Shown: positions 1 to 64,000 of the stretch, in pieces
How positions within the stretch are numbered: position 1 is the first letter of the stretch
Layout of the letters: each line of letters begins with the position of its first letter
Source of the DNA: Synechococcus sp. CS-1329
GTDB lineage: Bacteria > Cyanobacteriota > Cyanobacteriia > PCC-6307 > Cyanobiaceae
DNA: 64,000 bases
Assembly: GCF_025128055.1 (NCBI RefSeq)
Contig: NZ_JAHLYS010000015.1
Span: forward strand, 1-64,000
Direction: 5' to 3'
Notes under the pieces: generated by a model
Told to the model about the DNA's origin: nothing
What the model saw: only the letters and a program-made list of their open reading frames with translations
Database searches by the model: none
Made by a program: the position numbers and the translations under genes

Positions 1-73
1 ATCGCTCTCGCTTGGTGCGCTTTTTGGCCGTCGACTGCTCGTAATCACCAAAACCGAGCTGCTTGCTGCCCAT
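1..73 (-). CDS. IS5-family transposase, N-terminal fragment at window edge
   Basis: An ATG at 73 opens a minus-strand frame that runs off the window after 24 codons. It begins MGSKQLGFGDYEQSTAKKR, which I recognise as the typical N-terminus of IS5-group DDE transposases (family knowledge). The catalytic DDE region lies outside the window, so intactness cannot be judged. It would catalyse cut-and-paste movement of the surrounding element. Confidence 0.75.
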   Translation of the reverse strand, partial: MGSKQLGFGDYEQSTAKKRTKRER

Positions 74-141
74 GACCCCAGTCCGCAACTGCGATTACAC
101 GGATATTTTCGCGTGGCTGCCCTGGGTTTTCCAGAGTCTCC
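1..141 (-). mobile_element. IS5-family insertion sequence, 5' terminal part
   Basis: The element enters from the left window edge and ends at position 141. Read on the minus strand its terminus begins GGAGACTCTGGAAAACCC, followed by about 70 bases of leader and then the transposase start. The flanking host sequence at 142-145 is CTAG, a YTAR-type target of the kind duplicated by IS5-family elements. It interrupts a response-regulator gene. Only the end near the transposase start is present, so the other inverted repeat and the second target copy cannot be checked here. Confidence 0.75.
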
Positions 142-316
142 CTAGATCATATTCGTTGTCTTCAAGGCTATCAATTGTTGTGGTATAGTCATAGGTTTGA
201 GTAATTTCAATAGCTTCCGGAGACATTTTTTCTTCCACTGTAAAAAAAAGAGTTAACAAGTGCTTCCAGTTGTCTGAAGTTGATCGCTGGTCTTCGGCAA
301 TCAGAATTCTTAGCAT
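142..316 (-). pseudogene. response regulator receiver domain, truncated by the IS insertion
   Basis: The frame starts at 316, overlapping the stop of the upstream sensor kinase by 7 bases, so the pair was a translationally coupled two-component operon. The first residues, MLRILIAEDQ, carry the acidic pair of a CheY-like receiver. After about 58 residues (ending NEYDL) the frame runs into IS sequence and stops at 95. In receivers the phospho-accepting aspartate normally follows a few residues after such a YDL strand, so the insertion removes the phosphorylation site and any output domain. Confidence 0.75.
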
Positions 317-2061
317 GATGAAGAAGGGTAAACTCTTTTAAATTGAAGTACGATTCTAGTTCCTGAGACCGGTTCAGAAGGACCTGAAAGGTTCGCGACA
401 AAAGGCTTTGCTTCGTTAAGCATAAGATAAGTGCCAACTATATCGCTTCCGTATCCACTCAATTTATTGACTTTAAGATTGGCGGAAGCGCTAGGGGTCC
501 ACTTGTATAAAGTATTTATTCTGTTCGCAGGTATTCCAGGGCCGTTGTCTTCAATAATAAGATTTACATATTCATCAGATATTGTCGAATAGATTAAAAT
601 TTCTGGATTAAATAAATTGCGCTTTGACCTAGGCAAGCTTGTTTTTTTCATTTTTAATGCACTTAATGAATTATATAAGATATTGCGCAGAATGCCAAAT
701 AGTTGCCATTCATTGCCTTTGATATATGCGCTTGTATTGGGGATTTTAATTTCTAATTTAGTTGTCCGATTTGACGTAGTAGCCGGAAGACGCTCTGTTA
801 GTGATTGTAGAATTGAATTCACACTTAAGACTGAAGTTTCCGCAACCGTGCTTGCCAGACGCATATCTCTGACTACAAATCCGATTTGCTCATGAGTGTC
901 TTTCAGTTCATTGATAATGTTCTCAAATTCTTGTGTTTTGGAGTTCTGCGGCAAAGGATTGTGATTAATTAAATTATTGGTGATGCTGCCGGGCTGAATC
1001 AGAGGGGCTTTCACAATGTCGTGAAATATCGTGCAAATTTCAGCACGCGTACTTATAGTCAGCTCATTCATAGCATCTAGAACTTTTTGATTTGCAGTTG
1101 AAAGATCATGAGAAAAGTTAGCTATATCAGTACTAAGTAAATCCGAAGCATACATGGTCTTAAAAAATGAAATCTTGTCATCATCAAGCTTGCGCTGTTG
1201 CGCAAGTTTCGACTGTGATGATCTCAGCTCAACAAGCTCAAAAATCAGAAGCAATAAGACCGGAAGTCCAATATAGGTGAGAAAAACTATGCCTTGGCGT
1301 GATGAAAAGAAGCTTGGCAAATTAAGCCATGCACTATTTAAGCGCGGAAAAATATCAATCGTGTCATCAAGAAATGGAGGACCAGGATTTCTAATTAAAT
1401 AGATATTACCAATTTTTGTGGATTGGTTGGTACTGCTTGGGGTATTGACTTCTGGATCTCGACGGCCAGGATGTTTAAAGCTAAAATATGGTAAATTGGA
1501 TTTAGCGTAAACACCTTGATTGTAAATTCCTTGGGATTTGAGATAAGAAACTAGTGATGATCTCGTTTTAGCTTGATTTATAAGTTGTTTTGTCCATTCT
1601 CTTGAAATTGGAAAGTTAACGGGTTCATTCTTGATTAATTGAATAGTTTTCCCATTGTCATTAATTTGGAAGCCGCTTACTGCAACGAAGCGCTCTGCAT
1701 TGCAGCCTGTACTGTCAATACATCGTGAAACTAAAATTCCAAAGACATTATAATGGGAATTGAGTAATTGTGAAAGCTGTGCCTGGTTATCAGATTGCAA
1801 AGGTTCCTTGATAGCATCTGGGAGGACATTAGCAAGAAGATTAAAATCAATTGTTTGCGTATTGTAAATAGTAGACTTCCAGTATGAACGATAATTGAAG
1901 TAGTTGAGTAGCACGCTTACCCCTAGCCCTAGAGAAGCAATAAGCAATTGATTTCTGAGCTTTGTTTGCCGGTGAATGTGATCAGAAGCATTGCCCCGGC
2001 TCTTGAGTCTTTGAAGAATTGCTGAGGAGCGAATAAAATCTGGAATTTTCGGCATTAACAT
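310..2061 (-). CDS. membrane sensor histidine kinase
   Basis: A 583-residue protein. One membrane segment lies at about residues 38-55, followed by a periplasmic region of about 190 residues with two cysteines (SRCIDSTGCN), and a second segment sits near 250-275. A coiled linker leads to an H-box-like FHDIVKAPL and a C-terminal HATPase domain with an N-box (NILYNSLSAL), a G1 box (IIEDNGPGIP) and a GYGSDIVG glycine loop. No HAMP or PAS domain is evident. The gene is clearly AT-rich compared with the rest of the window, which suggests transfer. Its partner regulator is broken, so it is probably orphaned. The signal sensed is unknown. Confidence 0.85.
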   Translation of the reverse strand: MLMPKIPDFIRSSAILQRLKSRGNASDHIHRQTKLRNQLLIASLGLGVSVLLNYFNYRSYWKSTIYNTQTIDFNLLANVLPDAIKEPLQSDNQAQLSQLLNSHYNVFGILVSRCIDSTGCNAERFVAVSGFQINDNGKTIQLIKNEPVNFPISREWTKQLINQAKTRSSLVSYLKSQGIYNQGVYAKSNLPYFSFKHPGRRDPEVNTPSSTNQSTKIGNIYLIRNPGPPFLDDTIDIFPRLNSAWLNLPSFFSSRQGIVFLTYIGLPVLLLLIFELVELRSSQSKLAQQRKLDDDKISFFKTMYASDLLSTDIANFSHDLSTANQKVLDAMNELTISTRAEICTIFHDIVKAPLIQPGSITNNLINHNPLPQNSKTQEFENIINELKDTHEQIGFVVRDMRLASTVAETSVLSVNSILQSLTERLPATTSNRTTKLEIKIPNTSAYIKGNEWQLFGILRNILYNSLSALKMKKTSLPRSKRNLFNPEILIYSTISDEYVNLIIEDNGPGIPANRINTLYKWTPSASANLKVNKLSGYGSDIVGTYLMLNEAKPFVANLSGPSEPVSGTRIVLQFKRVYPSSSC

Positions 2062-2123
2062 GAGGATGTGACTGTACAGAATTCGTCAATATAAAGACAA
2101 TAGCTGTTTATTGCTTGATCTTA

Positions 2124-2264
2124 TCAGCTCTGAAGCTTGGCCGCCTTGAGCTTGTGGAGCAGGGCCTGCAGTGCCTGGCGGCGGGCTCGCAGGGCACCTT
2201 TGCAGCAGCCACGTCCCTTGAGGGACTTACGGGAATGGTGCTGCCAATTGGGGGTGTGGGCCAT
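2124..2264 (-). CDS. small basic hypothetical protein
   Basis: A 46-residue frame starting ATG at 2264 (begins MAHTPNWQHHSRKS). It is strongly basic, with a GRGCCKGALRARRQ segment followed by a Leu/Lys/Ala-rich helix, and its codons are GC-rich at third positions like real host genes. I do not recognise a family. There is no clear ribosome binding site. It lies just upstream of the AT-rich kinase gene on the same strand. It could be a chance frame, and conservation would decide. Confidence 0.42.
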   Translation of the reverse strand: MAHTPNWQHHSRKSLKGRGCCKGALRARRQALQALLHKLKAAKLQS

Positions 2265-2476
2265 CGAATCGACTCGGTTCTGGGCTCAGTGTGGGCGGGA
2301 TTTTTCGCTCCTCCCAATTTTCCGTGCGAAGGACGGATCAAAGCTTGATGGTGTCCTCTGTTCAACGCTTCATCCCTGTTCTAGGGCTGGATTTGGCCGT
2401 TGTCGGTCCTTCGCAGCGCCCTTCGGGCTGAAACAGCCCACTGACCCCAGCATGACGTCAGTTGAACCCCTGGCTG

Positions 2477-3055
2477 ATGACCTTCATTCTTCCTCTCCAT
2501 GTTCTGCATCGCGAAGTGCACCGATTCCGTGGGGTGGTGGATCGCTTCGGCAGTTTCCGCTGTGACGAAGAATCAATTCAGACTCTCTGCATCCGTCAGC
2601 TTCACCATGCTCGCAGCAATCGTCCTGTGCTACCTGCCCATTGGTGGTTCCGGCTGAGGGAGGGCTGGACCATGGCGGGAATCCAGACTGGTGATGAGGT
2701 GATCTTCACTGCCAAGGTTCAGCGCTGCACCAAGGGACTGGATCAGTACGGCGAGCCCAGTGCCAATGATCCCCGTGGACGCCGCCAGGTGATTGGCCTC
2801 GGCAACAGGGTTCGCGATGTGGTGGTTAGCCGCCGAGGGCTGATCCCATCGAGCCGCCCGCAACGGTTGAAGGCCCTGGAGGAGGAGATTGAAGGGTTGC
2901 GCCTGCAGCTCAGCCAGGCTCGATCCGCCCGGGCGTTCGGGCTGTTACAAGCTCACGCTGCGATGAATCGCCCCCATCTGCTCAGTCCACCGCTCGATGG
3001 CTGGGATCGGTGCCAGCCCTTGGGTCAGCCCGAGGAACTGCGGACCGCACACTGA
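2477..3055 (+). CDS. conserved-looking hypothetical protein with C-terminal coiled coil
   Basis: ATG at 2477 gives about 192 residues; a TTG at 2462 would add five. The central part (REGWTMAGIQTGDEVIFTAKVQRCTKG) resembles a small beta domain, and a charged heptad-like helix (LKALEEEIEGLRLQLSQAR) follows at about residues 133-155. I do not recognise a named family or infer a reaction. The gene stands alone between the small minus-strand frame and the ATPase-WYL gene, transcribed toward the latter with an 82-base gap. Confidence 0.7.
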   Translation: MTFILPLHVLHREVHRFRGVVDRFGSFRCDEESIQTLCIRQLHHARSNRPVLPAHWWFRLREGWTMAGIQTGDEVIFTAKVQRCTKGLDQYGEPSANDPRGRRQVIGLGNRVRDVVVSRRGLIPSSRPQRLKALEEEIEGLRLQLSQARSARAFGLLQAHAAMNRPHLLSPPLDGWDRCQPLGQPEELRTAH

Positions 3056-3137
3056 CCCCCCCCCCTTTCGTCCTTCGCAGCACGACAATTGCCGTGGGCC
3101 CAGCCCCGCGGGACGCTGAACCCCTGCACACCTCACC

Positions 3138-5249
3138 ATGCCTGAACCGCTCCGCTGCCATCTGCTGATCGGCCCGCCCGCCAGCGGCAAGACCACCCTC
3201 GCCGCCGTGATGGCCGAGCGCTTGGCCGCCCGTGGGGAGGTCGTGGAGGTGTTCTCCACTGACCGGATCCGCGAGGAGCTCTACGGCGATGCCACGATCC
3301 AGGGCTTCTGGTCGGCGATCGAAGCGCGCCTGCATGGGCGGATCGTTGCGTGCATCGAGCGCGGCGTTGGCGTGATCGTGGATGCCACCCACGCCAGGCG
3401 TCCCTGGCGCCTGGCGATCACCCAGCGGCTCCCGCTGCCCCGGCCGGTGCAGTGGATCGGCTGGCAGCTCACCACTCCGCTGGAAACCTGCAAGCAGTGG
3501 AATCGCCGGCGGGAGCGGCGGGTGCCCGATGCGGTGATCCATTCCTTCGCCGCCTCCCTGGCTGATGCGATTTTCCAGCCCGCCCGAGCCGAGGGCCTGG
3601 CCGTGCTCGTGGACCTCGACCCTTCCGCCCACACCGACGTGGCTGCCGCCGTGGAGCAGGAGCTAAGCCGCCTCGATCGGCGCATCGCCGCGTCGCGCAA
3701 CCGCGAACTGGGTCACCAGTTGCATGGCTATTCGCGCCTGCTCGATTACGAGCGGCTGCTGCATCTGCTGCAGCTGCTGATGCGCTTCCCCGATCTCGAG
3801 GCCCGTGATGGCGCCACCCGCTCCGCCCTCGAGCAGATCTGCAATCCCCTCCCCCAGGGTGAGCTGGCCGAGCGGGCGGCCGCATACCTCGCTGCCCTGC
3901 ATGGCGATTGCTACGCCGATCCCACAGCCCTGGCCGCCGATCTGGACTGGCTGGAGCGGGAGGGCTTCTTTTCGGTGCTGCCCGCCCAGGCGCCGATCAG
4001 CCCGCCGCTGGCCGCTGGCCGGGTGGAGGCCAACGGCGGCGGCTGGCCCCAGGAGGGCGACGCCAAGGTGTTCGTGCGTGTGCTCACGCTGATCCGCCAC
4101 ATCCTTCAGCACCCCTTTGATCGGGCGGACGGCAAGCCGGTGCAACAGCACCTGATGGAGCAGCTGCACGAGCTCGACGCCTCCACCTACACCCCCCAGA
4201 GCGGCGCCACCCTGCGGCGTGACATCCAGAAGGTGCTGACCCCCTACGGCTTCCGGCCCCCGGGTGAAACCGTGCGCCAGGGCTATGCGCTCGGCACGGC
4301 CCTGCTCTCGGCGTCGCAGTTGCGGGATGCCGTGGCCCTGCTGCGCAGCACGGCAGCGCAGCTGGGTGATCCGGTGCAGCAGCAGTTGCTCGGGGATCTC
4401 GAGCGCCGGCTGCAACAGGGGGGGCTGGAGCTGGAGGGTTCCGCCAGCGTGCGCCGCATCGCCAACCGTTCGATCGTCGATCCGGCCCTGGTGCGCAGCA
4501 CGTCCCTGGCCTGCGCCGACCAGGCCCGGCGCTTGGAGGAGGCGATCCTCAAGGGCAACCGTGTGGTGCTCGGGCGCCTGGCCTCCGCCGCCCGCTTCAA
4601 CGACAGCGACGTCAGCAAGGGAGAACGGATGTGGCCGCTGCAGCTGGTGTTCCACAACATCGGCTGGTATCTGGCCTATGAACTCGAAAGCGCCGGCCGG
4701 CCCGAGGGCCTGATCCGCACCGAACGGGTTGATCGGCTGGAGCTCCGCGAGGTTCACAGCGGCTTCCGCCAGGCGCCGGCCCAACGCCAGCGCAGCCTGC
4801 AGCGCCTTGATCGGCTGCTGCGCCACACCAGTGGCATCTACTGCGGCGACGACCTCGACGCCCAGCTGGCGATCGGCGGCACCGACCCGCTGGCCCGCCA
4901 GCGAACCCTGCAGACCCTGCGCTTTCGCTGCACCCCCTATGTGTTCTCGTTTCTGCGCGAAGGCCTGCAGCGCTTCCCGCTGGAGTGCATCCGCCTCTCG
5001 AAGCCCCGGCCCGGTGAGCAGTGGTGGCGCCACCGCGACGCCCCCCATGAGCTGGAGCCCGGCGACGGCAGCCATCCCTATCCGATCGAGATCGACCTGC
5101 CCCCCTGGACCCTCGCCGGCGACATCGACCTGCGCCGCTGGCTGTTCGGCTTCGGCCACGGCGTGATCATCGACGGCCCTGAGATCCTGCGCCGGGATCA
5201 CCGGCAGCGGGCCGAAGAAGTGGCGGAGCTGTATGCGCAGACTGCTTGA
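3138..5249 (+). CDS. P-loop kinase-like ATPase with WYL regulatory domain
   Basis: A 703-residue protein. The N-terminus has a Walker A motif GPPASGKT at residues 12-19 and looks like the polynucleotide kinase/zeta-toxin fold, with a DATHARR segment about 70 residues on. A winged-helix-like region around residues 340-400 (LRRDIQKVLTPYGF) precedes a WYL domain near residue 505 (FHNIGWYLAYE, then RTERVDRL). WYL domains bind ligands or nucleic acids in regulators. The fusion suggests an NTP-dependent regulator or RNA/DNA-end kinase under ligand control. The substrate is unknown. Confidence 0.8.
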   Translation: MPEPLRCHLLIGPPASGKTTLAAVMAERLAARGEVVEVFSTDRIREELYGDATIQGFWSAIEARLHGRIVACIERGVGVIVDATHARRPWRLAITQRLPLPRPVQWIGWQLTTPLETCKQWNRRRERRVPDAVIHSFAASLADAIFQPARAEGLAVLVDLDPSAHTDVAAAVEQELSRLDRRIAASRNRELGHQLHGYSRLLDYERLLHLLQLLMRFPDLEARDGATRSALEQICNPLPQGELAERAAAYLAALHGDCYADPTALAADLDWLEREGFFSVLPAQAPISPPLAAGRVEANGGGWPQEGDAKVFVRVLTLIRHILQHPFDRADGKPVQQHLMEQLHELDASTYTPQSGATLRRDIQKVLTPYGFRPPGETVRQGYALGTALLSASQLRDAVALLRSTAAQLGDPVQQQLLGDLERRLQQGGLELEGSASVRRIANRSIVDPALVRSTSLACADQARRLEEAILKGNRVVLGRLASAARFNDSDVSKGERMWPLQLVFHNIGWYLAYELESAGRPEGLIRTERVDRLELREVHSGFRQAPAQRQRSLQRLDRLLRHTSGIYCGDDLDAQLAIGGTDPLARQRTLQTLRFRCTPYVFSFLREGLQRFPLECIRLSKPRPGEQWWRHRDAPHELEPGDGSHPYPIEIDLPPWTLAGDIDLRRWLFGFGHGVIIDGPEILRRDHRQRAEEVAELYAQTA

Positions 5250-5471
5250 GGAAACCGTCCGTCGTCCGGCGCGCCTCTCACTTCCGCTGGCAGACAGGCT
5301 TTTGTTGATCACGGGTGACGCCACTCAGCGCGATCGGCTGTTTCAGCACGGGAATCACTGGGGAATGGCTGGGGCGGGATCAAGCTGAACGGCCAGTTCC
5401 ACACCCTCTGGCCAGCGACCAGCCGCTTTCGCCGCTGTCAGCATGGCCCCAAGCGTTGGTTGAGGCCTCGA

Positions 5472-7066
5472 ATGCTCAGCAGTTCCTCCAGGGCGCTTGA
5501 GATTGTGCGGGTGGTGTCGCAGCACCAGTGGGACTATCTGCTGGGTCTGCTGAGCGCCCAGCTTGGTTCCGTGCCCGCCGCTCAGCCCAGCCTGCCGGCA
5601 CCGGAGGTGCTCTGCCGCATGCTCACTGAGCTGGGGCCGGTGTTCGTGAAGGTGGGCCAGCTGCTCAGCACCCGCCCCGATCTCCTTCCTGATCGCTACA
5701 TCCGCGCCCTGGGCACGCTTCAGAGCGCCGTGCCACCAGCCCCGTGGAGCGAGGTGGAGACCCGTCTGCTGGAGCAGTGGCAGCGGCCGGCTGATCAGGT
5801 GTTCGCCCGATTTGACACCACGCCGGTGGCCGTGCCGTGGCCGTGAAGGTGCTGCGCCCGGGCATCGAGCGCCAGGTGGAGGAGGACGGCCAGCTGCTGC
5901 GCCAGATCGCGGCCCTCGCCGCCCAGACGCCGCTGGGATCCAGCTACGACCTGCCCGGTCTGGCTGAGCAGATGGTGACGTCCCTTGAGGGTGAGATTGA
6001 CTTCCGCCGCGAGGCCGGCAACACCGAGCGGCTGGCGCAGGTGCTCAAGCGCTCCAGCTTCGTGGGCGATGGCCGCCTGCGGGTGCCGCAGCTGTACCAG
6101 GAGCTCAGCGGGCCGGCGGTGCTGGTGCTGGAGTGGCTGGAGGGTGATCCGATCCTCAGTGATGGGGCCAGGGTGGCCCTGGAGCAGCGCTCCGGTGGGG
6201 TGGAGGCCGCCACCGATGCCCTGCTCGGTGCCTTCGTGGAGCAGTTCTTCGTGGAGGGCTTCTTCGATGCCGATCCCCATCCCGGCAACCTGATGGTGGC
6301 GGCCGACGGCACGATCACGCTGCTGGATCTGGGCATGGTGGGCAGCTTTGATCCCCGCACCCGCACCCTGGTGCTGGATCTGGTGCTGGCCCTCATCAAT
6401 GAAGATCCCGCCCGCGCGACGGATCTGCTGGTGCAGCTGGCGCCGCCGCAGGCCAGCAGCGTCGATCGCCGTGGGCTGCGCCGGCAGCTCGATCAGCTGA
6501 TCCGCGCCAACTTCGCCAAGCCACTGCAGCAGCTCAACTTCGCCCTTTTCCTGGGGGATCTGCTCCAGATCGCCAGCCGCACCGGCCTGCAGGTGCCCGG
6601 CAATCTCGGCCTGTTCGTCAAGGCGATCACCAACCTGGAGGGGGTGGGCCGGGCCCTGGCGCCGGAGTTCAGCTTCACGGAGGCGATGAAGCCCCTGGTG
6701 GGTTGGCTGATGGCCCGCGCCCTGCTGCTGCCCCAGCAGCGGGTGATGCAGTTCGGCCTCGATCTGCGCGCTCTGCTGCTCGACTCCCCGCGCCAGCTCA
6801 GTGGGCTGCTGCAGCGCTTCAGTGGTGATGAGCTGGTGTTCTCCTTTCAGCTGCAGGGTCTGGAGCGGCTGCTGGCCAACCTCGATGTGCTCTCGCGCCG
6901 CATCGCCCTCTCGATCCTGGTGGCGGCCCTCCTGCTCAGTGCCACGGTGATGGCCACCCAGTCGGAATTGCAGCTGCTGCGCCAGGTGAGCCAGGGCCTG
7001 TTCGTGGCCGCCAACGTGCTGGGGGTGTGGCTGGTGGTGTCGCTGATGCGCTCCGGCCGCCGCTGA
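5472..7066 (+). pseudogene. ABC1/AarF/UbiB-family kinase gene, frameshifted with internal deletion
   Basis: Two frames encode one protein. The first (to 5846) contains the family KxGQ motif in GPVFVKVGQLLSTRPDLLP. The second (from 5837, AVKVLRPGIE) holds the catalytic Lys strand, the DPHPGN loop near 6275 and the LLDLGMVG metal-binding motif, and ends in two hydrophobic segments. The usual alanine-rich AAxSIGQVH nucleotide-binding loop between them is missing and the frame is shifted, so both the loop and continuity are lost. The family supports quinone biosynthesis and lipid homeostasis. ATG 5472 was chosen; TTG 5460 is an alternative. An assembly error is possible. Confidence 0.75.
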
Positions 7067-7123
7067 GGTCCGATGGCTGTGGATGGCCATCGCTGGGATC
7101 GCTGGTGTCGCCAGGGCCCATGA

Positions 7124-8164
7124 TCACCCCAGCCGCTCCCCCACCGCCACCCCCAGCTGCTGGATCAGGGCCTCGCCCGCCGCGGCACGCTTGCCCTCCA
7201 GCTGGGCCGCGCTGATCAGCACGGGGCAGCCGCCCGTGGCCACCACCAGGCCCACGCCGCGCACCAGCTCCAGCACCTCGCCGGGCTCAGCCGCGTGGGC
7301 TGCCGCCAGATCTGCCGACTCAGGCTCGCCCCGGCGCTGCGCCAGCTGGGCGGCGGCGGGCGTGAGCTGATCGCTCAGGCGTTGCACCAGGGGTTCGCTG
7401 GCCAGCAGCTTCAGCCGCCGTTGGCCCCAGGTGCTCTGGGCTCCGGGATGCAGACCCATCACGCGGCGGTGAATCGCCAGCGCCGAAGCGCTCCAGTCGA
7501 TCTGGGCATCCTGCTTCTGCAGCAGCCGGGCGTGGCAGAGGCCGTCTTCGGCCTGGGGTGTGAGGCCCAGCCGCCGCCAGCGCTCGGCCTCGGGGCCCGG
7601 CCCTGCGGCGGCAATCCGTGGCATCGCCTCCACCAGCAGCTCGGCGCTGAGCTGGCTCAGACGCGCCCCCAGCTGGCTGGCGTTCTCCAGCAGGCCGATC
7701 GCGAGGCGCCGCTCCAGCAGCACCGGCCCCGTGTCGAGGCCCTCCTCCATGGCCATGATCCCCACGCCGGTTTCTGCGTCGCCTTCGATCAGGCACCACT
7801 GGATCGGGGCGGCACCACGCCAGCGGGGCAGCAGCGAACCGTGGCCGTTCCAGCAGCCCAGCGGCGGCTGGGCCAGCACCTCCGGCGGCAGCAGCTGCCC
7901 GAAGGCCACCACCACCGAGGCCTCCGCCCCCAACGCCGCCAGCTGCGCCTGCAGTTCCGGTTCACGGCGGATGCGGCTGGGGGTGAACACCGGCAGCTCC
8001 AGCTCCAGCGCCTTGGCTTTCACCGCTGAGGGCACCAGGGCCGAACCCCGTCCGCGGCGGCGATCGGGTTGGCTCACCACCCCCACCAGCTCATGGCCCG
8101 CCGCCACCAGCGCCTCAAGGCTGGGCACCGCGTAGGCCGGGGTGCCCCAGAACAGGATCTTCAT
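7124..8164 (-). CDS. fmt: methionyl-tRNA formyltransferase
   Basis: 346 residues, the usual family length. It transfers a formyl group from 10-formyl-tetrahydrofolate to initiator Met-tRNA. The N-terminal hydrolase fold starts MKILFWGTPAYAVPSL. The folate/active-site region reads GHGSLLPRWRGAAPIQW, followed by the MEEGLDTGPVL loop. The C-terminal OB-like domain has the expected ligand-binding DGxC-type region replaced by ordinary variation. It is 24 bases downstream of pmbA and in the same orientation. Confidence 0.95.
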   Translation of the reverse strand: MKILFWGTPAYAVPSLEALVAAGHELVGVVSQPDRRRGRGSALVPSAVKAKALELELPVFTPSRIRREPELQAQLAALGAEASVVVAFGQLLPPEVLAQPPLGCWNGHGSLLPRWRGAAPIQWCLIEGDAETGVGIMAMEEGLDTGPVLLERRLAIGLLENASQLGARLSQLSAELLVEAMPRIAAAGPGPEAERWRRLGLTPQAEDGLCHARLLQKQDAQIDWSASALAIHRRVMGLHPGAQSTWGQRRLKLLASEPLVQRLSDQLTPAAAQLAQRRGEPESADLAAAHAAEPGEVLELVRGVGLVVATGGCPVLISAAQLEGKRAAAGEALIQQLGVAVGERLG

Positions 8165-8188
8165 CGCCGGCTCCTCGTCTGGCGGGCC

Positions 8189-9595
8189 TCAGGCGTCGCC
8201 GGTGATCGAGAGCCCATCCACCCACACCAGCGGGCAGACGCCATCGGGGGTGACCTTGGCCTCGCCCTCGAAGCCCAGCAGACCCTTGAGCACGGCGCGG
8301 ATGTCGCCGGCCACGGTGGCGGCTTCGATCGAGCGGGCTTCACCGCCCTGGATCAACCAGCCATCGAAGGGAAGGGAGAAGGATCCCTGGCTGGCCTTCA
8401 CGCCGGCATGGAGCGCCGAGAGGGAATCGATCCAGACGATCCCCTCCTGGCTGAAGCGATCGAGACCCTGGGCACCGGCCTGCTCGCCGCTGGGGCCGGC
8501 GGGGCCGATCTCGAACCAGTGCGGTCCCACCGACACCTTCGCCCCCAGGCCGGCATGGCCGGTGGGCGCCACGCCGAAGGCGCGGGCCGTGGCCTCCGAA
8601 TGCAGGAAGTGGCGCAGAATGCCGCCCTCCAGCAGCGGCAGCCGCGCCACCGGTGTGCCCTCGCCATCAAAGCTGGCGGCACCGATGTTGCCGGGGTGCA
8701 GGCCGTTGTCGTGGATCGAGAGGAAAGGCACCGCCAGCTGGCTGCCCAGCGACTCGCGCTGGCTGAGGCTGACGCCATCGAGCACCGCCCGGGCATTGAA
8801 CAGGCCGCTGAAGGCGCCGATCAGATCGAGGAACGCCTCGGGGCTGAACACGCAGGTGTAGCGACCGGTGCTGATCGGTGCGTAGTCGAGGTGCTGGATC
8901 GTGCGCTCCGCCGCCTCCTCGATGCAGCCGGCCACATCCAGCTGTTCGGCGCCGTAGGCCAGGCGCACGGCACCGCTGCTGCGGGGCTTGCGGCCAGCCT
9001 CCTCGGCGCGGGCGTAGAGGTAAAGGCTGGCGGTGCTCAGCTGCTGCTCGCGGCAGGCCCCCTCGCTGTTGAGGTAGAGGCGCTGGCTGTTGCGCTGCGC
9101 CAGACCGTTGTAAGGAACGGTGCTGATGGCCGGGTGGCGGCCCAGCAGCTCGGCCTCAGCCAGCTTGAGGGTGTCCAGCAGCTCGAGGATGCCCCTGGGT
9201 TCACTGATCGGTTGCTCCAGCTGGGCCAGCGGCGCCGTGGCCAGGGGCGAGAAGCCGGGGGTGTCATCGGGATTGCCGTAGCGGCTGGCCTCACTGGCGC
9301 CGGCCAGAGCGCGGGCCAGGCCCGCAGGGGAGAGATCGGAGGTGCTGGTGATGCCCACCAGGCCGTCGCTGTTCCAGGCCCGCACGGTGATCGAGCTGCG
9401 CTGGGCGCCCTTGAGCTGCTTGGCCTCACCCCGGTCCACCTGCACGGAGGTGTCGGTGCTGCAGGAGGCGCCCAGGTCCCAGCGGCTGACGCCCAGTTGC
9501 GTGGCCAGTGCTTGCAGCTGATCGGCCAGCTCACTGGCGTGCAGGGCGCTGGGGCTGACGCTGCTGGTGCTGGCGGTGATGGTGTCGGTTCCCAT
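8189..9595 (-). CDS. pmbA: TldD/PmbA family protein, TldE-like subunit
   Basis: About 468 residues from ATG at 9595, two bases after the tldD stop; a longer frame to 9715 would overlap tldD and starts with non-family sequence. TldE/PmbA is the non-metal-binding partner of the TldD-TldE protease, which trims peptides such as modified microcins and degrades unfolded substrates. The C-terminal half carries the family's GLHPGNIGAASFDGEGTP and TGHAGLGAKVSVGP regions and, as expected for this subunit, no HExxxH. It is co-transcribed with tldD. Confidence 0.88.
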   Translation of the reverse strand: MGTDTITASTSSVSPSALHASELADQLQALATQLGVSRWDLGASCSTDTSVQVDRGEAKQLKGAQRSSITVRAWNSDGLVGITSTSDLSPAGLARALAGASEASRYGNPDDTPGFSPLATAPLAQLEQPISEPRGILELLDTLKLAEAELLGRHPAISTVPYNGLAQRNSQRLYLNSEGACREQQLSTASLYLYARAEEAGRKPRSSGAVRLAYGAEQLDVAGCIEEAAERTIQHLDYAPISTGRYTCVFSPEAFLDLIGAFSGLFNARAVLDGVSLSQRESLGSQLAVPFLSIHDNGLHPGNIGAASFDGEGTPVARLPLLEGGILRHFLHSEATARAFGVAPTGHAGLGAKVSVGPHWFEIGPAGPSGEQAGAQGLDRFSQEGIVWIDSLSALHAGVKASQGSFSLPFDGWLIQGGEARSIEAATVAGDIRAVLKGLLGFEGEAKVTPDGVCPLVWVDGLSITGDA

Positions 9596-9597
9596 GA

Positions 9598-11043
9598 TCA
9601 GCGGCCTCCCACGGTGATGCTGTCGACCTTGATGTGGGGCTGGCCCACGGTTACGAAGATGCTGCCGCTCACCGAGCCGCAGAAGCCGGCGGCCAGCTCC
9701 AGATCGTTGGCGCACATCGAGATGCGTGGCATCACTTCTTTGGCCTCACCGATCAGCGTGGCCCCCTTCACGGGTTTGCCCAGCTGGCCGTCTTCGATCA
9801 GATACCCCTCCTCCACAGCGAAGTTGAACTGACCGGTGGGTCCCACACTGCCTCCCCCCATCGACTTGCAGTAGAGGCCCCGATCCACCGAGCCGATCAG
9901 CTGCTCGGGGCTGTGGGGACCGGCGGCGATGAAGGTGTTGCGCATGCGGCTGGCGGCGGCGAAGTTGTGGCTCTGGCGGCGGCCGCTGCCGGTGCGGGCA
10001 TGGCCGGTGCGCAGTTCGCCGGCGCGGTCGGAGAGGAAGCGCTGCAGCACGCCGTTCTCGATCAGCACCGTGCGCTGGGGCTCCATGCCCTCGTCATCCA
10101 TCGAGAGGCTGCCGAAGGCCCCGTCACTGAGCCCTTCATCCACGGCGGTGACCGCCTCATGGGCGATGGTCTTGCCCACCTGATCGGCGAAGGGGGTGGT
10201 GCCGCGCTCCACCTGGGTGGTTTCCAGCAGGTGGCCGCAGGCTTCATGGAAGATCACGCCCCCGAAGCGATTGGCCAGCACCACCGGGTAATTGCCGGCC
10301 TCCACATACTCGGCGTAGAGCATCGAGCGGGCACTGGCGCAGAGATCGATCGCCGAGGCCTCCGCATCCCACTGGCGCAGGTCATCGGGGCGGCCGGAGC
10401 TGCCGTAGCGGCGCCCAAGGCTGGCGCGGTGGTCGCCGTCGGCCGCCAGGGCGTTGATCCCCACCGACTGGTGCAGGCGGATGTCGCGGGCGAAGGTGCC
10501 ATCGCTGGCGGCCACCAGCACCTCCTGCCAGTCGCGGGCGTAGCTGCCGCGGCGGGCCTGGAGATGATCTCCGTGGCGGTTCAGCAGGGCGGTGGCCTCC
10601 AGCAGCCGAGCCGTGGATTCATCCAGGCCAGGGCAGTGCTGCAGCCAGCTCTCCTTGCTGGTCCCGTGGTCGCGCAGCGGGGCCAGGCCGGCGAAGGCGT
10701 GGCTGCCGAGGCTGCTGCGGCTGAGGCCCAGCATCCCCAGGGCCTGATCCAGGGCCTGCAGCAGGCCCGCTTCACTCAGGTCGTTGGTGGAGACAAAGCC
10801 GTCGCGGTCGCCGAGGAACACCCGCAGGCCCGCCCCTCGCCCGAAGGCCGGGCTGACATTGGTGATCCTCTCCTGCTCGGCCAGCAGCCCGATGTGATCG
10901 GTGCTCTCAAGGAACACCTCCACCAGGCCGGCACCGGCTGCGGCACCCGCAGCCAGGACGGTTTCAAGCCGCTCACGCCAGCGCAGATCAAGGCTGTCGC
11001 CCGCGAGGGCACCCGTGAGTGAAGGAGAGGGAGTGGCTAGCAA
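9598..11043 (-). CDS. tldD: TldD zinc metalloprotease subunit
   Basis: 481 residues. The catalytic HEACGH (HExxxH) motif sits near residue 263, followed by TTQVERGTTPFADQVG. A conserved MGGGSVGPTGQFNF block is in the C-terminal half. TldD holds the active-site zinc and works as a heterodimer with TldE/PmbA, encoded two bases downstream. The only start in range is a TTG at 11043 and no ATG lies near, so the exact N-terminus is uncertain by a few residues. Confidence 0.9.
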   Translation of the reverse strand: MLATPSPSLTGALAGDSLDLRWRERLETVLAAGAAAGAGLVEVFLESTDHIGLLAEQERITNVSPAFGRGAGLRVFLGDRDGFVSTNDLSEAGLLQALDQALGMLGLSRSSLGSHAFAGLAPLRDHGTSKESWLQHCPGLDESTARLLEATALLNRHGDHLQARRGSYARDWQEVLVAASDGTFARDIRLHQSVGINALAADGDHRASLGRRYGSSGRPDDLRQWDAEASAIDLCASARSMLYAEYVEAGNYPVVLANRFGGVIFHEACGHLLETTQVERGTTPFADQVGKTIAHEAVTAVDEGLSDGAFGSLSMDDEGMEPQRTVLIENGVLQRFLSDRAGELRTGHARTGSGRRQSHNFAAASRMRNTFIAAGPHSPEQLIGSVDRGLYCKSMGGGSVGPTGQFNFAVEEGYLIEDGQLGKPVKGATLIGEAKEVMPRISMCANDLELAAGFCGSVSGSIFVTVGQPHIKVDSITVGGR

Positions 11044-11083
11044 GACGGTTCAGAGAGGGCCGCCAGGCTAACCAGACCAGACC

Positions 11084-12175
11084 TCAACGCACGGCGGGCT
11101 GGAACTCCTCGCTGCGGATCGGTGCCATCAGGAACAGCTTGGCCATCTCCAGACCATTGGCCATCCAATGGGGCAGCTTGCGCAGAGCCCTGATCGGAGC
11201 CGGGCCACCCTTGGCGTCAGCCTCGCTGAGGGCGGCGTTGTTGGTGACGATCCGCTCCAGGCGCGTGTAGAACTTGGGATGCTCCACATTGAGCACCACG
11301 GGGAACACCCGAGCCGACGTTTCGTTGGTTTTGGCGATCACCATCTTGTCGTACTCGCGAGCATCGAGGCCCAGTGCTTCGTAGAACTCCTTGCGGGCCA
11401 CATCGCGCACATACATGGTGGCGAACACCGCCAGCAGGAAGAAGCGGCACCACAGCCTCGACTGCAGACCGCGAACGGTGTCGGGCTGGGCCTTCATCAG
11501 GGCATCGAAGAAGTCGCCGTGGCGGTTCTCGTCTTGGCACCAGTTCTCGAAGAAGTTGAAGATCGGGAAGATCTTGCTCTCGGGATGCTTCTGCAGGTGA
11601 CGGTAGATGGCGATATAGCGCCAGTAGCCAATCTTCTCGGAGAGGTAGGTGGCGTAGAAGATGAACTTCGGCTTGAAGAACGTGTACGACTTATTGGCCG
11701 TCAGGAAGCCCAGATCCAGCTGCAGGCCGAAATCACCCATCGACTTGTTCAGGAAGCCGGCATGGCGGGCCTCATCGCGGGCCATGTGGGCAAAGCACTC
11801 GGCCAGCAGCGGGTTCTTGTCCTTGATCCGGCGGCTGAGTTCCTTGTAGAGCAGGAAGCCGGAGAACTCGGAGGTGCAGCTCTGCTCGAGGAATTCCACG
11901 AACACCTTGCGGGTTTCGGGATCGAGCTTGTCGGCAGCACCTTCGAATTCCTCGTTGCGCACGAAGTGATGACGGTTGTAGTCCTTGCGGAACTCCTCGC
12001 AGATCGCTTCGAGCTCCTGCTCGTTGGGCCGCAGATCCATGGCGGCCATCGCCTCGAAATCCGTGGTGTAAAAGCGCGGGGTGAGGATCGTGTCCTTCAC
12101 CGGCTGCTTGAAGGCCGTGGACTCAGCGGCGTTGGTGCCACGGGTGGCGGAGGGCGCAGCGACGGGGGGCACCAT
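11084..12175 (-). CDS. acsF: Mg-protoporphyrin IX monomethyl ester (oxidative) cyclase
   Basis: About 363 residues from ATG 12175 ([10 protein letters not shown]); an upstream ATG at 12205 would add ten unlikely residues. This di-iron monooxygenase forms the isocyclic ring of chlorophyll, giving divinyl protochlorophyllide, and needs oxygen. Iron-ligand motifs are visible as [10 protein letters not shown] and [11 protein letters not shown], with paired glutamates upstream ([11 protein letters not shown]). A strong marker of an oxygenic phototroph. It stands as a single gene upstream of tldD. Confidence 0.96.
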
Positions 12176-12247
12176 GCGGGCAGAACAGTGGAGTGTGCCG
12201 CCCATCGTAGGCGGGCTTTCCGCTCAGCTGGCCCGGATGTGAAGCGC

Positions 12248-12658
12248 TCAGTTGGGGCCCAGCCACTTCTGGCTGTTGAGCCGGGACACCACCCGTGAAA
12301 TCAGCAGGGCCAAGGTGGTTTTCTTCTCGTCGCTCAGGAACGGCTCCAGCAGGCTGGGTTCGCTGCCCGTCTCCGCCAGGGCGATGGTCTTGGAGCAGCT
12401 GATGCTGGCCTCGGTGAAGCAGAGCCAGAAGCGCCTCTCGCCGGGAAAGCTGCCCATCACCTGCCAGCAGGGGCTGCCCACCACCGGCATCGCCCCCTGC
12501 TCGAAGCTCAGCTGCGGGGCCGCTCCGCCGAAGGCCTCGATTTCCTTGAGCAGGGCCGGCAGGAACAGCTCGGGAATGAATTCCGCGAAGGGCTTGTCTT
12601 CCGGAGCCGGTGGCTTGACCTTGGCGGGTGTCGGTGCGGGGCTGGCGGAATCGCTCAC
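12248..12658 (-). CDS. DUF2996 family protein
   Basis: GTG at 12658 gives about 136 residues (VSDSASPAPTPA); the frame stays open to 12691. A Pro/Lys-rich leader is followed by the compact conserved domain found in cyanobacteria and plastids (FAEFIPELFLPALLKEI ... GSFPGERRFWLCF ... FLSDEKKTTLALLISRV). The family has no established biochemical role. It lies 72 bases upstream of acsF on the same strand, so co-transcription is possible. Confidence 0.78.
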   Translation of the reverse strand: MSDSASPAPTPAKVKPPAPEDKPFAEFIPELFLPALLKEIEAFGGAAPQLSFEQGAMPVVGSPCWQVMGSFPGERRFWLCFTEASISCSKTIALAETGSEPSLLEPFLSDEKKTTLALLISRVVSRLNSQKWLGPN

Positions 12659-12753
12659 GGGCTGGAGCCTCAGCTCAAAACACTCCCACAACTTTAGTCA
12701 TCCCTGGCGGTCCGATTTGTTGCTGGACGCCGGCTCCCCTGGGCAGCTCCGCT

Positions 12754-13257
12754 TCACCAGTCGTCGCTGGGGGGCGTGTCCCAGCCCTCGGCGTCGCCAT
12801 GGCCGGCGCCGGCTGTGGTGGTGGTGGCTGCGGCTGGCGCTGCTGCCGGTTGGGCGCTGACGCCTGGGCCGCTGCCCTTGCGCAGGATGCGGAACGGCAC
12901 CGAGAGGGTGGGGGGCGGATCCTGCGGGCCTCGCTCGGGGCCGGCGTAGGCGGCGGGCGGGTCTTGCCGCTCCTGCCGCTCCTGTCGCCCTGGCCTGACC
13001 CGTGGTTCCGGCTGCTCATCCCAGGGCTCCGGCTGCTGGCGCCGCTCGACCGGTTGCTGCAGGGCCAGGGCCGTGAGGCCGGCGCTGAGGGCGGCGCCGC
13101 CGCTGGCTGCCAGGGCCATCCAGACCCCGATCGGCAGGGCCGGGGAGGTCCAGATCAGCAGGCGCAGGCGGTTGGAGGGACTGGGATTCAGGGCCGCCAC
13201 CAGCAGCACCGCCAGCAGTGGGGCCAGCAGAGGCAGGAGCAGGAGGCGGTAGAGCAC
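12754..13257 (-). CDS. hypothetical membrane protein with Pro/Gln/Arg-rich tail
   Basis: 167 residues. Two hydrophobic segments at about 2-24 and 34-65 resemble the LapA-type small membrane proteins. A low-complexity tail rich in Pro, Gln, Glu and Arg follows, ending in an acidic GWDTPPSDDW. No catalytic motif is visible. It is 39 bases downstream of ubiX and on the same strand, probably in one transcript. The function is unknown. Confidence 0.65.
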   Translation of the reverse strand: MLYRLLLLPLLAPLLAVLLVAALNPSPSNRLRLLIWTSPALPIGVWMALAASGGAALSAGLTALALQQPVERRQQPEPWDEQPEPRVRPGRQERQERQDPPAAYAGPERGPQDPPPTLSVPFRILRKGSGPGVSAQPAAAPAAATTTTAGAGHGDAEGWDTPPSDDW

Positions 13258-13295
13258 GGAGGGAACAGTCCGGAGATCAGACCGGCGGGCAGGAC

Positions 13296-13919
13296 TCAGA
13301 GACTGGCGGCGGCGGTCACCGGACCATCCCAGCGGCGCAGGGAGCCGAGGTCGTAGCCCAGGCCATCGAACACCCGGATCACCAGAAAATCGACCATCTC
13401 CTCCAGGCTGGTGGGACGGTGATACCAGGCGGGAATCGGTGGGGCGATGCGCGCACCCGCCTCCGCCAGGGTCGTGAGGTTGCGCAGATGCACCAGGCTC
13501 CAGGGCATTTCGCGGGGGGCGATCACCAGGGGCCGCCCCTCCTTGAGGTGCACATCGGCCACCCGCTCCACCAGGTCGAGGGCCACGCCGCTGGCGATCC
13601 GCCCCACCGTGCCCATGCTCGCCGGCAGGATCACCATGCCGCGCGTGCGGAAACTGCCACTGGCGATCGCCGCCGCCTGATCGTTCCAGCGGTGACAGCG
13701 CAACTGGCCCGTGGAGATGCCCGTGCGCTCCCGCCAGAAGCGGGTCTGCAGGTCGGGTTCGGAGGGAATGCGCACCCCCTGCTCCGCCAGCCAGACCCCG
13801 ATGGCCCCGCGGCTGGCCACCAGTTCCACCGTTTCACCGGCCTCCAGCAGCAACTGCAGACCCCGCTCCGCCAACGGCATGGCGGAGGCACCCGTGACCG
13901 CCAGCACCACCGGATCCAT
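13296..13919 (-). CDS. ubiX: flavin prenyltransferase
   Basis: 207 residues. UbiX makes prenylated FMN, the cofactor of UbiD-type decarboxylases in quinone synthesis. The N-terminal VTGASAMPLAERGLQ and the GMVILPASMGTVGRIASGVALDLVERVADVHLKE block, followed by PLVIAPREMPWS, are characteristic. It starts 3 bases after the stop of the RNase-like gene, so they are coupled. In cyanobacteria it would serve plastoquinone rather than ubiquinone synthesis. Confidence 0.93.
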   Translation of the reverse strand: MDPVVLAVTGASAMPLAERGLQLLLEAGETVELVASRGAIGVWLAEQGVRIPSEPDLQTRFWRERTGISTGQLRCHRWNDQAAAIASGSFRTRGMVILPASMGTVGRIASGVALDLVERVADVHLKEGRPLVIAPREMPWSLVHLRNLTTLAEAGARIAPPIPAWYHRPTSLEEMVDFLVIRVFDGLGYDLGSLRRWDGPVTAAASL

Positions 13920-13922
13920 GGC

Positions 13923-16202
13923 TCAGTCCTCCCCGTCGTCGCTGGTTGGATCAGCCTCTGCGCCGCTCTCGTCGTCGCCCTCCGGCAGCAGCACGGCCAG
14001 ATCGATCTGATGGCGCAGGGCATCCACGTTCTGGATCTGCACCTCCACCTGATCGCCGAGCATGTAAGTGCGGCGGTTCTTGCGGCCCACCAGACGGTTC
14101 TGGCGGGAGCGGTATTCGTACCAGTCGTCCTTGAGGGAACTGACGTGCACCAGCCCCTCCACCTGGGAGGGGGGGATTTCGACGAAAAAGCCGTAGCTCT
14201 GCACGCCGCTGATCACACCGGTGAGGGTCTGACCCACCAGGGGTTCCGCCGCCCGGGCCTGGGCCATGGCCAGCAGATCGGCCTCCACGTCGGCGGTGAA
14301 GCGCCCCCGGCCGTTCAACCGCTGCAGCATCGACTCGCTGCGCCCCTGCTGCAGCTCGCTCAGCTGGGTGGGGGTGAGCAGGGGCCAGTCGATCGTGCCG
14401 TGGCAGCTGGCGCTGGCCAGATCCACCCGGGTCTTGTGGCGGACGCTGGGGCGGTCCTTGCCCTCGGTGAGCAACAGCACCAGCAGCTGCTGGTTCCAGA
14501 GATCGGCGTAGTGCAGTGCGGGCAGGCACCAGGGGGCGTAGGCCGCCGGTTCAGCGGCGAGGCCATGGGCGCCTGGGCTGGCGCTGAGCTGAATCGGTGG
14601 GATCACCTCACTGAGCTGACGCTGCAGCACCCGGCTGCGATCGGTGGCCGCGAAGGTGGCCGCCAGGTCCCGCGGGGCGGGGGCATTGCCGTCTTCGCTG
14701 AGTTCCACGGGGATGTCGAGGCCGAGGGCCGCCTTGGCCACCTCGTTGATCTCACTGCCGTCGGCTGGCGGGTTGACCGCATAGAGGGCCGGCAGCCCCA
14801 GGGCACAGAGGTGGCTGCCGAGGGCGCGGCTGGCCAGGATCAGCAGTTCCCGCAGCAGGGCGGTGGGCTGGTGCTCGGGCAGCTGCACCATCCAGCCCGA
14901 ACGGCGCTCCTCAGGCGAGGGAACGCAGAGATCGCCGAGGGATTCGAGGCTGGGGCGGGGCAGACCCAGCTCCAGGGAGCCGCTCTCCAGCCGCCGCTGA
15001 CGCAGCAGGGCGGTGATCTCCAGCAGCCGCTCGAGCTGCGGCAGCTGCTCCTTGATCGGCTTGAGCGCCGCCGGGATCGTGCGGGCCTTGGGCTTGCGCT
15101 CCGCCAGGGCCTGCAGGGCGGTAGCCTCCACCACCGCGTCCACCTGGATGGTGATGAGGGCAAAGCGGTAGTCGCTCAGTTCCCCCTGCTCGTTGCAGCT
15201 CAGAGCCACCGAAACGGCGGCATTGGTTTCACCGGGCTTGAACGCAGCGGCCTTGCTCAGGGCCGGGCTGAGCAGCGGCAGCCAGCGACGACCCAGGCAG
15301 ATCGATTCCCCCTGCTCCCGCAGCCAGAGATCGAGGCTGCCGCCGGGGCTGAAGCGTTCCGCCAGTGCCGGCACGTGGATCCACAGGCGCAGGCCGCCAT
15401 CGCCCTCCTCCAGGGAGATGGCGGGCAGGATCGGGGCGTCGCTGCCACTCCAGCCATTGAGCACCAGGGTGGGCAGGGCCGTCAGGTCAGCGCGCTCTTT
15501 GTCGCTGGGGGCCTTGAGGCTGGAGCGTGGCGCCGCTGGCCGCTGGCGCAGGCCGTGCTTGGTGAGCAGCAGATCCAGATCGGCCTCCTCGCCGCCGTTG
15601 ATCGGCAGACGCCGCTCCACGTGGCCCAGGGGCGGGAACTGCGCCACCGGATAGCGGTCCAGCAGCACTTCCACCACCGACTGCTTCTCGGCGTCGAGGT
15701 AGCTGGCGTCGGAGCCCGGCAGCTCCACCGAGGTCAGCAGCCGGTCGTCGAGGGGCACCGCCAGCAGCCGGTCGTCCTGTTGTTCCACCTGGGCCAGCAG
15801 GTGGGTGGTGGCCCGCTCGAGGATGCACTGAACCCCCCCCTCCGGTGAGCGGCGGCGGCCGCCCTCACGGGTGATGCGCACCAGCACCCGATCGCCGTTC
15901 CAGGCGTGGTTGAGCTGGTGGTCGCGGATGTAGATGTCCTCACCGCCGTCCTCGCGCAGGGCGAAGCAGAAGCCCTTGCTGGAGCAGCGCAGGCGTGCCT
16001 CGATCAGGGTGTCGTCCTGGCGGCGCTGGATGCCGTCTTCTGTTTCCACCAGCACCCCCAGCCGGCTCAGGCCCTCCAGGGCGATGCGCAGCTGAGATTG
16101 ATCCGGCTTGAGGCTCAGGCCCAGCGCTTTCTCCAGCTTGGCCACCGGCAGGGCGTCGGCGGCGGGGAGCTGCTCGAGCAGGTGGGCGACCGTGAACTTC
16201 AT
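13923..16202 (-). CDS. RNase II/R-like (RNB) protein with degenerate catalytic site and S1 domain
   Basis: About 759 residues from ATG 16202 (MKFTVAHLLEQL). An N-terminal winged-helix and cold-shock-like region is followed by an RNB domain and a C-terminal S1 RNA-binding domain (LTGVISGVQSYGFFVEIPPSQVEGLVHVSSL) with an acidic tail. The normal metal-binding aspartate cluster (DPxDxxDxDDA) should follow RADLTALPTLVL, but the residues there are NGWSGSDAPILPA. The exoribonuclease activity is therefore probably lost or altered while RNA binding stays plausible. It is upstream of ubiX. Confidence 0.85.
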   Translation of the reverse strand: MKFTVAHLLEQLPAADALPVAKLEKALGLSLKPDQSQLRIALEGLSRLGVLVETEDGIQRRQDDTLIEARLRCSSKGFCFALREDGGEDIYIRDHQLNHAWNGDRVLVRITREGGRRRSPEGGVQCILERATTHLLAQVEQQDDRLLAVPLDDRLLTSVELPGSDASYLDAEKQSVVEVLLDRYPVAQFPPLGHVERRLPINGGEEADLDLLLTKHGLRQRPAAPRSSLKAPSDKERADLTALPTLVLNGWSGSDAPILPAISLEEGDGGLRLWIHVPALAERFSPGGSLDLWLREQGESICLGRRWLPLLSPALSKAAAFKPGETNAAVSVALSCNEQGELSDYRFALITIQVDAVVEATALQALAERKPKARTIPAALKPIKEQLPQLERLLEITALLRQRRLESGSLELGLPRPSLESLGDLCVPSPEERRSGWMVQLPEHQPTALLRELLILASRALGSHLCALGLPALYAVNPPADGSEINEVAKAALGLDIPVELSEDGNAPAPRDLAATFAATDRSRVLQRQLSEVIPPIQLSASPGAHGLAAEPAAYAPWCLPALHYADLWNQQLLVLLLTEGKDRPSVRHKTRVDLASASCHGTIDWPLLTPTQLSELQQGRSESMLQRLNGRGRFTADVEADLLAMAQARAAEPLVGQTLTGVISGVQSYGFFVEIPPSQVEGLVHVSSLKDDWYEYRSRQNRLVGRKNRRTYMLGDQVEVQIQNVDALRHQIDLAVLLPEGDDESGAEADPTSDDGED

Positions 16203-16299
16203 CAAAACGACAGGGCGGAGTTGGAGGTGAGGCGCGCGGCATGATGCCGGCAGGGGCGTGCAGCGAAGCCCCGGGGCATCGATGTCTCCGGGCACAACT

Positions 16300-16584
16300 T
16301 TACGGAGCGTCGGTTCCCGAACGCAGGATCAGCCGCAGGCCGATCACCAGGAAGCCCAGGGAGGCCGCCAGCTGCAGGGCATCGGCGGGGATGACGCTCG
16401 AGAGTGAGCCGCCCGCCAGGGCCCCCAGCAGGCTGGCGAGCACCAGGGCGCCGGCGCTGCCGAGGAACACCGCCAGGGTGTTGCTGGAGGTGCCGCTGAT
16501 GGTCACGATCGTGAGCTGGGTCTTGTCGCCCAGCTCGGCCACGAACACGGTCAGGAAGGTGGAGGCCAGGAGGGGGAGCTGCAT
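16300..16584 (-). CDS. half-size GDT1/UPF0016 family transporter, first of a pair
   Basis: 94 residues with three hydrophobic helices, half of the six-helix GDT1/TMEM165 fold. The signature ExGDKT is visible in FVAELGDKTQLTIV. Family members move Mn2+ or Ca2+; cyanobacterial ones export manganese. The gene ends at 16300 and starts 15 bases downstream of the second half-size gene, so the two are expected to form a heteromeric transporter in the inner or thylakoid membrane. Confidence 0.85.
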   Translation of the reverse strand: MQLPLLASTFLTVFVAELGDKTQLTIVTISGTSSNTLAVFLGSAGALVLASLLGALAGGSLSSVIPADALQLAASLGFLVIGLRLILRSGTDAP

Positions 16585-16599
16585 CGCGGCGCCGGGGGC

Positions 16600-16998
16600 T
16601 CAGGGGTTGGGGAGATCGATGACGGGCCGGAGCAGGCCGAGGCTGGCCTGACCTCCCAGAAAGAGGCCCAGGGACACCATCAGGACGCCGGAGATGCGCT
16701 CCAGGCGCTGGGCCGGCAGCACCGCCGCCAGCCAGCGCCCCAGCAGCACGCCCACCAGGCTGGAGCAGATCAGGGCCAGGGCGGCGCCGGCGAAGACCAC
16801 TCCGGGCCGTCCGGATTCAGCGGAGAGCAGCAGCGCCGCCAGCTGGGTCTTGTCGCCCAGCTCAGCGAGAAACACCGTGGTGAAGGTGGTGGCGGCCACC
16901 GATACAAAATCCGATGGGTCGGCGCTGCCGGTGCTGGCGTCAGGGTCAGCGCAGGCCTCAGGGCTGGCGCTGAGATCGGAATCGACGGGCTCGCTCAT
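16600..16998 (-). CDS. half-size GDT1/UPF0016 family transporter, second of a pair
   Basis: About 132 residues from ATG 16998 (MSEPVDSD), which overlaps the stop of the YkgJ gene in ATGA fashion. An acidic leader of about 35 residues precedes three helices with the signature FLAELGDKTQLAALLL. It pairs with the 94-residue gene directly downstream. Likely role: Mn2+ efflux or loading. The longer frame to 17256 overlaps the YkgJ gene and is not used. Confidence 0.85.
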   Translation of the reverse strand: MSEPVDSDLSASPEACADPDASTGSADPSDFVSVAATTFTTVFLAELGDKTQLAALLLSAESGRPGVVFAGAALALICSSLVGVLLGRWLAAVLPAQRLERISGVLMVSLGLFLGGQASLGLLRPVIDLPNP

Positions 16999-17399
16999 GG
17001 CTGGGTCTGGTGCTTGTTGGGGCCAGGGGACTGAGGGTGGCCACCAGGCTGACGGGTGGCCCGCTCGAAGCGGCGCATCACCACCGAGCGCCCCCCATAT
17101 TCCTCGCGGATCTGCTGGCGGCAGCAGCCGATCGCAAAGGCTTCCCCCTGATCGTCCGGGACGGCGAACAGCTGGGCAAGGGCACCGACCCGGCAGAACT
17201 CGGGGCGATCGGCATAGATGCGGCAGCTTCTGGAGCCCGTGTTGAAGTGACGGCACCAGCCGTCGGCTCCCACCATCGAGAGGTAGAGCTGGCGCTGCTC
17301 CTCGCTGAGGGCCTCGAGGGCTTCACTGCGCTGCTCCGGGTCCAGGCGGCAGCAGGCGCCGCAGCCGCTGATGCAGCTCCAGTGGGGTCCGGCGCCCAT
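16995..17399 (-). CDS. YkgJ family cysteine-cluster protein
   Basis: 134 residues. It has the clustered cysteines of the family: CISGCGACCRLD near the N-terminus, a mid CRHF, then CRIYADRPEFCRVG and IGCCRQQI. Such proteins chelate zinc or iron; their exact role is not settled. It is translationally coupled (4-base overlap) to the two GDT1 halves, giving a three-gene metal-handling operon next to psb30, whose photosystem needs manganese. That link is inference. Confidence 0.82.
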   Translation of the reverse strand: MGAGPHWSCISGCGACCRLDPEQRSEALEALSEEQRQLYLSMVGADGWCRHFNTGSRSCRIYADRPEFCRVGALAQLFAVPDDQGEAFAIGCCRQQIREEYGGRSVVMRRFERATRQPGGHPQSPGPNKHQTQP

Positions 17400-17515
17400 C
17401 CGATCGCCTCCAACGGCTGTGACAAGGCGTCACAGTGGCATGGGAGCACCGGCGCCTGCGAGCCAGGTGAGGCCTACGCTGAGCGCTGGACAGTCTTTAT
17501 CTGAGCGCCGCATCC

Positions 17516-17623
17516 ATGGGAATCGATTTCCATCTGATCGCCAACTTCATGGCGCTGGCCCTGATCACCCTGGCGGGCCCAGCCGTGATCTTCATCCTCT
17601 TCTACAGGCGCGGCGCCCTCTGA
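17516..17623 (+). CDS. psb30: photosystem II protein Psb30 (Ycf12)
   Basis: A 35-residue single-helix protein: [19 protein letters not shown] then a hydrophobic stretch ending FYRRGAL. Psb30 is a peripheral one-helix subunit of the photosystem II core and stabilises the complex. Start ATG 17516. It is transcribed divergently from the YkgJ-GDT1 operon and its stop is only 7 bases from the recJ stop on the other strand. Confidence 0.92.
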
Positions 17624-17630
17624 ACCGGCC

Positions 17631-19559
17631 TCAGGCCTGAAGGCCCAGGGCCAGGGCCGCCTGGTCGATCAGGCCGAGCAGGTAAGCCGGCTGATCAAGC
17701 GCCGGGAGCTCCACATGGAGTTCCCGGCCTTCTTCGTTGCGGATCAGCACTCCATCCCCCTGGCGCCGGCACCAGTAGGAGCGCTGGCGCTGCTTGAGCA
17801 GCACCGTGCCGCCGCCACTGCCGCGCAGGCCCAACAGCTCCAGTTGCAGGCGCTCCTCCCCCTGCCAGTTGTCGCTGCGCAGGCGGTAGGCCACATCCAC
17901 CAGTTCCGGCACCGTGCCCTCCCCCTGCCAGCGCCAGGCGATCGCCCGCAGCCGGCAGTCCCCCTGCTCCAGCTCCAGCTGCAGGTGGCCGCCGCGCAGC
18001 AGCCGCTGGCTGATCACCCGGCAGGCCTTGCTCCAGAACACCGGCGCCGGCAGTCCTGCCCCCAGGGGTTCAAGCCGCTGCAGCTCGCGCCAGAAGCCCC
18101 GGCCGATGCGCTCCAGCTCCAGGCAGGCCTCCGGCTCCACCGGTGAGCCGCTGCCGCGATCGCCCAGCCAGCTGGCGGCCAGCTCGTTGAGCTGCTGATG
18201 CAGCTCCGCCAGCCGCTCCGCCCTCACGCTGAAGCCGCCGGCGGCGGGATGGCCGCCGTAGCGCTCCAGCAGGGCGCCGCAGTGGTTGAGGGCCTGATCC
18301 ACCGCAAATCCCTTCGGGGCCCGCACCGACGCCCGCAGCCGGCCGCCCCCCTCTCCGGCCAGCAGGGCCACGGGCAGGCCATAGCGCTCCACCAGCCTGG
18401 CGGCCACGATGCCGATCACACCGTGATGCCAGTGGGTCTGGGCGAGCAGCACAAAGGGGCTGGGCTCGGGGCCATCGGCCTCCACCAGGGCCACCGCCTC
18501 CGCCTCGATCGCCTCACAGAGCTCCCGCCGCTGCCGGTTGAGGGCCTCGCAGTCCTGGGCCAGGGCCATGGCGCGCTCGCGGTCGTCGGTGGTGAGCAGA
18601 TCCACCACCAGGGCCGGATCGCCCAGCCGCCCCACGGCGTTGATGCGCGGTGCCAGCTTGAAGGCCACCGCCGTGGCATCGAGGGGCTCCTCCCCCAGCC
18701 CCGCCAGCCGCTGCAGGGCCTGCAGGCCCGGCAGGGGTGAGGCGTGCAGCCGCTTGAGGCCATCGCGCAACCAGCGCCGGTTCACCCCCAGCAGGGGAGC
18801 CATGTCGGCCACGGTGCCGATGCAGAACAGATCCAGGGCCATGGCGGTGGCATCGGCTCGGCCCAGCTGGCTGGCGAGCACCATCGCCAGCAGATAGGCC
18901 AGCCCCACCCCCGCCAGACCCCGGTAGGGCGAACCCTCGGGGGTGCAGGCCGGATGGAGCAGGGCCAGATAGGGCGGGTGCTCGGCGGGGAGCGTGTGGT
19001 GGTCGGTGAGGATCACCTCCACCCCCAGATCCCGGGCCCGCTCCAGGGCCTCCCGGGCGGAGATGCCGTTGTCGACGGTGACCAGCAGGCGCACCCCCTC
19101 GCCCCGGAGCCGCTCCACCATGCCGGCATTGAGGCCGTAGCCCTCCTCCTGACGGCTGGGGATGGCGGCCTGGGGACGGGCCCCCAGCCGCTGCAGCACC
19201 CCCACCAGCAGGGCGGTGCTGGTCATGCCGTCGGCGTCGTAATCGCCGCAGATCGCCACCGCCTCCGCCGCGGCGCAGGCCCGCACCAGCCGCTCCACCG
19301 CCAGCGCCAGATCGGCGAAGTGCTCGCGCGGGTCGGGAGCGGCGGTGGGCTCCAGCAGTTCCTGGATTGCCTCGGGGCTGTCGAAGCCCCGTCGGCGCAG
19401 CACCGCCAGCAACTCCGGCGGCAGACCCAGGGCTTCCATGGCGCTGGCCTGGGCCCCGTCGCGGCTGGGGGGCAGGGGTGCGGGCAGTTGCCAGCGCTGC
19501 TCAGGCGGTGTGAAGGGCAGGGGAACCTCAGGGCAGTGGGGCCATTTTGACCGGCTCAC
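17631..19559 (-). CDS. recJ: single-stranded-DNA-specific exonuclease RecJ
   Basis: 642 residues, normal for the family. The DHH catalytic domain shows CGDYDADGMTSTALL, VTVDNGIS and LTDHHTLP. The DHHA1 domain shows GRLRASVRAPKGF and YGGHPAAGGFSV. It degrades single-stranded DNA 5' to 3' in recombination and mismatch repair, acting in the cytoplasm. The C-terminal OB-like part is somewhat extended. The gene is monocistronic by position, convergent with psb30. Confidence 0.95.
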   Translation of the reverse strand: MSRSKWPHCPEVPLPFTPPEQRWQLPAPLPPSRDGAQASAMEALGLPPELLAVLRRRGFDSPEAIQELLEPTAAPDPREHFADLALAVERLVRACAAAEAVAICGDYDADGMTSTALLVGVLQRLGARPQAAIPSRQEEGYGLNAGMVERLRGEGVRLLVTVDNGISAREALERARDLGVEVILTDHHTLPAEHPPYLALLHPACTPEGSPYRGLAGVGLAYLLAMVLASQLGRADATAMALDLFCIGTVADMAPLLGVNRRWLRDGLKRLHASPLPGLQALQRLAGLGEEPLDATAVAFKLAPRINAVGRLGDPALVVDLLTTDDRERAMALAQDCEALNRQRRELCEAIEAEAVALVEADGPEPSPFVLLAQTHWHHGVIGIVAARLVERYGLPVALLAGEGGGRLRASVRAPKGFAVDQALNHCGALLERYGGHPAAGGFSVRAERLAELHQQLNELAASWLGDRGSGSPVEPEACLELERIGRGFWRELQRLEPLGAGLPAPVFWSKACRVISQRLLRGGHLQLELEQGDCRLRAIAWRWQGEGTVPELVDVAYRLRSDNWQGEERLQLELLGLRGSGGGTVLLKQRQRSYWCRRQGDGVLIRNEEGRELHVELPALDQPAYLLGLIDQAALALGLQA

Positions 19560-19581
19560 CTCCAGCTCCTAGCCTCTATGG

Positions 19582-20346
19582 ATGCAAGCCCGTGCCGTCC
19601 AGGGTTCCCTGCGCGCCCTGCTCTGGGACGTGGACGGCACGCTGGCCGAAACCGAACTGGATGGTCACCGGGTGGCCTTCAACCGGGCCTTTGCCCAGCT
19701 CGGCCTGCCCTGGCGGTGGGACCCAGCCACCTACATCGAGCTGCTGGCGATCAGCGGCGGCCGGGAGCGGCTGCACTGGTTCCTTCAGCATCAGCAGGGC
19801 GGGCAGCCCGAGGAAGAGCTGCTGGAGGCCTTACACCGGGCCAAGCAGCGGCACTACCGCCAGCTGCTGGAGGCCGGTGAGGTTCAGCTGCGAGCCGGTG
19901 TGCGGCGATTGATCCAGGCGGCGGCGGCGGCCGGCCTGCAGCAGGCGATCGTGACCACCAGCGGCCGCGAGGCGGTGGCCGCCCTGCTGGAGAACCAGCT
20001 CAGGGAGTTGAGCGAGCTGCTGCCGCTGCGGATCTGTGCCGACGACGTGACCGCCAAGAAGCCCGATCCCGAGGCCTACCTCCTGGCCCTGCAGCGCCTG
20101 GGGCTGGAGCCGAGTGAAGCGGTGGCCATTGAGGATTCCCCGGCGGGCCTGGCGGCGGCCACGGCGGCCGGTCTGCGCTGCCTGGTGACCCTCAGTGCCG
20201 CCACTGGCCAGCATCCAGCCGCACAGTTCAAGGCCGCCTCCAGCCTCACCGACGGCCTGGAGCCCACCAGGGTGCTGCGGGGACCGGCTTGTGCCGGCGG
20301 CCTGATCACGCTCTCCTACCTGGAGCAGTTGCCAGCGATGCCATGA
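19582..20346 (+). CDS. HAD-IA family phosphatase (CbbY/Gph-like)
   Basis: 254 residues with all HAD motifs: nucleophile loop LLWDVDGTLAETELDGH, motif II AIVTTSG, motif III Lys in TAKKPDPEAY, and motif IV VAIEDSPAGLAAATAAG. The cap is the alpha-helical C1 type of CbbY or phosphoglycolate phosphatases. Substrate specificity cannot be read from sequence. It overlaps ycf20 by 4 bases, and a glycerate kinase follows, which fits a sugar-phosphate or photorespiratory role (inference). Confidence 0.88.
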   Translation: MQARAVQGSLRALLWDVDGTLAETELDGHRVAFNRAFAQLGLPWRWDPATYIELLAISGGRERLHWFLQHQQGGQPEEELLEALHRAKQRHYRQLLEAGEVQLRAGVRRLIQAAAAAGLQQAIVTTSGREAVAALLENQLRELSELLPLRICADDVTAKKPDPEAYLLALQRLGLEPSEAVAIEDSPAGLAAATAAGLRCLVTLSAATGQHPAAQFKAASSLTDGLEPTRVLRGPACAGGLITLSYLEQLPAMP

Positions 20347-20687
20347 GTCCGTTGCCCGTGCAATCCACCCGCCTGGAGCAGGCCCTGGAGAGCGGCGGCC
20401 GCACGGCTCTCTCCGGATGGCGCGGCAGTTGGCGCCACCGCAGCCTGGCGCTGCTGGCGCTGCTGGTCGGCCTGTTCGCCGGCAACAACGCCACCTCGTT
20501 CGTGCTCTACCAACTGGGGCCGCGCCCGCTGGTGGTGCTGCTGCTGGTGGTGGTGGTGGAGTTTCTGGCTCGGCTGCGCAGCCACTGGGTGCGGGGGGAG
20601 CCCTCCCTGGGCTGGGTGCTCTGCGACAACCTGCGCCTTGGAGTGGTCTATGCCGTGGTGCTGGAAGGGTTCAAGCTCGGCTCGTGA
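20343..20687 (+). CDS. ycf20: DUF565/Ycf20 family membrane protein
   Basis: 114 residues from ATG 20343, overlapping the HAD stop by 4 bases. Two or three hydrophobic segments (LALLALLVGLFAGNNATS; LVVLLLVVVVEFLARL) and a C-terminal LRLGVVYAVVLEGFKLGS, which is the typical family ending. Ycf20 homologues in algae influence non-photochemical quenching. Its stop overlaps the GTG start of the glycerate kinase gene (GTGA), so the three genes are translationally coupled. Confidence 0.85.
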   Translation: MSPLPVQSTRLEQALESGGRTALSGWRGSWRHRSLALLALLVGLFAGNNATSFVLYQLGPRPLVVLLLVVVVEFLARLRSHWVRGEPSLGWVLCDNLRLGVVYAVVLEGFKLGS

Positions 20688-21685
20688 GCGCTGTCCCCTC
20701 CTCCTCTGCCTGGCCCTGGTCCTTCCCACCGGAGCCGCACCGGCGGCTGCTGGCCCGCTGTGGCGTCAGCGATCCGCTCGCCTGGGCCCAGCTGTGGTCT
20801 CAGCGCGTCGGGGCCTGGGAGGGCCCACCCCATCCCAGCCTGCTCTGGGGTCTGGTGTTGCCGCTGCTCAGCGGCTGCCATTCCAGGCTCAGCGGCGAAG
20901 GCTCCCCGCTGTTGATCGGGCTGAACGGGCCGGTGGGGGCCGGCAAGACCACCCTGGGCCAAACGCTGGAGCGGCTGGCGCCCAGCTTCGGTCTGCGCCT
21001 GGCGGTGGTCTCGATCGATGACGCCTACCTGCCCTACGAGCAGCGACTGCAGCGGCTGGCGGGTAACCCCTTCGGCGTCAGCCGCGTTCCGCCCGGCAGC
21101 CACGACCTGCCCCTGCTGTTGGAGTGCCTGCGCCGCTGGCGCTCGGGGGAGCCGTTGCAGCTGCCCCGCTTCGACAAGCGTCTGCGCGCCGGCCTGGGCG
21201 ATCGGGCCGGCTGGCGCCGTTTCGAGGCCGTGGATGTGCTGGTGCTGGAGGGCTGGCTGGTGGGCTGCCGGGCCCTGGGGGAGAGCGCCCTCTCCAGGGC
21301 CATGGCCCAGCCGCTGCAGCCGTGGAGCCGGCCGCTCAGCGCCGCAGAACTGGCCTGGTTACCGCGCTGGGACCGGGAGCTGCAGGCCTATCAGCCGCTC
21401 TGGGATCAGCTCGATGGGCTGTGGCTGCTCAGACCGAAGTGCTGGAACCTGCCCCTGCGCTGGCGCCTCCAGGCCGAAGCCCGCCAGCGTCGCTGCTCAG
21501 GCCAGGCACTCCAGGCCGTGGAGGTGGCGGCCATGGCACAGGCCACCCTGGCCTCGCTGCCGCCGGAGATTTACCAGGAACCCCTGGCGAAATCGATGCC
21601 TGGATGCTCAGACGCCCAGGCTCTGATCAGGCTCGATGGCCAGCGCCGCTGCATCTGGAGCGGCCCAGCCGAAGAGGCAGTGTGA
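20684..21685 (+). CDS. glyK: D-glycerate 3-kinase
   Basis: 333 residues from GTG 20684. The P-loop is GLNGPVGAGKTTLGQ, followed by a VVSIDDAYLPYEQR segment and LVLEGWLVG, the pattern of plant/cyanobacterial glycerate kinases related to phosphoribulokinase. It phosphorylates D-glycerate to 3-phosphoglycerate, closing the photorespiratory cycle. It is the third gene of the coupled HAD-ycf20-glyK cluster. Confidence 0.88.
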   Translation: MSAVPSSSAWPWSFPPEPHRRLLARCGVSDPLAWAQLWSQRVGAWEGPPHPSLLWGLVLPLLSGCHSRLSGEGSPLLIGLNGPVGAGKTTLGQTLERLAPSFGLRLAVVSIDDAYLPYEQRLQRLAGNPFGVSRVPPGSHDLPLLLECLRRWRSGEPLQLPRFDKRLRAGLGDRAGWRRFEAVDVLVLEGWLVGCRALGESALSRAMAQPLQPWSRPLSAAELAWLPRWDRELQAYQPLWDQLDGLWLLRPKCWNLPLRWRLQAEARQRRCSGQALQAVEVAAMAQATLASLPPEIYQEPLAKSMPGCSDAQALIRLDGQRRCIWSGPAEEAV

Positions 21686-21704
21686 TCAGCAATCAGCTGC
21701 TGAA

Positions 21705-21884
21705 TCAGCTCTCGCTTTCGTCGGCGGATTCGTCAATCGGATAGACGAAGCCCTGGGCCCGGCCACTCAGCACGGCTTTGCCCAGTGACATCGCCTTGCG
21801 GGCCGCCACGGTTGCCTTTGCCTTCCAGTGGGCATGGCGCTGATTGCGCTTGCCCTTGGAGGTTTTCTTCTTGGGAACAGCCAT
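21705..21884 (-). CDS. rpmF: 50S ribosomal protein L32
   Basis: 59 residues from ATG 21884 ([20 protein letters not shown]), the canonical bacterial/plastid L32 N-terminus, with an extended acidic tail (DESADESES) often seen in this lineage. No CxxC zinc motifs, so it is the zinc-independent form. It is transcribed divergently from ftsH and convergently with glyK, 19 bases apart. Confidence 0.95.
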
Positions 21885-21937
21885 CCCGCCCGACCAGCCA
21901 AACAACGATCTTCCGCTGTCGTGAGGCCTTTCGTCAA
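21884..21937 (-). promoter_or_regulatory. candidate rpmF promoter region
   Basis: On the minus strand a TTGACG -35 hexamer lies at 21937-21932, and a weak GAAGAT -10 follows about 18 bases on. This is between the divergent rpmF and ftsH starts. The -10 is poor, so this is a suggestion only. Confidence 0.3.
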
Positions 21938-21968
21938 ATCGCTAAGCTCAGCGCAGAAGCAGAACCCT

Positions 21969-23909
21969 GTGAGCAGCCCGCGTCCGGTGCTCCCTCTCTG
22001 GCCGGAGGTTGCCCCTGATCTTCTGGCGGCGGCACCGGCCCAGCCGGAGGTCAGCCCCTCACCAGCTCCATCCCCCACCCCAACGCGGGAGGGCGGCCTG
22101 ATGGGTCGCCTGGTGCGTCCCTCCGAGCCACCGCCCTCCTACAGCGAGCTGCTCAAGCTGATCGAGGGCGGCACGATCAAGGAGCTGGAGCTGTCGCCAC
22201 GCCAGCGGGAGGTGCAGGTGCAGTTCAAGGACGGCAGCAGCACCCGGGTGCCGGTCTTCGCCAACGATTCGGTGCTGTTGCGCACGGCCGAACAGAGCCG
22301 TGTGCCACTCACGGTGCGCGACGACCGCGAGGATGACGCTGCCGCCGGGCTGCTGGTGAATGTGCTGCTGGTGGTGCTGCTGCTGGGTGGGCTCACCCTG
22401 TTGCTGCGTCGCTCCTCCCAGGTGGCCAACAAGGCGATGGGCTTCGGCCGCAGTCAGCCCCGCCTGCAACCGGAGGGCGCGGTCACCGTCCGCTTCGAAG
22501 ATGTGGCCGGCATCAATGAGGCCAAGGCCGAACTGCAGGAAGTGGTGAGCTTCCTGGGTCAACCGGAGCGCTTCACCGCCCTTGGCGCCAAGATTCCCCG
22601 GGGCGTGCTGCTGGTGGGCCCTCCCGGCACCGGCAAGACGCTGCTGGCCAAGGCCATCGCCGGCGAGGCCGGAGTGCCCTTCTTCTCGATGGCGGCCTCG
22701 GGCTTTGTCGAGATGTTCGTGGGTGTGGGCGCCAGCCGGGTGCGCGACCTGTTCAAGCGGGCCAAAGAAAAGGCTCCCTGCATCATTTTCATCGATGAGG
22801 TGGATGCGGTGGGGCGCCAGCGTGGCGCCGGCATCGGCGGTGGCAACGACGAGCGCGAGCAGACCCTCAACCAGCTGCTCACGGAGATGGATGGCTTCGA
22901 GCAGAACTCGGGCGTGATCCTGATCGCGGCCACCAACCGCCCCGATGTGCTCGATGTGGCCCTCACCCGGCCGGGGCGCTTCGACCGCCAGATCCAGGTG
23001 GACCTGCCCGACCGCCGTGGCCGTGAGGCGATCCTGTCGGTGCACTCCCGCAGTCGGCCCCTGGATCCCTCCGTGTCGCTGGCCACCTGGGCGGCGCGCA
23101 CTCCGGGCTTCTCCGGCGCTGATCTGGCCAACCTGCTCAACGAGGCGGCGATCCTCACCGCCCGTCGCCAGCGCAGCAGCATCGACGACCAGGCCCTCAG
23201 CGATGCCCTGGAGCGCATCACCATGGGCCTGGCGGTGGCCCCCCTGCAGGACAGCGCCAAGAAACGCCTGATCGCCTACCACGAGATCGGCCACGCCCTG
23301 CTCAGCTCGCTGGTGCCCCATGCCGACAAGCTCGACAAGGTGACCCTGCTGCCCCGCTCCGGCGGTGTCGGCGGTTTTGCCCGCACCATGCCCGATGAGG
23401 AAATCCTCGATTCAGGGCTGATCAGCAAGGCCTACCTGCAGGCCCGGCTGGTGGTGGTGATGGGCGGCCGGGCCGCCGAGCAGGTGGTCTTCGGTCCGAG
23501 CGAGATCACCCAGGGCGCCTCCGGTGACCTGCAGATGGCCACGCGCATCAGCCGCGAGATGGTTACCCGCTACGGCTTCTCGCCGCTGGGCCAGGTGGCG
23601 CTGGAGGGCGACGGCCATGAGGTGTTCCTCGGCCGTGATCTGCTGCACACCCGCCCCAGCTACGCCGAATCCACCGGCCGTCAGATCGATCTTCAGGTGC
23701 GTCATCTCTCCCAGCAGGCCCTGGAGCAGGCCCTCACCCTGCTGCGCCCCCGACGCGCCCTGATGGATGAACTGGTGGAGCGGCTGATTGAGCAGGAAAC
23801 CCTCGGTGGCGAGGAGTTCCGGGTCATCGTTGATCGCTTCGAAGCCAGTGGCACCCAGCCCGCCGGCTCCGGGCCCCCGGCGGCACTGCCGGTGGCCGGC
23901 CACGCCTGA
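21969..23909 (+). CDS. ftsH: ATP-dependent zinc metalloprotease FtsH
   Basis: About 646 residues from GTG 21969; GTG 21921 is an alternative. A Pro-rich leader and small non-cytoplasmic domain precede a membrane helix ([19 protein letters not shown]). Then follow the AAA domain with Walker A GPPGTGKT, Walker [12 protein letters not shown] and second-region homology [19 protein letters not shown], and the M41 protease with HEIGH zinc ligands. It degrades damaged membrane proteins such as photosystem II D1. The usual first helix is missing with these starts; the open frame reaching 21828 would supply one but is antisense to rpmF. Confidence 0.9.
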
Positions 23910-23911
23910 GC

Positions 23912-23947
23912 CTGATTCGCTGAGCCGGATCAGGCTCAGCGAATCAG
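23912..23947. terminator. bidirectional hairpin between ftsH and the cupin gene
   Basis: A perfect 15-base inverted repeat, CTGATTCGCTGAGCC and its complement, with a 6-base loop GGATCA. It sits exactly between the convergent ends of ftsH (+) and the cupin gene (-), overlapping the cupin stop codon. No long T-tract follows on either side, so termination efficiency is uncertain. Confidence 0.6.
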
Positions 23948-24924
23948 CTGAAGCGGATGTCGAGGCTGCGCAGGTAGGTGTGCAGGGCGGCGTCCTGAAT
24001 CGGCAGCAGCAGCGCGTCTTCGCCGCTCTCGTTGACGTGACCGTGCCAGTGGCCCGGCGGGGTGACGAAGGCCGCCCCCGGCTCCCACTCCATGCGCAGG
24101 GGGTTGCGGATCGTGCCATCGGCATTGAGCTCCGGCCCCGAGAGGGTGGCGCAGCCTGGGGTACAGGCGATCACCAGGTCGAGGGCCACCGACTGGTGGC
24201 GGTGGGGGGCCTGGATGGCTCCGGCCGGCACCAGCCCGTACATGGCCCAGAGGGTGTGGGTGACGGTGCGGCTCCTGGGCAGATCGCTGTTGGCCAGCAG
24301 CAGGCTGAGACGGTTGCTGCGGGCGCTGCTGGGGTCGGCCGCCAGGGCCGCCAGCTCCCGCCGCAGCCATTCCCCCGGGTAGTGGGTGGCCTCGAAGCGG
24401 GGCTGATCGGCGCTCACCCCCAGGTGGTTGAGCAGGGGCTCGTCGTGGACCCAGTAGAGGACGCTCTCCTCCTGGGCTTCCAGCTGGGCCGCCTCTCCGC
24501 AGGGCAGCACGAAGAGATCCCCCTGGCTCCAGGGCTGATCCAGCGCTCCACCAAGGGCGCCGGCCGGCCGGCGGCAACGGCCGGCCCCACGCCAGACGTA
24601 GAACAGGAAGCTGGTGGCGTTGGCCCCGGCGCTGATTGTTTCACCCGCCAGGATGCGGATGAAGTTGGCGCTCAGGGCCGGGCTGGTGGCCGGGCCCCGG
24701 CAGCCCAGCTCGTCGCTGAGATCGAGGGGAAGGATGGCGCTGGGACCGCTGGCGTGCAGCTCAGGTCCCCAGCGTCCTTCCGGGATCGGCTCGGTGAGGC
24801 CGCGCCGCACCGGATTGGCGGCCTGGCGGTAATCAAAGAGCTGGGCCTTTCCCGCCGCGGCCATCGACAGGACAGCGCTCTGATCCGGCCGCAGGGCCAC
24901 GGGGGCTTCAGGAGTTTGGGTCAT
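23944..24924 (-). CDS. cupin-domain protein, gentisate-dioxygenase-like
   Basis: 326 residues from ATG 24924 (MTQTPEAPVALR). Two cupin-like barrels: an N-terminal FLFYVWRGAGRCRR ... QGDLFVLPCGE and a C-terminal APHRHQSVALDLVI ... PPGHWHGHVNESG. The histidines of the second are plausible metal ligands. The bicupin layout resembles gentisate/1-hydroxy-2-naphthoate dioxygenases, but ring-cleavage activity in a picocyanobacterium is only a family-based guess. It appears monocistronic. Confidence 0.75.
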   Translation of the reverse strand: MTQTPEAPVALRPDQSAVLSMAAAGKAQLFDYRQAANPVRRGLTEPIPEGRWGPELHASGPSAILPLDLSDELGCRGPATSPALSANFIRILAGETISAGANATSFLFYVWRGAGRCRRPAGALGGALDQPWSQGDLFVLPCGEAAQLEAQEESVLYWVHDEPLLNHLGVSADQPRFEATHYPGEWLRRELAALAADPSSARSNRLSLLLANSDLPRSRTVTHTLWAMYGLVPAGAIQAPHRHQSVALDLVIACTPGCATLSGPELNADGTIRNPLRMEWEPGAAFVTPPGHWHGHVNESGEDALLLPIQDAALHTYLRSLDIRFS

Positions 24925-25029
24925 GGATCCAGCCGCGCGCAACGTGTGCTGAGCCTATGGACGATCTCTGCCCCATTGGGTGCTGGCAGGCACACCTGGG
25001 CGGGGAAAGCGATCGGCCGCGCCTGCTGA

Positions 25030-25305
25030 TCAGCCGCCGGCCACGGCCGGCACGATGCTCACCTCATCGCCGTCGGCGAGGGCCGTGGCCTGGTTGTCGA
25101 GAAAACGGATGTCTTCGCTGTTGACGTACACGTTGAGGAAGCGCCGCAGCTTGCCGTTCTCATCGGTGAGCCTGGCGAGGATGCCGGGGAAGCGCCCCTC
25201 CATGGCCTGCAGCAGCCCATCGACGTTGGTGGCCTCCAGCTCCACGCTGGATTGATCTGAGGTGAATTTCTGCAGGGGGGTGGGGATCAGAACCTGAATC
25301 GCCAT
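25030..25305 (-). CDS. MoaD/ThiS-family sulfur-carrier-like protein
   Basis: 91 residues from ATG 25305 ([14 protein letters not shown]). A ubiquitin-like beta-grasp pattern ends in the di-glycine tail VPAVAGG required for thiocarboxylation. MoaD/ThiS proteins deliver sulfur for molybdopterin, thiamine or, in CysO-type proteins, cysteine synthesis. It lies 128 bases downstream of thrC on the same strand. The family pairing suggests a PLP-enzyme-linked role, but the target pathway is not shown. Confidence 0.85.
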
Positions 25306-25433
25306 GGCGGAAGTGGAGAGCGGCGCAGCCGCCGGCAAAGGATGGTGGAAGAACTGAGCTGGAGCTTGGGAGTTGTGGGCCTGGGCCCTGGGCAGCGCAA
25401 CGAGGAGCCCCAGGGAGCCCCATGGGCACGGCC

Positions 25434-26735
25434 TCAGACGCCGATCGGCTCCCAGCTGGCGCGGTGCAGCGACTGGGCCCGCTCCCAGGCGGCATTGAAG
25501 CTGGCGAGCTGGGGCTCGATCGTGTGCGGTTCACCCACGGAGGAGGCCACGGCCTCAGTGGTTTTCAGGCCGTTGCCGGTGATGTAGGCCACGGTGGTTT
25601 CGCCCGGATCGATCTTGCCCTCCTCCACCAGCTTCTTGAGCACGGCGATGGTGGTGCCGCCGGCGGTTTCGGTGAACACGCCCTCGGTTTCAGCCAGCAG
25701 CTTGATGCCGTCGATGATCTCCTGGTCGCTGACGGCGGCAATCGTGCCGTTGGTGCGCCGGGCCAGGTCGATGGCGTAGGGGCCGTCGGCGGGGTTGCCG
25801 ATGGCGATCGATTTGGCGATGGTGTTGGGCTTCACCGGGGTGATGAAGTCGCGGCCTTCGGCGAAGGCCTGGGCGATGGGGGAGCAGCCCTCGGCCTGGG
25901 CGCCACTGAAGCGCACCGGCTTCTCATCGACGAGGCCCACCTTGATGAACTCGTCGAAGCCCTTGCGGATCTTGGTGAACAGCGAGCCGGAGGCCAGGGG
26001 CGCCACGATGTGATCCGGCAGTTGCCAGCCCAGCTGCTCGATCACCTCGTAGCCGAGGGTTTTGGAGCCCTCGGAGTAGTAGGGGCGCAGGTTGATGTTG
26101 ACGAAGCCCCAGCCGTAGGTGTTGGCCACTTCGGAGCAGAGGCGGTTCACCTGGTCGTAGTTGCCCTTCACCGCCATCAGGGTGGGGTTGTAGATCAAGG
26201 TGCCCAGCACCTTGCCCATCTCCAGATCGCTGGGGATGAACACGCAGCACTCCATGCCGGCGTGGGCGGCGATGGCGGCGGTGGAGTTGGCCAGGTTGCC
26301 GGTGGAGGCGCAGCTCACGGTGGTGAAGCCCAGTTCGCGGGCCCTGGTGAGCGCCACCGACACCACCCGGTCCTTGAAGGAGAGCGTCGGCATGTTGACG
26401 CCGTCGTTCTTGATGTAGAGGTTCTTCAGCCCCAGGCGGCGGGCCAGGCGGTTGGCCTTGAGCAGGGGTGTGAAGCCGGTGCCCACATCGATCGGATCGC
26501 CTTCGATCGGCAGGAACTCGCGGTAGCGCCAGATGGAGGTGGGGCCGGCTTCGATCGAGGCCCGGCTGACCCGGGCGCGGATGGCGTCGTAGTCGTAGAC
26601 AACCTCCAGTGGTCCGAAGCAGACGTCTTCACAGACGTGGCGCGCACTCGCCTCATAGGGGTGGCCGCATTCCTTGCAGCGCAGGCCCGTGAAGGTGGAG
26701 CGGGAAAGGGCTGAGCGGGAAAGGGCGGCCGTCAC
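25434..26735 (-). CDS. thrC: threonine synthase
   Basis: 433 residues. It converts O-phosphohomoserine to threonine with PLP. An N-terminal zinc-ribbon-like [20 protein letters not shown] precedes the fold-type II PLP domain with the Schiff-base lysine in TLSFKDRVV and the [14 protein letters not shown] phosphate-binding loop. The C-terminal [13 protein letters not shown] is conserved. It is divergent from the UPF0182 gene and upstream of the MoaD-like gene. Confidence 0.95.
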
Positions 26736-26875
26736 GATGGAACCCTGCGAGTGACACGGAGGCTAACAGCGCCGTTCCAGGGCTCTGGATAATCCCGATC
26801 TCTGGAGTCGGGCTTTGCAGGGAGATCGCCTGCCGGAGCCTTCCTGCCTATGGTCCGCGGGAGATGCTCTGATCG

Positions 26876-29752
26876 ATGCTGCGGCAACTGCGGCGAGTTC
26901 CCTGGCCGTTGCTGGTGTCCGTGGTGGTGCTCAGCCTCGCCGCCACCCTTCTGCTCACGGCCCGGACCTGGGTGGAGTGGCAGTGGTTCGCACAGTTCGG
27001 CTGGGGCGCCGTGATCGTGCGCCGCTGGTTGCTGCAGGGCGCCGGATGTGTGCTGGGGCTGAGCCTGGGCGTCGGGCTGCAGGGCTGGTTGGGATGGCTG
27101 TGGGGCAGGCCCGTGGTTGGACCGGCCGAGAGGCCCCGTTTCGGCCTGGCCCCCTTCCCCTATCTGCTGGCGCTGATCGCCCTGCTGGCCGCCCAGATGC
27201 TGCCCTTGCTGCTGCTGCTGCGGCTGGCCCAGCGCCTGCTGCTCAATCCCTTCGACCCGCAGCGGCTCCATGGTCTGGTGGCCCTGGCGGATCTTCCCTG
27301 GCCGGCGGTGGCCCTGCTGGCCGCTCCGGTGCTGCTGGCCCTGCTGCGGGCGCCCCTGCTGGCGCCGCGGCTGTTCTCCGCCCTGGCCAGTGCCTTGGCC
27401 GCCGTGGCCCTGGCCCGGGGCTGGGGGTTCTGGATCCTGGCCCTGCTGGCGCCCGACGCCGGTGTGAGCGACCCGATGCTCGGGGCGGACGTGAGCTTCG
27501 CTCTGGTGCGATTTCCCGCCCTGGCCCTGGGTCTGACCCTGGCGCTGAGTCTGGGCTGCGTCCACATGGCGGCGGCCCTCTGGGGATTGCTGGCGCGGCC
27601 CCCCCAGCTCAGCGATGGCCGCTTCGCGGGCTTCAGTGGCGCCCAGCTGCAGGCTCTGCGCCTGCCTTGGGGTCTGTTCTGCCTGGTGGTGGCGGCGGGC
27701 TTCTGGCTGGGCCGTCATCAGCTGCTGCTCAGCACCGAGGGCAGCGTGCCAGGGGCGGGCTGGGTGGATGTGCACGTGTCGCTCCCTCTGCGCACAGCGG
27801 CGGCGGTGCTGGCTCTGCTCACGGGCCTGCTGCTGGTGTTGCCCCTGCCGCGTCGAGGCTGGCGCAGCCGCACCTTTCTGCTCAGTGGGGTCGCCTTGCT
27901 GTTGGTGCTGCTGCTCGAGGCGCTGCTGCTGCCGGTGCTGCAGCTGCTGGTGGTCAACCCGAGGGAGCTGGAGCGGGAAACCCCCTACCTGGCTCGCTCC
28001 ATCGCCGCTACCCGAGCCGCCTTTCAGCTTGATCGCATTGACACCCGCAATGTCAACCCCAAGGAGCGCCTCACCCGAGCCGACCTCGACCAGAGCCAGG
28101 CGACCATCCGCAACATCCGCCTCTGGGACAGCCAACCGCTGCTGGCCACCAACCGACAGCTCCAGCAGCTGCGCGTGTTCTACCGCTTCTCTGAGCCCAC
28201 GGTCGATCGCTATGCCATCGCCTCCGGCAACGAGCCGCCCCAGCAGCAGCAGGTGGCGATCACCGCCCGGGAGATGGATAGCTCCGGGCTGCAGAGCGCC
28301 GCGCGCACCTGGCTGAACCGCCATCTGGTGTTCACCCACGGCCAGGGATTCACGGTCACACCGGTGAACACCAGCACCCCCGACGGGCTGCCGGAGTTCT
28401 TCATCAGCGATCTGGGCCCCAACCTCCGCATCAGCGGCGCCGCCGATCTCGGCATCAGCCGCGAGCAGGTGAAGGCGGCGATCCCCGTGACCGATCCCAA
28501 CCTCTACTTCGGCACCCTGCCGGGGCCCTACGCCCTGGCCCCCACTGAGGTGAGGGAATTCAACTTCCCCGAGGGGGACGAGAACTTCTATACCCATTAC
28601 AGCGGCAGGGCGGGTGTGCCCCTGCGCAGCATGGCGGCGCGGCTGGCCGCAGCCTTGTATCTCGGCGAGCCCCGCCTGATGGTGAAAGGCGCGATCACTC
28701 CCGAGACCCGGCTGTTGCTGCGGCGCGAGGTGAGGGAGCGGGTGCGGCGACTGGTGCCCTTCGTGACCTTCGAAGCCGAGCCCTACCTGGCCACGGTGCG
28801 CCTGGGAGACGATGCCGCTCCCTTCCAGCCGGAGCAGAACCAGTTCTGGATCGTTGACGGATTCACCCTCAGCCGCACCTACCCCTACAGCGCTCCTGTG
28901 CCGGACCGCCGGGATGTGCGCTACGTGCGGAATTCAGTGAAGGCGGTGGTGGATGCCTACGAGGGTCGCGTGGCGCTTTATGTGTCGGAACCCGACGATC
29001 CCCTGATCTCAGGCTGGAAGCGGCTGTTCCCCGAGCTGTTCCAGCCCCTGGAGGCGATGCCGAAGGTGCTGCAGGCCCACATCCGCTACCCGATTCCCCA
29101 GTTCGAGCTGCAGACCACCCAGCTGCTTCGGTACCACGTGAAGGATCCGGCCGTGTTCTACAGCGGTGACGACGTCTGGCAGATCCCCAAGGAGATCTAC
29201 GGCTCGGAGCTGATTCCGATGGACCCTTATCACATCAGTGGCCAGCTGTCGCCCGAACTTCCGCCGGAATTCCTGCTGCTGCAACCGCTCACCCCCCTGG
29301 CCAGGCCCAACCTGACGGCCTGGCTGGCGGCCCGGAGCGACGCCCCCAACTACGGCAAGGTGGAACTGCTGCGCTTCCCCAGCCAGACGCCGATCCTGGG
29401 GCCCGAGCAGATCACGGCGCTGATCAACCAGAACCCGCAGATCAGCCAGCAGTTCGGGCTCTGGAGCCGGTCAGGGGCCGAAGTGGTGCAGGGCAATCTG
29501 CTGGTGATGCCAGTGGGCGAGGCCCTGCTCTATGTGGAGCCGGTGTATCTCAAGGCCCGCCAGGGTGGCTTGCCCACCCTGACCCGGGTGGTGGTGAGCG
29601 ACGGCACGCGCATCGCCATGGAGCCCACCTTGGCGGAGGCGATCGAGGCCCTGCTCGATCCTCGGCGCTCCAGCCCTGCCACCGAAGCCCTGGTGGCTCC
29701 CGGCCAGGAGCCGAACGCCCTGAGCCCTCCAGGCCCCGCCGCCCTCCCCTGA
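26876..29752 (+). CDS. UPF0182 family large membrane protein
   Basis: 958 residues. About seven hydrophobic helices fill residues 1-360, followed by a large soluble domain with the family blocks LLVVNPRELERETPYLARSI, REMDSSGLQSAARTWLNRHL and VVDAYEGRVALYV. The family is widespread in actinobacteria and cyanobacteria and has no proven function. The soluble part is probably outside the cytoplasm. It is followed by fba on the opposite strand, 115 bases away. Confidence 0.9.
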   Translation: MLRQLRRVPWPLLVSVVVLSLAATLLLTARTWVEWQWFAQFGWGAVIVRRWLLQGAGCVLGLSLGVGLQGWLGWLWGRPVVGPAERPRFGLAPFPYLLALIALLAAQMLPLLLLLRLAQRLLLNPFDPQRLHGLVALADLPWPAVALLAAPVLLALLRAPLLAPRLFSALASALAAVALARGWGFWILALLAPDAGVSDPMLGADVSFALVRFPALALGLTLALSLGCVHMAAALWGLLARPPQLSDGRFAGFSGAQLQALRLPWGLFCLVVAAGFWLGRHQLLLSTEGSVPGAGWVDVHVSLPLRTAAAVLALLTGLLLVLPLPRRGWRSRTFLLSGVALLLVLLLEALLLPVLQLLVVNPRELERETPYLARSIAATRAAFQLDRIDTRNVNPKERLTRADLDQSQATIRNIRLWDSQPLLATNRQLQQLRVFYRFSEPTVDRYAIASGNEPPQQQQVAITAREMDSSGLQSAARTWLNRHLVFTHGQGFTVTPVNTSTPDGLPEFFISDLGPNLRISGAADLGISREQVKAAIPVTDPNLYFGTLPGPYALAPTEVREFNFPEGDENFYTHYSGRAGVPLRSMAARLAAALYLGEPRLMVKGAITPETRLLLRREVRERVRRLVPFVTFEAEPYLATVRLGDDAAPFQPEQNQFWIVDGFTLSRTYPYSAPVPDRRDVRYVRNSVKAVVDAYEGRVALYVSEPDDPLISGWKRLFPELFQPLEAMPKVLQAHIRYPIPQFELQTTQLLRYHVKDPAVFYSGDDVWQIPKEIYGSELIPMDPYHISGQLSPELPPEFLLLQPLTPLARPNLTAWLAARSDAPNYGKVELLRFPSQTPILGPEQITALINQNPQISQQFGLWSRSGAEVVQGNLLVMPVGEALLYVEPVYLKARQGGLPTLTRVVVSDGTRIAMEPTLAEAIEALLDPRRSSPATEALVAPGQEPNALSPPGPAALP

Positions 29753-29808
29753 CCCTTGAGGGGACGGCCACTGCTTGGCGGCACCTGGCAGCAACTGGCG
29801 GCAGCGCA

Positions 29809-29833
29809 CAAAAAAGGGGGCCCAAGGGCCCCC
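29809..29833 (-). terminator. Rho-independent terminator of fba
   Basis: On the minus strand the stem GGGGGCCC/GGGCCCCC with a 2-base loop is followed by a run of T (AAAAAA at 29810-29815 on the plus strand). It lies 35 bases after the fba stop. The same stem could also slow transcription arriving from the UPF0182 gene on the plus strand, but there is no T-tract on that side. Confidence 0.85.
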
Positions 29834-29867
29834 GGAAGCCAAGATGGCGTGAAGAAGACCAGCCAGC

Positions 29868-30941
29868 TCAGACGGCGACGGCGGTTTTCGGGTCGAGCGC
29901 GCCCTTGGCGTAGAGGGCGGCGTAGTAGTTGATGTTCTGCTGCTTGATCTTGCTGGCCTGGCCGGCGCACCAGAACTGCTGGTAGCGATCGAGGCACACC
30001 TTCTTCATGTAGGCCCGGGCCGGCTTGTTGAAGTGGCGGGGGTCGAAGTTGGCGGGATCCTTGAAGGCGGCTTCGCGCACGGCGGCGGTGAAGGCCAGGC
30101 GGTTGTCGGTGTCGATGTTGATCTTGCGCACGCCGTTCTTGATGCCGTTCTGGATCTCTTCCACAGGCACGCCATAGGTTTCGGGGATGGAGCCACCGAA
30201 CTTGTTGATCATGTCGAGCCACTCCTGGGGCACCGAGCTGGAGCCATGCATCACCAGGTGGGTGTTGGGGATGGCCTTGTGGATCTCAGCGATGCGCGAG
30301 ATGGCCAGCACCTCACCGGTGGGCTTGCGGGTGAACTTGTAGGCACCGTGGCTGGTGCCGATGGCGATCGCCAGGGCATCCACCTTGGTTTTGGCCACGA
30401 AATCAGCGGCTTCGGCGGGATCGGTCAGCAGCTGGTCGCGGGAGAGAGCACCCTCGAAGCCGTGGCCGTCCTCGGCTTCACCCTTGCCGGTTTCCAGGGA
30501 GCCCAGGCAACCCAGCTCACCTTCCACGCTGACGCCGATGGCGTGGGCCACATCCACCACTTCCTTGGTGACGGCCACGTTGTAGTCGTAGCTGGCGGGG
30601 GTCTTGGCGTCCGCTTCCAGGGAGCCGTCCATCATCACCGAGGTGAAGCCGTTGGCAGCGGCGCCGAAGCAGGTGGCGGGGCTGTTGCCGTGGTCCTGGT
30701 GCATCACCACCGGGATGTTCGGATAGGTTTCGGTGGCGGCGATGATCAGGTGACGCAGGAAGATCTCACCGGCGTACTGACGGGCGCCGCGGGAGGCCTG
30801 CAGGATCACGGGGCTGTCGGTTTCGTGCGCCGCCTCCATGATCGACTGGACCTGCTCCAGGTTGTTGACGTTGAAGGCCGGGATGCCATAGCCGTTCTCA
30901 GCGGCGTGGTCGAGGAGCAGCCGAAGCGGAACGAGGGCCAT
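29868..30941 (-). CDS. fba: class II fructose-1,6-bisphosphate aldolase
   Basis: 357 residues from ATG 30941 ([19 protein letters not shown]), preceded by a plausible GAGG site. A zinc-dependent aldolase of the Calvin cycle and glycolysis, also splitting or forming sedoheptulose bisphosphate in phototrophs. Metal and substrate motifs are [37 protein letters not shown] and [11 protein letters not shown] strong terminator follows. Confidence 0.96.
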
Positions 30942-31092
30942 GGGAAAAACCTCTGAAGGTTGAGTGGGTGATGCGTCAGGGTCGGCCCCGGGGGGCCGGA
31001 TCACCGGCGTCGGGACCTTGACGCAGGCTGGCTGCGAGTTTAGTTCATCTCCCGGGATTCGGGCCCCAGCGCCCAGCGCCAGAGCCCTGCTC

Positions 31093-32190
31093 TCAGCGGC
31101 TGAGGCTCTGGCGCAGGCCGCTGGCCGATGATTCGAGCGCCAGGTCGCAGCAGAGCTGACTGCGTTCCCCCTCGGCCAGGCCCGGCAGCATGGGCCGCCC
31201 CTCGCGCACGCTGTCGCTCCACCAGCCCTGCAGCCGCGCCACCGGGGCGATGCGGCCGTCGGCCCAGGTGCGGCCGAAGGCCAGGGCGGGATCGGGCGGC
31301 AGCAGTTGGGGCGGCTCCCCCGGCTGGGCCAGCCAGAGGTGAAAGCCGTGCACGTAGTCGGTCTGGTTGTCGCTGCCCAGGATCAGGCTGGCCTCGCTGC
31401 CGTGGAACTCCAGCCAGCAGCCGCGGCCGGCGCGGGTCACCGAAGAGAGGCTGAGCTGGGCCGGCACCGCCGCCCCTGAGGGGGCCTCCAGTTGCAGCTG
31501 CAGCAGGGCCACATCGTCGGCATCGACAGCCGCCCAGCGATCGGGGCTGCCGGCCAGGGGGCGCTGGGGAATGGCGGTGGAGAGGCTGGCGCTCAGCTGG
31601 CGCACCGGACCCAGCAGCCACTCCAGGCTGTCGAAGGCATGGGTGCCGAGGGAGCCGAGCACGCCGCCCCCCTGGGAGCGCTGCGACGCCCAGCTGAACG
31701 GCCTGCTGGGATCGGCACGGCTGCTCATCAACCAGTCAAAGCGCACCAGCCAGGTCTCCCCCAGCACTCCCCGGCTGAGCAGCTGCTTGAGCTGCTGGAA
31801 CACCGGCACCGCCCGGTACTCGAAATCCACCGCCACGCTCAGGCCCCGCTCGATCGCCAGTCGCCTCAGCTCCTGCACCTGGGCCACCTCCAGGGCCACG
31901 GGCTTCTCCAGCAACAGATGTTTGCCGGCCTCGAGGGCCGCGCGCGCCAGCTCGAAGCGGGGGGCTGGCGGGGTGGCGATCACCACCGCCTCCACCGCCG
32001 GATCCGCCAGCAGCGCCGTGAAATCACTGTGGCCCGGCAACTGTGCGGCGCGGCAGGCCGCCTCCAGGCGCTCGGCTCTGGGGTGCCAGAGGGCCACCGG
32101 CTCGGTGCCCGGGCAGGCCCGCAGGGCGTTGAGGTGCACCTTTTCACCGAAACCGAGGCCCGCCACGGCGACCTGGAGGGGTTGAGTCAT
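31093..32190 (-). CDS. Gfo/Idh/MocA family oxidoreductase
   Basis: 365 residues. The N-terminal Rossmann domain shows [17 protein letters not shown] and the family signature LLLEKPVAL near residue 95. The C-terminal alpha/beta substrate domain includes [19 protein letters not shown]. These enzymes oxidise or reduce sugars or related compounds with NAD(P). The substrate cannot be told. It is 21 bases downstream of the secreted hypothetical gene, in the accD cluster. Confidence 0.88.
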
Positions 32191-32211
32191 GGCCGTTGGG
32201 AGTTCAGGGGA

Positions 32212-32613
32212 TCAGCGGGACGCCAGCAGTTCGGAGCCGGCCGCGCAGGCCTCCTCCAGCACAGCGCTGATCAGGTCATCTCCGCCGCTGGGTTGCCACT
32301 CGGGCTTGAAGCGGGGCAGACCGTTGACGGAGGTGTCGCGGAAGAGCCCCTGGCCGCAGTCGATCTCCATCACATAGAGCTGGCTGCGATCCTCCTCTGA
32401 GGCCGGCTGGAAGCGGGTGAGCACCGAGAGATCACCGCCCCGGCTGAGGCGCAGGCTGCCCGTGTCCCACCACTGGCGGCCGGCCGGGTTCTCGGGCACT
32501 TCCTGCCAGTTCACCGGGCCGGCGTTGGCTGGACCGGGTCCGGCGGCCAGGGCGATCAGCAGCAGCGCGGCTGCCAGCACGGCGGTCTGCAGAATCCGCT
32601 GCAGGGAACTCAT
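32212..32613 (-). CDS. hypothetical secreted protein
   Basis: 133 residues with a clear signal peptide ([25 protein letters not shown], cleavage after about residue 31). The mature part of about 100 residues has two cysteines ([10 protein letters not shown] and LEEACAAGS) that could pair, and conserved-looking tryptophans. The fold is unrecognised. Its start overlaps the accD stop by 4 bases, so it is translationally coupled to accD. Confidence 0.72.
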
Positions 32614-33494
32614 GCCGCCACCTGGGTCGTGGCGGCGCTGACGCCATGCAGCCGCAGCAGGCTGGCGAGGGTGCCGCGCAGGCGGGTGCGCGGCACGATC
32701 AGGTCCACAAAGCCATGCTCCTGCAGGTATTCGGCGGTCTGGAAGCCTTCGGGCAGCTTCTCGCGCAGGGTCTGCTCGATCACCCGCCGGCCGGCAAAGC
32801 CGATCAGGGCCTTGGGTTCGGCCAGGATCAGATCGCCCAGCATGGCGAAACTGGCCGTCACTCCACCGGTGGTGGGATGGGTGAGCAGCGGCATGTAGAG
32901 GAGTTCCTGCCGGCGGTGGCGCTGCAGGGCCCCGGAGATCTTGGCCATCTGCATCAGGCTGAGCATCCCCTCCTGCATGCGGGCGCCGCCGGAGGCGCAG
33001 ACGATCAGCAGCGGCTGGCGCCGCTCCGTGGCCTGCTCGATCAGGCGGGTGAGCTTCTCGCCCACCACCGAGCCCATCGAGCCGCCCATGAAGCGGAAAT
33101 CCATCACCCCCAGGGAGAGGGGCAGACCCTCGAGGCGGCAGTGGCCGGTGACCACCGCATCGCGCAGGCCGGTGGCCTGCTGGGTGTCACGCAGGCGGTC
33201 GGCGTAGCTGCGGCGGTCCTTGAAGGCCAGGGGATCGGTGGGGGCCAGCTCGGTGTCGATGGCGCTGAAGCTGCCCTCATCGGCGATCACCCGGATGCGG
33301 GTGTCACTGTCGATGCGGTGGTGGTAGGAGCAGCCGCTGCAGACGCTGGCGTTGGCAATCAGATCCTTGCGATACACCACCAGCCCGCATTCGGGGCATT
33401 TGCTCCAGAGCCCGTCCCCGTCTTCGATCTCCTGGGTGGCGCGCACAACCGGACTGGCCTTGCGGCGATCGGCGAACCAGTCGAACAGGGACAC
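32610..33494 (-). CDS. accD: acetyl-CoA carboxylase carboxyltransferase subunit beta
   Basis: 294 residues. The N-terminal zinc ribbon reads [13 protein letters not shown] ... CSGCSYHH. The carboxyltransferase domain shows [35 protein letters not shown] and [14 protein letters not shown]. It transfers CO2 from biotin carboxyl carrier to acetyl-CoA, the first step of fatty-acid synthesis, together with AccA encoded elsewhere. Confidence 0.96.
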
Positions 33495-33527
33495 GGGATG
33501 GGACCTGGCAACAGGGCGGTGCGTCCA

Positions 33528-34382
33528 TTAAAGGCTGACGCCCCACCAACTCCACGGCTGCAGCCACCAGCCCTCCCCCGCCAGCCAGACCGCCACGCCA
33601 CCAAGGGCGAGAAAGGGGCCGAAGGGAAAGGGCTGGGATGGCCCCAGCCGTCCGCTCAGCCGCCCCGCACTGCCCACAGCCGCTCCGCTGAACACCGCCA
33701 GGGCCACCGCCACCCCCAGGCCCGTCAGCCCCAGCCAGGCCCCCAGCAGGGCGGTGAGTTTGGCGTCGCCCAATCCCAGGGCCGGCCGGCCCAGCAGCCG
33801 CTCGGCCAGGGCACTGAGCCCTTCGAAGGCCAGCAGCCCCAGGCAGGCGGCGAGCAGATGGTTGAAGACCAGGGACCGGGCCACCTGCCCCGACTGGCTG
33901 AGGCCTGCGGCCAGGCACACCGCCAGGCCCAGCAGCAGACCCCAGCGGCAGAGCGGCTCGGGCAGCCAGAGGTGGTCGCAGTCGATCAGCACCAGTGGAA
34001 TCAGCCAGCTCACCAGCAGCCAGCCGGCGCCGATCTGCAGCCAGGTGGGCGCGCCGGCCATGGCGCTGGGGCTGGCCTGAAGCACGGCCACCCACAGCCC
34101 GGCGCAGAGCAGCTCCACCAGGGGATAGCGGGGGGAGATCGGGCCGCGACAGTTGCCGCAACGACCCCGCAGCAGCAGCCAGCCCAGCACCGGCAGATTC
34201 TGCTGAAAGGCCAGGGGCACTCCGCAGCGGGGGCAGTGGCTGGCGGGAAACAGCAGCGATTCCCGCCGCGGCAGCCGCCAGGCCACCACGTTGATGAAGC
34301 TGCCGGCGCAGGCCCCCAGCAGGGCTGCCAGCAGAGGCATCAGAAGCATGGTGGCGGTGCCGGGCTCCACAGTCAGCTCCAC
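33528..34382 (-). CDS. pilD: prepilin peptidase (A24 family)
   Basis: 284 residues with several membrane helices. The N-terminal domain has the two CxxC pairs (CPRCGVPL and CGNCRGPI) typical of PilD methyltransferase-peptidases. The aspartic protease residues are in LIDCDHLWLP and GLGDAKLTALLG. It cleaves and N-methylates type IV prepilins or pseudopilins at the inner membrane. It is 33 bases upstream of accD and downstream of a small hypothetical gene. Confidence 0.92.
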   Translation of the reverse strand: MELTVEPGTATMLLMPLLAALLGACAGSFINVVAWRLPRRESLLFPASHCPRCGVPLAFQQNLPVLGWLLLRGRCGNCRGPISPRYPLVELLCAGLWVAVLQASPSAMAGAPTWLQIGAGWLLVSWLIPLVLIDCDHLWLPEPLCRWGLLLGLAVCLAAGLSQSGQVARSLVFNHLLAACLGLLAFEGLSALAERLLGRPALGLGDAKLTALLGAWLGLTGLGVAVALAVFSGAAVGSAGRLSGRLGPSQPFPFGPFLALGGVAVWLAGEGWWLQPWSWWGVSL

Positions 34383-34414
34383 AGGGATGGCGTCAGGGGA
34401 CGGCCAGGGGGGAT

Positions 34415-34714
34415 TCAGCCGCGCTGGGGACCGCGGACCGATCGGGGCCTGCCGCCGCCGCGGCCACGGATCAGCTCCAGGGGCACGAACTGCTCATCGG
34501 GCAGGAGCACCGGCGCCTCGAACACCACCCGCCCCTGGCCGCCGCCACCACTTTCGAGCACGATCCCGATCGGCTCTGCCCCCCCGGGGCATTGCTCCAC
34601 GTAGTGGAAATAAACGCGGCGCGCCTGCTTGATGACCACGCCACTGTTGATCTGATCCCAGCGCACCGGCGGGTTGCCCGGGCTGGAGGCGCCGCGGATC
34701 TCGAACGAGGGCAT
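34415..34714 (-). CDS. conserved-looking hypothetical protein
   Basis: About 99 residues from ATG 34714 (MPSFEIRGASSPG); the frame extends to 34795 but the extra N-terminus is low-complexity. It is mostly beta-like (RVYFHYVEQCPGGAEPIGIVLES), with Gly-rich loops and an Arg/Gly-rich basic C-terminus that might touch nucleic acid. I do not recognise a family. It lies between prk and pilD in the leftward run. Confidence 0.55.
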   Translation of the reverse strand: MPSFEIRGASSPGNPPVRWDQINSGVVIKQARRVYFHYVEQCPGGAEPIGIVLESGGGGQGRVVFEAPVLLPDEQFVPLELIRGRGGGRPRSVRGPQRG

Positions 34715-34826
34715 GGGCGCCCTTCCAGAACCGGTGGAGGCCGCCGGCGGTGTGGGGTCGAATGATGGAGGTGTGGCGAAGGAAATCGGCCTCACCCTTT
34801 TCGATCGGCCCCTGCAGCCTAATCGT

Positions 34827-35729
34827 TCAGGACAGGGTCTTCTTGTCCTCGATCATGCGGTGAATGATCGGGGTGAGGATCAGCTCCATGGCGAAGCCCA
34901 TCTTGCCGCCGTTGACGACGATGCTGGTGGGGCTCGACATGAAGGAGCCGTTGATCATCCGCAGCAGATAGGAGAAATCGATGCCCCATTTCTCCCGGGC
35001 TCCCTTGCGGAAGTGGATGATCACGAAGCTTTCGTCCGGGCTGGGGATGTTGCGGCAGATGAACGGGTTGGAGGTGTCTACCGTGGGCACCCGCTGGAAG
35101 TTGATGTCGGTGCGGCTGAACTGCGGGCAGATGTGGTTGATGTAGTCGGGCATGCGGCGCAAGATCGTGTCCACGATCGTCTCGGCCGAATAGCCCCGCT
35201 CGGCATTGTCGCGGCTGATCTTCTGGATCCACTCCAGGTTGGCGATCGGCACCACACCGATCAGCAGATCCACCATGGAGGCCACGTCGTAGCCGTCGCC
35301 CACCACACCGCCGTGCAGGCCTTCGTAGAAGAGCAGGTCGGTCTCGGAGGGAATCGGCTCCCAGGGGGTGAACTGACCGGGGTCCAGCTGGGTGCCGAGG
35401 CGGGCATTGTGCTCAGCGGCCTCCTCCACCGAATGGAGGTAGTAGCGCTTCTGGCCACCGCCGGTTTCGCCGTAGGAGCGGAACTGCTCGGCCAGCTTGT
35501 CGAACAGGTTGGCCTCGGGGCCGAAGTGGGAGAAGTTGATCCCGGCCGACTGGGCCTGGGCCATCTGCTCCTTCATCGGACCGCGCTCGAAGCGGTGGAA
35601 GCTGTCTCCTTCGACCACCGCCGGCATGATTCCCTCCCGCTGGAAGATGTGCTCGAAGGCACGTTTGACGGTGCTGGTCCCTGCGCCAGAGGAACCGGTG
35701 ACCGCTACAACCGGGTGACGCTTGGACAT
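34827..35729 (-). CDS. prk: phosphoribulokinase, short (class I-like) form
   Basis: 300 residues. The P-loop GSSGAGTST is followed by EGDSFHRF and SHFGPEANLFDKL, then LFYEGLHGGVVGDGYDV. It phosphorylates ribulose 5-phosphate to ribulose 1,5-bisphosphate for Rubisco. Length and motifs match the proteobacterial-type enzyme that I associate with marine/alpha-cyanobacteria rather than the longer beta-cyanobacterial and plant form with redox cysteines. The leuB gene lies upstream on the same strand. Confidence 0.94.
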   Translation of the reverse strand: MSKRHPVVAVTGSSGAGTSTVKRAFEHIFQREGIMPAVVEGDSFHRFERGPMKEQMAQAQSAGINFSHFGPEANLFDKLAEQFRSYGETGGGQKRYYLHSVEEAAEHNARLGTQLDPGQFTPWEPIPSETDLLFYEGLHGGVVGDGYDVASMVDLLIGVVPIANLEWIQKISRDNAERGYSAETIVDTILRRMPDYINHICPQFSRTDINFQRVPTVDTSNPFICRNIPSPDESFVIIHFRKGAREKWGIDFSYLLRMINGSFMSSPTSIVVNGGKMGFAMELILTPIIHRMIEDKKTLS

Positions 35730-35813
35730 CAGCGCAGGGGGAGAAAAGGCGAAATCGAGTTTGGCAGGTCACCGGTCCAGGGGCCTCGCCCCCCAGGGTT
35801 GCAGCCGCTCCGC

Positions 35814-36887
35814 TCAGAGTTCCGCCAGCAGTTTCTCGCCCATGGCCGCGCAGCCCAGCAGGCTGCAGCCCTCCGCCATCAGATCGCCTGTGCGGTAGCC
35901 CGCCGTGAGCACCCGGTCCACGGCCGCCTCCAGATCGCTGGCGGCGGCCTCCTGCTTCAGCCCCACCCGCAGCATCATGGCGGCCGAGAGCACCATCGCC
36001 ATCGGATTGGCCAGGTCGGCCCCGGCGATGTCGGGGGCGGAGCCGTGCACCGGCTCGAACAGCCCAGGGCCAGCGGAGCCCAGCGAAGCGGAGGGCAGCA
36101 TGCCGATCGAGCCGGTGAGCATCGCCGCCTCGTCGCTGAGGATGTCCCCGAAGAGGTTGCCGGTGAGCAGCACATCGAACTGGCGGGGGGCGCGCACCAG
36201 CTGCATCGCCGCGTTGTCGACGTAGAGGTGGCTGAGCTCCACCTGGGGGAAGTCCCCGGCGATCAGCTCCACCCGGTCGCGCCAGAGCTGGCTGACATCG
36301 AGCACGTTGGCCTTGTCGACACTGCAGAGCCTGCCGCCCCGCTCGCTGGCCAGCTGGAAGGCCACCCGGGCGATGCGGTCGATCTCGTCGTCGGCGTAGA
36401 CCATCGTGTTGAAGGCCCGCACGCGGCCTTCCGCCTCCACCCGCCCCTTGGGGGTGCCGAAGTAGATGCCGCCGGTGAGTTCACGCACCACCAGCAGATC
36501 CACGCCGGTGATCACCTCGGGCCGCAGGGTGCTGGCCCCGATCAGCGCCGGAATGATCTTCACCGGCCGCAGGTTGGCGAACAGGCCCAGGCCCGAGCGC
36601 AGGCCCAGCAGGCCGGTTTCGGGCCGCTGCTCCCGCGGCAGGGCATCGAAGCGGGGGCTGCCGATCGCCGCCAGCAGCACGGCGTCGGCGCTGCGGCAGG
36701 CCGCCAGGGTGCTCTCCGGCAGGGGCTCGCCGCTGCGGTCGATGGCGGCGCCACCGATGGGCTGCTCGTCGTAGATGAGGCTGAAGCTGTGGCGCGCGCT
36801 CACCGCATCGAGCAGGTGCCGCGCCACGGCCGTGATCTCCGGTCCGATGCCGTCGCCGGGGAGCAGGGTGATGCGGTAGCTGGTCAT
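35814..36887 (-). CDS. leuB: 3-isopropylmalate dehydrogenase
   Basis: 357 residues. The third leucine-pathway step, oxidative decarboxylation of 3-isopropylmalate with NAD. Motifs: LLPGDGIGPEITAVA at the start, RSGLGLFANLRPVK, RELTGGIYFG, and the metal-binding LFGDILSDEAAMLTGSIGMLPSASLG. It sits 42 bases downstream of lpxD in a leftward run. Confidence 0.96.
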   Translation of the reverse strand: MTSYRITLLPGDGIGPEITAVARHLLDAVSARHSFSLIYDEQPIGGAAIDRSGEPLPESTLAACRSADAVLLAAIGSPRFDALPREQRPETGLLGLRSGLGLFANLRPVKIIPALIGASTLRPEVITGVDLLVVRELTGGIYFGTPKGRVEAEGRVRAFNTMVYADDEIDRIARVAFQLASERGGRLCSVDKANVLDVSQLWRDRVELIAGDFPQVELSHLYVDNAAMQLVRAPRQFDVLLTGNLFGDILSDEAAMLTGSIGMLPSASLGSAGPGLFEPVHGSAPDIAGADLANPMAMVLSAAMMLRVGLKQEAAASDLEAAVDRVLTAGYRTGDLMAEGCSLLGCAAMGEKLLAEL

Positions 36888-36929
36888 GGGTGCAGGCCCG
36901 CGGAGGTGGAGAAAGCGCTGGGCGCGAGG

Positions 36930-37958
36930 CTACTTCTGCAGCTGGCGCAGGGCCTTGGCCATCTCCGGCAGCTTGTTGAACGCGGCGGAGCAGCGCAGCC
37001 ACAGGCGGTTGGGGATGGCCGGGTAGCCGCTCACCACCTCGCCGGCGGCCACCTCGCCGTGGATCCCCGACTTGGAGGAGGCGATGGCGCGATCGCCGAT
37101 CCTGGCCCGGTTGGCCACGCCCACCTGCCCCGCCAGGATGACGCCATCGCCGAGGGTGGCGCCGCCGGCGATGCCCACCTGGGAGGCCAGGGCGCAGCCG
37201 CGGCCGGTGACCACCCCATGGCCGATCTGAACCAGGTTGTCGATCTTGGTGCCGGCGCCGATGCGGGTTTCCCCCACCGAGGGGCGATCGATGGTGGTGC
37301 CGCAGCCCACTTCCACCCCCTCCTCCAGCACCACCAGGCCGGTCTGGGGCATTTTTCTCCAGCCGCTGGCGGTGGGCACGAAGCCGAAGCCCTCCGAGCC
37401 CACCACCGCCGTGGAGTGGACCACGCAGCCGCGGGCCAGGCGGCTGCCGGGGTGCAGCACCGCATTGGCATGGATCTCGCAGCCCTCGGCCAGCTGCACA
37501 TCGCTGTAGAGGACGGCACCGGCGTGGAGGGTGCAGCCCGCGCCGATCACACAACCTTCCCCCACCACCACATGGGGGCCGATGTGCACGTCTTCGCCCA
37601 GGCTGACGCCCGGATCGATCACGGCGCTGGGGTGAAGGCCCGGTGGCAGACGGCGGGGGGGATGGAGGGCTTCGAGGGCTTCGGCGAAGGCCAGCCGTGG
37701 GTTCTTGAGGGCCACCCAGGCGATGCCCCGGCTGCTGGCGATCTCCTGCAGGGCGGCATCGGCGGGCAGCAGCAGCGCGCCGGCCGAACAGGTGCTCAGG
37801 GCCGCCGCGAGGCTGTGACCGGGCTCGAGAAAGGCCAGCTCCGCCGCTCCGGCCTGGTCGACGGCCGCCGCTGTGCTCAGCTCTGGGTCCGTGGCCAGGT
37901 CCCTGGGGCTGGCCTCGCTCAGCTCGCTCAGGTGGGTGAGCAAGGTGCTGAAGCGCAT
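36930..37958 (-). CDS. lpxD: UDP-3-O-acylglucosamine N-acyltransferase
   Basis: 342 residues. An N-terminal uridine-binding region of about 100 residues is followed by a left-handed beta-helix of hexapeptide repeats ([21 protein letters not shown] and so on) and a short C-terminal helix. It adds the N-linked acyl chain in lipid A precursor synthesis. The catalytic histidine is plausible in QIGHGVVTG. Genes lie closely on both sides (proB, leuB). Confidence 0.93.
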
Positions 37959-37999
37959 TCCAGGGGTGGCAGCTGGCGGCCGGATCGTAGGCCGGCCCC

Positions 38000-39136
38000 T
38001 CAGCCCTGGGCCACCGCGGCGGTGAGCACCAGGTGGTCGCGGTGGACCACCGCATCGCCGGCGCCGTGCTCCAGGGTGGTTTCGGCCGCCTGGCTGCTGA
38101 GCCCCAGCACCTGGGCCACCTCGGCGCTGCTGAGGGCGCAGAGGCCGCGGCCGATCTCCCGCCCCTCCAGCGAGAGCAGCCGCACGGCATCCCGCCGCTC
38201 GAAGGCGCCGTTGACCGCGAGGATGCCCACCGCCAGCAGGGAGGCGCCCCGCTCGATCAGGGCCCGCTCGGCGCCGGAGTCGATCAGCAGCTCGCCCTTG
38301 GGCAGCAGGGCATGGGCCAGCCAGCCCTTGCGATCGGGCAGGGGGCTGGGGCTGGGACGGAAGAGGGTGCCAAGGCTTTCGCCGGCCAGCAGGGCTTCGA
38401 GCACCGCTGGATCGCGGCCATCGGCCAGGCGCACGGCAATGCCACTGGAGGTGGCGATGCGGGCGGCGGCCAGCTTGGTGGTCATGCCGCCGGTGCCCCA
38501 GCGGCCGCCGCCTTCGGCCACACCGCTGAGGCTCTCCAGCTCCAGCAGATCGCGCACCACCTCGATCGGCCGGGCACTGGCATCGCTGCGGGGATCGCCC
38601 GAGTAGAGCCGATCCACATCGGTGAGCAGCACCAGCTCATCGGCGCCGATCGCCACCGCCACCAGGGCTGAGAGGGTGTCGTTGTCGCCGAAGCGCAGCT
38701 CATCGGTGGCGAGGGTGTCGTTCTCATTGACCACGGGCACCACACCCCAGCTCAGCAGCTGCTCGAGCGTGCGGCAGGCGTTCTGGTAGCGGCGGCGGGA
38801 GGCCAGGTCGCCGCGGGTGAGCAGCACCTGGGCCACGGGGGTGTTGTGCTGGGCGAAGGCGGTTTCATAGAGGCGCATCAGCCGGCCCTGGCCCACGGCG
38901 GCGGCGGCCTGGAGGGCCACCACCTCCTCGGGCCGCTGCTGGAAGCCAAGGGCATGGCAGCCCAGACCCACCGCACCGCTGGTGACCAGGGCGATGGTTT
39001 CCCCCAGCTGCCGTCGCCGGCTGAGGCTGGCGGCCAGGCCGGCGATCACCGTTTCGGTGTCGCGCTGACCCGTGCCACGCAGCAGGCTGGTGCCCACCTT
39101 GACCACGCGGCGTTTCGGAGCGGCCGCTGTGGTCAT
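38000..39136 (-). CDS. proB: glutamate 5-kinase
   Basis: 378 residues from ATG 39136, overlapping the yqeG stop in ATGA fashion. The amino-acid kinase domain shows [40 protein letters not shown] and [18 protein letters not shown]-terminal PUA domain starts near residue 285. It makes glutamyl-5-phosphate, the first step to proline, normally feedback-inhibited by proline. Confidence 0.95.
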
Positions 39137-39648
39137 CGGCTCCACTCGGTGCCCACCAGCCGGGCCAGGCGCACCTCCAGACGCTGCAGGCGATCCTGCG
39201 GGCAGGGCCGACCCTCCGGGCCCAGGGGTTTCACCAGCACGGTGAACAGGCCGAGGCGGTTGCCCACCAGCACATCGGTGAACAGCCGATCACCGGCCAA
39301 GGCCACCTGCTCCGGAGGGAGATCGAGGTCGGCCAGCACCCGGCGCAGGGCGCTGCGGCGGGGCTTGGCCGCCGAGGTGGTGAAGGGCAGATCCAGGCGC
39401 TGGGCCACCGCGCCGATGCGCCGCCTGGAGGGATTGTTGCTGAACAGATGCAGCCGCAGCCGTTCTTTGGCCTGGCGCAGCCAGGCCTCCATCAGCGGGG
39501 GCATCTCGCTCTGGCGCAGCGGCAGCAGGGTGCGGTCCACATCCAGCACCAGGGCACAGATGCCGCGATCCAGGAGCGGCTCCAGGGGCATCTGGGCCAG
39601 GGTGGTGCTCAGGACCCAGTCAGGGCGCAACAACTGCTGGACGTTCAC
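39133..39648 (-). CDS. YqeG family HAD-IIIA phosphatase
   Basis: 171 residues. HAD motifs: ALVLDVDRTLLPL, LHLFSNN, AKPRRSALRRVL and LAGDRLFTDVLVGNRLGLFTVLV. The cyanobacterial and bacterial YqeG proteins act on unknown substrates; the fungal and mitochondrial relative dephosphorylates phosphatidylglycerol phosphate. It overlaps both neighbours by 4 bases, so expression is coupled to the DUF3727 gene and proB. Confidence 0.88.
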   Translation of the reverse strand: MNVQQLLRPDWVLSTTLAQMPLEPLLDRGICALVLDVDRTLLPLRQSEMPPLMEAWLRQAKERLRLHLFSNNPSRRRIGAVAQRLDLPFTTSAAKPRRSALRRVLADLDLPPEQVALAGDRLFTDVLVGNRLGLFTVLVKPLGPEGRPCPQDRLQRLEVRLARLVGTEWSR

Positions 39649-40214
39649 CCAGCGCTCTCCCGGTCCTCGAGCTCCGCCTCGATGCGCGGCTGAACCCGCT
39701 CGAATTCCTCCCCTTCCACCAGCACCGCTTCGCTGTTCTCCATGCGGGCCACCACGAAGAAGGGATCGAGGGGGATGTAGAGGCCGTATTCCTGGTCTTC
39801 GGCGCGGAACTGGATCAACATCTCGTAGAGGTCGGTCTCATCGTCGCCATCACCGTCGCCCTGGAGGTCGTCGTCGAGGTCGTCGGGGTCCGGTTCCTCC
39901 AGTTCCCCGCTCACGGTCAGGGTCACCGCCGAGCGCACCAGGGTGAGGTCGTGCTCCTGCAGCACCACATCGGCCACGGTCAGGATTGATTCGGCGGCAT
40001 CCACCTCCTCGACCACCTCGTCCTCCTCGTCGTCGCCCTCGGCGATGCGCACCAAGCACACCGGGGTGTCCACCGGGGTGAGCAGGGCGTAGTCGTGGCC
40101 ATCCAGCGGAATCAGTTGTTCGAGAAAGCAGAGCAGCTGTCTGTTCTGGCCATCACGAACGAGCACCGTGGGCACGTCACCGGATCCACTGATCGACGGT
40201 CCTTCGGCACTCAT
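39645..40214 (-). CDS. DUF3727/DUF1292-type acidic protein
   Basis: 189 residues. An N-terminal YrzB-like beta domain (VLVRDGQNRQLLCFLEQLIPLDGHDYALLTPVDTPV) and a second one (YGLYIPLDPFFVVARMENSEAVLVEGEEFERV) flank highly acidic linkers full of Asp and Glu. The architecture occurs across cyanobacteria; the function is unknown. It is the middle gene of a tightly coupled leftward operon with ruvX upstream and yqeG downstream. Confidence 0.8.
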   Translation of the reverse strand: MSAEGPSISGSGDVPTVLVRDGQNRQLLCFLEQLIPLDGHDYALLTPVDTPVCLVRIAEGDDEEDEVVEEVDAAESILTVADVVLQEHDLTLVRSAVTLTVSGELEEPDPDDLDDDLQGDGDGDDETDLYEMLIQFRAEDQEYGLYIPLDPFFVVARMENSEAVLVEGEEFERVQPRIEAELEDRESAG

Positions 40215-40233
40215 GGGGAATCAGCAGGTCCCA

Positions 40234-40719
40234 TCAGAATGTCTCAGCACCTGCCGGCTGGTCGAGCTTCGGTGTCGCTGGGCTGACCGGAAGAGCTTCG
40301 GGGCCTTCGCGCAGCCACTGCTCCAGCAGCAGGGCCGCGGCGGCGCTGTCGAGCTGGCCGCTGCGATCCCCGTGCAGCCCGCGGCGCTCGCCCGCTTCCC
40401 AGCTGCTGCCGTGTTCATCCACCCAGGCCAGGGGCAGCGCCAGGGCCAGGGCCAGGCGCTGGCCATAGCGGCGGCAGTGCCTGGCCTGGGCCGTGGGCTG
40501 CTGGCTGGCATCGAGGGGCAACCCCACCACCAGGGCCTGCACGCGCCGCTGGGCCACCAGGGGCCGCAGCCGATCGAGATCGGCGGGAAAGGCGCCGCGG
40601 GCCAGGGGGGCGAGGGGGGTGACGGTCAGACCGAGCGGATCACAGCCCGCCAGCCCGATCCTGCGGCGCCCCACATCGAGGGCCAGCACCGAGCGGGGCG
40701 GCGGCGGCTGGCGCTTCAA
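40234..40719 (-). CDS. ruvX: Holliday junction resolvase-like RuvX/YqgF
   Basis: 161 residues with the RNase H-like fold: SVLALDVGRRRIGLAGCDP at the N-terminus, a VVGLPLDASQ strand, WVDEHGSS, and LDSAAAALLLEQWL at the end. Acidic residues at the active-site positions are kept. YqgF proteins process the 16S rRNA 5' end or junction DNA. It overlaps the upstream GNAT-like gene by 4 bases. Confidence 0.88.
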   Translation of the reverse strand: MKRQPPPPRSVLALDVGRRRIGLAGCDPLGLTVTPLAPLARGAFPADLDRLRPLVAQRRVQALVVGLPLDASQQPTAQARHCRRYGQRLALALALPLAWVDEHGSSWEAGERRGLHGDRSGQLDSAAAALLLEQWLREGPEALPVSPATPKLDQPAGAETF

Positions 40720-41861
40720 CGGCCGCTGCCCAGGGCATGGGGACAGCCGAGGGGCTGGGAGCCGTGGTGGCTGCCCACACCGCGCTGCAGTGGGGTGGGC
40801 ACGGGTCGGCGGCGGGGCTTGAAGGGGTCCAGCACGGTGTCCAGTCTCCAGGACTGGCGGCTGAGCTGACGCGAATCCTGGCGCCGCCAGACACTGCGGG
40901 CCATCAGCAGCTCCTCCCCCTCCGCCACCGCACCGAGATCACTCAGCCACTGCTCGCGTTCGTGGTCGCCGCTGTCACTGCGCAGCCGCAGGGGTGAGAG
41001 TCCGCCCGCCTGCTGGCGCACCAGGCGCGTCAGCGCGGGGCCATGCAGGTGGGACCAACCGGGGTGCAGGCTCACCTCCAGCTCCGCTGGACCGAGGCGA
41101 TGGTTTCGCAGCCGCCGCACCGCCGCCACGGCCTGCTGGCGGCTGGTGTCCACCCAGAGCAGGCCTCGGCCTTCACTCTGATCAAGCACATCCTCGATGC
41201 GGCGATCCAGCAACTGGCGCAGCTGGGCCGGACAGGTGGCCTGCTCCAGATGCCAGAGGAGGGAGGCACTGCGGTGGTTGAGCGGCCGCAACTGCAGGTC
41301 GTCGCCGGGAGGCACGGCCGCCGGCAGGCCGGCGCCGGCCGGATCCGGTTCCCAGTACCAGAGGGTTTCCTGGAGCAGGGGCTGGAACCCCTGTTCCCGC
41401 AGCAGGGCCAGGCGGTCCTGGTGGCCTGTGGCCACCCTGGTGATCCAGCTGGAGGCCCCCGGACAGCGGTGCAGGGCCTCGCGCATCAGGGCCCCTTCCA
41501 CCTGCCTGGCGCTGGGGGATCCAGGCTCGCTCAGGGCACCGCGGCAGAGCCTGAGCTCCTCCACTGCCCAGCAACTGCCGCTGCGGTTGAGCCGCCGCAC
41601 CACGCTCAGACCCAGCAGTCGGTCGCTGCCGCGGTGGGCCACCAGCACTTCAGGCGCCAGGGGCGGACGCCGCACCAGCGTGCTCAGCAGCCGCTCCGGG
41701 GTCTGCAGCAACAGAGCTTTCTGCAGCAGGGGCTGCAGATCGAGGACAGCGGCGTCCTGCAGGTGCGGCAGCATCCAGCCCTGCAGGGGATCAACCTGCA
41801 CGTCCCCAGGACCGGTGAGTGAATCACCTCCCGGGGAACGGGTTGGAGTGGGGTGACGCAC
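40716..41861 (-). CDS. GNAT-like N-acetyltransferase domain protein
   Basis: 381 residues if started at 41861; the first 30 are low-complexity and an internal Met (LQGWMLPHLQDA) may be the true start. Two acetyltransferase-like halves are suggested, with LLGLSVVRRLNRSGSCWAVEELRLC and QQAVAAVRRLRNHRLGPAELEVSLHP. No acceptor can be inferred. The C-terminal 60 residues are Arg/Ser-rich. It is translationally coupled to ruvX. Confidence 0.68.
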   Translation of the reverse strand: MRHPTPTRSPGGDSLTGPGDVQVDPLQGWMLPHLQDAAVLDLQPLLQKALLLQTPERLLSTLVRRPPLAPEVLVAHRGSDRLLGLSVVRRLNRSGSCWAVEELRLCRGALSEPGSPSARQVEGALMREALHRCPGASSWITRVATGHQDRLALLREQGFQPLLQETLWYWEPDPAGAGLPAAVPPGDDLQLRPLNHRSASLLWHLEQATCPAQLRQLLDRRIEDVLDQSEGRGLLWVDTSRQQAVAAVRRLRNHRLGPAELEVSLHPGWSHLHGPALTRLVRQQAGGLSPLRLRSDSGDHEREQWLSDLGAVAEGEELLMARSVWRRQDSRQLSRQSWRLDTVLDPFKPRRRPVPTPLQRGVGSHHGSQPLGCPHALGSGR

Positions 41862-41914
41862 GGAAGAACCGCTGATGATGAACTGTATCGGGGCGAGACA
41901 GTGGTTCCGGGGCC

Positions 41915-43135
41915 TCAGGCGGGGCGCACCAGCACCAGGGGGGTGCGTTCATTGGCGTTGCCGGCCGGATTGGGCCGCAGGGCGCGCTTCAGCAGGTCTT
42001 CGTCGCAGCCGGCGCTGGAGGCCAGCACCTTGACCCGCCCGAGATCGTTGACATCCACCACCGCCACCGGCACCCCCAGGGCCTGGGCCAGCTCCTGGCA
42101 GGTGCGTTCGGGCTGGTCCGGGCCGAGCACGATCGTCTGGTCGTAGGGAGGTGTGGTGCCGGTGATGTCGTCGATCAGGCGGGCCTGGGCCCCGGCGAGG
42201 CGGTAGAAGCCGCCCTTGCTGCCCACCAGTTTCATCAGGCTGCCGGCCAGCCAGGCGCAGAGCACGCGCGCCGGCCCCACGTTGTCGATCAGGGTCTGGA
42301 GGCCGCAGGCCGTGGCCAGGCTGCTGGTGGGATGAAACACGCGGCAGAGCAGCCGGGCCAGGCAGGAGGGCTGCACCATCGAGGGGTGCTGGTAGCGGCC
42401 CTGGATCACCGCCAGGGGCGTTTCACCGATGGTGAGGATGTCGCCGGGACGCAGCACCGGCCCGGCATAGCGCCTGAGCACCTCGGCGGGATCATCCAGC
42501 ACCCCCAGCAGGTGGGTGGGCACCGGCAGCACCTGGCAGCCCTCGCCGTCGCGCCAGGCTGCGGTGGCTGGATCCAGCGGTGCGGGATGACGCACCGGCA
42601 CCAGGAACCCCTCGCGGCGCTCCAGCCGTCCGAAGGGTCCGTAGTTGACCCAGATCACCTCCAGCCAGAGGGTGTCGAGCAGGTTCTGCAGCTGGCTGTG
42701 ACGCTCCTCAGGGCTCGGACCATTGGCTCCGCCCGGCAGGTTGATGCGCACCGTGACCTTGAACTGGGTGCTCTTGTGACCTTTGACGATGTAGGCCGCC
42801 CAGTAGCCGTCGGGCCTGGTGGGTTCGTCGGGATGGTCGGCCACCAGCGTGGTGCTCACCCGCAGGCGCGAGAGATCCTGGCGGCCGAGCACGGTGGGGC
42901 GCAGCTGCAGCTCGGGCACCATCACCTCCATGCGGCCGTGGGGGTTGGCGATGCGAAAGCAACCCTCGAGCGCGACGGCGCCTCTGTTGTTCCAACGGGT
43001 GCTCCAGGGCCCGGAGCTCAGGCGCAGGGGCGAGGCCGGCCGCAGGCGATGGCGCGACTCCAGCCAGAGCAGGGTGAGGCCGAAGAGCAGCGCCAGCAGC
43101 AGCAGCGCGCAGAGCAATGGAGGCAAGGACGGCAA
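41915..43135 (-). CDS. F420-0 gamma-glutamyl ligase-like (CofE-like) membrane-anchored protein
   Basis: 406 residues. One N-terminal membrane anchor (LCALLLLALLFGLTLLWL) is followed by a CofE-like domain with RPGDILTIGETPLAVIQGRY, DDITGTTPPYDQTIVLGPD and VAVVDVNDLGRVKVLASSAG. CofE adds glutamates to coenzyme F420, but picocyanobacteria are not known F420 producers, so the substrate is probably different. The gene heads the leftward operon and is divergent from phoH. Confidence 0.78.
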   Translation of the reverse strand: MPSLPPLLCALLLLALLFGLTLLWLESRHRLRPASPLRLSSGPWSTRWNNRGAVALEGCFRIANPHGRMEVMVPELQLRPTVLGRQDLSRLRVSTTLVADHPDEPTRPDGYWAAYIVKGHKSTQFKVTVRINLPGGANGPSPEERHSQLQNLLDTLWLEVIWVNYGPFGRLERREGFLVPVRHPAPLDPATAAWRDGEGCQVLPVPTHLLGVLDDPAEVLRRYAGPVLRPGDILTIGETPLAVIQGRYQHPSMVQPSCLARLLCRVFHPTSSLATACGLQTLIDNVGPARVLCAWLAGSLMKLVGSKGGFYRLAGAQARLIDDITGTTPPYDQTIVLGPDQPERTCQELAQALGVPVAVVDVNDLGRVKVLASSAGCDEDLLKRALRPNPAGNANERTPLVLVRPA

Positions 43136-43247
43136 GGGGCAGGGAGCCGGATCAGCCGGGAGCGTAGATCGTGTCTGCTGCCCCGTGCTGGCGGGGTGGA
43201 CACCACAACAGCCTTAGGTTCAGGCTGTGGCCATTGCGGCGCGGGTG

Positions 43248-44630
43248 ATGAAGAAGACCTTCGTTCTCGATACGAACGTGCTGCTGCACGATCCCCAGGC
43301 GATCACCCGTTTTGAAGACAACACGGTGGTGATCCCGATCGAAGTGGTTGAGGAGATCGACCGCTTCAAGCGTGATTCCTCCGAGAAGGGCCGCAATGCC
43401 CGCCAGGCTTCACGCCTGCTCGATGAGCTGCGGGTCAGGGGCAACCTCTCGGAGGGAGTAGAGATCAACGCCGAGCACCACGGCCTGCTCAAGGTGGTGT
43501 TCTGCCGCAGCGAAACCCTCGCCCAGCTGCCGCCGGAACTGAAATCCGGCAATGGCGACAACAACATCCTGGCGGTGGCACTGGAGCAGCGCCTCCACGA
43601 CGTGATGGGCAACCAGCCCCCCGTGGTGCTGGTCACCAAGGACACGAACCTGCGCATCAAGGCCGATGCGGTGGGTCTGATCGCCCAGGACTACAGCACC
43701 GACAAGGTGGCGATCGCCGACCTCTATCCGGGTTTCAGCGAGTGGATGGTGCCGACGGCGCAGATCGATCAGCTGCACCACGAGGGAACCCTCGACCTCG
43801 ATGAGCTGCCGCCGCGGCTGCCGCCCCAGCCGTTGCTGCTGCCCAATGAAGGGGTGACCCTGGTGGATTCCAGCCACCCCCAGCACACCCTGCTGGCGCG
43901 GACGGATGGGGCCGCCAGGGGGCTGCGGCCTCTGCAGAAGGCGAGCCGGATCAAGCTGGGCCGCGTCAGCCCCCGCAACCGTGAGCAGACCTTCGCCCTG
44001 GATCTGCTGCTGGATCCGGCCATCAGCCTGGTGACTTTGGTGGGCAAGGCCGGCACCGGCAAGACCCTGCTGGCCCTGGCCGCGGGGCTGCATCAGGTGG
44101 CCGACGATCACCTCTACGACCGCCTGCTGGTGACCCGACCGGTGATCCCCCTGGGCAAGGACATCGGCTTTCTGCCCGGTGATCTGGGCGAGAAGATGGG
44201 CCCCTGGATGCAGCCGATCATCGACAACCTCGACTATCTGCTTGCCGCTGAGGAGGGGTCGACGGGCAGCCTGCGCTCCAGCCGCGGTCCGCGCAGCAAC
44301 TGGTCGGATCTCAAGGGCATGGGCCTGCTGGAGGTGGAGGCGATCACCTACATCCGCGGCCGCTCGATCCCCCGCCAGTACATGGTGGTGGATGAGGCCC
44401 AGAACCTCACGCCCCATGAGGTGAAAACGATCGTGACCCGGGTGGGAGAGGGCACCAAGATCGTCTTCACCGGTGATCCCTATCAGATCGATAATCCCTA
44501 TGTGGATGCCGACAGCAACGGCCTCACCTGGCTGGTGGAGCGCTTCAAGGGGCAGCGGCTGGCGGGCCACGTCACCCTGCTCAAGGGTGAGCGCTCCCCC
44601 CTGGCGGAGCTGGCGGCGAATCTGCTCTGA
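43248..44630 (+). CDS. PhoH family protein with N-terminal PIN domain
   Basis: 460 residues from ATG 43248 (MKKTFVLDTNVLLHDP); an upstream GTG at 43227 would add seven. The PIN nuclease domain occupies residues 1-150 with acidic residues in LDTNVLL, VVEEIDRFK and GDNNILA. The PhoH ATPase has Walker [12 protein letters not shown] and the QYMVVDEAQNLTPHEVKTIVTRVGEG helicase-like block. PIN-PhoH proteins resemble VapC-linked RNA helicase-nucleases. The gene ends at the border of the accessory region. Confidence 0.92.
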   Translation: MKKTFVLDTNVLLHDPQAITRFEDNTVVIPIEVVEEIDRFKRDSSEKGRNARQASRLLDELRVRGNLSEGVEINAEHHGLLKVVFCRSETLAQLPPELKSGNGDNNILAVALEQRLHDVMGNQPPVVLVTKDTNLRIKADAVGLIAQDYSTDKVAIADLYPGFSEWMVPTAQIDQLHHEGTLDLDELPPRLPPQPLLLPNEGVTLVDSSHPQHTLLARTDGAARGLRPLQKASRIKLGRVSPRNREQTFALDLLLDPAISLVTLVGKAGTGKTLLALAAGLHQVADDHLYDRLLVTRPVIPLGKDIGFLPGDLGEKMGPWMQPIIDNLDYLLAAEEGSTGSLRSSRGPRSNWSDLKGMGLLEVEAITYIRGRSIPRQYMVVDEAQNLTPHEVKTIVTRVGEGTKIVFTGDPYQIDNPYVDADSNGLTWLVERFKGQRLAGHVTLLKGERSPLAELAANLL

Positions 44631-44682
44631 GTGCTGCAACCATTGTCCGGGCGCGATCGCCGCTCCGCAGGAATGGGCGTCA

Positions 44683-44793
44683 TCAGTGCCCAGCCGAATC
44701 GATGGCGTCCTGGGCTACATCCAGCCAGAGCTGAGTGATCATGGGCACCTGGGCGTTGTCGGCATCAATCAGGACGGCGATGAAGCAGCTCAT
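44683..44793 (-). pseudogene. remnant of an NYN (LabA/DUF88) domain gene
   Basis: A 36-codon frame from ATG 44793 reads [20 protein letters not shown] and then LWLDVA, matching the start of NYN nuclease domains ([10 protein letters not shown] with the first catalytic Asp pair). It stops after about ten further residues, far short of the usual 150 or more. It looks like a decayed 5' fragment rather than a functional gene. Confidence 0.4.
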
Positions 44794-45060
44794 GAACGAG
44801 GATGTAGTGCTGAAAGTGCTCATCCTGATCCAATAAGTCCGTGGCAAGGGTCATATTCCCACCGGTGAACAGGAGCTCTACTTTCTGGCCATCTCCTGCA
44901 CCTGAGCAACCCTGCGATTGACCTTGAGCTTCACCTCCCCCCACTCCATCTTGTACCGTCGCAAGTCCTGAGCTCGGTATTGCGTGGATTTCATTCACTG
45001 CTACCCGCAGCGACCCCTTGCTGAACGCCCCCGAAGCGAAAAACAGCACATGGCGGCCGA

Positions 45061-45078
45061 GGCAACTGTGGAGTTGCC
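45061..45078. terminator. small hairpin downstream of the methyltransferase gene
   Basis: GGCAACT, loop GTGG, AGTTGCC: a perfect 7-base stem located about 50 bases after the methyltransferase stop. No T-tract follows, so it may be a weak terminator, an RNA-stabilising stem, or chance. Confidence 0.3.
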
Positions 45079-45128
45079 CTGCAGGGCGAAGCGCACCAGC
45101 CGGTCCTCGCCCTCTCAGTCGTATCCGG

Positions 45129-45914
45129 TCAGTGCTTGCGGCCCCAGCAGATCAGCATCAGAACGCCTGCATAGGCCTCACCCTGGCGGTAGGCCTCGAG
45201 CCAGGTGAGGGCCTCGGGGAGTTCGGCGGAGAGATCCCTGGCGTTGGCGTCGATTTCGAACAGGAGATCCGACTCGGCGAACCCGTGGGTGGGCAGCCAG
45301 AATGCTTCCCGGTGGATGTCGCCCACCCCAGCTTCAACGAGGAGGCTCGACAACTCCCGCCCGATCCACGGATTCTGGAATGTCCGAATCCAGTCGTGCT
45401 GGATCCGCTCGCTTACCACGGAGTGGCGCCCGCCAATCAGGAACGTGCCCCAGTCTGGCTCGGCGCAGAGCACCACCGAGCCCCGGCGGGCGACGCGGGC
45501 CATCTCCAAGACGATCCGGCCCGGGTCGGCGATGTGCTGGAGGGAGCGGTCGATCCGCACCGCCTCGAAGCTGCCGTCAGCGAAGGGGAGGTCTGCGGCG
45601 TCGGCCACGCCGAACTCGCAGCCTCTCCCAGCATGGCGCGACTGCGCCGCAGCGATGAGAGTCCGGCTGCGGTCGACGCCCACGGCCCGCACGCCTCGCG
45701 CCTTCATCCTCACCACATCGTCGCCCATTCCGCAGGCCACGTCGAGGGCGGAGGCTCCCGGTTCGAGCCCCAGAAGGTCGAGTGCGCGCGCCTTGTACGC
45801 CTGCCCCGCTGGCATCGACTGAAGAGAGTCGAGACAGCGGATGATCTTGTCGGGAGCGGTAGCATCGACATCACGGAATCCGACGGGCAGTGGGTCTGGG
45901 GTGGTGTCATTCAT
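45129..45914 (-). CDS. class I SAM-dependent methyltransferase
   Basis: 261 residues. The Rossmann core shows motif [16 protein letters not shown], an acidic motif II end AVGVDRS, and [25 protein letters not shown], as in UbiE/COQ5-like small-molecule methyltransferases. The substrate is unknown. It is on the cassette strand, downstream of the HicBA cassette, and is likely the last cassette gene, although no attC is recognised after its stop and its base composition is closer to the host. Confidence 0.85.
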
Positions 45915-46145
45915 GGGAATGGAGCGTGGTGATCTGATCTTCCGCTTTGAGTGGTAACGGGAGTAGCCTCTTCGAGGGCATACTTCTTAGTTGGGCGATG
46001 CAGATCATCCGAACTTGGTATTAATAATAGGGGGAGATGGAATTCTCTGACGCCCTGCAGGGTGGAGCAGACGCTTAGCGGCCACCAATCAACAATGGCA
46101 TGGCACTGCAAACAAAAAAATTCATGGGGATGGATCCGGAGGACA
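45915..46145. other. leader region upstream of the methyltransferase
   Basis: Between the methyltransferase start and the degenerate attC there is a moderately AT-rich stretch with TATTAATAATAG near 46019 and a solitary GTTGGGC core-like box at 45990-45996 with no partner. Open frames crossing it overlap the attC or lack any recognisable product, so none is called. Confidence 0.4.
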
Positions 46146-46269
46146 GCGAACGCTGCCCTTGAGTGGCAGGCAGGGAGCCAGGGAGTTCAACAAAGATCTT
46201 CAGGGGGCGGCCCAGGTGAATGGCATTTTTAGCCGATTTCCCGCCTGCTTCACAGATCACCTGGTTCAA
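46146..46269 (-). other. degenerate attC site following the HicBA cassette
   Basis: The left half, CGAACGCTGCCCTTGAGTGG followed by CAGGCA (46148-46173), matches the equivalent arm of the next attC (CTAACGCTGCCCCTGAGTGA then CAGGCA) at nearly every base. The opposite arm overlaps the end of hicA (AACCAG ... GTGA then GCAGGC on the minus strand) and is weaker. Both core boxes deviate from RYYYAAC/GTTRRRY, so recombination here may be poor. Confidence 0.5.
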
Positions 46270-46462
46270 GGGCAGTGTGCTTGGCGATTCGAGACAACAT
46301 CCTGGGGCCAATCTCTTCGCCTTCATGGAATGCAAAGTCATCGTCCGGATGGTCTGCATGCTCGAGCGTCTTGTGAGATCCTGACTGACGCTTAACTCTC
46401 CACCCAATGGACTCCAAGGCAGCCAATACTTTCTTGGCTTTGGCTGAAGGCCAATTACTCAT
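46250..46462 (-). CDS. hicA: HicA-type toxin (mRNA interferase)
   Basis: 70 residues of the HicA double-stranded-RNA-binding-like fold: KKVLAALESIGWRVKRQSGSHKTLEHADH with the catalytic histidine in SGSHKTL. HicA cleaves mRNA when free of HicB. The start overlaps the hicB stop by 4 bases. The usual order is hicA-hicB; here the antitoxin gene is first. The stop lies within the degenerate attC. Confidence 0.85.
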   Translation of the reverse strand: MSNWPSAKAKKVLAALESIGWRVKRQSGSHKTLEHADHPDDDFAFHEGEEIGPRMLSRIAKHTALEPGDL

Positions 46463-46668
46463 GCAGAGAGTGGAAGGGAAAACCGGATGCTGACTGGCTC
46501 GGATTCGCCATTCTCAAGCCGATCAGCGATAACACGAAGGGCTAAGACTTCAGCTTTTGACATTGCACCAGAAGAGGTACTCCCATAGGCAAGGACTCCA
46601 GGTAGCTCCGGCACCTCAGCGATCCAACGACCGTCGACTTCTTGTTCGCACTCCAACGTGAAATTCAT
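46459..46668 (-). CDS. hicB: HicB-type antitoxin
   Basis: 69 residues of the partial RNase H-like HicB fold (FTLECEQEVDGRWIAEVPELPGVLAYG). It binds and silences HicA. There is no C-terminal DNA-binding ribbon or helix-turn-helix, so autoregulation may be absent. A good AAGAGG ribosome site lies 5 bases before ATG 46668. It is the first gene of cassette 3. Confidence 0.83.
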   Translation of the reverse strand: MNFTLECEQEVDGRWIAEVPELPGVLAYGSTSSGAMSKAEVLALRVIADRLENGESEPVSIRFSLPLSA

Positions 46669-46759
46669 GCTTACCTCTTAGCTGATATCACTGTAGCTGA
46701 ATCCCAGACTAGAGCGCTTCCATTCCTTCCGCCCCTTGCGGTGCCCTTCCCAGAGATTC

Positions 46760-46849
46760 GGCTAACGCTGCCCCTGAGTGACAGGCAAGAAGAATGAAGA
46801 TGAAGCTGATTCCTTTTGGTGGCCTGTCCACTCGAGAGGCTGGTTAGAC
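46760..46849 (-). other. attC site following the HigBA cassette
   Basis: A 90-base imperfect palindrome. The outer boxes on the plus strand are GGCTAAC (46760-46766) and GTTAGAC (46843-46849). Inner arms are GCTGCCCCTGAGTG-ACAGGC on the left, paired with GCCTGTCCACTCGAGAGGC on the right, leaving unpaired bases on one arm only, as in extrahelical bases of attC sites. The TAA stop of the antitoxin lies inside the GTCTAAC box, a common cassette feature. Confidence 0.85.
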
Positions 46850-47152
46850 AGCCATTTTTGCGTTGTCAGTAGCGCTGACATGTAGTTGCAAGCCCAGTGC
46901 CGAGATAACCTTCAGTACGGTGGCCAGTTCTGGATTTCCTGAAGAGGACAGGGACTTGTACAGACTTTCCCTGCCTAACCCCGCTTCACGTGCAATTTGG
47001 CTCATCCCCTTGGCCTTGGCAATATCACCAAGCGCAGCGGCTATAAGCTGAGGATCTCCATCTTGAAGCGCAGCTTCCAAATAAGCTACGACATCATCGG
47101 AAGTGGTTAAGTGTGTGGCCGGGTCCCAGATAGTCGTGGTTGTTTTGGTCAT
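46844..47152 (-). CDS. HigA-type antitoxin, XRE-like addiction-module antidote
   Basis: 102 residues. A helix-turn-helix occupies about residues 40-95 (ALGDIAKAKGMSQIAREAGLGRESLYKSLS ... LATVLKVISALGLQLHV), as in the small putative addiction-module antidote family. It should neutralise the upstream RelE-like toxin and repress the operon. An AGGAG ribosome site lies 6 bases before ATG 47152, and there are 9 bases between toxin stop and antitoxin start. The order toxin-antitoxin is typical of HigBA. Confidence 0.88.
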   Translation of the reverse strand: MTKTTTTIWDPATHLTTSDDVVAYLEAALQDGDPQLIAAALGDIAKAKGMSQIAREAGLGRESLYKSLSSSGNPELATVLKVISALGLQLHVSATDNAKMAV

Positions 47153-47161
47153 TGAAATCTC

Positions 47162-47452
47162 CTAGAGGTTGCGAGCAAGATGCTTGGCGAGACAAATATC
47201 CTGATCTTGAGAGCTCTTGTCCCCGCCTGCAAGAAGGATGACGATGGCCTCACCTTGCTTTGTCAGGTAGATCCGATAGCCGGGACCGTAATGGATTCGC
47301 AGCTCTGATACGCCCTCTCCTATAGGCCGAACATCGCCCGGGTTTCCCAAGGAGAGACGCCTGATCCGAATGTCGATACGAGCTTTGGCTGCCCGGTCAC
47401 GCACGGTAGAAAACCACGCGGCATAGGCAAGCGTCTCCCGGATTTCGAGCAT
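47162..47452 (-). CDS. RelE/HigB-type toxin
   Basis: 96 residues. It matches the phage-derived Gp49-like/HigB group: starts MLEIRETLAYAAWFSTVRD, then RIRRLSLGNPGDVRPIGEGVSELRIHYGPGYRIYL and ILLAGGDKSSQDQDI. Basic and tyrosine residues expected for ribosome-dependent mRNA cleavage are present. It is the first gene of cassette 2 and is preceded by its own promoter. Confidence 0.9.
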   Translation of the reverse strand: MLEIRETLAYAAWFSTVRDRAAKARIDIRIRRLSLGNPGDVRPIGEGVSELRIHYGPGYRIYLTKQGEAIVILLAGGDKSSQDQDICLAKHLARNL

Positions 47453-47458
47453 GCTTCT

Positions 47459-47487
47459 ACTGTATCCCAGGAGATACGCGTAGGCAA
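47459..47487 (-). promoter_or_regulatory. sigma-70-type promoter of the HigBA cassette
   Basis: On the minus strand: -35 TTGCCT (47487-47482), 17-base spacer, -10 TACAGT (47464-47459). The -10 ends only 6 bases before the toxin ATG, so a transcript would start at or next to the start codon and be leaderless or nearly so. It lies between attC and the toxin gene, so the cassette carries its own promoter. Confidence 0.5.
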
Positions 47488-47502
47488 CCGCCTACTTGGC
47501 CT

Positions 47503-47592
47503 GTCTAACGCTTGCCATCACCAGGCCGCAAACAGCTTTGGCGGATGAAGTGAGATTATTGGATGCGGCTCTGGTGTATGGCAATGTTAGAT
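47503..47592 (-). other. attC site following the first cassette
   Basis: A 90-base imperfect palindrome with ideal core boxes: plus-strand GTCTAAC (47503-47509) and GTTAGAT (47586-47592), fitting RYYYAAC and GTTRRRY. Arms: GCTTGCCATCACCAGGCCGC on the left, and the complement of the right arm is ATTGCCATACACCAGAGCCGC. The alignment leaves single extra bases on one arm, as expected for the folded bottom-strand substrate of IntI. It has the same length as the neighbouring attC. Confidence 0.88.
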
Positions 47593-47614
47593 TGCCACAG
47601 ATGAACACTGGAGC

Positions 47615-48124
47615 TTAGTCACAGAATCCGTACCCCCATCCATTTGAGGACGGGTTGCTCATGCATACCTTGCGACGAATACTTCCATCTGAAAAGCGGA
47701 ACCACTCAATCCAATAACCAGTCTTCGCAATGCCAATACCCACTATTGACACATCGTCACAGCTTTTCATAAGAGACTTTGCATAGGAGTCTGTGAGCTT
47801 TGGGCTCGAGAGGATGTTTGATGCAATTGCTTGCGCTCTTTTGGGGTCTCTAGCCGATTCGGCATTTCCATCCAAGCCTATTCGAATCCTCTTTGACCTA
47901 GGAAAAGGATTGTCATCATAGCCCTCAATTACATTCTCGTCCACAAACGCAATAAGTGCGCCTTTATTGCTGTCTATATCTGTAAGGATGCTGCTGAGTG
48001 CCGCCTTGCAGTCTCTAGTCGCTGCCATAGCGGCACCAGTAGCTGAGTATAGTATAAATACAATGATTCCTGCCGACCAGTAGGTTAAGCACTGTATGCC
48101 TCGCTCGGGTTTTGTGTGGCTCAT
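47615..48124 (-). CDS. cassette-encoded hypothetical secreted or membrane-anchored protein
   Basis: 169 residues. A hydrophobic N-terminal segment (CLTYWSAGIIVFILYSATGAAMA, ending near residue 34) looks like a signal peptide or anchor. The mature part of about 135 residues has four cysteines (RDCKAAL, KSCDDV, KVCMSN, GFCD) that could form two disulfides, and a YWIEWFRFSDGSIRRK strand pair. No family recognised. It is clearly less GC-rich than host genes. It is the first cassette next to attI. Confidence 0.7.
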   Translation of the reverse strand: MSHTKPERGIQCLTYWSAGIIVFILYSATGAAMAATRDCKAALSSILTDIDSNKGALIAFVDENVIEGYDDNPFPRSKRIRIGLDGNAESARDPKRAQAIASNILSSPKLTDSYAKSLMKSCDDVSIVGIGIAKTGYWIEWFRFSDGSIRRKVCMSNPSSNGWGYGFCD

Positions 48125-48156
48125 AGAGATTGCTGGATGAGAAATTAGATTCAGTA

Positions 48157-48184
48157 ATGATAGAACTCTGGCCTATCATGGCAA
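48157..48184 (-). promoter_or_regulatory. candidate promoter of the first cassette gene
   Basis: On the minus strand: -35 TTGCCA (48184-48179), 16-base spacer, -10 TATCAT (48162-48157). It lies just inside the cassette from the attI core and about 33 bases before the ATG at 48124. It could also drive downstream cassettes in the same direction. Confidence 0.45.
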
Positions 48185-48196
48185 TTCCCTTGGCCA

Positions 48197-48361
48197 ATCT
48201 AACTTGTTATTGGATGGTTTCCGTGAACCACACCCCGAAGCGTCTCCGTTCTGCGAACTACGGCGGTCACTCCACCGCTTGAGCTTCAAAAGCCTACGCC
48301 AGCTTCGGGTCTGCACTGCTGTCCCGTAAGCTCGGGAGTGGTTCACGGACCCGTGAACCAC
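48197..48361 (-). other. candidate attI site with repeated boxes
   Basis: Reading the minus strand toward the array, the sequence ends CCAATAACAAGTTAGATTGG: a GTTAGAT core (48203-48197) inside an inverted repeat, like the AAACAAAGTTRRRY end of known attI sites. Upstream, the 11-mer CCGTGAACCAC occurs three times (plus strand 48221-48231, inverted 48338-48348, 48351-48361), and CCCGAAGC/GCTTCGGG forms another inverted pair. Repeats of this kind could be integrase-binding sites. The adjacent pair 48338-48361 also forms a perfect hairpin just after the intI stop. Confidence 0.6.
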
Positions 48362-48373
48362 TTGTTCGAATGG

Positions 48374-49345
48374 CTACACAAGGTCTGCTGGGCTGAGTAC
48401 CCCGAGAGGCCCTCGGTTGAGCACATGGGTATAGATCATGGTGGTGCTTACATCCTGATGACCCATCAGTTCCTGGATCGTGCGGATGTCCTGGCCACGC
48501 TCCAGCAGGTGGGTAGCAAAGGAGTGCCGAAACGTATGGCAGCTGGCTGCTTTGGTCACCCCAGACTCGGTAACCGCCCTCTTCACCGCCTTCTGCACCA
48601 CGCTCGGATCGATGTGGTGGCGGCCCTGTGCTCCAGATGCTCGGTCGTGCCAACGGTTCTGCTGGGGAAACACCCATTGCCAGGCCCATTCCCGCTCTGC
48701 ATTCGGGTACTTCCTCGCCAACGCATAGGGCATCAGCACTCGACCCCAGCCTGCCGCCAGGTCAGCTTGATGCAGCCGGCGCACCTTCAGCAGATGCTCC
48801 TGCAGCTCAGCTGCCAGGCTCTGGGGCAGCAGTGTCCGCCGATCCTTGCCGCCCTTGCCATCGCGCACCGTCAGCTCCCGCCGCTCGAAGTCCAACTCCT
48901 TGACCCGCAGGCGCAGCGCTTCCATCAGCCGCAACCCACTGCCGTAGAGCAGCCCCACCACCAGAGCCGGCTCCCCAGCAAGCTTTGCCCGCACCGCTCG
49001 CACCTCTGCCTCACTGAGCACCACCGGCAACCGCCGCCGCGTCCGCGCCCGCACCACACCCTCCAGCTCCAGATCCCTTTCCAGCAGCTCCCGGTAGAGA
49101 AACAACAGCGCCGCCAGTGCCTGGTTCTGGGTTGAGGCGCTCACCTGCAGCTCCACCGCCAGGTGGGTCAGGAAAGCCTTCACCTCCGTGCTTCCCATCT
49201 CCCGCGGGTGGCGCATCGCGTGGAAGCGCAGGAAACGCCGCAGCCACTGCTCGTAGGTGTTCACGGTACGGCGGGCGTAGTGGCGCACCTGTAACTCCTC
49301 CCTGTACCGCTGGATCAGGCCCGGGGGGCGCGAAGAGCTGGTCAT
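48374..49345 (-). CDS. intI: integron integrase IntI (tyrosine recombinase)
   Basis: 323 residues. An N-terminal SAM-like core-binding domain ([19 protein letters not shown]) and a catalytic domain with R ([13 protein letters not shown]), K (GKGGKDRR), [16 protein letters not shown] and the nucleophile Tyr in TTMIYTHV. The IntI-specific extra patch is present between them: [20 protein letters not shown] followed by QWVFPQ and [10 protein letters not shown]. This separates it from XerC/D. All catalytic residues are present, so it looks active. Its GC content matches the host, suggesting long residence. ATG 49345. Confidence 0.94.
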
Positions 49346-49382
49346 GGGTCGGGGGAGTTCGCCGCTCTTTGAGGATTCCCAC

Positions 49383-49389
49383 CGCTAAC
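49383..49389 (-). other. relic core-like box upstream of intI
   Basis: On the minus strand AAAAGCGTTAGCGG closely resembles the core end of the nearby attC (CAAGCGTTAGAC), but no partner box is visible on the fumC side. It may be a decayed recombination half-site or chance. Confidence 0.3.
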
Positions 49390-49416
49390 GCTTTTGCAAT
49401 CAAACTGCCGGATCGC

Positions 49417-50811
49417 TCACACCATGGCGTCCGGTTTCACCCACCGATCGAACTCCTCGGCGCTGATCTCCCCGAGCCAGAGGGCTGCTTCCCTGAGACT
49501 CAGCCGCTGCTCGTGGGCATGTTTGGCGATGGCGCAGGCACGGTCGTAGCCGATCGCCGGTGTGAGGGCGGTGACCAGCATCAGGCTCTGATTCAGCAGT
49601 TCACTGATGCGGCTTTCGTTGGCCAGCAATCCATCGATGCAGAGCTCGCGGAAGCCGGTGCAGGCGCCCGCGAGCAAATCGATGCTCTCGAGCACATTGT
49701 CAGCGATCAAGGGCTTGAACACGTTGAGCTCGAAATTGCCCTGGCTGGCCGCCATCTGCACGGCCGTGTTGTTGCCCATCACCTGGACCGCCACCATTGT
49801 CAGGCTCTCGCACTGGGTGGGATTCACCTTGCCCGGCATGATCGAGGAGCCCGGTTCGTTCTCCGGCAGGATCAGCTCCCCCAGTCCGCAGCGGGGGCCG
49901 CTGCCGAGCCAGCGGATGTCGTTGGCGATCTTCAGCAGGCTGCCGGCCAGCACCGTGAGCGCGCCATGGGCGGCGGCCAGGGGTTCATGGCCTGCCAGGG
50001 CCTGGAACTTATTCGGCGCAGAGGTGAACGGCAGGCCGGTCCGTTCGCACAGCCGCTTCGCCACCTTCTCGCCGAAGCCCGAGGGCGCATTCAGGCCGGT
50101 CCCCACCGCGGTACCGCCGATCGCCAACTGGTGGACCTGGGGCTGGGCGTGGCGCAGGCTCTCGAGCCCCAGCTCCAGCTGGGCCACGTAGCCACTGAAT
50201 TCCTGCCCCAGGCTCAACGGCACAGCATCCTGCAGATGGGTGCGGCCGATCTTGATGATCCCCGCGAAGGCCTCCGCCTTGGAGCGCAGGGCTTCGATCA
50301 GCGCCTCCACAGCTGGAACCAGCCGTTGCTTCAGCTCGATCGCCACCGCCACATGCAGCGCTGCCGGGAAGGTGTCGTTGCTCGACTGGCTCAGGTTCAC
50401 ATGGTCGTTCGGGTGGATCGGCCGCTTGCTGCCCAGCACACCGCCCGCCGCCTCGATCGCCCGGTTGGCGATCACCTCGTTCACATTCATGTTCGTCTGG
50501 GTGCCAGACCCCGTCTGCCAGACCTTGAGGGGAAACTCCTCATCCAGCGCCCCGCTCGCCACCTCCTCGGCGGCGGCCACGATCAAAGCTGTCAGCTCCG
50601 GCGCGAGCCTCGCTTCGGCCTGGTTCACCTCGGCGCAGGCGGCCTTGAGCTGGCCGAAGGCATGCACAACCGCCAGCGGCATCGCCGCGCCGAAGGAGAA
50701 GTTGCTGATCGAGCGCTGAGTCTGGGCGCCCCAGTAGTGAGCCGCCGGCACCTCGACGGCACCGAGGCTGTCCGTTTCGCGGCGCGTGGCTCCTCCCGGC
50801 TGGTTGCTCAT
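49417..50811 (-). CDS. fumC: class II fumarate hydratase
   Basis: 464 residues, standard length. Signature motifs: [34 protein letters not shown] and the catalytic loop [15 protein letters not shown]. It interconverts fumarate and malate in the partial TCA cycle and recycles fumarate from purine and arginine synthesis. The start overlaps the stop of the upstream thioredoxin-fold gene by one base. It is the first stable host gene after the integron. Confidence 0.96.
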
Positions 50812-51524
50812 CAGCCTGCGGGCACCACTTCGCTGTTCAGCTCATTGAAGCTGCGGGTGGCGCTGGTGTTGGCGCTGCCGGCGGGAGTGAGGCCGGTGGC
50901 CTTGCTCAGGGTGGCGCTGATGGATTCAGTGCTCACCTGCCCCTTGCCGTCGAACACCACCCGGCCGGCGGGATCGAGCACCACCACCTGGGGGATCAGG
51001 CCCTTCCAGTAGTGGGCAGGGTCGCTGCTGCCCTCATCGGGCCGGTTCTGGAGCTGATCGGTGGTGAGCGGAATGATCTCGACCCTCGATCCCCACAGCC
51101 GCTGCAGCTCCGAAACCACGGGGGCGAACTGTTTGCTGTCGGCGCTGTCATCGAGATAGAAGATCAGCACCACGGGCCGGTGGTCAGCCAGGGCCTGGGC
51201 CAGGCTGCTGCGGGGCGGCACCAGCGAGCCGTTGCCGGCGTAGAGCGAGTAGATGTTGCCGTCGTAGCTGTTGGTGGTGAGGGCCGCCGCCGCTGGAGAC
51301 GCCGGGGCCAGCAGCAGCCAGGCGCCCAGGATCAGACTGAGCAGACCGGCTCTGAGGGCCGAGAGGGGAGCGGCTTGGAAGCCGAAGCGGGCAGCTTGGA
51401 AGCCGAGGCGGGCAGGGAGGCGCAACCGAACACCAGATGGGCTGGGGCCATTGTGACCCTCAGGGTCTGCTGATGCCTCGTCCGAGCCCCTGGAGGATCC
51501 CGCGACCCACCAGGCCGATGGCAC
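50811..51524 (-). CDS. thylakoid photosystem I accumulation factor-like protein (thioredoxin fold)
   Basis: 237 residues if started at 51524; the first 50 or so are low-complexity, including two tandem GFQAA units, and a later non-ATG start is possible. A signal or anchor segment ([24 protein letters not shown]) precedes a thioredoxin-like domain: [59 protein letters not shown]. This matches the cyanobacterial family linked to photosystem I accumulation. The redox CxxC is absent, as in relatives, so a non-catalytic role is likely. Confidence 0.8.
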
Positions 51525-53154
51525 GACCGATCACCTGGGTGAGCACCACCACGATCAGATCACCGGCCCGCTGCAGCAGGGCCCGCAGCTGCGGTGCCAG
51601 CGCGTCGCGGGCCTCCAGCGCCAGGGTGACGCCCTGCTGCAGCCAGCCCAGCTGGCGCAGTTCCTGATCGCGGGGTTCGGTGAGCAGCAGCGGGCAGATC
51701 ATTCCTCCCTCCTCAAGCCGGTAGAGCCGCCGCTGGCTCTCGTAGAGCCGGATCGGCTTCTCGAACCACTCGCTCCAGCGCTGCTGAGCATTGAGCTGGT
51801 TGCGCAGGCGCTCCAGGCTGCGGGTGGCGATCAACTCCTTCACCAGCAGGTAGCGGCGCAGCTCCGGCCAGTCGCCGCAGCTGGCGAGCACATCGGCGCT
51901 GATGCTCTCGGCGCTGCGGATCACCCAGTTGCTCACCAGGGCCTCGAGGTAGAGCAGAGCCTGGGGTTCGTCGGGGGCCAGCAGGCGACCGTCCACCAGC
52001 AGCGGCTGGGCCGTGAGCAGGGCCGCCAGCATCGGCTGGCTGGAGGGCATCTCCGGATCGTCGAGATCGAAGCTGCCCTGGCTGGTGAGGGTGTCGGCCA
52101 CAGGCAGCAGCGCCCCCTGCTGGGGCAATTGCACGTAGGGCCCGGCCATCTGACGCAGGGCCTGGCGGCGCAGTTCCGGCTGCAGGCCCTGCCAGCGGCC
52201 CTGGAGGTCGTCGCCGCGCAGGCGCTCCTGGCGCAGCTGCCGCAGCAGCTGATCCAGCTGACTGAGCAGGGCCAGAAACAGATCGCGCCGCCGCTCCTGG
52301 CTGAGGCCCTCAAGGGCGAACAGCTCGGCGCTGTCCTGGCGCAGCAGCGGCCCCTGGCTGGCCTGGCTCAGGCGTTGGTGGATCGCCTCCCACACCGCCA
52401 CGGCGGTGCGCTGCCGCAGGGTGATGGCGGTGCTGCCGCCGCTGGGGGGACGGGGTTCATGGGCAGGGGTCTTGGGCTCCGGGGGCCGTGCTGCGGCGCC
52501 CCAGGCCATGGACAGCGGTCCCCACAGCCAGATCAGCAGGGCACGGGCCGTGCCCAGTTCCCGCTGCCGTCCCTCCAGGATCAGTTGCAGCAGCAGGTTG
52601 GCGGGGGGAGGGTCCAGCAGGCGACGGCCGAGCTCCAGTTCCAGATCGATCTGCTGCAGCCCGCTGATCAGCAGCCACTGGCCGAGGCCCATCGTTTCCG
52701 CTGCCCAGCTGCCGCCCGGCTGGGCAGCGGCGCTGGAGAGGCTGTCCCCATCGAGGGCCACCACTCTTCCACCCTGCAGCAGGGTGCCCACGGCCTGCAG
52801 CAGCACTTCCGGCTCCGGCTGCTGCAGCAGCCCGGCGACCGGCAACTGCAGCAGCCAGTCGTTGCTGCAGCCGCTCTCGGCGGGGAGCAGCAGCAGCAGC
52901 GGCGCCGGCAGCCAGCGCTGTTCCAACCGCTCCAGCTCCAGCAGCAGGTTGCCGGGATGGATCGGGGCCTCCAGGCTCCAGATCAACAGTTGCGGAGCGC
53001 CTTCGAGCTCGGAAGGGTCGGCCGCCACGCGGCAGGGGGGGCTCGCTTCCGCCAGCAAGCGGCGCAGGCCCTGACACAGCAGCGGCTGGGCCAGCAGCAG
53101 CACCTGGACACTTGCGGTCTCAGCAGCCCCAGGGTCGGCCGCAGGCTCAGTCAC
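51460..53154 (-). CDS. DUF3685/Ycf55-like protein
   Basis: 564 residues. The N-terminal 110 residues look like a decayed receiver-like domain (VQVLLLAQPLLCQGLRRLLAEA). A long central part is Gln/Leu/Arg-rich and the C-terminal half shows the DUF3685 region (LRRYLLVKELIATRSLERLRNQLNAQQRWSEWFEKPIRLYESQR) with hydrophobic helices at the end. The family is related to plastid ycf55; its role is unknown. Its 3' end overlaps the frame of the next gene by 65 bases, which favours a later start for that gene. Confidence 0.82.
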   Translation of the reverse strand: MTEPAADPGAAETASVQVLLLAQPLLCQGLRRLLAEASPPCRVAADPSELEGAPQLLIWSLEAPIHPGNLLLELERLEQRWLPAPLLLLLPAESGCSNDWLLQLPVAGLLQQPEPEVLLQAVGTLLQGGRVVALDGDSLSSAAAQPGGSWAAETMGLGQWLLISGLQQIDLELELGRRLLDPPPANLLLQLILEGRQRELGTARALLIWLWGPLSMAWGAAARPPEPKTPAHEPRPPSGGSTAITLRQRTAVAVWEAIHQRLSQASQGPLLRQDSAELFALEGLSQERRRDLFLALLSQLDQLLRQLRQERLRGDDLQGRWQGLQPELRRQALRQMAGPYVQLPQQGALLPVADTLTSQGSFDLDDPEMPSSQPMLAALLTAQPLLVDGRLLAPDEPQALLYLEALVSNWVIRSAESISADVLASCGDWPELRRYLLVKELIATRSLERLRNQLNAQQRWSEWFEKPIRLYESQRRLYRLEEGGMICPLLLTEPRDQELRQLGWLQQGVTLALEARDALAPQLRALLQRAGDLIVVVLTQVIGRAIGLVGRGILQGLGRGISRP

Positions 53155-53219
53155 GCGCCGGTCAGGTTCATCGGCTCAGGCTACCGACCGCTAGCGCGAA
53201 ACTCCAGGGGCTGAGCCGA

Positions 53220-53687
53220 TCAGGCGCGGCGGCGGCCGTAGAGCTGGAGGGTGTACGACTCGATGCTGTAGCCGGTGATGTCTTCGATCTGCTGCACCAG
53301 CTCCTCGGGCAGCACCACATCGAGATCTTCGATCTCGCCGCTCTGCAGGCAGGTGAGGTGGCTGTGGGGATCGCTGCGGTAGCCGTAGAGCCGGCCGCTG
53401 GCACGATCGAGGCACTCGATCACACCGGCGGATTGCAGGGCTTCAAGGTTCTGATAAACGGAGGTGTGGCCGATGTTGCGGCCCTGGGCGTTGAGGCGCT
53501 CAAAGATGTCGCGGGCGCTGAGATGACGCCGATCGCTCCAGAGCAGTTCCAGCACCATCCGCCGCTGACGGCTCAGGCGCATGCCCAGATCCCGGCAGCG
53601 CCGGAAGGCCTGGGCCACGGCCCCTTCGGCTGCGGGTGTCGCTCCGGAGCTCACCGGCACGGCTGTGGTGGTGAGGGAGACAGACAC
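53220..53687 (-). CDS. Fur-family transcriptional regulator
   Basis: 155 residues. A winged helix at about residues 25-105 (LGMRLSRQRRMVLELLW ... HLSARDIFERLNAQGRNIGHTSVYQNLEALQSAGVIECL) and a short dimerisation domain (DPHSHLTC ... TGYSIESYTLQLYG). The usual HHHxHxxCxxCG run is reduced to PHSHLTCLQSGE, so the first CxxC of the structural zinc site is missing its second cysteine and no C-terminal Cys pair exists. Which metal or signal it uses is unclear. Confidence 0.9.
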   Translation of the reverse strand: MSVSLTTTAVPVSSGATPAAEGAVAQAFRRCRDLGMRLSRQRRMVLELLWSDRRHLSARDIFERLNAQGRNIGHTSVYQNLEALQSAGVIECLDRASGRLYGYRSDPHSHLTCLQSGEIEDLDVVLPEELVQQIEDITGYSIESYTLQLYGRRRA

Positions 53688-53709
53688 AGAGAGGACAGCA
53701 CTGCAGGGC

Positions 53710-53724
53710 TTATTTCTATGTTAA
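53710..53724. promoter_or_regulatory. AT-rich candidate promoter/operator of the Fur-family gene
   Basis: TTATTTCTATGTTAA stands out as an AT-rich partial palindrome in GC-rich DNA, 23 bases upstream of the regulator start at 53687. On the minus strand it offers TAACAT or TAGAAA as -10-like elements. An autoregulatory site is plausible but not shown. Confidence 0.3.
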
Positions 53725-53801
53725 TGGGCTCCATCGATGGGCTGGCCCCACGGCGGGCTGAGTCTGCTGCCGGCAGTCTCTCGGCTGTGCTCCCGCGTCG
53801 A

Positions 53802-54869
53802 TCAGCAGAGCGAGGAACCGGAGGGGTCCTGCAGCCGCGCGGGCCCCACGGCCTGCAGCGCTTCGCCCAGATCGACGCTGCCGTCGTAGAGGGCGCGGCC
53901 CACGATCACCCCCTCCACCCCCAGGGGGGCCAGGCTGAGCAGGGCCAGCAGGTCGGTGATCGAGCCCACACCGCCGGAGGCGATCAGCGGCAGGGAACTG
54001 GCGCCGGCCATGGCCCGCAGGGCCTCCAGGTTGGGGCCGGCCAGGGTGCCGTCGGTGGCGATGTCGGTGCTGATGATCGCCGCCACGCCGCTGCCCTCGA
54101 AGCTGGCGGCCAGTTCGGTGGCCACGGTGCGGCTCTCCTCGATCCAGCCCCGGGTGGCCACCAGGCCGTTGCGGGCGTCGATGCCCACGACGATGCGGCC
54201 GGGGTGGCGGGCCGCCAGCTGCCGCACCAGCTGCGGCTGCTCGATCGCCACGGTGCCGAGGATGACGCGATCGAGACCGCAGGCCAGCAGGTCATCGGCC
54301 CGCTGGGCCGTGCGCACGCCTCCCCCCAGCTGCACCGGGATCGTCAGGGCGGCGGTGATGGCACGCACCACGGCATCGTTGACGGGCAGGCCACTGCGGG
54401 CGCCGTCGAGGTCGACGAGGTGCAGCCGCTCGGCCCCCTGCTCCTGCCAGGCGAGGGCCTGGGCCACCGGATCGTCACTGAAGCGCGTGACCTGGTCGTA
54501 GTCGCCCTGGTGCAGGCGCACGCACTGCCCGTCGAGCAGGTCGATGGCGGGGATGATCTGCATGGCGGCGGCGGGCTGGTGCTGGGGCAGCTCCCATCCT
54601 CCCTGGCCGCCGCCTGGATCGCTGTCCAGCTCAGGCCCGGCCTGGGGCAGCTGCTGCCAGCCCGGACGCCAGTGGCGGCGGTCGCGCAGCTGCCGCTGGG
54701 GCACCACCAGCCGGAAGCCTGGATCCAGCAGGGCCGCGAGCTCGAAGGCCCGCTCCTGGCCTCGCCCCCGCTGCCCGAGCAGGCGGAAATGGCGATGGCC
54801 GCCGCTCTCGCCCAGGGCCGCCGCCTGGGCGGTCCAGTGGGGCGGCAGCCGCGGCTCGTTTCCGCTCAC
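53802..54869 (-). CDS. hisA: Trp-rich (TIGR02450-like) domain fused in frame to HisA
   Basis: One open frame of 355 codons. Residues 1-78 are a small Trp/Arg-rich domain (LPPHWTAQAAALG ... VVPQRQLRDRRHWRPGWQQL), starting GTG 54869 and overlapping the coq4 stop. After a Gly/Pro linker, Met103 at 54563 begins a full HisA barrel (MQIIPAIDLLDGQCVRLHQGD ... VGIDARNG ... IASGGVGSI), the isomerase of histidine synthesis. There is no stop between them. Either a real fusion or two proteins with an internal hisA start; the latter would give 253 residues for HisA. Confidence 0.88.
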   Translation of the reverse strand: MSGNEPRLPPHWTAQAAALGESGGHRHFRLLGQRGRGQERAFELAALLDPGFRLVVPQRQLRDRRHWRPGWQQLPQAGPELDSDPGGGQGGWELPQHQPAAAMQIIPAIDLLDGQCVRLHQGDYDQVTRFSDDPVAQALAWQEQGAERLHLVDLDGARSGLPVNDAVVRAITAALTIPVQLGGGVRTAQRADDLLACGLDRVILGTVAIEQPQLVRQLAARHPGRIVVGIDARNGLVATRGWIEESRTVATELAASFEGSGVAAIISTDIATDGTLAGPNLEALRAMAGASSLPLIASGGVGSITDLLALLSLAPLGVEGVIVGRALYDGSVDLGEALQAVGPARLQDPSGSSLC

Positions 54870-55576
54870 TGTGCCGACGAGAGCGTCAGCCCATAGGGGG
54901 CGTCATCGGCCGACTCACGCAGTCCCAGTTGCTCACGCCAGCTCTGGATCGGCCGCTCCCAGCCCTCCTCCCAGCGCACCGCCGCCAGGCAGGAGGCGGT
55001 GCGCGCGATGGCCATCGCCTGGGCCAGGGCGGCGCTGAGCTGCTCGAAGTCGAGCTGAGCGGCCTGTGGCTGACCTTGCTGACGGAAGCTGTTCAGCTGG
55101 GCGGCGGTGTTGAGCAGCACGTAGGCCGGGAAGCCGATCTGGTTGGCGGTGATCATCAGCACGCCGTTCTCCCCCACGGGCCCTGTGCCGAAACCCGTCA
55201 CCACGTGGTGAATGTCGTGGGTGGTGGCGATCCGCTGGGTCAGCCAGCGCGCCTCGGTGTCAATCGGGCGGGGCCGGAAGAATGCGGGGTCGTAGTTGAG
55301 CCCGCGGATCAGCTGGGCGTATCGGCGGCCGAGGCTGCCGTCCGGCATCTGGATCATCCGCTCGATGTCCGGCTGCAGGGGCGGGTAGCGCTGGTCCATC
55401 ATCTCCGCGCCGCCGGGCACGGCGCGGAAGCGGCGGACGCAGGCCTCCATCTGGGCGCTCTCGAGCATGTTGTCGACCAGATCGGCCACCGAGTGCAGAT
55501 CGCCGCCGCTGCGGCCAATGGCCGCCAGCAGCTTGAGGTTGTTCAGAGAACGCAGTAGCTCGGTCCAGCGGGCCAT
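54866..55576 (-). CDS. Coq4 family protein
   Basis: 236 residues from ATG 55576 (MARWTELLRSLNNLKLL); the frame extends further upstream with unlikely sequence. The COQ4 zinc-site motif HDIHHVVTGFGTGPVGE is intact, flanked by QIGFPAYVLLN. Coq4 supports ubiquinone synthesis in other organisms, recently linked to ring decarboxylation/hydroxylation; in cyanobacteria the quinone is plastoquinone, so the role is uncertain. It is coupled to the Trp-rich/HisA frame by a GTGA overlap. Confidence 0.88.
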   Translation of the reverse strand: MARWTELLRSLNNLKLLAAIGRSGGDLHSVADLVDNMLESAQMEACVRRFRAVPGGAEMMDQRYPPLQPDIERMIQMPDGSLGRRYAQLIRGLNYDPAFFRPRPIDTEARWLTQRIATTHDIHHVVTGFGTGPVGENGVLMITANQIGFPAYVLLNTAAQLNSFRQQGQPQAAQLDFEQLSAALAQAMAIARTASCLAAVRWEEGWERPIQSWREQLGLRESADDAPYGLTLSSAQ

Positions 55577-55655
55577 GGGTCTGAGGGCGAAGCGTTTCTC
55601 CGCAGCATTGCAGCGGCAGCGGCGCTGGCCGCTTGAATGGCGCCCTCCCCGCTGA

Positions 55656-56582
55656 ATGGCCGTGCAGATTCTGGTGATGGGTGGAACCCGTTTCATCGGC
55701 AAGCCCCTGGTGGCGCAGCTGCTCGCTGCCGGGCATCAGCTGACCCTGTTCACCCGCGGCCGTCAGCCCCTGCCCGAGGGGGTGGAGCATCTCTCGGGCG
55801 ACCGCAGCGACCCGGCCGGCCTTGAGCCCCTGCGGGGCCGTGGCTTCGATGTGATCATCGATTCCAGCGGCCGCAGCGGCGCCGACAGCCAGGCGGTGCT
55901 GGAGCGCACCGGAGCGCCGAGCCACCGCTTCGTCTACGTCAGTTCCGCCGGTGTCTATGCCGACAGCGAGCTCTGGCCCCTGGACGAAGACTCCCCCACC
56001 GATCCCGCCAGCCGCCATGCCGGCAAGCTCGACACCGAAGCCTGGCTGCGCCAGCAGGCCATTCCCTTCACCAGCTTCCGCCCCACCTACATCTACGGAC
56101 CCGGCAACTACAACCCGGTGGAGAGCTGGTTCTTCGATCGGATCGTGCACGGCCAGCCGGTGCCCCTGCCCGGCGATGGCACCACGATCACCCAGCTGGG
56201 TCATGTCAGTGATCTGGCCACGGCGATGGCCCGCTGCCTGGATGTGGAGGCGGCGGCCAACCGCATCTACAACTGCAGCGGCGCCAAGGGCATCAGCTTC
56301 CGGGGCCTGGTGGCTGCGGCGGCGAGGGCCTGCGGCGTGGAGCCCGAGGCGGTGGAGATCCGCAGTTTCGATCCATCCGGCCTCGACAAGAAAGCGCGCA
56401 AGGCCTTCCCCCTGCGCCTGGCCCATTTCCTCACCGACATCCACCGGGTGCAGCGGGAACTGGCCTGGACTCCCGCCTTTGATCTCGACGCCGGCCTGGC
56501 CGACAGCTACAGCAACGACTACGCCCTGCGCGGGGTCACCAGCCCCGACTTCAGCTCCGATCAGGCGCTGCTGGCTGGCTGA
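55656..56582 (+). CDS. NAD-dependent epimerase/dehydratase-like protein (CSP41-like)
   Basis: 308 residues. The nucleotide-binding start MAVQILVMGGTRFIGKPL is followed by a degenerate SDR active site (YVSSAGVYADSE, no clear YxxxK) and FRPTYIYGPGNYNPVESWFFDRI, as in chloroplast stem-loop binding protein CSP41 relatives, which bind and cleave RNA. An enzymatic sugar role is less likely. The 3' end overlaps the pgsA 3' end by 22 bases. Confidence 0.85.
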   Translation: MAVQILVMGGTRFIGKPLVAQLLAAGHQLTLFTRGRQPLPEGVEHLSGDRSDPAGLEPLRGRGFDVIIDSSGRSGADSQAVLERTGAPSHRFVYVSSAGVYADSELWPLDEDSPTDPASRHAGKLDTEAWLRQQAIPFTSFRPTYIYGPGNYNPVESWFFDRIVHGQPVPLPGDGTTITQLGHVSDLATAMARCLDVEAAANRIYNCSGAKGISFRGLVAAAARACGVEPEAVEIRSFDPSGLDKKARKAFPLRLAHFLTDIHRVQRELAWTPAFDLDAGLADSYSNDYALRGVTSPDFSSDQALLAG

Positions 56583-57097
56583 GGCCCGCGCAGGTAGCCG
56601 GCGGCTGAGCTGAGCGCCAGCAGCAGCGAGGGCCAGAACAGCCACCAGCCCAGGCTGCGCAGGCCGCTGGCCAGCGGCCAGCCCGGCGGCCAGAGCAGCA
56701 GCAGCAGCGCCGCGAACTGAAGCACGGTCTTGGCCTTGCCGGCGGCGGAGGCCGGAGCGCCGCTGGCCTGGCCGGCCCGCCAGCCGGAGATCAGCAGCTC
56801 CCGCGCCAGCAGCAGCCACACCGCCCAGAGGGGCAGGCTCCCCTCCCGGGCCAGCCAGAGCAGGGGGGCGCAGACCAGGATCTTGTCGGTGAGCGGGTCG
56901 AGCCGTGCACCCCAGACCGAGCCGCCGCCCGCGCGCCGGGCCAGCCAGCCATCGGCCCAGTCGCTGAAGCCGCCCAGCAGCAGCAGGCCCCAGCCCCAGC
57001 CCGCCTGGCCGGCGCCGAGGGCCAGCAGCAGGGGCAGCCCCAGGAAGGCCCGCGAGACGGTGAGGGCATCGGCCAGACGGCGAGCCGGAGGAGTCAT
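56561..57097 (-). CDS. pgsA: CDP-diacylglycerol-glycerol-3-phosphate 3-phosphatidyltransferase
   Basis: 178 residues from ATG 57097 (MTPPARRLADAL). The CDP-alcohol phosphatidyltransferase signature is complete: DWADGWLARRAGG then GARLDPLTDK. Several membrane helices. It makes phosphatidylglycerol phosphate, the precursor of PG, an essential thylakoid lipid. It is divergent from the CBS protein gene. Confidence 0.93.
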   Translation of the reverse strand: MTPPARRLADALTVSRAFLGLPLLLALGAGQAGWGWGLLLLGGFSDWADGWLARRAGGGSVWGARLDPLTDKILVCAPLLWLAREGSLPLWAVWLLLARELLISGWRAGQASGAPASAAGKAKTVLQFAALLLLLWPPGWPLASGLRSLGWWLFWPSLLLALSSAAGYLRGPQPASSA

Positions 57098-57158
57098 CGC
57101 AGCGGCTCCGGGGCGTACCCCCACGCTGGCCTAGAACCGTTGAAGACGCTCTGCACCG

Positions 57159-57635
57159 ATGACCCCCGACACCCCAGGAACCGTACGGGTGGCCGACGCG
57201 ATGTCCACACCCGTGCTGTCGGTGACACCGAGCACGCCGCTGCAGGAGGCGGTGAAGCTGATGAGTGATCACCACATCAGCGGCCTGCCGGTGCTGGATG
57301 AGCAGGGGGCCCTGGTGGCTGAACTGAGCGAGCAGGATCTGATGGTGCGCGAGAGCGGTTTTGATGCCGGTCCCTACGTGATGCTGCTCGATGCGGTCAT
57401 CTATCTGCGCAACCCGCTCGACTGGGACAAGCAGGTGCATCAGGTGCTGGGCAACACGGTGGCCGATGTGATGAGCCGCCATCCCCACAGCTGCGGCGCC
57501 GACGTGTCGCTCTCGGCGGCGGCCAGGCTGCTGCACGACCGCTCCACCCAGCGGCTGTTCGTGCGCCAGGGCGAGAGCGTGGTGGGGGTGCTCACCCGCG
57601 GCGACGTGGTGCGCGCCCTGGCGGCCCAGGGCTGA
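57159..57635 (+). CDS. two-CBS-domain protein
   Basis: 158 residues consisting of two CBS domains only: VADAMSTPVLSVTPSTPLQEAVKLMSDHHISGLPVLDEQG and VADVMSRHPHSCGADVSLSAAARLLHDRSTQRLFV, ending GVLTRGDVVRAL. CBS pairs bind adenine nucleotides and act as energy sensors on partner proteins. A spacer of about 30 residues between the domains (DAGPYVMLLDAVIYLRNPLDW) is typical of cyanobacterial members. The 3' end overlaps pdeM by 44 bases. Confidence 0.88.
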   Translation: MTPDTPGTVRVADAMSTPVLSVTPSTPLQEAVKLMSDHHISGLPVLDEQGALVAELSEQDLMVRESGFDAGPYVMLLDAVIYLRNPLDWDKQVHQVLGNTVADVMSRHPHSCGADVSLSAAARLLHDRSTQRLFVRQGESVVGVLTRGDVVRALAAQG

Positions 57636-58299
57636 GCTGCCGCCAGGGCACGATCGCCCCATCCGCCACCAGCCAGAGCTGCTCGCCCGGATCACAGGGA
57701 TGTCCGCCGGTGAGCTGCCCGAAGGAGGGCAGCAGCAGGCGTGAGCTGGCGGCGGCGTAGCTGAAGCAGGGCAGGCGCAGGCGGTCGCTGCGATCGCCGA
57801 TCAGCGCCACCGGGTGCAGGTGGCCGCAGATGTGCAGCAGTTCGGTGGTCTCTGGTGGTGGCTGGTCTTCGGGGCCATGGCTGAGCCAGAGCGGCCCTCG
57901 GGCCGTGGCCGGCTCCTGGGGCAGTCCCTCGATCCAGCTGCCCCGTTCGTGGTTGCCGCCGATCAGCCTCAGCGGGCAGCCCAGCAGCTGGGGCAGGGCC
58001 CTGAGTTTCTGACGCAGCTCGGCGGTGAGGCCGATCCGGCTGTGGATCAGATCGCCCAGCACCACCACCTCCCGGGGCCGCCAGCGGTGGGCCAGGGCCA
58101 GCAGGGCGTTGAGGGTGCCCGCATCCCCGTCACTGGGCAGGGCGATGCCGTGGCTCTGGAAGGTTTCGGCCTTGCCCAGGTGCAGGTCGGCCAGCAACAG
58201 CAGCTGCTGCTGGGGATCCCAGAGGGCCTTGGCGGCCAGCAACTCCAGCCGTTGCCCCCGCCAGTGGAAGGGGGCTCGATCGAGGGGGGGATCCGCCAT
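57592..58299 (-). CDS. pdeM: ligase-associated DNA damage response endonuclease PdeM
   Basis: 235 residues of the calcineurin-like metallophosphoesterase fold: LLLADLHLGKAETFQ, VVLGDLIHSR, GGNHERG and HICGHLHPV supply the di-metal ligands. PdeM is the nuclease of the four-gene system that also has an Lhr-like helicase, an ATP-dependent DNA ligase and an Artemis-like exonuclease. The C-terminal part of the helicase is found at the right window edge, which supports this call. Confidence 0.87.
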   Translation of the reverse strand: MADPPLDRAPFHWRGQRLELLAAKALWDPQQQLLLLADLHLGKAETFQSHGIALPSDGDAGTLNALLALAHRWRPREVVVLGDLIHSRIGLTAELRQKLRALPQLLGCPLRLIGGNHERGSWIEGLPQEPATARGPLWLSHGPEDQPPPETTELLHICGHLHPVALIGDRSDRLRLPCFSYAAASSRLLLPSFGQLTGGHPCDPGEQLWLVADGAIVPWRQLSPGPPGRAPRRRG

Positions 58300-58311
58300 C
58301 GCCAGCTGGGC

Positions 58312-58896
58312 TCAGGCCGTGGCCATCGCCGTCTGGTAGGCGGGCCGGGCGCGGGTGGCCTCGATCGTGGCCTGAACCGCCGGGTAGGGGCTCAGGTCCA
58401 GCTGGGGAAAAAAGATCGGCAGGTAGGCCAGATGGGCGTTCACGGCGCAGTCGGCCACACCCCAGGAGGCGCCGATCAGGGGGGTCGCTTCAGCCAGGCG
58501 TTGATCGAGGGCGGCCATCAGCCGCGGAAACTCCCGCTCCCGTGCCGATTCCACGAACAGGGCGGTGGCCAGGGTGGCGTTGGCGAACAGCACCCACTGC
58601 TCGGCCAGCGCCCGCTGCTCGGGGCTGCTGAATTCCTGGCCGTAGCGATCCGCCAGGTAGAGCAGGATCGCGCCGCTCTCGAACAGGCGCAGCGGTCCTC
58701 CCTGGGGGGCCACGGCGCTGGAGTCCTCCAGGGCCGGCACCTTGCCGAAGGGGTTGATCGCCAGGAAGGCCGGCTGCCGGTGCTCATCGGCCTGCATGTC
58801 AAGCAGGCGCCAGCTGTAGGCGATCCCCTTTTCGGCCAGGTACCAGCGGGGCATGGAGGCCCTGGAGCGGGGGCCGCCGTAAAGAGTCAAGGCCAT
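58312..58896 (-). CDS. glutathione S-transferase family protein
   Basis: 194 residues. The N-terminal thioredoxin-like domain (LTLYGGPRSRASMPRWYLAEKGIAYSW ... NPFGKVPALED ... LFESGAILLYLADRYG) and an all-alpha C-terminal domain. The serine of PRSRAS is the probable catalytic residue. It conjugates or reduces substrates with glutathione. It ends 12 bases upstream of the pdeM start on the same strand, so they may be co-transcribed. Confidence 0.9.
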   Translation of the reverse strand: MALTLYGGPRSRASMPRWYLAEKGIAYSWRLLDMQADEHRQPAFLAINPFGKVPALEDSSAVAPQGGPLRLFESGAILLYLADRYGQEFSSPEQRALAEQWVLFANATLATALFVESAREREFPRLMAALDQRLAEATPLIGASWGVADCAVNAHLAYLPIFFPQLDLSPYPAVQATIEATRARPAYQTAMATA

Positions 58897-58927
58897 GGCT
58901 GGGTGCGCTGGAAATCCTCCCCGCAGA

Positions 58928-61054
58928 ATGGGACCTCATGGGCAGGAAGCGCCAGTGGCTGACAGCCTGCTCCGTCTGGCGCCCCTGTTGGTGGGGCGCG
59001 CCCGCCGCGGCATCGTCGGCTCCAGCCGCTATGCCCACACCCTGCGCGAGGCGGTGCGCACCGCCTCGAACGACCCGCAGGCTGGTCCGCTGCTGATCAC
59101 CGGCGAGCCGGGGCTGGAGAAGGACAACATCGCCGCCCTGATCCACTTCGGCTCCCCCGCCCGCCGCCAGCTGTTGCTGCGGCTGGATGGGGCGCTGCTG
59201 CGGGGCGATGGCGCCGAGCTGTTCGCTGCCGCCGGCCGCAGCGGTGAGGGCTCGCTGCTGGAGAACCCCGAGGTGGGCGGGGTGCTGATCGACAAGCTCG
59301 ATCGGGTCGATCCCCAGCTGTTGCCGGCCCTGATGGAGCTGGCCAGCACAGGCCGCTGGCAGGCGCCGGGCCCCGCCACAGCCCCCCGCCATTTCCCCGG
59401 CCGGGTGTTCTTCACCACCGAGGCGGTGGTGCCTGGTTTTGAGCGGGCCTGCACGTTGATCCGGGTGCCGCCGCTGCGGGTGCGGCGCCAGGACCTGGGC
59501 GACTGGTTGCGCTACGACCTGCGCCTCAAGAGCCGGGCCCTGGGCTGGCCCACAGCGCCGGTGGCGGGGGCGGAGCTGGTCCGCCGGCTGCAGACCCGCG
59601 ATTTCCCCGGCAACGTGCGCGAGCTCGAGGATCTGGTGGAGCGGGCCCTGCGCCAGCTGCCGGTGCCGGCCGCGGCCGAGCCGCCGCTGGAGCTGCCCGA
59701 AGACGTCTTCTGGCTCTCTTCCCGTCAGAGCCGCCCCCGCTTCGATCTCTGGCGCTGGAAACCATCGCTGCGCCGCTGGATGCGCTCACCGCGCCTCTGG
59801 AACACCCTGCTCTTCGCTCTGGTGAGCTGGGTGTTCGTGCTGGTGAACCTCTGGCTGTGGCTGGGTCCCCAGGACCGCGCCCACAACGGGGCGCTCAACC
59901 TCTTCTGGGCCTGGTGGTGGCCCCTGATCCTGCTGGGCTATCCCCTGGTGGGCCGCCTCTGGTGTTCCTTCTGCCCGTTCATGGTCTGGGGTGAGATCAG
60001 CCAGCGGCTGGCGGCAGCCATGGGTTGGCAGCCCTCCCGCTGGCCCAGGGGTGAGACCGACCGCTGGGCAGCGCCGGCCCTGGCCGCCGGTTTCGCCGCG
60101 ATCCTTCTCTGGGAGGAGCTGGCGGATCTGGAGAACAGCGCCCGCCTGAGCAGTGCCCTGCTGCTGCTGATCACCGCCGGGGCCGTGATCGGTTCGTTGC
60201 GCTTCGAGAAGCGCTTCTGGTGCCGCTATCTCTGCCCGGTGGGGGGGATGAATGGCCTGTTCGCCAAGCTCTCGGTGCTGGAGCTGCGCGCCCAGGTGGG
60301 CACCTGCAGCGGCAGCTGCAGCACCTATGCCTGCTTCAAGGGTGGTCCTGCCGATGGCGAGGGTCTGGCCACGGCGGGCTGTCCGCTGGGCACCCACCCC
60401 GCCCACCTGGAAGACAACCGCAACTGCGTGCTCTGCCTCACCTGTGTCCAGGCCTGCCCGCACCGCTCCGTGCAGCTGAGCCTGCGGCCCCCTGCCGCCG
60501 ATCTGCAGCGGGAGATGGCCCCACCCGACGGTGAGGCGGGTCTGATCCTGGTGCTGGCCGGGGGGGTCTGCCTCAAGTTCTGGGATCGCCTGCTGGGCGG
60601 TCTGCCCCTGGCCCCTGAGAGCCTGCAGGAGGGCCCCCTGCTGCCGCGCCTGGCCTTTGCGCTGCTGGCCCTGGCGCTGCCCTCGGCCCTGGCCCTGGTG
60701 GCACTCCGGCTGGGCAGTTGGCTGACGCCACCGGCCCGGGCCGCCCGGCGCCTGCGCCTGGGGCTCTATGGCCTGCTGCCCCTGCTCTGGGCCCTGCTGC
60801 TGGCGCGGCACCTGCCGGTGGGGATGGCGGAGGCGGGCCGGTTGCTGCTGGTCAGCTTCAGGCAGCCCCTGCCCAGCTGGAGCGCCGATCAGCACGTGAT
60901 CGCCTTCTGCCAGAGCCTGGTGCTGCTGGTGGGGGTGGGCGGCTCGCTGGTGCTGCTGCGCCGCCTGCTGCTGAACAGCCGGGCGGCCCTGTGGTGGGGC
61001 AGCGCCGTGGCCGTGGTGCTGGGGGCTGGTGGGCGCTGGCTGGTGGCGGGGTAG
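58928..61054 (+). CDS. NtrC-type AAA domain fused to membrane polyferredoxin
   Basis: About 708 residues from ATG 58928 (GTG 58955 possible). Residues 1-250 form a sigma-54-activator-like AAA domain, but the Walker A is degenerate (GEPGLEKD instead of GxxGTGKE) and GAFTGA is absent; the arginine-finger-side RDFPGNVRELEDLVERAL remains. Then come several membrane helices with NapH-like cysteine motifs (CSFCPF, CRYLCPVGGMN), CSGSCSTYACFKG and a 4Fe-4S motif CVLCLTCVQACPHR. Probably a membrane electron-transfer protein with a sensory or assembly domain. Confidence 0.85.
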   Translation: MGPHGQEAPVADSLLRLAPLLVGRARRGIVGSSRYAHTLREAVRTASNDPQAGPLLITGEPGLEKDNIAALIHFGSPARRQLLLRLDGALLRGDGAELFAAAGRSGEGSLLENPEVGGVLIDKLDRVDPQLLPALMELASTGRWQAPGPATAPRHFPGRVFFTTEAVVPGFERACTLIRVPPLRVRRQDLGDWLRYDLRLKSRALGWPTAPVAGAELVRRLQTRDFPGNVRELEDLVERALRQLPVPAAAEPPLELPEDVFWLSSRQSRPRFDLWRWKPSLRRWMRSPRLWNTLLFALVSWVFVLVNLWLWLGPQDRAHNGALNLFWAWWWPLILLGYPLVGRLWCSFCPFMVWGEISQRLAAAMGWQPSRWPRGETDRWAAPALAAGFAAILLWEELADLENSARLSSALLLLITAGAVIGSLRFEKRFWCRYLCPVGGMNGLFAKLSVLELRAQVGTCSGSCSTYACFKGGPADGEGLATAGCPLGTHPAHLEDNRNCVLCLTCVQACPHRSVQLSLRPPAADLQREMAPPDGEAGLILVLAGGVCLKFWDRLLGGLPLAPESLQEGPLLPRLAFALLALALPSALALVALRLGSWLTPPARAARRLRLGLYGLLPLLWALLLARHLPVGMAEAGRLLLVSFRQPLPSWSADQHVIAFCQSLVLLVGVGGSLVLLRRLLLNSRAALWWGSAVAVVLGAGGRWLVAG

Positions 61055-61084
61055 GTGGCGTGGTGGCTGGCCACCGCCGCGCTT

Positions 61085-61378
61085 TCACTGAAATGCGCAA
61101 AGACGCCGGATATCGGAGCTGTTGTAGAGGCTGTGCGTGGCACCGGGGCTGGCCACCGCGAGGTTGTGCTCCTTTGTGAGCAGGTTGGCGGCACCAAGGC
61201 GGTTGGCGATCTCCACCCGCTCCAGGCCGTGGCTACTGCGCCAGAGACGGCAGTCGTGGCGGCTGTTCTGGCCCCCAGCGCCGGCCCTGGCCGCGGCGGT
61301 GGCCGCCAGCAGGGCGGTGATCCATAGGGCGGGCCCAAGGCAGCGGTGGCCAAGGCGACGACATCGAGCGGTGTCCAA
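61085..61378 (-). CDS. hypothetical secreted protein
   Basis: 97 residues. A signal peptide (LGPALWITALLAATAAARAGA) is followed by a mature part with a conserved-looking LWRSSHGLERVEIANRLGAANLLTKEHNLAVASPGATHSLYNSSDIRRLC and two cysteines (DCRLW, RRLCAF) that might pair. No family recognised. It is convergent with the polyferredoxin gene; plus-strand frames across it have no sensible product. Confidence 0.6.
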   Translation of the reverse strand: MDTARCRRLGHRCLGPALWITALLAATAAARAGAGGQNSRHDCRLWRSSHGLERVEIANRLGAANLLTKEHNLAVASPGATHSLYNSSDIRRLCAFQ

Positions 61379-61389
61379 GGTCCAAGCGG

Positions 61390-61695
61390 ATGTGTTCCTC
61401 TTGCTACACCAAAGACGGGGCGCTCCGCCAGGATTCAGCCACGGAAGGAGAGCCCCCAGTGACTCGACGACGCCTCCAGCGCCAGCTCCCCGGCGAAACC
61501 CGCCACTGGCTTGAGTGCCGCCTGCACGCCCTCGAAAGCCTTGAACAGTTCGAAGAGGCCTACGCCCTGCGCATGGAAATGGCCGAGTGGCTGCTGGAGG
61601 ACAGCCACGATCAACCGGTTAACAACCTCACCGTGGCGCGGCTGCTGCGCGATGGAACCGCGCTGATGGATTCCCTGCTCAGCGACCCGACATAA
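61390..61695 (+). CDS. small hypothetical protein
   Basis: 101 residues from ATG 61390; a GTG further in (VTRRRLQRQLPGE) could be the real start because the first 24 residues look non-conserved. The rest is an all-helical, acidic region (ETRHWLECRLHALESLEQFEEAYALRMEMAEWLLEDSHDQPVNNLTVARLL). Unknown function. It is divergent from the secreted hypothetical, 11 bases apart. Confidence 0.6.
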   Translation: MCSSCYTKDGALRQDSATEGEPPVTRRRLQRQLPGETRHWLECRLHALESLEQFEEAYALRMEMAEWLLEDSHDQPVNNLTVARLLRDGTALMDSLLSDPT

Positions 61696-61717
61696 TCAGG
61701 CCAGAAGGCTTCCCCCC

Positions 61718-61798
61718 ATGACCATCGCCCTGCTGATTGCCCTTGTGGGCTCCCTGGTGCTGATGAACTGGATCGTCAAGAAGCTCAGTAAGGCCTGA
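61718..61798 (+). CDS. 26-residue single-helix membrane peptide
   Basis: ATG 61718: MTIALLIALVGSLVLMNWIV then KKLSKA. One hydrophobic helix with a positively charged C-terminus, as in the small one-helix subunits of photosynthetic complexes or stress peptides, but it matches none that I know (not PetN, PetG, PsbM, PsbT or Psb30). It starts 22 bases after the small hypothetical gene and may be co-transcribed. Confidence 0.5.
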   Translation: MTIALLIALVGSLVLMNWIVKKLSKA

Positions 61799-63038
61799 GC
61801 GACCGGCCCCGCCAGGTCCAGCCGCGGCCGGTGCTGGTTTTCCAGATCGATGCCGGTGCGATCGCGCCGATCACCAGACCACCCAGCCAGGCCAGCCACC
61901 AATGGCGCAGGCCGAGGCCGAAGCGCCAGCGGCTCCAGATCCGCACCGCCAGCTGCAGGGTCACCCCCACCAGGGCTGGCGGCAGCAGGGATGGCCAGGC
62001 CAGCGGCGGCTGCAGGGCCTGCAGTCCCGCCAGCAGCAGCAGCAGCCAGGGGCCACTGAACAGACCCAGCACCAGGGCGCCACTGGAGAGGGTGAGCAGG
62101 GGGTTGCGGTTCAGGCCCAGATGCCAGTTCTTGGTCCAGCCCTCCCAGAGGGCGCTGAAGTTGGGATACATCTCGAGATCGAGAAGCTCGATGCCGAGCA
62201 AGTAGCGCAGGCGTAAGCCCTGCTGCTTGATTGCCCGCGCCAGGGCCAGATCCTCCACCACCTCGCCGGCCAGGGCCCGGTGGCCCCCGATGGCCTCGTA
62301 GCTGGAGCGGCGAAAGAGCATGAACGGACCAGCCGCGAAGGCCGTGTCGTCGTTGGGATCATTGGCGCGGGCGATCGGGAAACCCAGGCCCAGCAGCGCC
62401 ACCACGATCGGTTGCACCACCCATTCCGCCAGGCAGCCGCAGCGGATGCGTGGGGCGAGGGTGAGCAGATCAGCGCCGCTGCGGCGGGCCTCGGCCACGG
62501 CACTGGCCAGGGCCGCCGGCGCCACGGTCACATCGGCATCGATGAACAGCAGCCACTCCGTCGCACTGGGGTCTGGATCGGGAGTGGGGCGCTGGCTCAG
62601 CTGCCGCACCGCTTCACTGCAGGGCCAGTTCTTGCCGCTCCAGGTCTCGCCGGCGGGGCGTGGCCCGCAGCGCAGCACCTCCAGGGGCGGTGACGGGAAG
62701 GCTCCGGTCTTGATCAGCGCCTCCAGCCCCTCGACGGTGCCGTCGCTGGAGTCATCGTCAGCCACGATCAGCCGCCAGTTCATTCCCCCCAGCTCACTGG
62801 CGAGCAGGGCACCCACGCAGCCCTTGATCCTTGTGGCCTCGTTGTAGGCAGGCACGATCACGCTGAGGATGTCGCGACCGTTGGCTTCTCCCTCCCCCTT
62901 CGACGCGCCTGCTGGGGTGGCCCCCAGGCGCGGGGCGCGGCCCATGGTGAGTTCGAGCACCAGCAGCAGCACCAGCAGCCCGAAGGCCGCCAGCCAACCC
63001 GCCAGCAGCAGCAGCTGCAGCACCAGTTCCATGGTCAT
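61785..63038 (-). CDS. family 2 glycosyltransferase, membrane-bound
   Basis: About 417 residues from ATG 63038 (MTMELVLQLLLLAGWL). An N-terminal membrane helix, then the GT-A domain with SVIVPAYNEATRIKGCV, LIVADDDSSDGT, the metal-binding LFIDADVTV and GEVVEDLALA, and three C-terminal helices. It resembles carotenoid or hopanoid-linked glycosyltransferases of cyanobacteria (CruC/CruG-like); the acceptor is not determined. The 3' end overlaps the small peptide gene by 14 bases. Confidence 0.83.
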   Translation of the reverse strand: MTMELVLQLLLLAGWLAAFGLLVLLLVLELTMGRAPRLGATPAGASKGEGEANGRDILSVIVPAYNEATRIKGCVGALLASELGGMNWRLIVADDDSSDGTVEGLEALIKTGAFPSPPLEVLRCGPRPAGETWSGKNWPCSEAVRQLSQRPTPDPDPSATEWLLFIDADVTVAPAALASAVAEARRSGADLLTLAPRIRCGCLAEWVVQPIVVALLGLGFPIARANDPNDDTAFAAGPFMLFRRSSYEAIGGHRALAGEVVEDLALARAIKQQGLRLRYLLGIELLDLEMYPNFSALWEGWTKNWHLGLNRNPLLTLSSGALVLGLFSGPWLLLLLAGLQALQPPLAWPSLLPPALVGVTLQLAVRIWSRWRFGLGLRHWWLAWLGGLVIGAIAPASIWKTSTGRGWTWRGRSLRPY

Positions 63039-63091
63039 CGGTGCTGCCCCAGGGGCGCCCACTCTCGCTGCTCAGGCTGGGCTGCTCCGCT

Positions 63092-64000
63092 TCAGTCTTG
63101 ATCTTCCGCTGTCCTGGCCTCGGCCACCAGCCGCTGCACCCGCTCCAGCACCGACTCGTTGCTCATGCGGTTGTTGAGGCGTTCCACCAGCAGGGGGAAG
63201 GCGAAGGGCCCTGGCCGGGCTGTGCGCTCCAGCAGGCGCTGGGAGCGGCTGAGGCGATCGAGGGCCTGGCGCAGGCGGCCCAGTTCCAGCTGGTCGTCCA
63301 TCACTTCGCGGCGGGCCTGCAGCAGCAGGCGGTTGCCGGGTTCATGGCGACTGAAGACATCAAAGAGCAGAGAGGCGCTGATCTGCAGCTGGCCGCCGCT
63401 TTTGGTCTGGCCCGGGAAGCCGTTCACCACCAGCCCGGCGATCTGGGCGATCGCGCGGAAGCGACGGCGGCAGAGTTCAGAGAGGTTGATCGAAGCCTCC
63501 AGATCGGCTTCGAGTTCGCTCTGATCGAGCAGGGCTTCGCCCCATTCCTCGTAGAGCGCTTCGAAGGGATAGCCGCGGGGTGCCAGCAGCTCGAAGCCGT
63601 AGTCGTTCACCGACACCGTGATCGTGGCCGACTGGAGGCGCGTGAGCCGACCGGCCCAGAGAAAGCCCAGCCCCTCATGCACGAAGCGCCCCTCGAAGGG
63701 GTAAGCGAACAGATGGCTGCCCTCGCGGCTGCGGGTCACCTCCACCAGGAACTGATCCTCCCGCGGCAGTCGCGAGAGGTCGGCCTGGCGGCGCAGCAAC
63801 GGCTCCAGTGCCCGCAGTTCAGGCGTGTCGAGGCGCTGATCGTTGCCGCTGGCTGCCGCTGCAGCGGGGTCGCTGGCCTGGAGCGCGCCGGCACAACGGT
63901 GCACCTCCCGGCGCAGATGACCGCTGAGCAGATCGGAGAGGGCCATCTGGCCCCCGGCCCAGGCGGGCACCGTGCGGCTCTTGCGGCTGCTGGCCTTCAC
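63092..64000 (-). CDS. ligase-associated DEXH-box helicase (Lhr-like), C-terminal part
   Basis: The frame runs in from the right window edge, so only about the last 302 residues are present and the helicase motor is missing. The segment FAYPFEGRFVHEGLGFLWAGRL followed by VNDYGFELL is characteristic of the C-terminal domain of Lhr-like helicases linked to DNA ligase and PdeM. The stop at 63092 lies 54 bases upstream of the glycosyltransferase start. Confidence 0.85.
   Translation of the reverse strand: MKASSRKSRTVPAWAGGQMALSDLLSGHLRREVHRCAGALQASDPAAAAASGNDQRLDTPELRALEPLLRRQADLSRLPREDQFLVEVTRSREGSHLFAYPFEGRFVHEGLGFLWAGRLTRLQSATITVSVNDYGFELLAPRGYPFEALYEEWGEALLDQSELEADLEASINLSELCRRRFRAIAQIAGLVVNGFPGQTKSGGQLQISASLLFDVFSRHEPGNRLLLQARREVMDDQLELGRLRQALDRLSRSQRLLERTARPGPFAFPLLVERLNNRMSNESVLERVQRLVAEARTAEDQD

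Follow-up and report, generated by a model that had tools for sequence, protein, structure and literature searches.

An NtrC-type AAA domain fused to a membrane iron–sulfur protein in cyanobacteria, with a sister subfamily often found beside cysteine synthase

NapH, NosR and RdhC have in common a four-helix membrane module with two CX3CP motifs, according to the part of PMC5928378 that deals with these proteins, where quinol oxidation is proposed in NapH, the NapH cysteine motifs are reported to affect the membrane attachment of NapG, and RdhC is noted as first proposed to be a regulator. For the NtrC-type activators, the survey passages of Francke et al. (2011, PMC3162934) report that sigma-54 and its activators were absent from all 29 cyanobacteria sequenced by 2011 and trace many false activator calls to neglect of the GAFTGA motif. 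Two cyanobacterial exceptions to the absence of sigma-54 are named in a passage of a 2025 paper (PMC12316311). A protein of Synechocystis, slr0593, is entered as a 'cAMP binding membrane protein' in a table of PMC3516471.

The window analysed here is a stretch of 64,000 nucleotides from Synechococcus sp. CS-1329 (contig NZ_JAHLYS010000015.1, positions 1 to 64,000), the source genome being 2.58 Mb in 49 contigs. Its forward strand carries a 719-aa ORF (58895–61054) in which an NtrC-type AAA domain is joined to a nine-helix membrane iron–sulfur protein. No paper on this fusion was found in the open-licence PMC literature, and slr0593 was found there in one paper only. slr0593 may belong to the fusion family, and a possible tie through it is the one pointer to high light or iron limitation, the conditions proposed in the initial annotation.

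Anatomy and conservation of the fusion

An NtrC-like AAA domain on a membrane iron–sulfur protein had been proposed for this locus by an initial annotation, and the ORF anatomy, model matches, a 22-row family profile and the predicted fold all bear this out. The gene had been placed at 58928–61054; the stop at 61054 was correct, whereas 58928 is the second in-frame ATG, the first being 58895. Either ATG could serve as the start, since the alignments of homologues to the window protein begin near residue 24. Because an opposite-strand ORF (58312–58896) begins over the first ATG, 58928 may be the true start. Among named relatives, those nearest to the protein (89–93% identity) belong to Cyanobium and Synechococcus.

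The membrane iron–sulfur half spans residues 285–719 (59747–61051, + strand) and has about nine predicted transmembrane helices by alignment and structure models. Twelve cysteines were invariant in 22/22 aligned rows and were kept in 73–75 of 75 fusion proteins. Four of them form two membrane motifs, C357-x2-C360-P (residues 357–360, 59963–59974) and C443-x3-C447-P (residues 443–447, 60221–60235), and the CX2CP and CX3CP forms were likewise present in all 22 rows. The other eight (C471, C475, C480, C496, C511, C514, C517 and C521; 60305–60457) lie in a ferredoxin-like segment recognized by Pfam and alignment, which would hold two [4Fe-4S] clusters and whose first half is irregular. The remaining C-terminal part (residues 545–719, 60527–61051), a five-helix membrane region in the models, matched no family in the Pfam scan; all of these features are on the + strand.

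Among model matches to this half, Fer4_5 was found at 1.5e-7, and the NapH/MauN model TIGR02163 aligned over residues 351–528 at 2.6e-11, with 43.5 bits, far below its cut-off of 213.05. The structure models consist of four helices, a low-confidence iron–sulfur segment (residues 467–513) and then helix five onward. A fold search with the membrane half alone gave nothing under E 0.001, the best Z of 6.3 being to unrelated chains. By its sequence features the membrane half resembles the NapH/NosR proteins. What the initial annotation called 'polyferredoxin modules' is better described as a single membrane domain of the NapH kind, carrying the 12 conserved cysteines, together with five further helices. 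Stand-alone relatives of about 450 aa that share this layout, encoded by a plasmid of Deinococcus ficus and by plasmids of haloarchaea, show that the membrane half occurs without the AAA part. Directly upstream of the Deinococcus stand-alone protein lies a gene for a 308-aa histidine-rich protein with no Pfam match (L159:6928–7854), a neighbour that may point to a metal link.

The AAA domain and the absence of sigma-54

The N-terminal domain with its lid (residues about 37–255, 59003–59659, + strand) was identified as NtrC-type, and as a predicted pseudo-ATPase, from Pfam and NtrC-family models, the family profile and the predicted fold. In the window protein both Pfam families scored below their cut-offs (Sigma54_activat 14.8 bits against 20.2; AAA lid 25.6 against 27), and relatives with a longer architecture exceeded the Pfam cut-off for the AAA domain. 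The NtrC-family models NtrX, PspF, TyrR and NorR matched at 1.5e-11 (NtrX) to 3.8e-9, and the hits to solved NtrC-family chains had 1.3e-8 at best. The 22-row profile matched the NifA AAA domain at 6.2e-35, VpsR, the second best, at 2e-33 and FlrC at 5e-32. The predicted domain aligned with FleQ, DmpR and NtrX over 228–231 residues (Z 18.9–19.2, rmsd 3.1–3.7, best five ranks), the values for FleQ, DmpR and NtrC1 being Z about 19 and rmsd 3.1–3.2, and matches of the whole model in the fold search were limited to the AAA domain. The agreement of NtrC-family models, solved chains, NifA profile and fold alignment places the match far beyond chance. The FPGNVRELEDL stretch noted initially in the N-terminal part is present at residues 237–247 (59603–59635, + strand) in the sequence and alignments; in NtrC-type lids this is the sensor II region. 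Within it, position 242 is arginine in 42/45 picocyanobacterial rows, but in only 9/16 rows of the main subfamily.

The nucleotide-binding motifs are altered. In place of the Walker A pattern GxxGxGK the window protein reads GEPGLEK, within GEPGLEKDN (residues 70–78, 59102–59128, + strand). The description of a degenerate Walker A was thus accurate, and had missed that the altered form is itself strongly conserved: in the picocyanobacterial alignment, GEPGL(E/G/A)KD, the residues GEPGL, K76 and D77 are invariant in 45/45 rows, with residue 75 being E in 40, G in four and A in one. Across 30 loci of the main subfamily, to which the window protein belongs, the form GEPxxxKDN was universal (GEPGLEKDN in 23, GEPGLGKDN in five, GEPSSGKDN and GEPGLDKDN in one each). 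The aligned Walker B, GVLIDKL (residues 129–135, 59279–59299, + strand), is degenerate and has lost its second acidic residue, the protein reading GGVLIDK where DE would be expected; residue 133 was N in 11, D in four and S in one of 16 main-subfamily rows. The GAFTGA loop is the part that contacts sigma-54; a GAFTGA-like motif was found in 0/75 fusion proteins examined and the corresponding segment is absent from the window protein, as the initial annotation had also observed. The AAA part in the window's subfamily probably no longer hydrolyses ATP.

Rates of change were compared between the two halves. Against the five closest relatives compared, dN/dS was 0.18–0.25 for the AAA part and 0.05–0.08 for the membrane iron–sulfur part; against five more distant picocyanobacterial rows the values were 0.45–0.57 and 0.10–0.20. 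By dN, the AAA part changes about two to five times faster. The AAA module is kept and is under purifying selection among close relatives, yet changes faster than the membrane part; no stretch of the module is better kept than the P-loop-like motif.

The source genome had no match to PF00309, a model that was positive in 4/14 control genomes, and none to PF04552, which exceeded its cut-off in 0/98 Cyanobacteriota genomes. This is consistent with the initial premise of a lineage without RpoN. A normal sigma-54 activator was ruled out, with no sigma-54 found and GAFTGA in 0/75 proteins. No Pfam family of the C-terminal DNA-binding helix-turn-helix type was found in the window protein up to E 1, the membrane half taking its place. 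The repurposing of an NtrC-type domain on a redox-type protein, suggested at the outset, is supported by the lack of sigma-54 matches, the altered P-loop and the missing GAFTGA, and the module is best read from its sequence as a kept domain with another job rather than a sigma-54 activator. It would represent one concrete second life for NtrC-type domains in cyanobacteria, which as a rule are without sigma-54.

Distribution, and linkage of the sister subfamily to cysK and sulfide genes

A homologue was present in 202/289 Cyanobacteriia genomes and 101/129 genera (E 1e-60), so the fusion is not a local oddity but extends across most of Cyanobacteriia, which the initial annotation had missed along with the CRP-like domain and the sister subfamily described below; in 13 of the 202 the sole hit was weaker than 1e-130, within the sister range, and these genomes may lack a window-type copy. 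A small-genome genus (g2, 1.6–1.7 Mb) had no homologue at E 1e-60 in its 10 rows among those listed. Window-type copies with internal stops or splits were seen in three near-complete picocyanobacterial genomes (L013 in G348, L020 in G342 and L021 in G257). Given these broken copies and the 87/289 genomes without a homologue, the window-type gene is dispensable.

Outside the window's family, main-subfamily proteins mostly run to about 850 aa and have a CRP-like domain at the N-terminus; cNMP_binding exceeded its Pfam cut-off in 5/7 fusion proteins scanned besides the window's. This domain is absent from the window protein in the Pfam scan and from the window's family. A phosphate-binding arginine motif is usual in CRP-like domains. 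At the aligned columns this arginine was found in 0/43 sister rows and in at most 3/13 main rows having the region, which makes cyclic-nucleotide binding doubtful. The tree, which includes long Deinococcus and haloarchaeal branches, recovered two groups at 100/100, a sister subfamily of 11 rows and the five rows of the window's family, without settling the order of the other rows.

The sister subfamily, a new finding, shares 32–35% identity with the window protein, has a normal P-loop and often lies beside cysteine synthase among sulfide-handling genes. It was found in 43/388 genomes (E 1e-200), one of them of the window's genus, and not in the window's genome. Its P-loop reads GxGKT or GxGKI in 44/45 loci, the remaining one giving no match, and the Walker B glutamate is lost, with N in 6/6 rows. 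From these motifs, the sister head may still bind ATP.

Neighbouring genes were compared between 45 sister loci and 30 of the 31 main-subfamily loci, the one left out being L064, where no fusion ORF was found; L163, which lies on the plasmid that also carries L205, was set aside as well. Key names came from model matches and record annotation, with TauE being our own reading of one ORF that had no NCBIfam match. The cysteine synthase gene cysK was the next same-strand gene in 23 of the 42 sister loci with a next gene, 15 of these lying 4–37 bases from the fusion. It was within two genes in 29/45 sister loci against 0/30 main loci, and other sulfur genes (sulfide:quinone oxidoreductase, rhodanese, a metallo-beta-lactamase-fold protein like sulfur dioxygenases, TauE, DsrE and Hdr-like) in 19/45 against 0/30. 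These loci are not independent of one another, as several share a genus, and labelling relied on reference genes taken from the same islands. Likewise petC, psbA and the cytochrome bd gene cydB occurred in 10, 9 and 7 of the 45 sister loci against 0, 1 and 0 of the 30. The main subfamily had nothing conserved among its neighbours beyond local synteny. The linkage suggests that the sister serves sulfide or low-oxygen conditions. Related gene sets are described elsewhere: petC2 adjoining sqr is tied to low oxygen in a passage of PMC11304991, and in Synechococcus PCC 7002 polysulfide is reported to induce pdo, rhod, tauE and cysK2 (PMC12466478).

Several islands, two of them on plasmids (L162 and L205; also L033, L038, L206, L213, L214 and L215), combine varying sets of sulfide:quinone oxidoreductase, rhodanese, extra petC, psbA, cysK and the sister fusion, and it is possible that they represent a partly plasmid-borne, mobile sulfide kit. 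In one cyanobacterial genus, HdrA-, HdrB- and HdrC-like genes stand beside a sulfide:quinone oxidoreductase-like gene (L038:2830–7399 and L039). The uncharacterised families DUF3365, DUF4079 and DUF2214 recur near the sister fusion in 10, 5 and 6 of the 45 loci (L036, L038 and the L196–L229 sets). One sister fusion, L162:7392–10106, is publicly annotated as a 'nitrogen assimilation regulatory protein', in all likelihood wrongly and on account of the AAA domain; a repurposed domain accounts for labels of this kind on fusion genes.

Proposed function and comparison with known systems

A redox or sulfide role for the fusion family is suggested by the sister copy, whose switch motif is intact and which often lies among sulfide-handling genes. 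A membrane electron-transfer protein with a former transcription-activator head offers the most economical mechanism, and gating, sensing or scaffolding are each conceivable for that head. Our favoured reading, to which we give an even chance, is a NapH/NosR-type electron-transfer protein regulated by the repurposed cytosolic AAA head. The membrane cysteine motifs and ferredoxin-like clusters would form the electron path linking the quinone pool with a cytosolic partner, and the AAA part would act as a self-assembly or nucleotide-state switch setting when the membrane part works. The head of the main copy looks locked, and the sister protein would play this part when sulfide is present or oxygen is low. 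Against this reading, the main subfamily has no conserved neighbours, so that the sulfide link comes from a sister at 32–35% identity; the gene is dispensable, its AAA dN/dS reaches 0.57 and the iron–sulfur segment is modelled at low confidence; and no solved structure matched the membrane model convincingly, while the CRP-like arginine is mostly missing.

A more elaborate form is speculative and on balance unlikely to hold in full. A sigma-54 activator module would have become the head of a redox enzyme and split in two, giving a widespread copy with a locked P-loop, a constant structural switch, and a sulfide/low-oxygen copy with a working one, the latter made together with cysteine synthase and gating by its nucleotide state the flow of electrons between the cytosol and sulfide-fed quinone. 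If true, this copy would be an AAA-gated electron-transfer protein. The fusion and cysK in any case add an uncharacterised gene pair to the cyanobacterial sulfide and low-oxygen islands, one that bears on coping with sulfide or on the switch to sulfide-dependent photosynthesis and for which a knock-out is feasible in culturable strains.

Somewhat less probable again, though a serious alternative, is that the protein is a sensor rather than an enzyme, its membrane clusters reading redox state or sulfide and its AAA/CRP-like part signalling to a partner protein by contact. Both cytosolic domains are regulatory in origin, the sister copies lie within sulfide and low-oxygen islands, and RdhC, of the same membrane superfamily, is the protein first proposed as a regulator in the passage cited above (PMC5928378). 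A sensor would nevertheless have no output domain left, given that no helix-turn-helix was found in the Pfam scan, and no known partner, and nine helices and 12 cysteines exceed its needs.

NtrC-type AAA domains form rings, and a ring or scaffold of this type could help to mature or place an electron-transfer complex. We regard such an assembly factor, one of the roles suggested in the initial annotation, as improbable. The effect of the NapH cysteine motifs on NapG attachment (same part of PMC5928378) and the extra petC, psbA and cydB genes in sister loci are in its favour, but the altered Walker A and B make ATP-driven remodelling unlikely in the window's subfamily, and no main-subfamily neighbour suggests a client. 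Poorer still are the prospects of a relic, in which the picocyanobacterial AAA part, fast-changing and with the CRP-like domain gone, is vestigial and the membrane half alone matters. The sub-threshold Pfam scores of the window domain, the dN/dS of up to 0.57 against distant rows and the broken copies would fit, but the P-loop-like motif is the best-preserved part (GEPGL, K and D in 45/45), which is not what a relic would show, and dN/dS is about 0.2 among close relatives. A VpsR-like role in transcription without sigma-54 is very improbable, since despite the second-best profile match and a similar Walker B no DNA-binding domain was found in the Pfam scan and a nine-helix membrane part anchors the protein.

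Compared with described proteins, the label of slr0593 fits a CRP-like plus membrane layout, a likeness of name. The stand-alone 4Fe-4S proteins of Deinococcus ficus (L159) and haloarchaea (L160 and L161) align over the membrane half including the C-terminal helices, but are without an AAA or CRP-like part, and the haloarchaeal pair also lacks several cysteines. VpsR, an NtrC-type protein without the standard sigma-54 loop, is a soluble transcription regulator, whereas the window protein is a membrane iron–sulfur protein; VpsR and the fusion family have in common an N in place of D in Walker B (GTLLLND in VpsR, GTLLLNN in the fusion family). The enhancer-binding proteins NtrC, NifA, NtrX and FleQ share the AAA and lid fold and the FPGNVREL region, from which the fusion differs in being membrane-bound, in its altered Walker A and B, and in having no GAFTGA, no DNA-binding domain found and no sigma-54 in the genome. 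NapH/MauN (TIGR02163), NosR and RdhC share with it a membrane module with two cysteine–proline motifs followed by ferredoxin-like clusters, which in the fusion are putative. Relative to the NapH type, the fusion has CX2CP rather than CX3CP as its first motif, five extra C-terminal helices, and an AAA domain and, in most members, a CRP-like domain in front.
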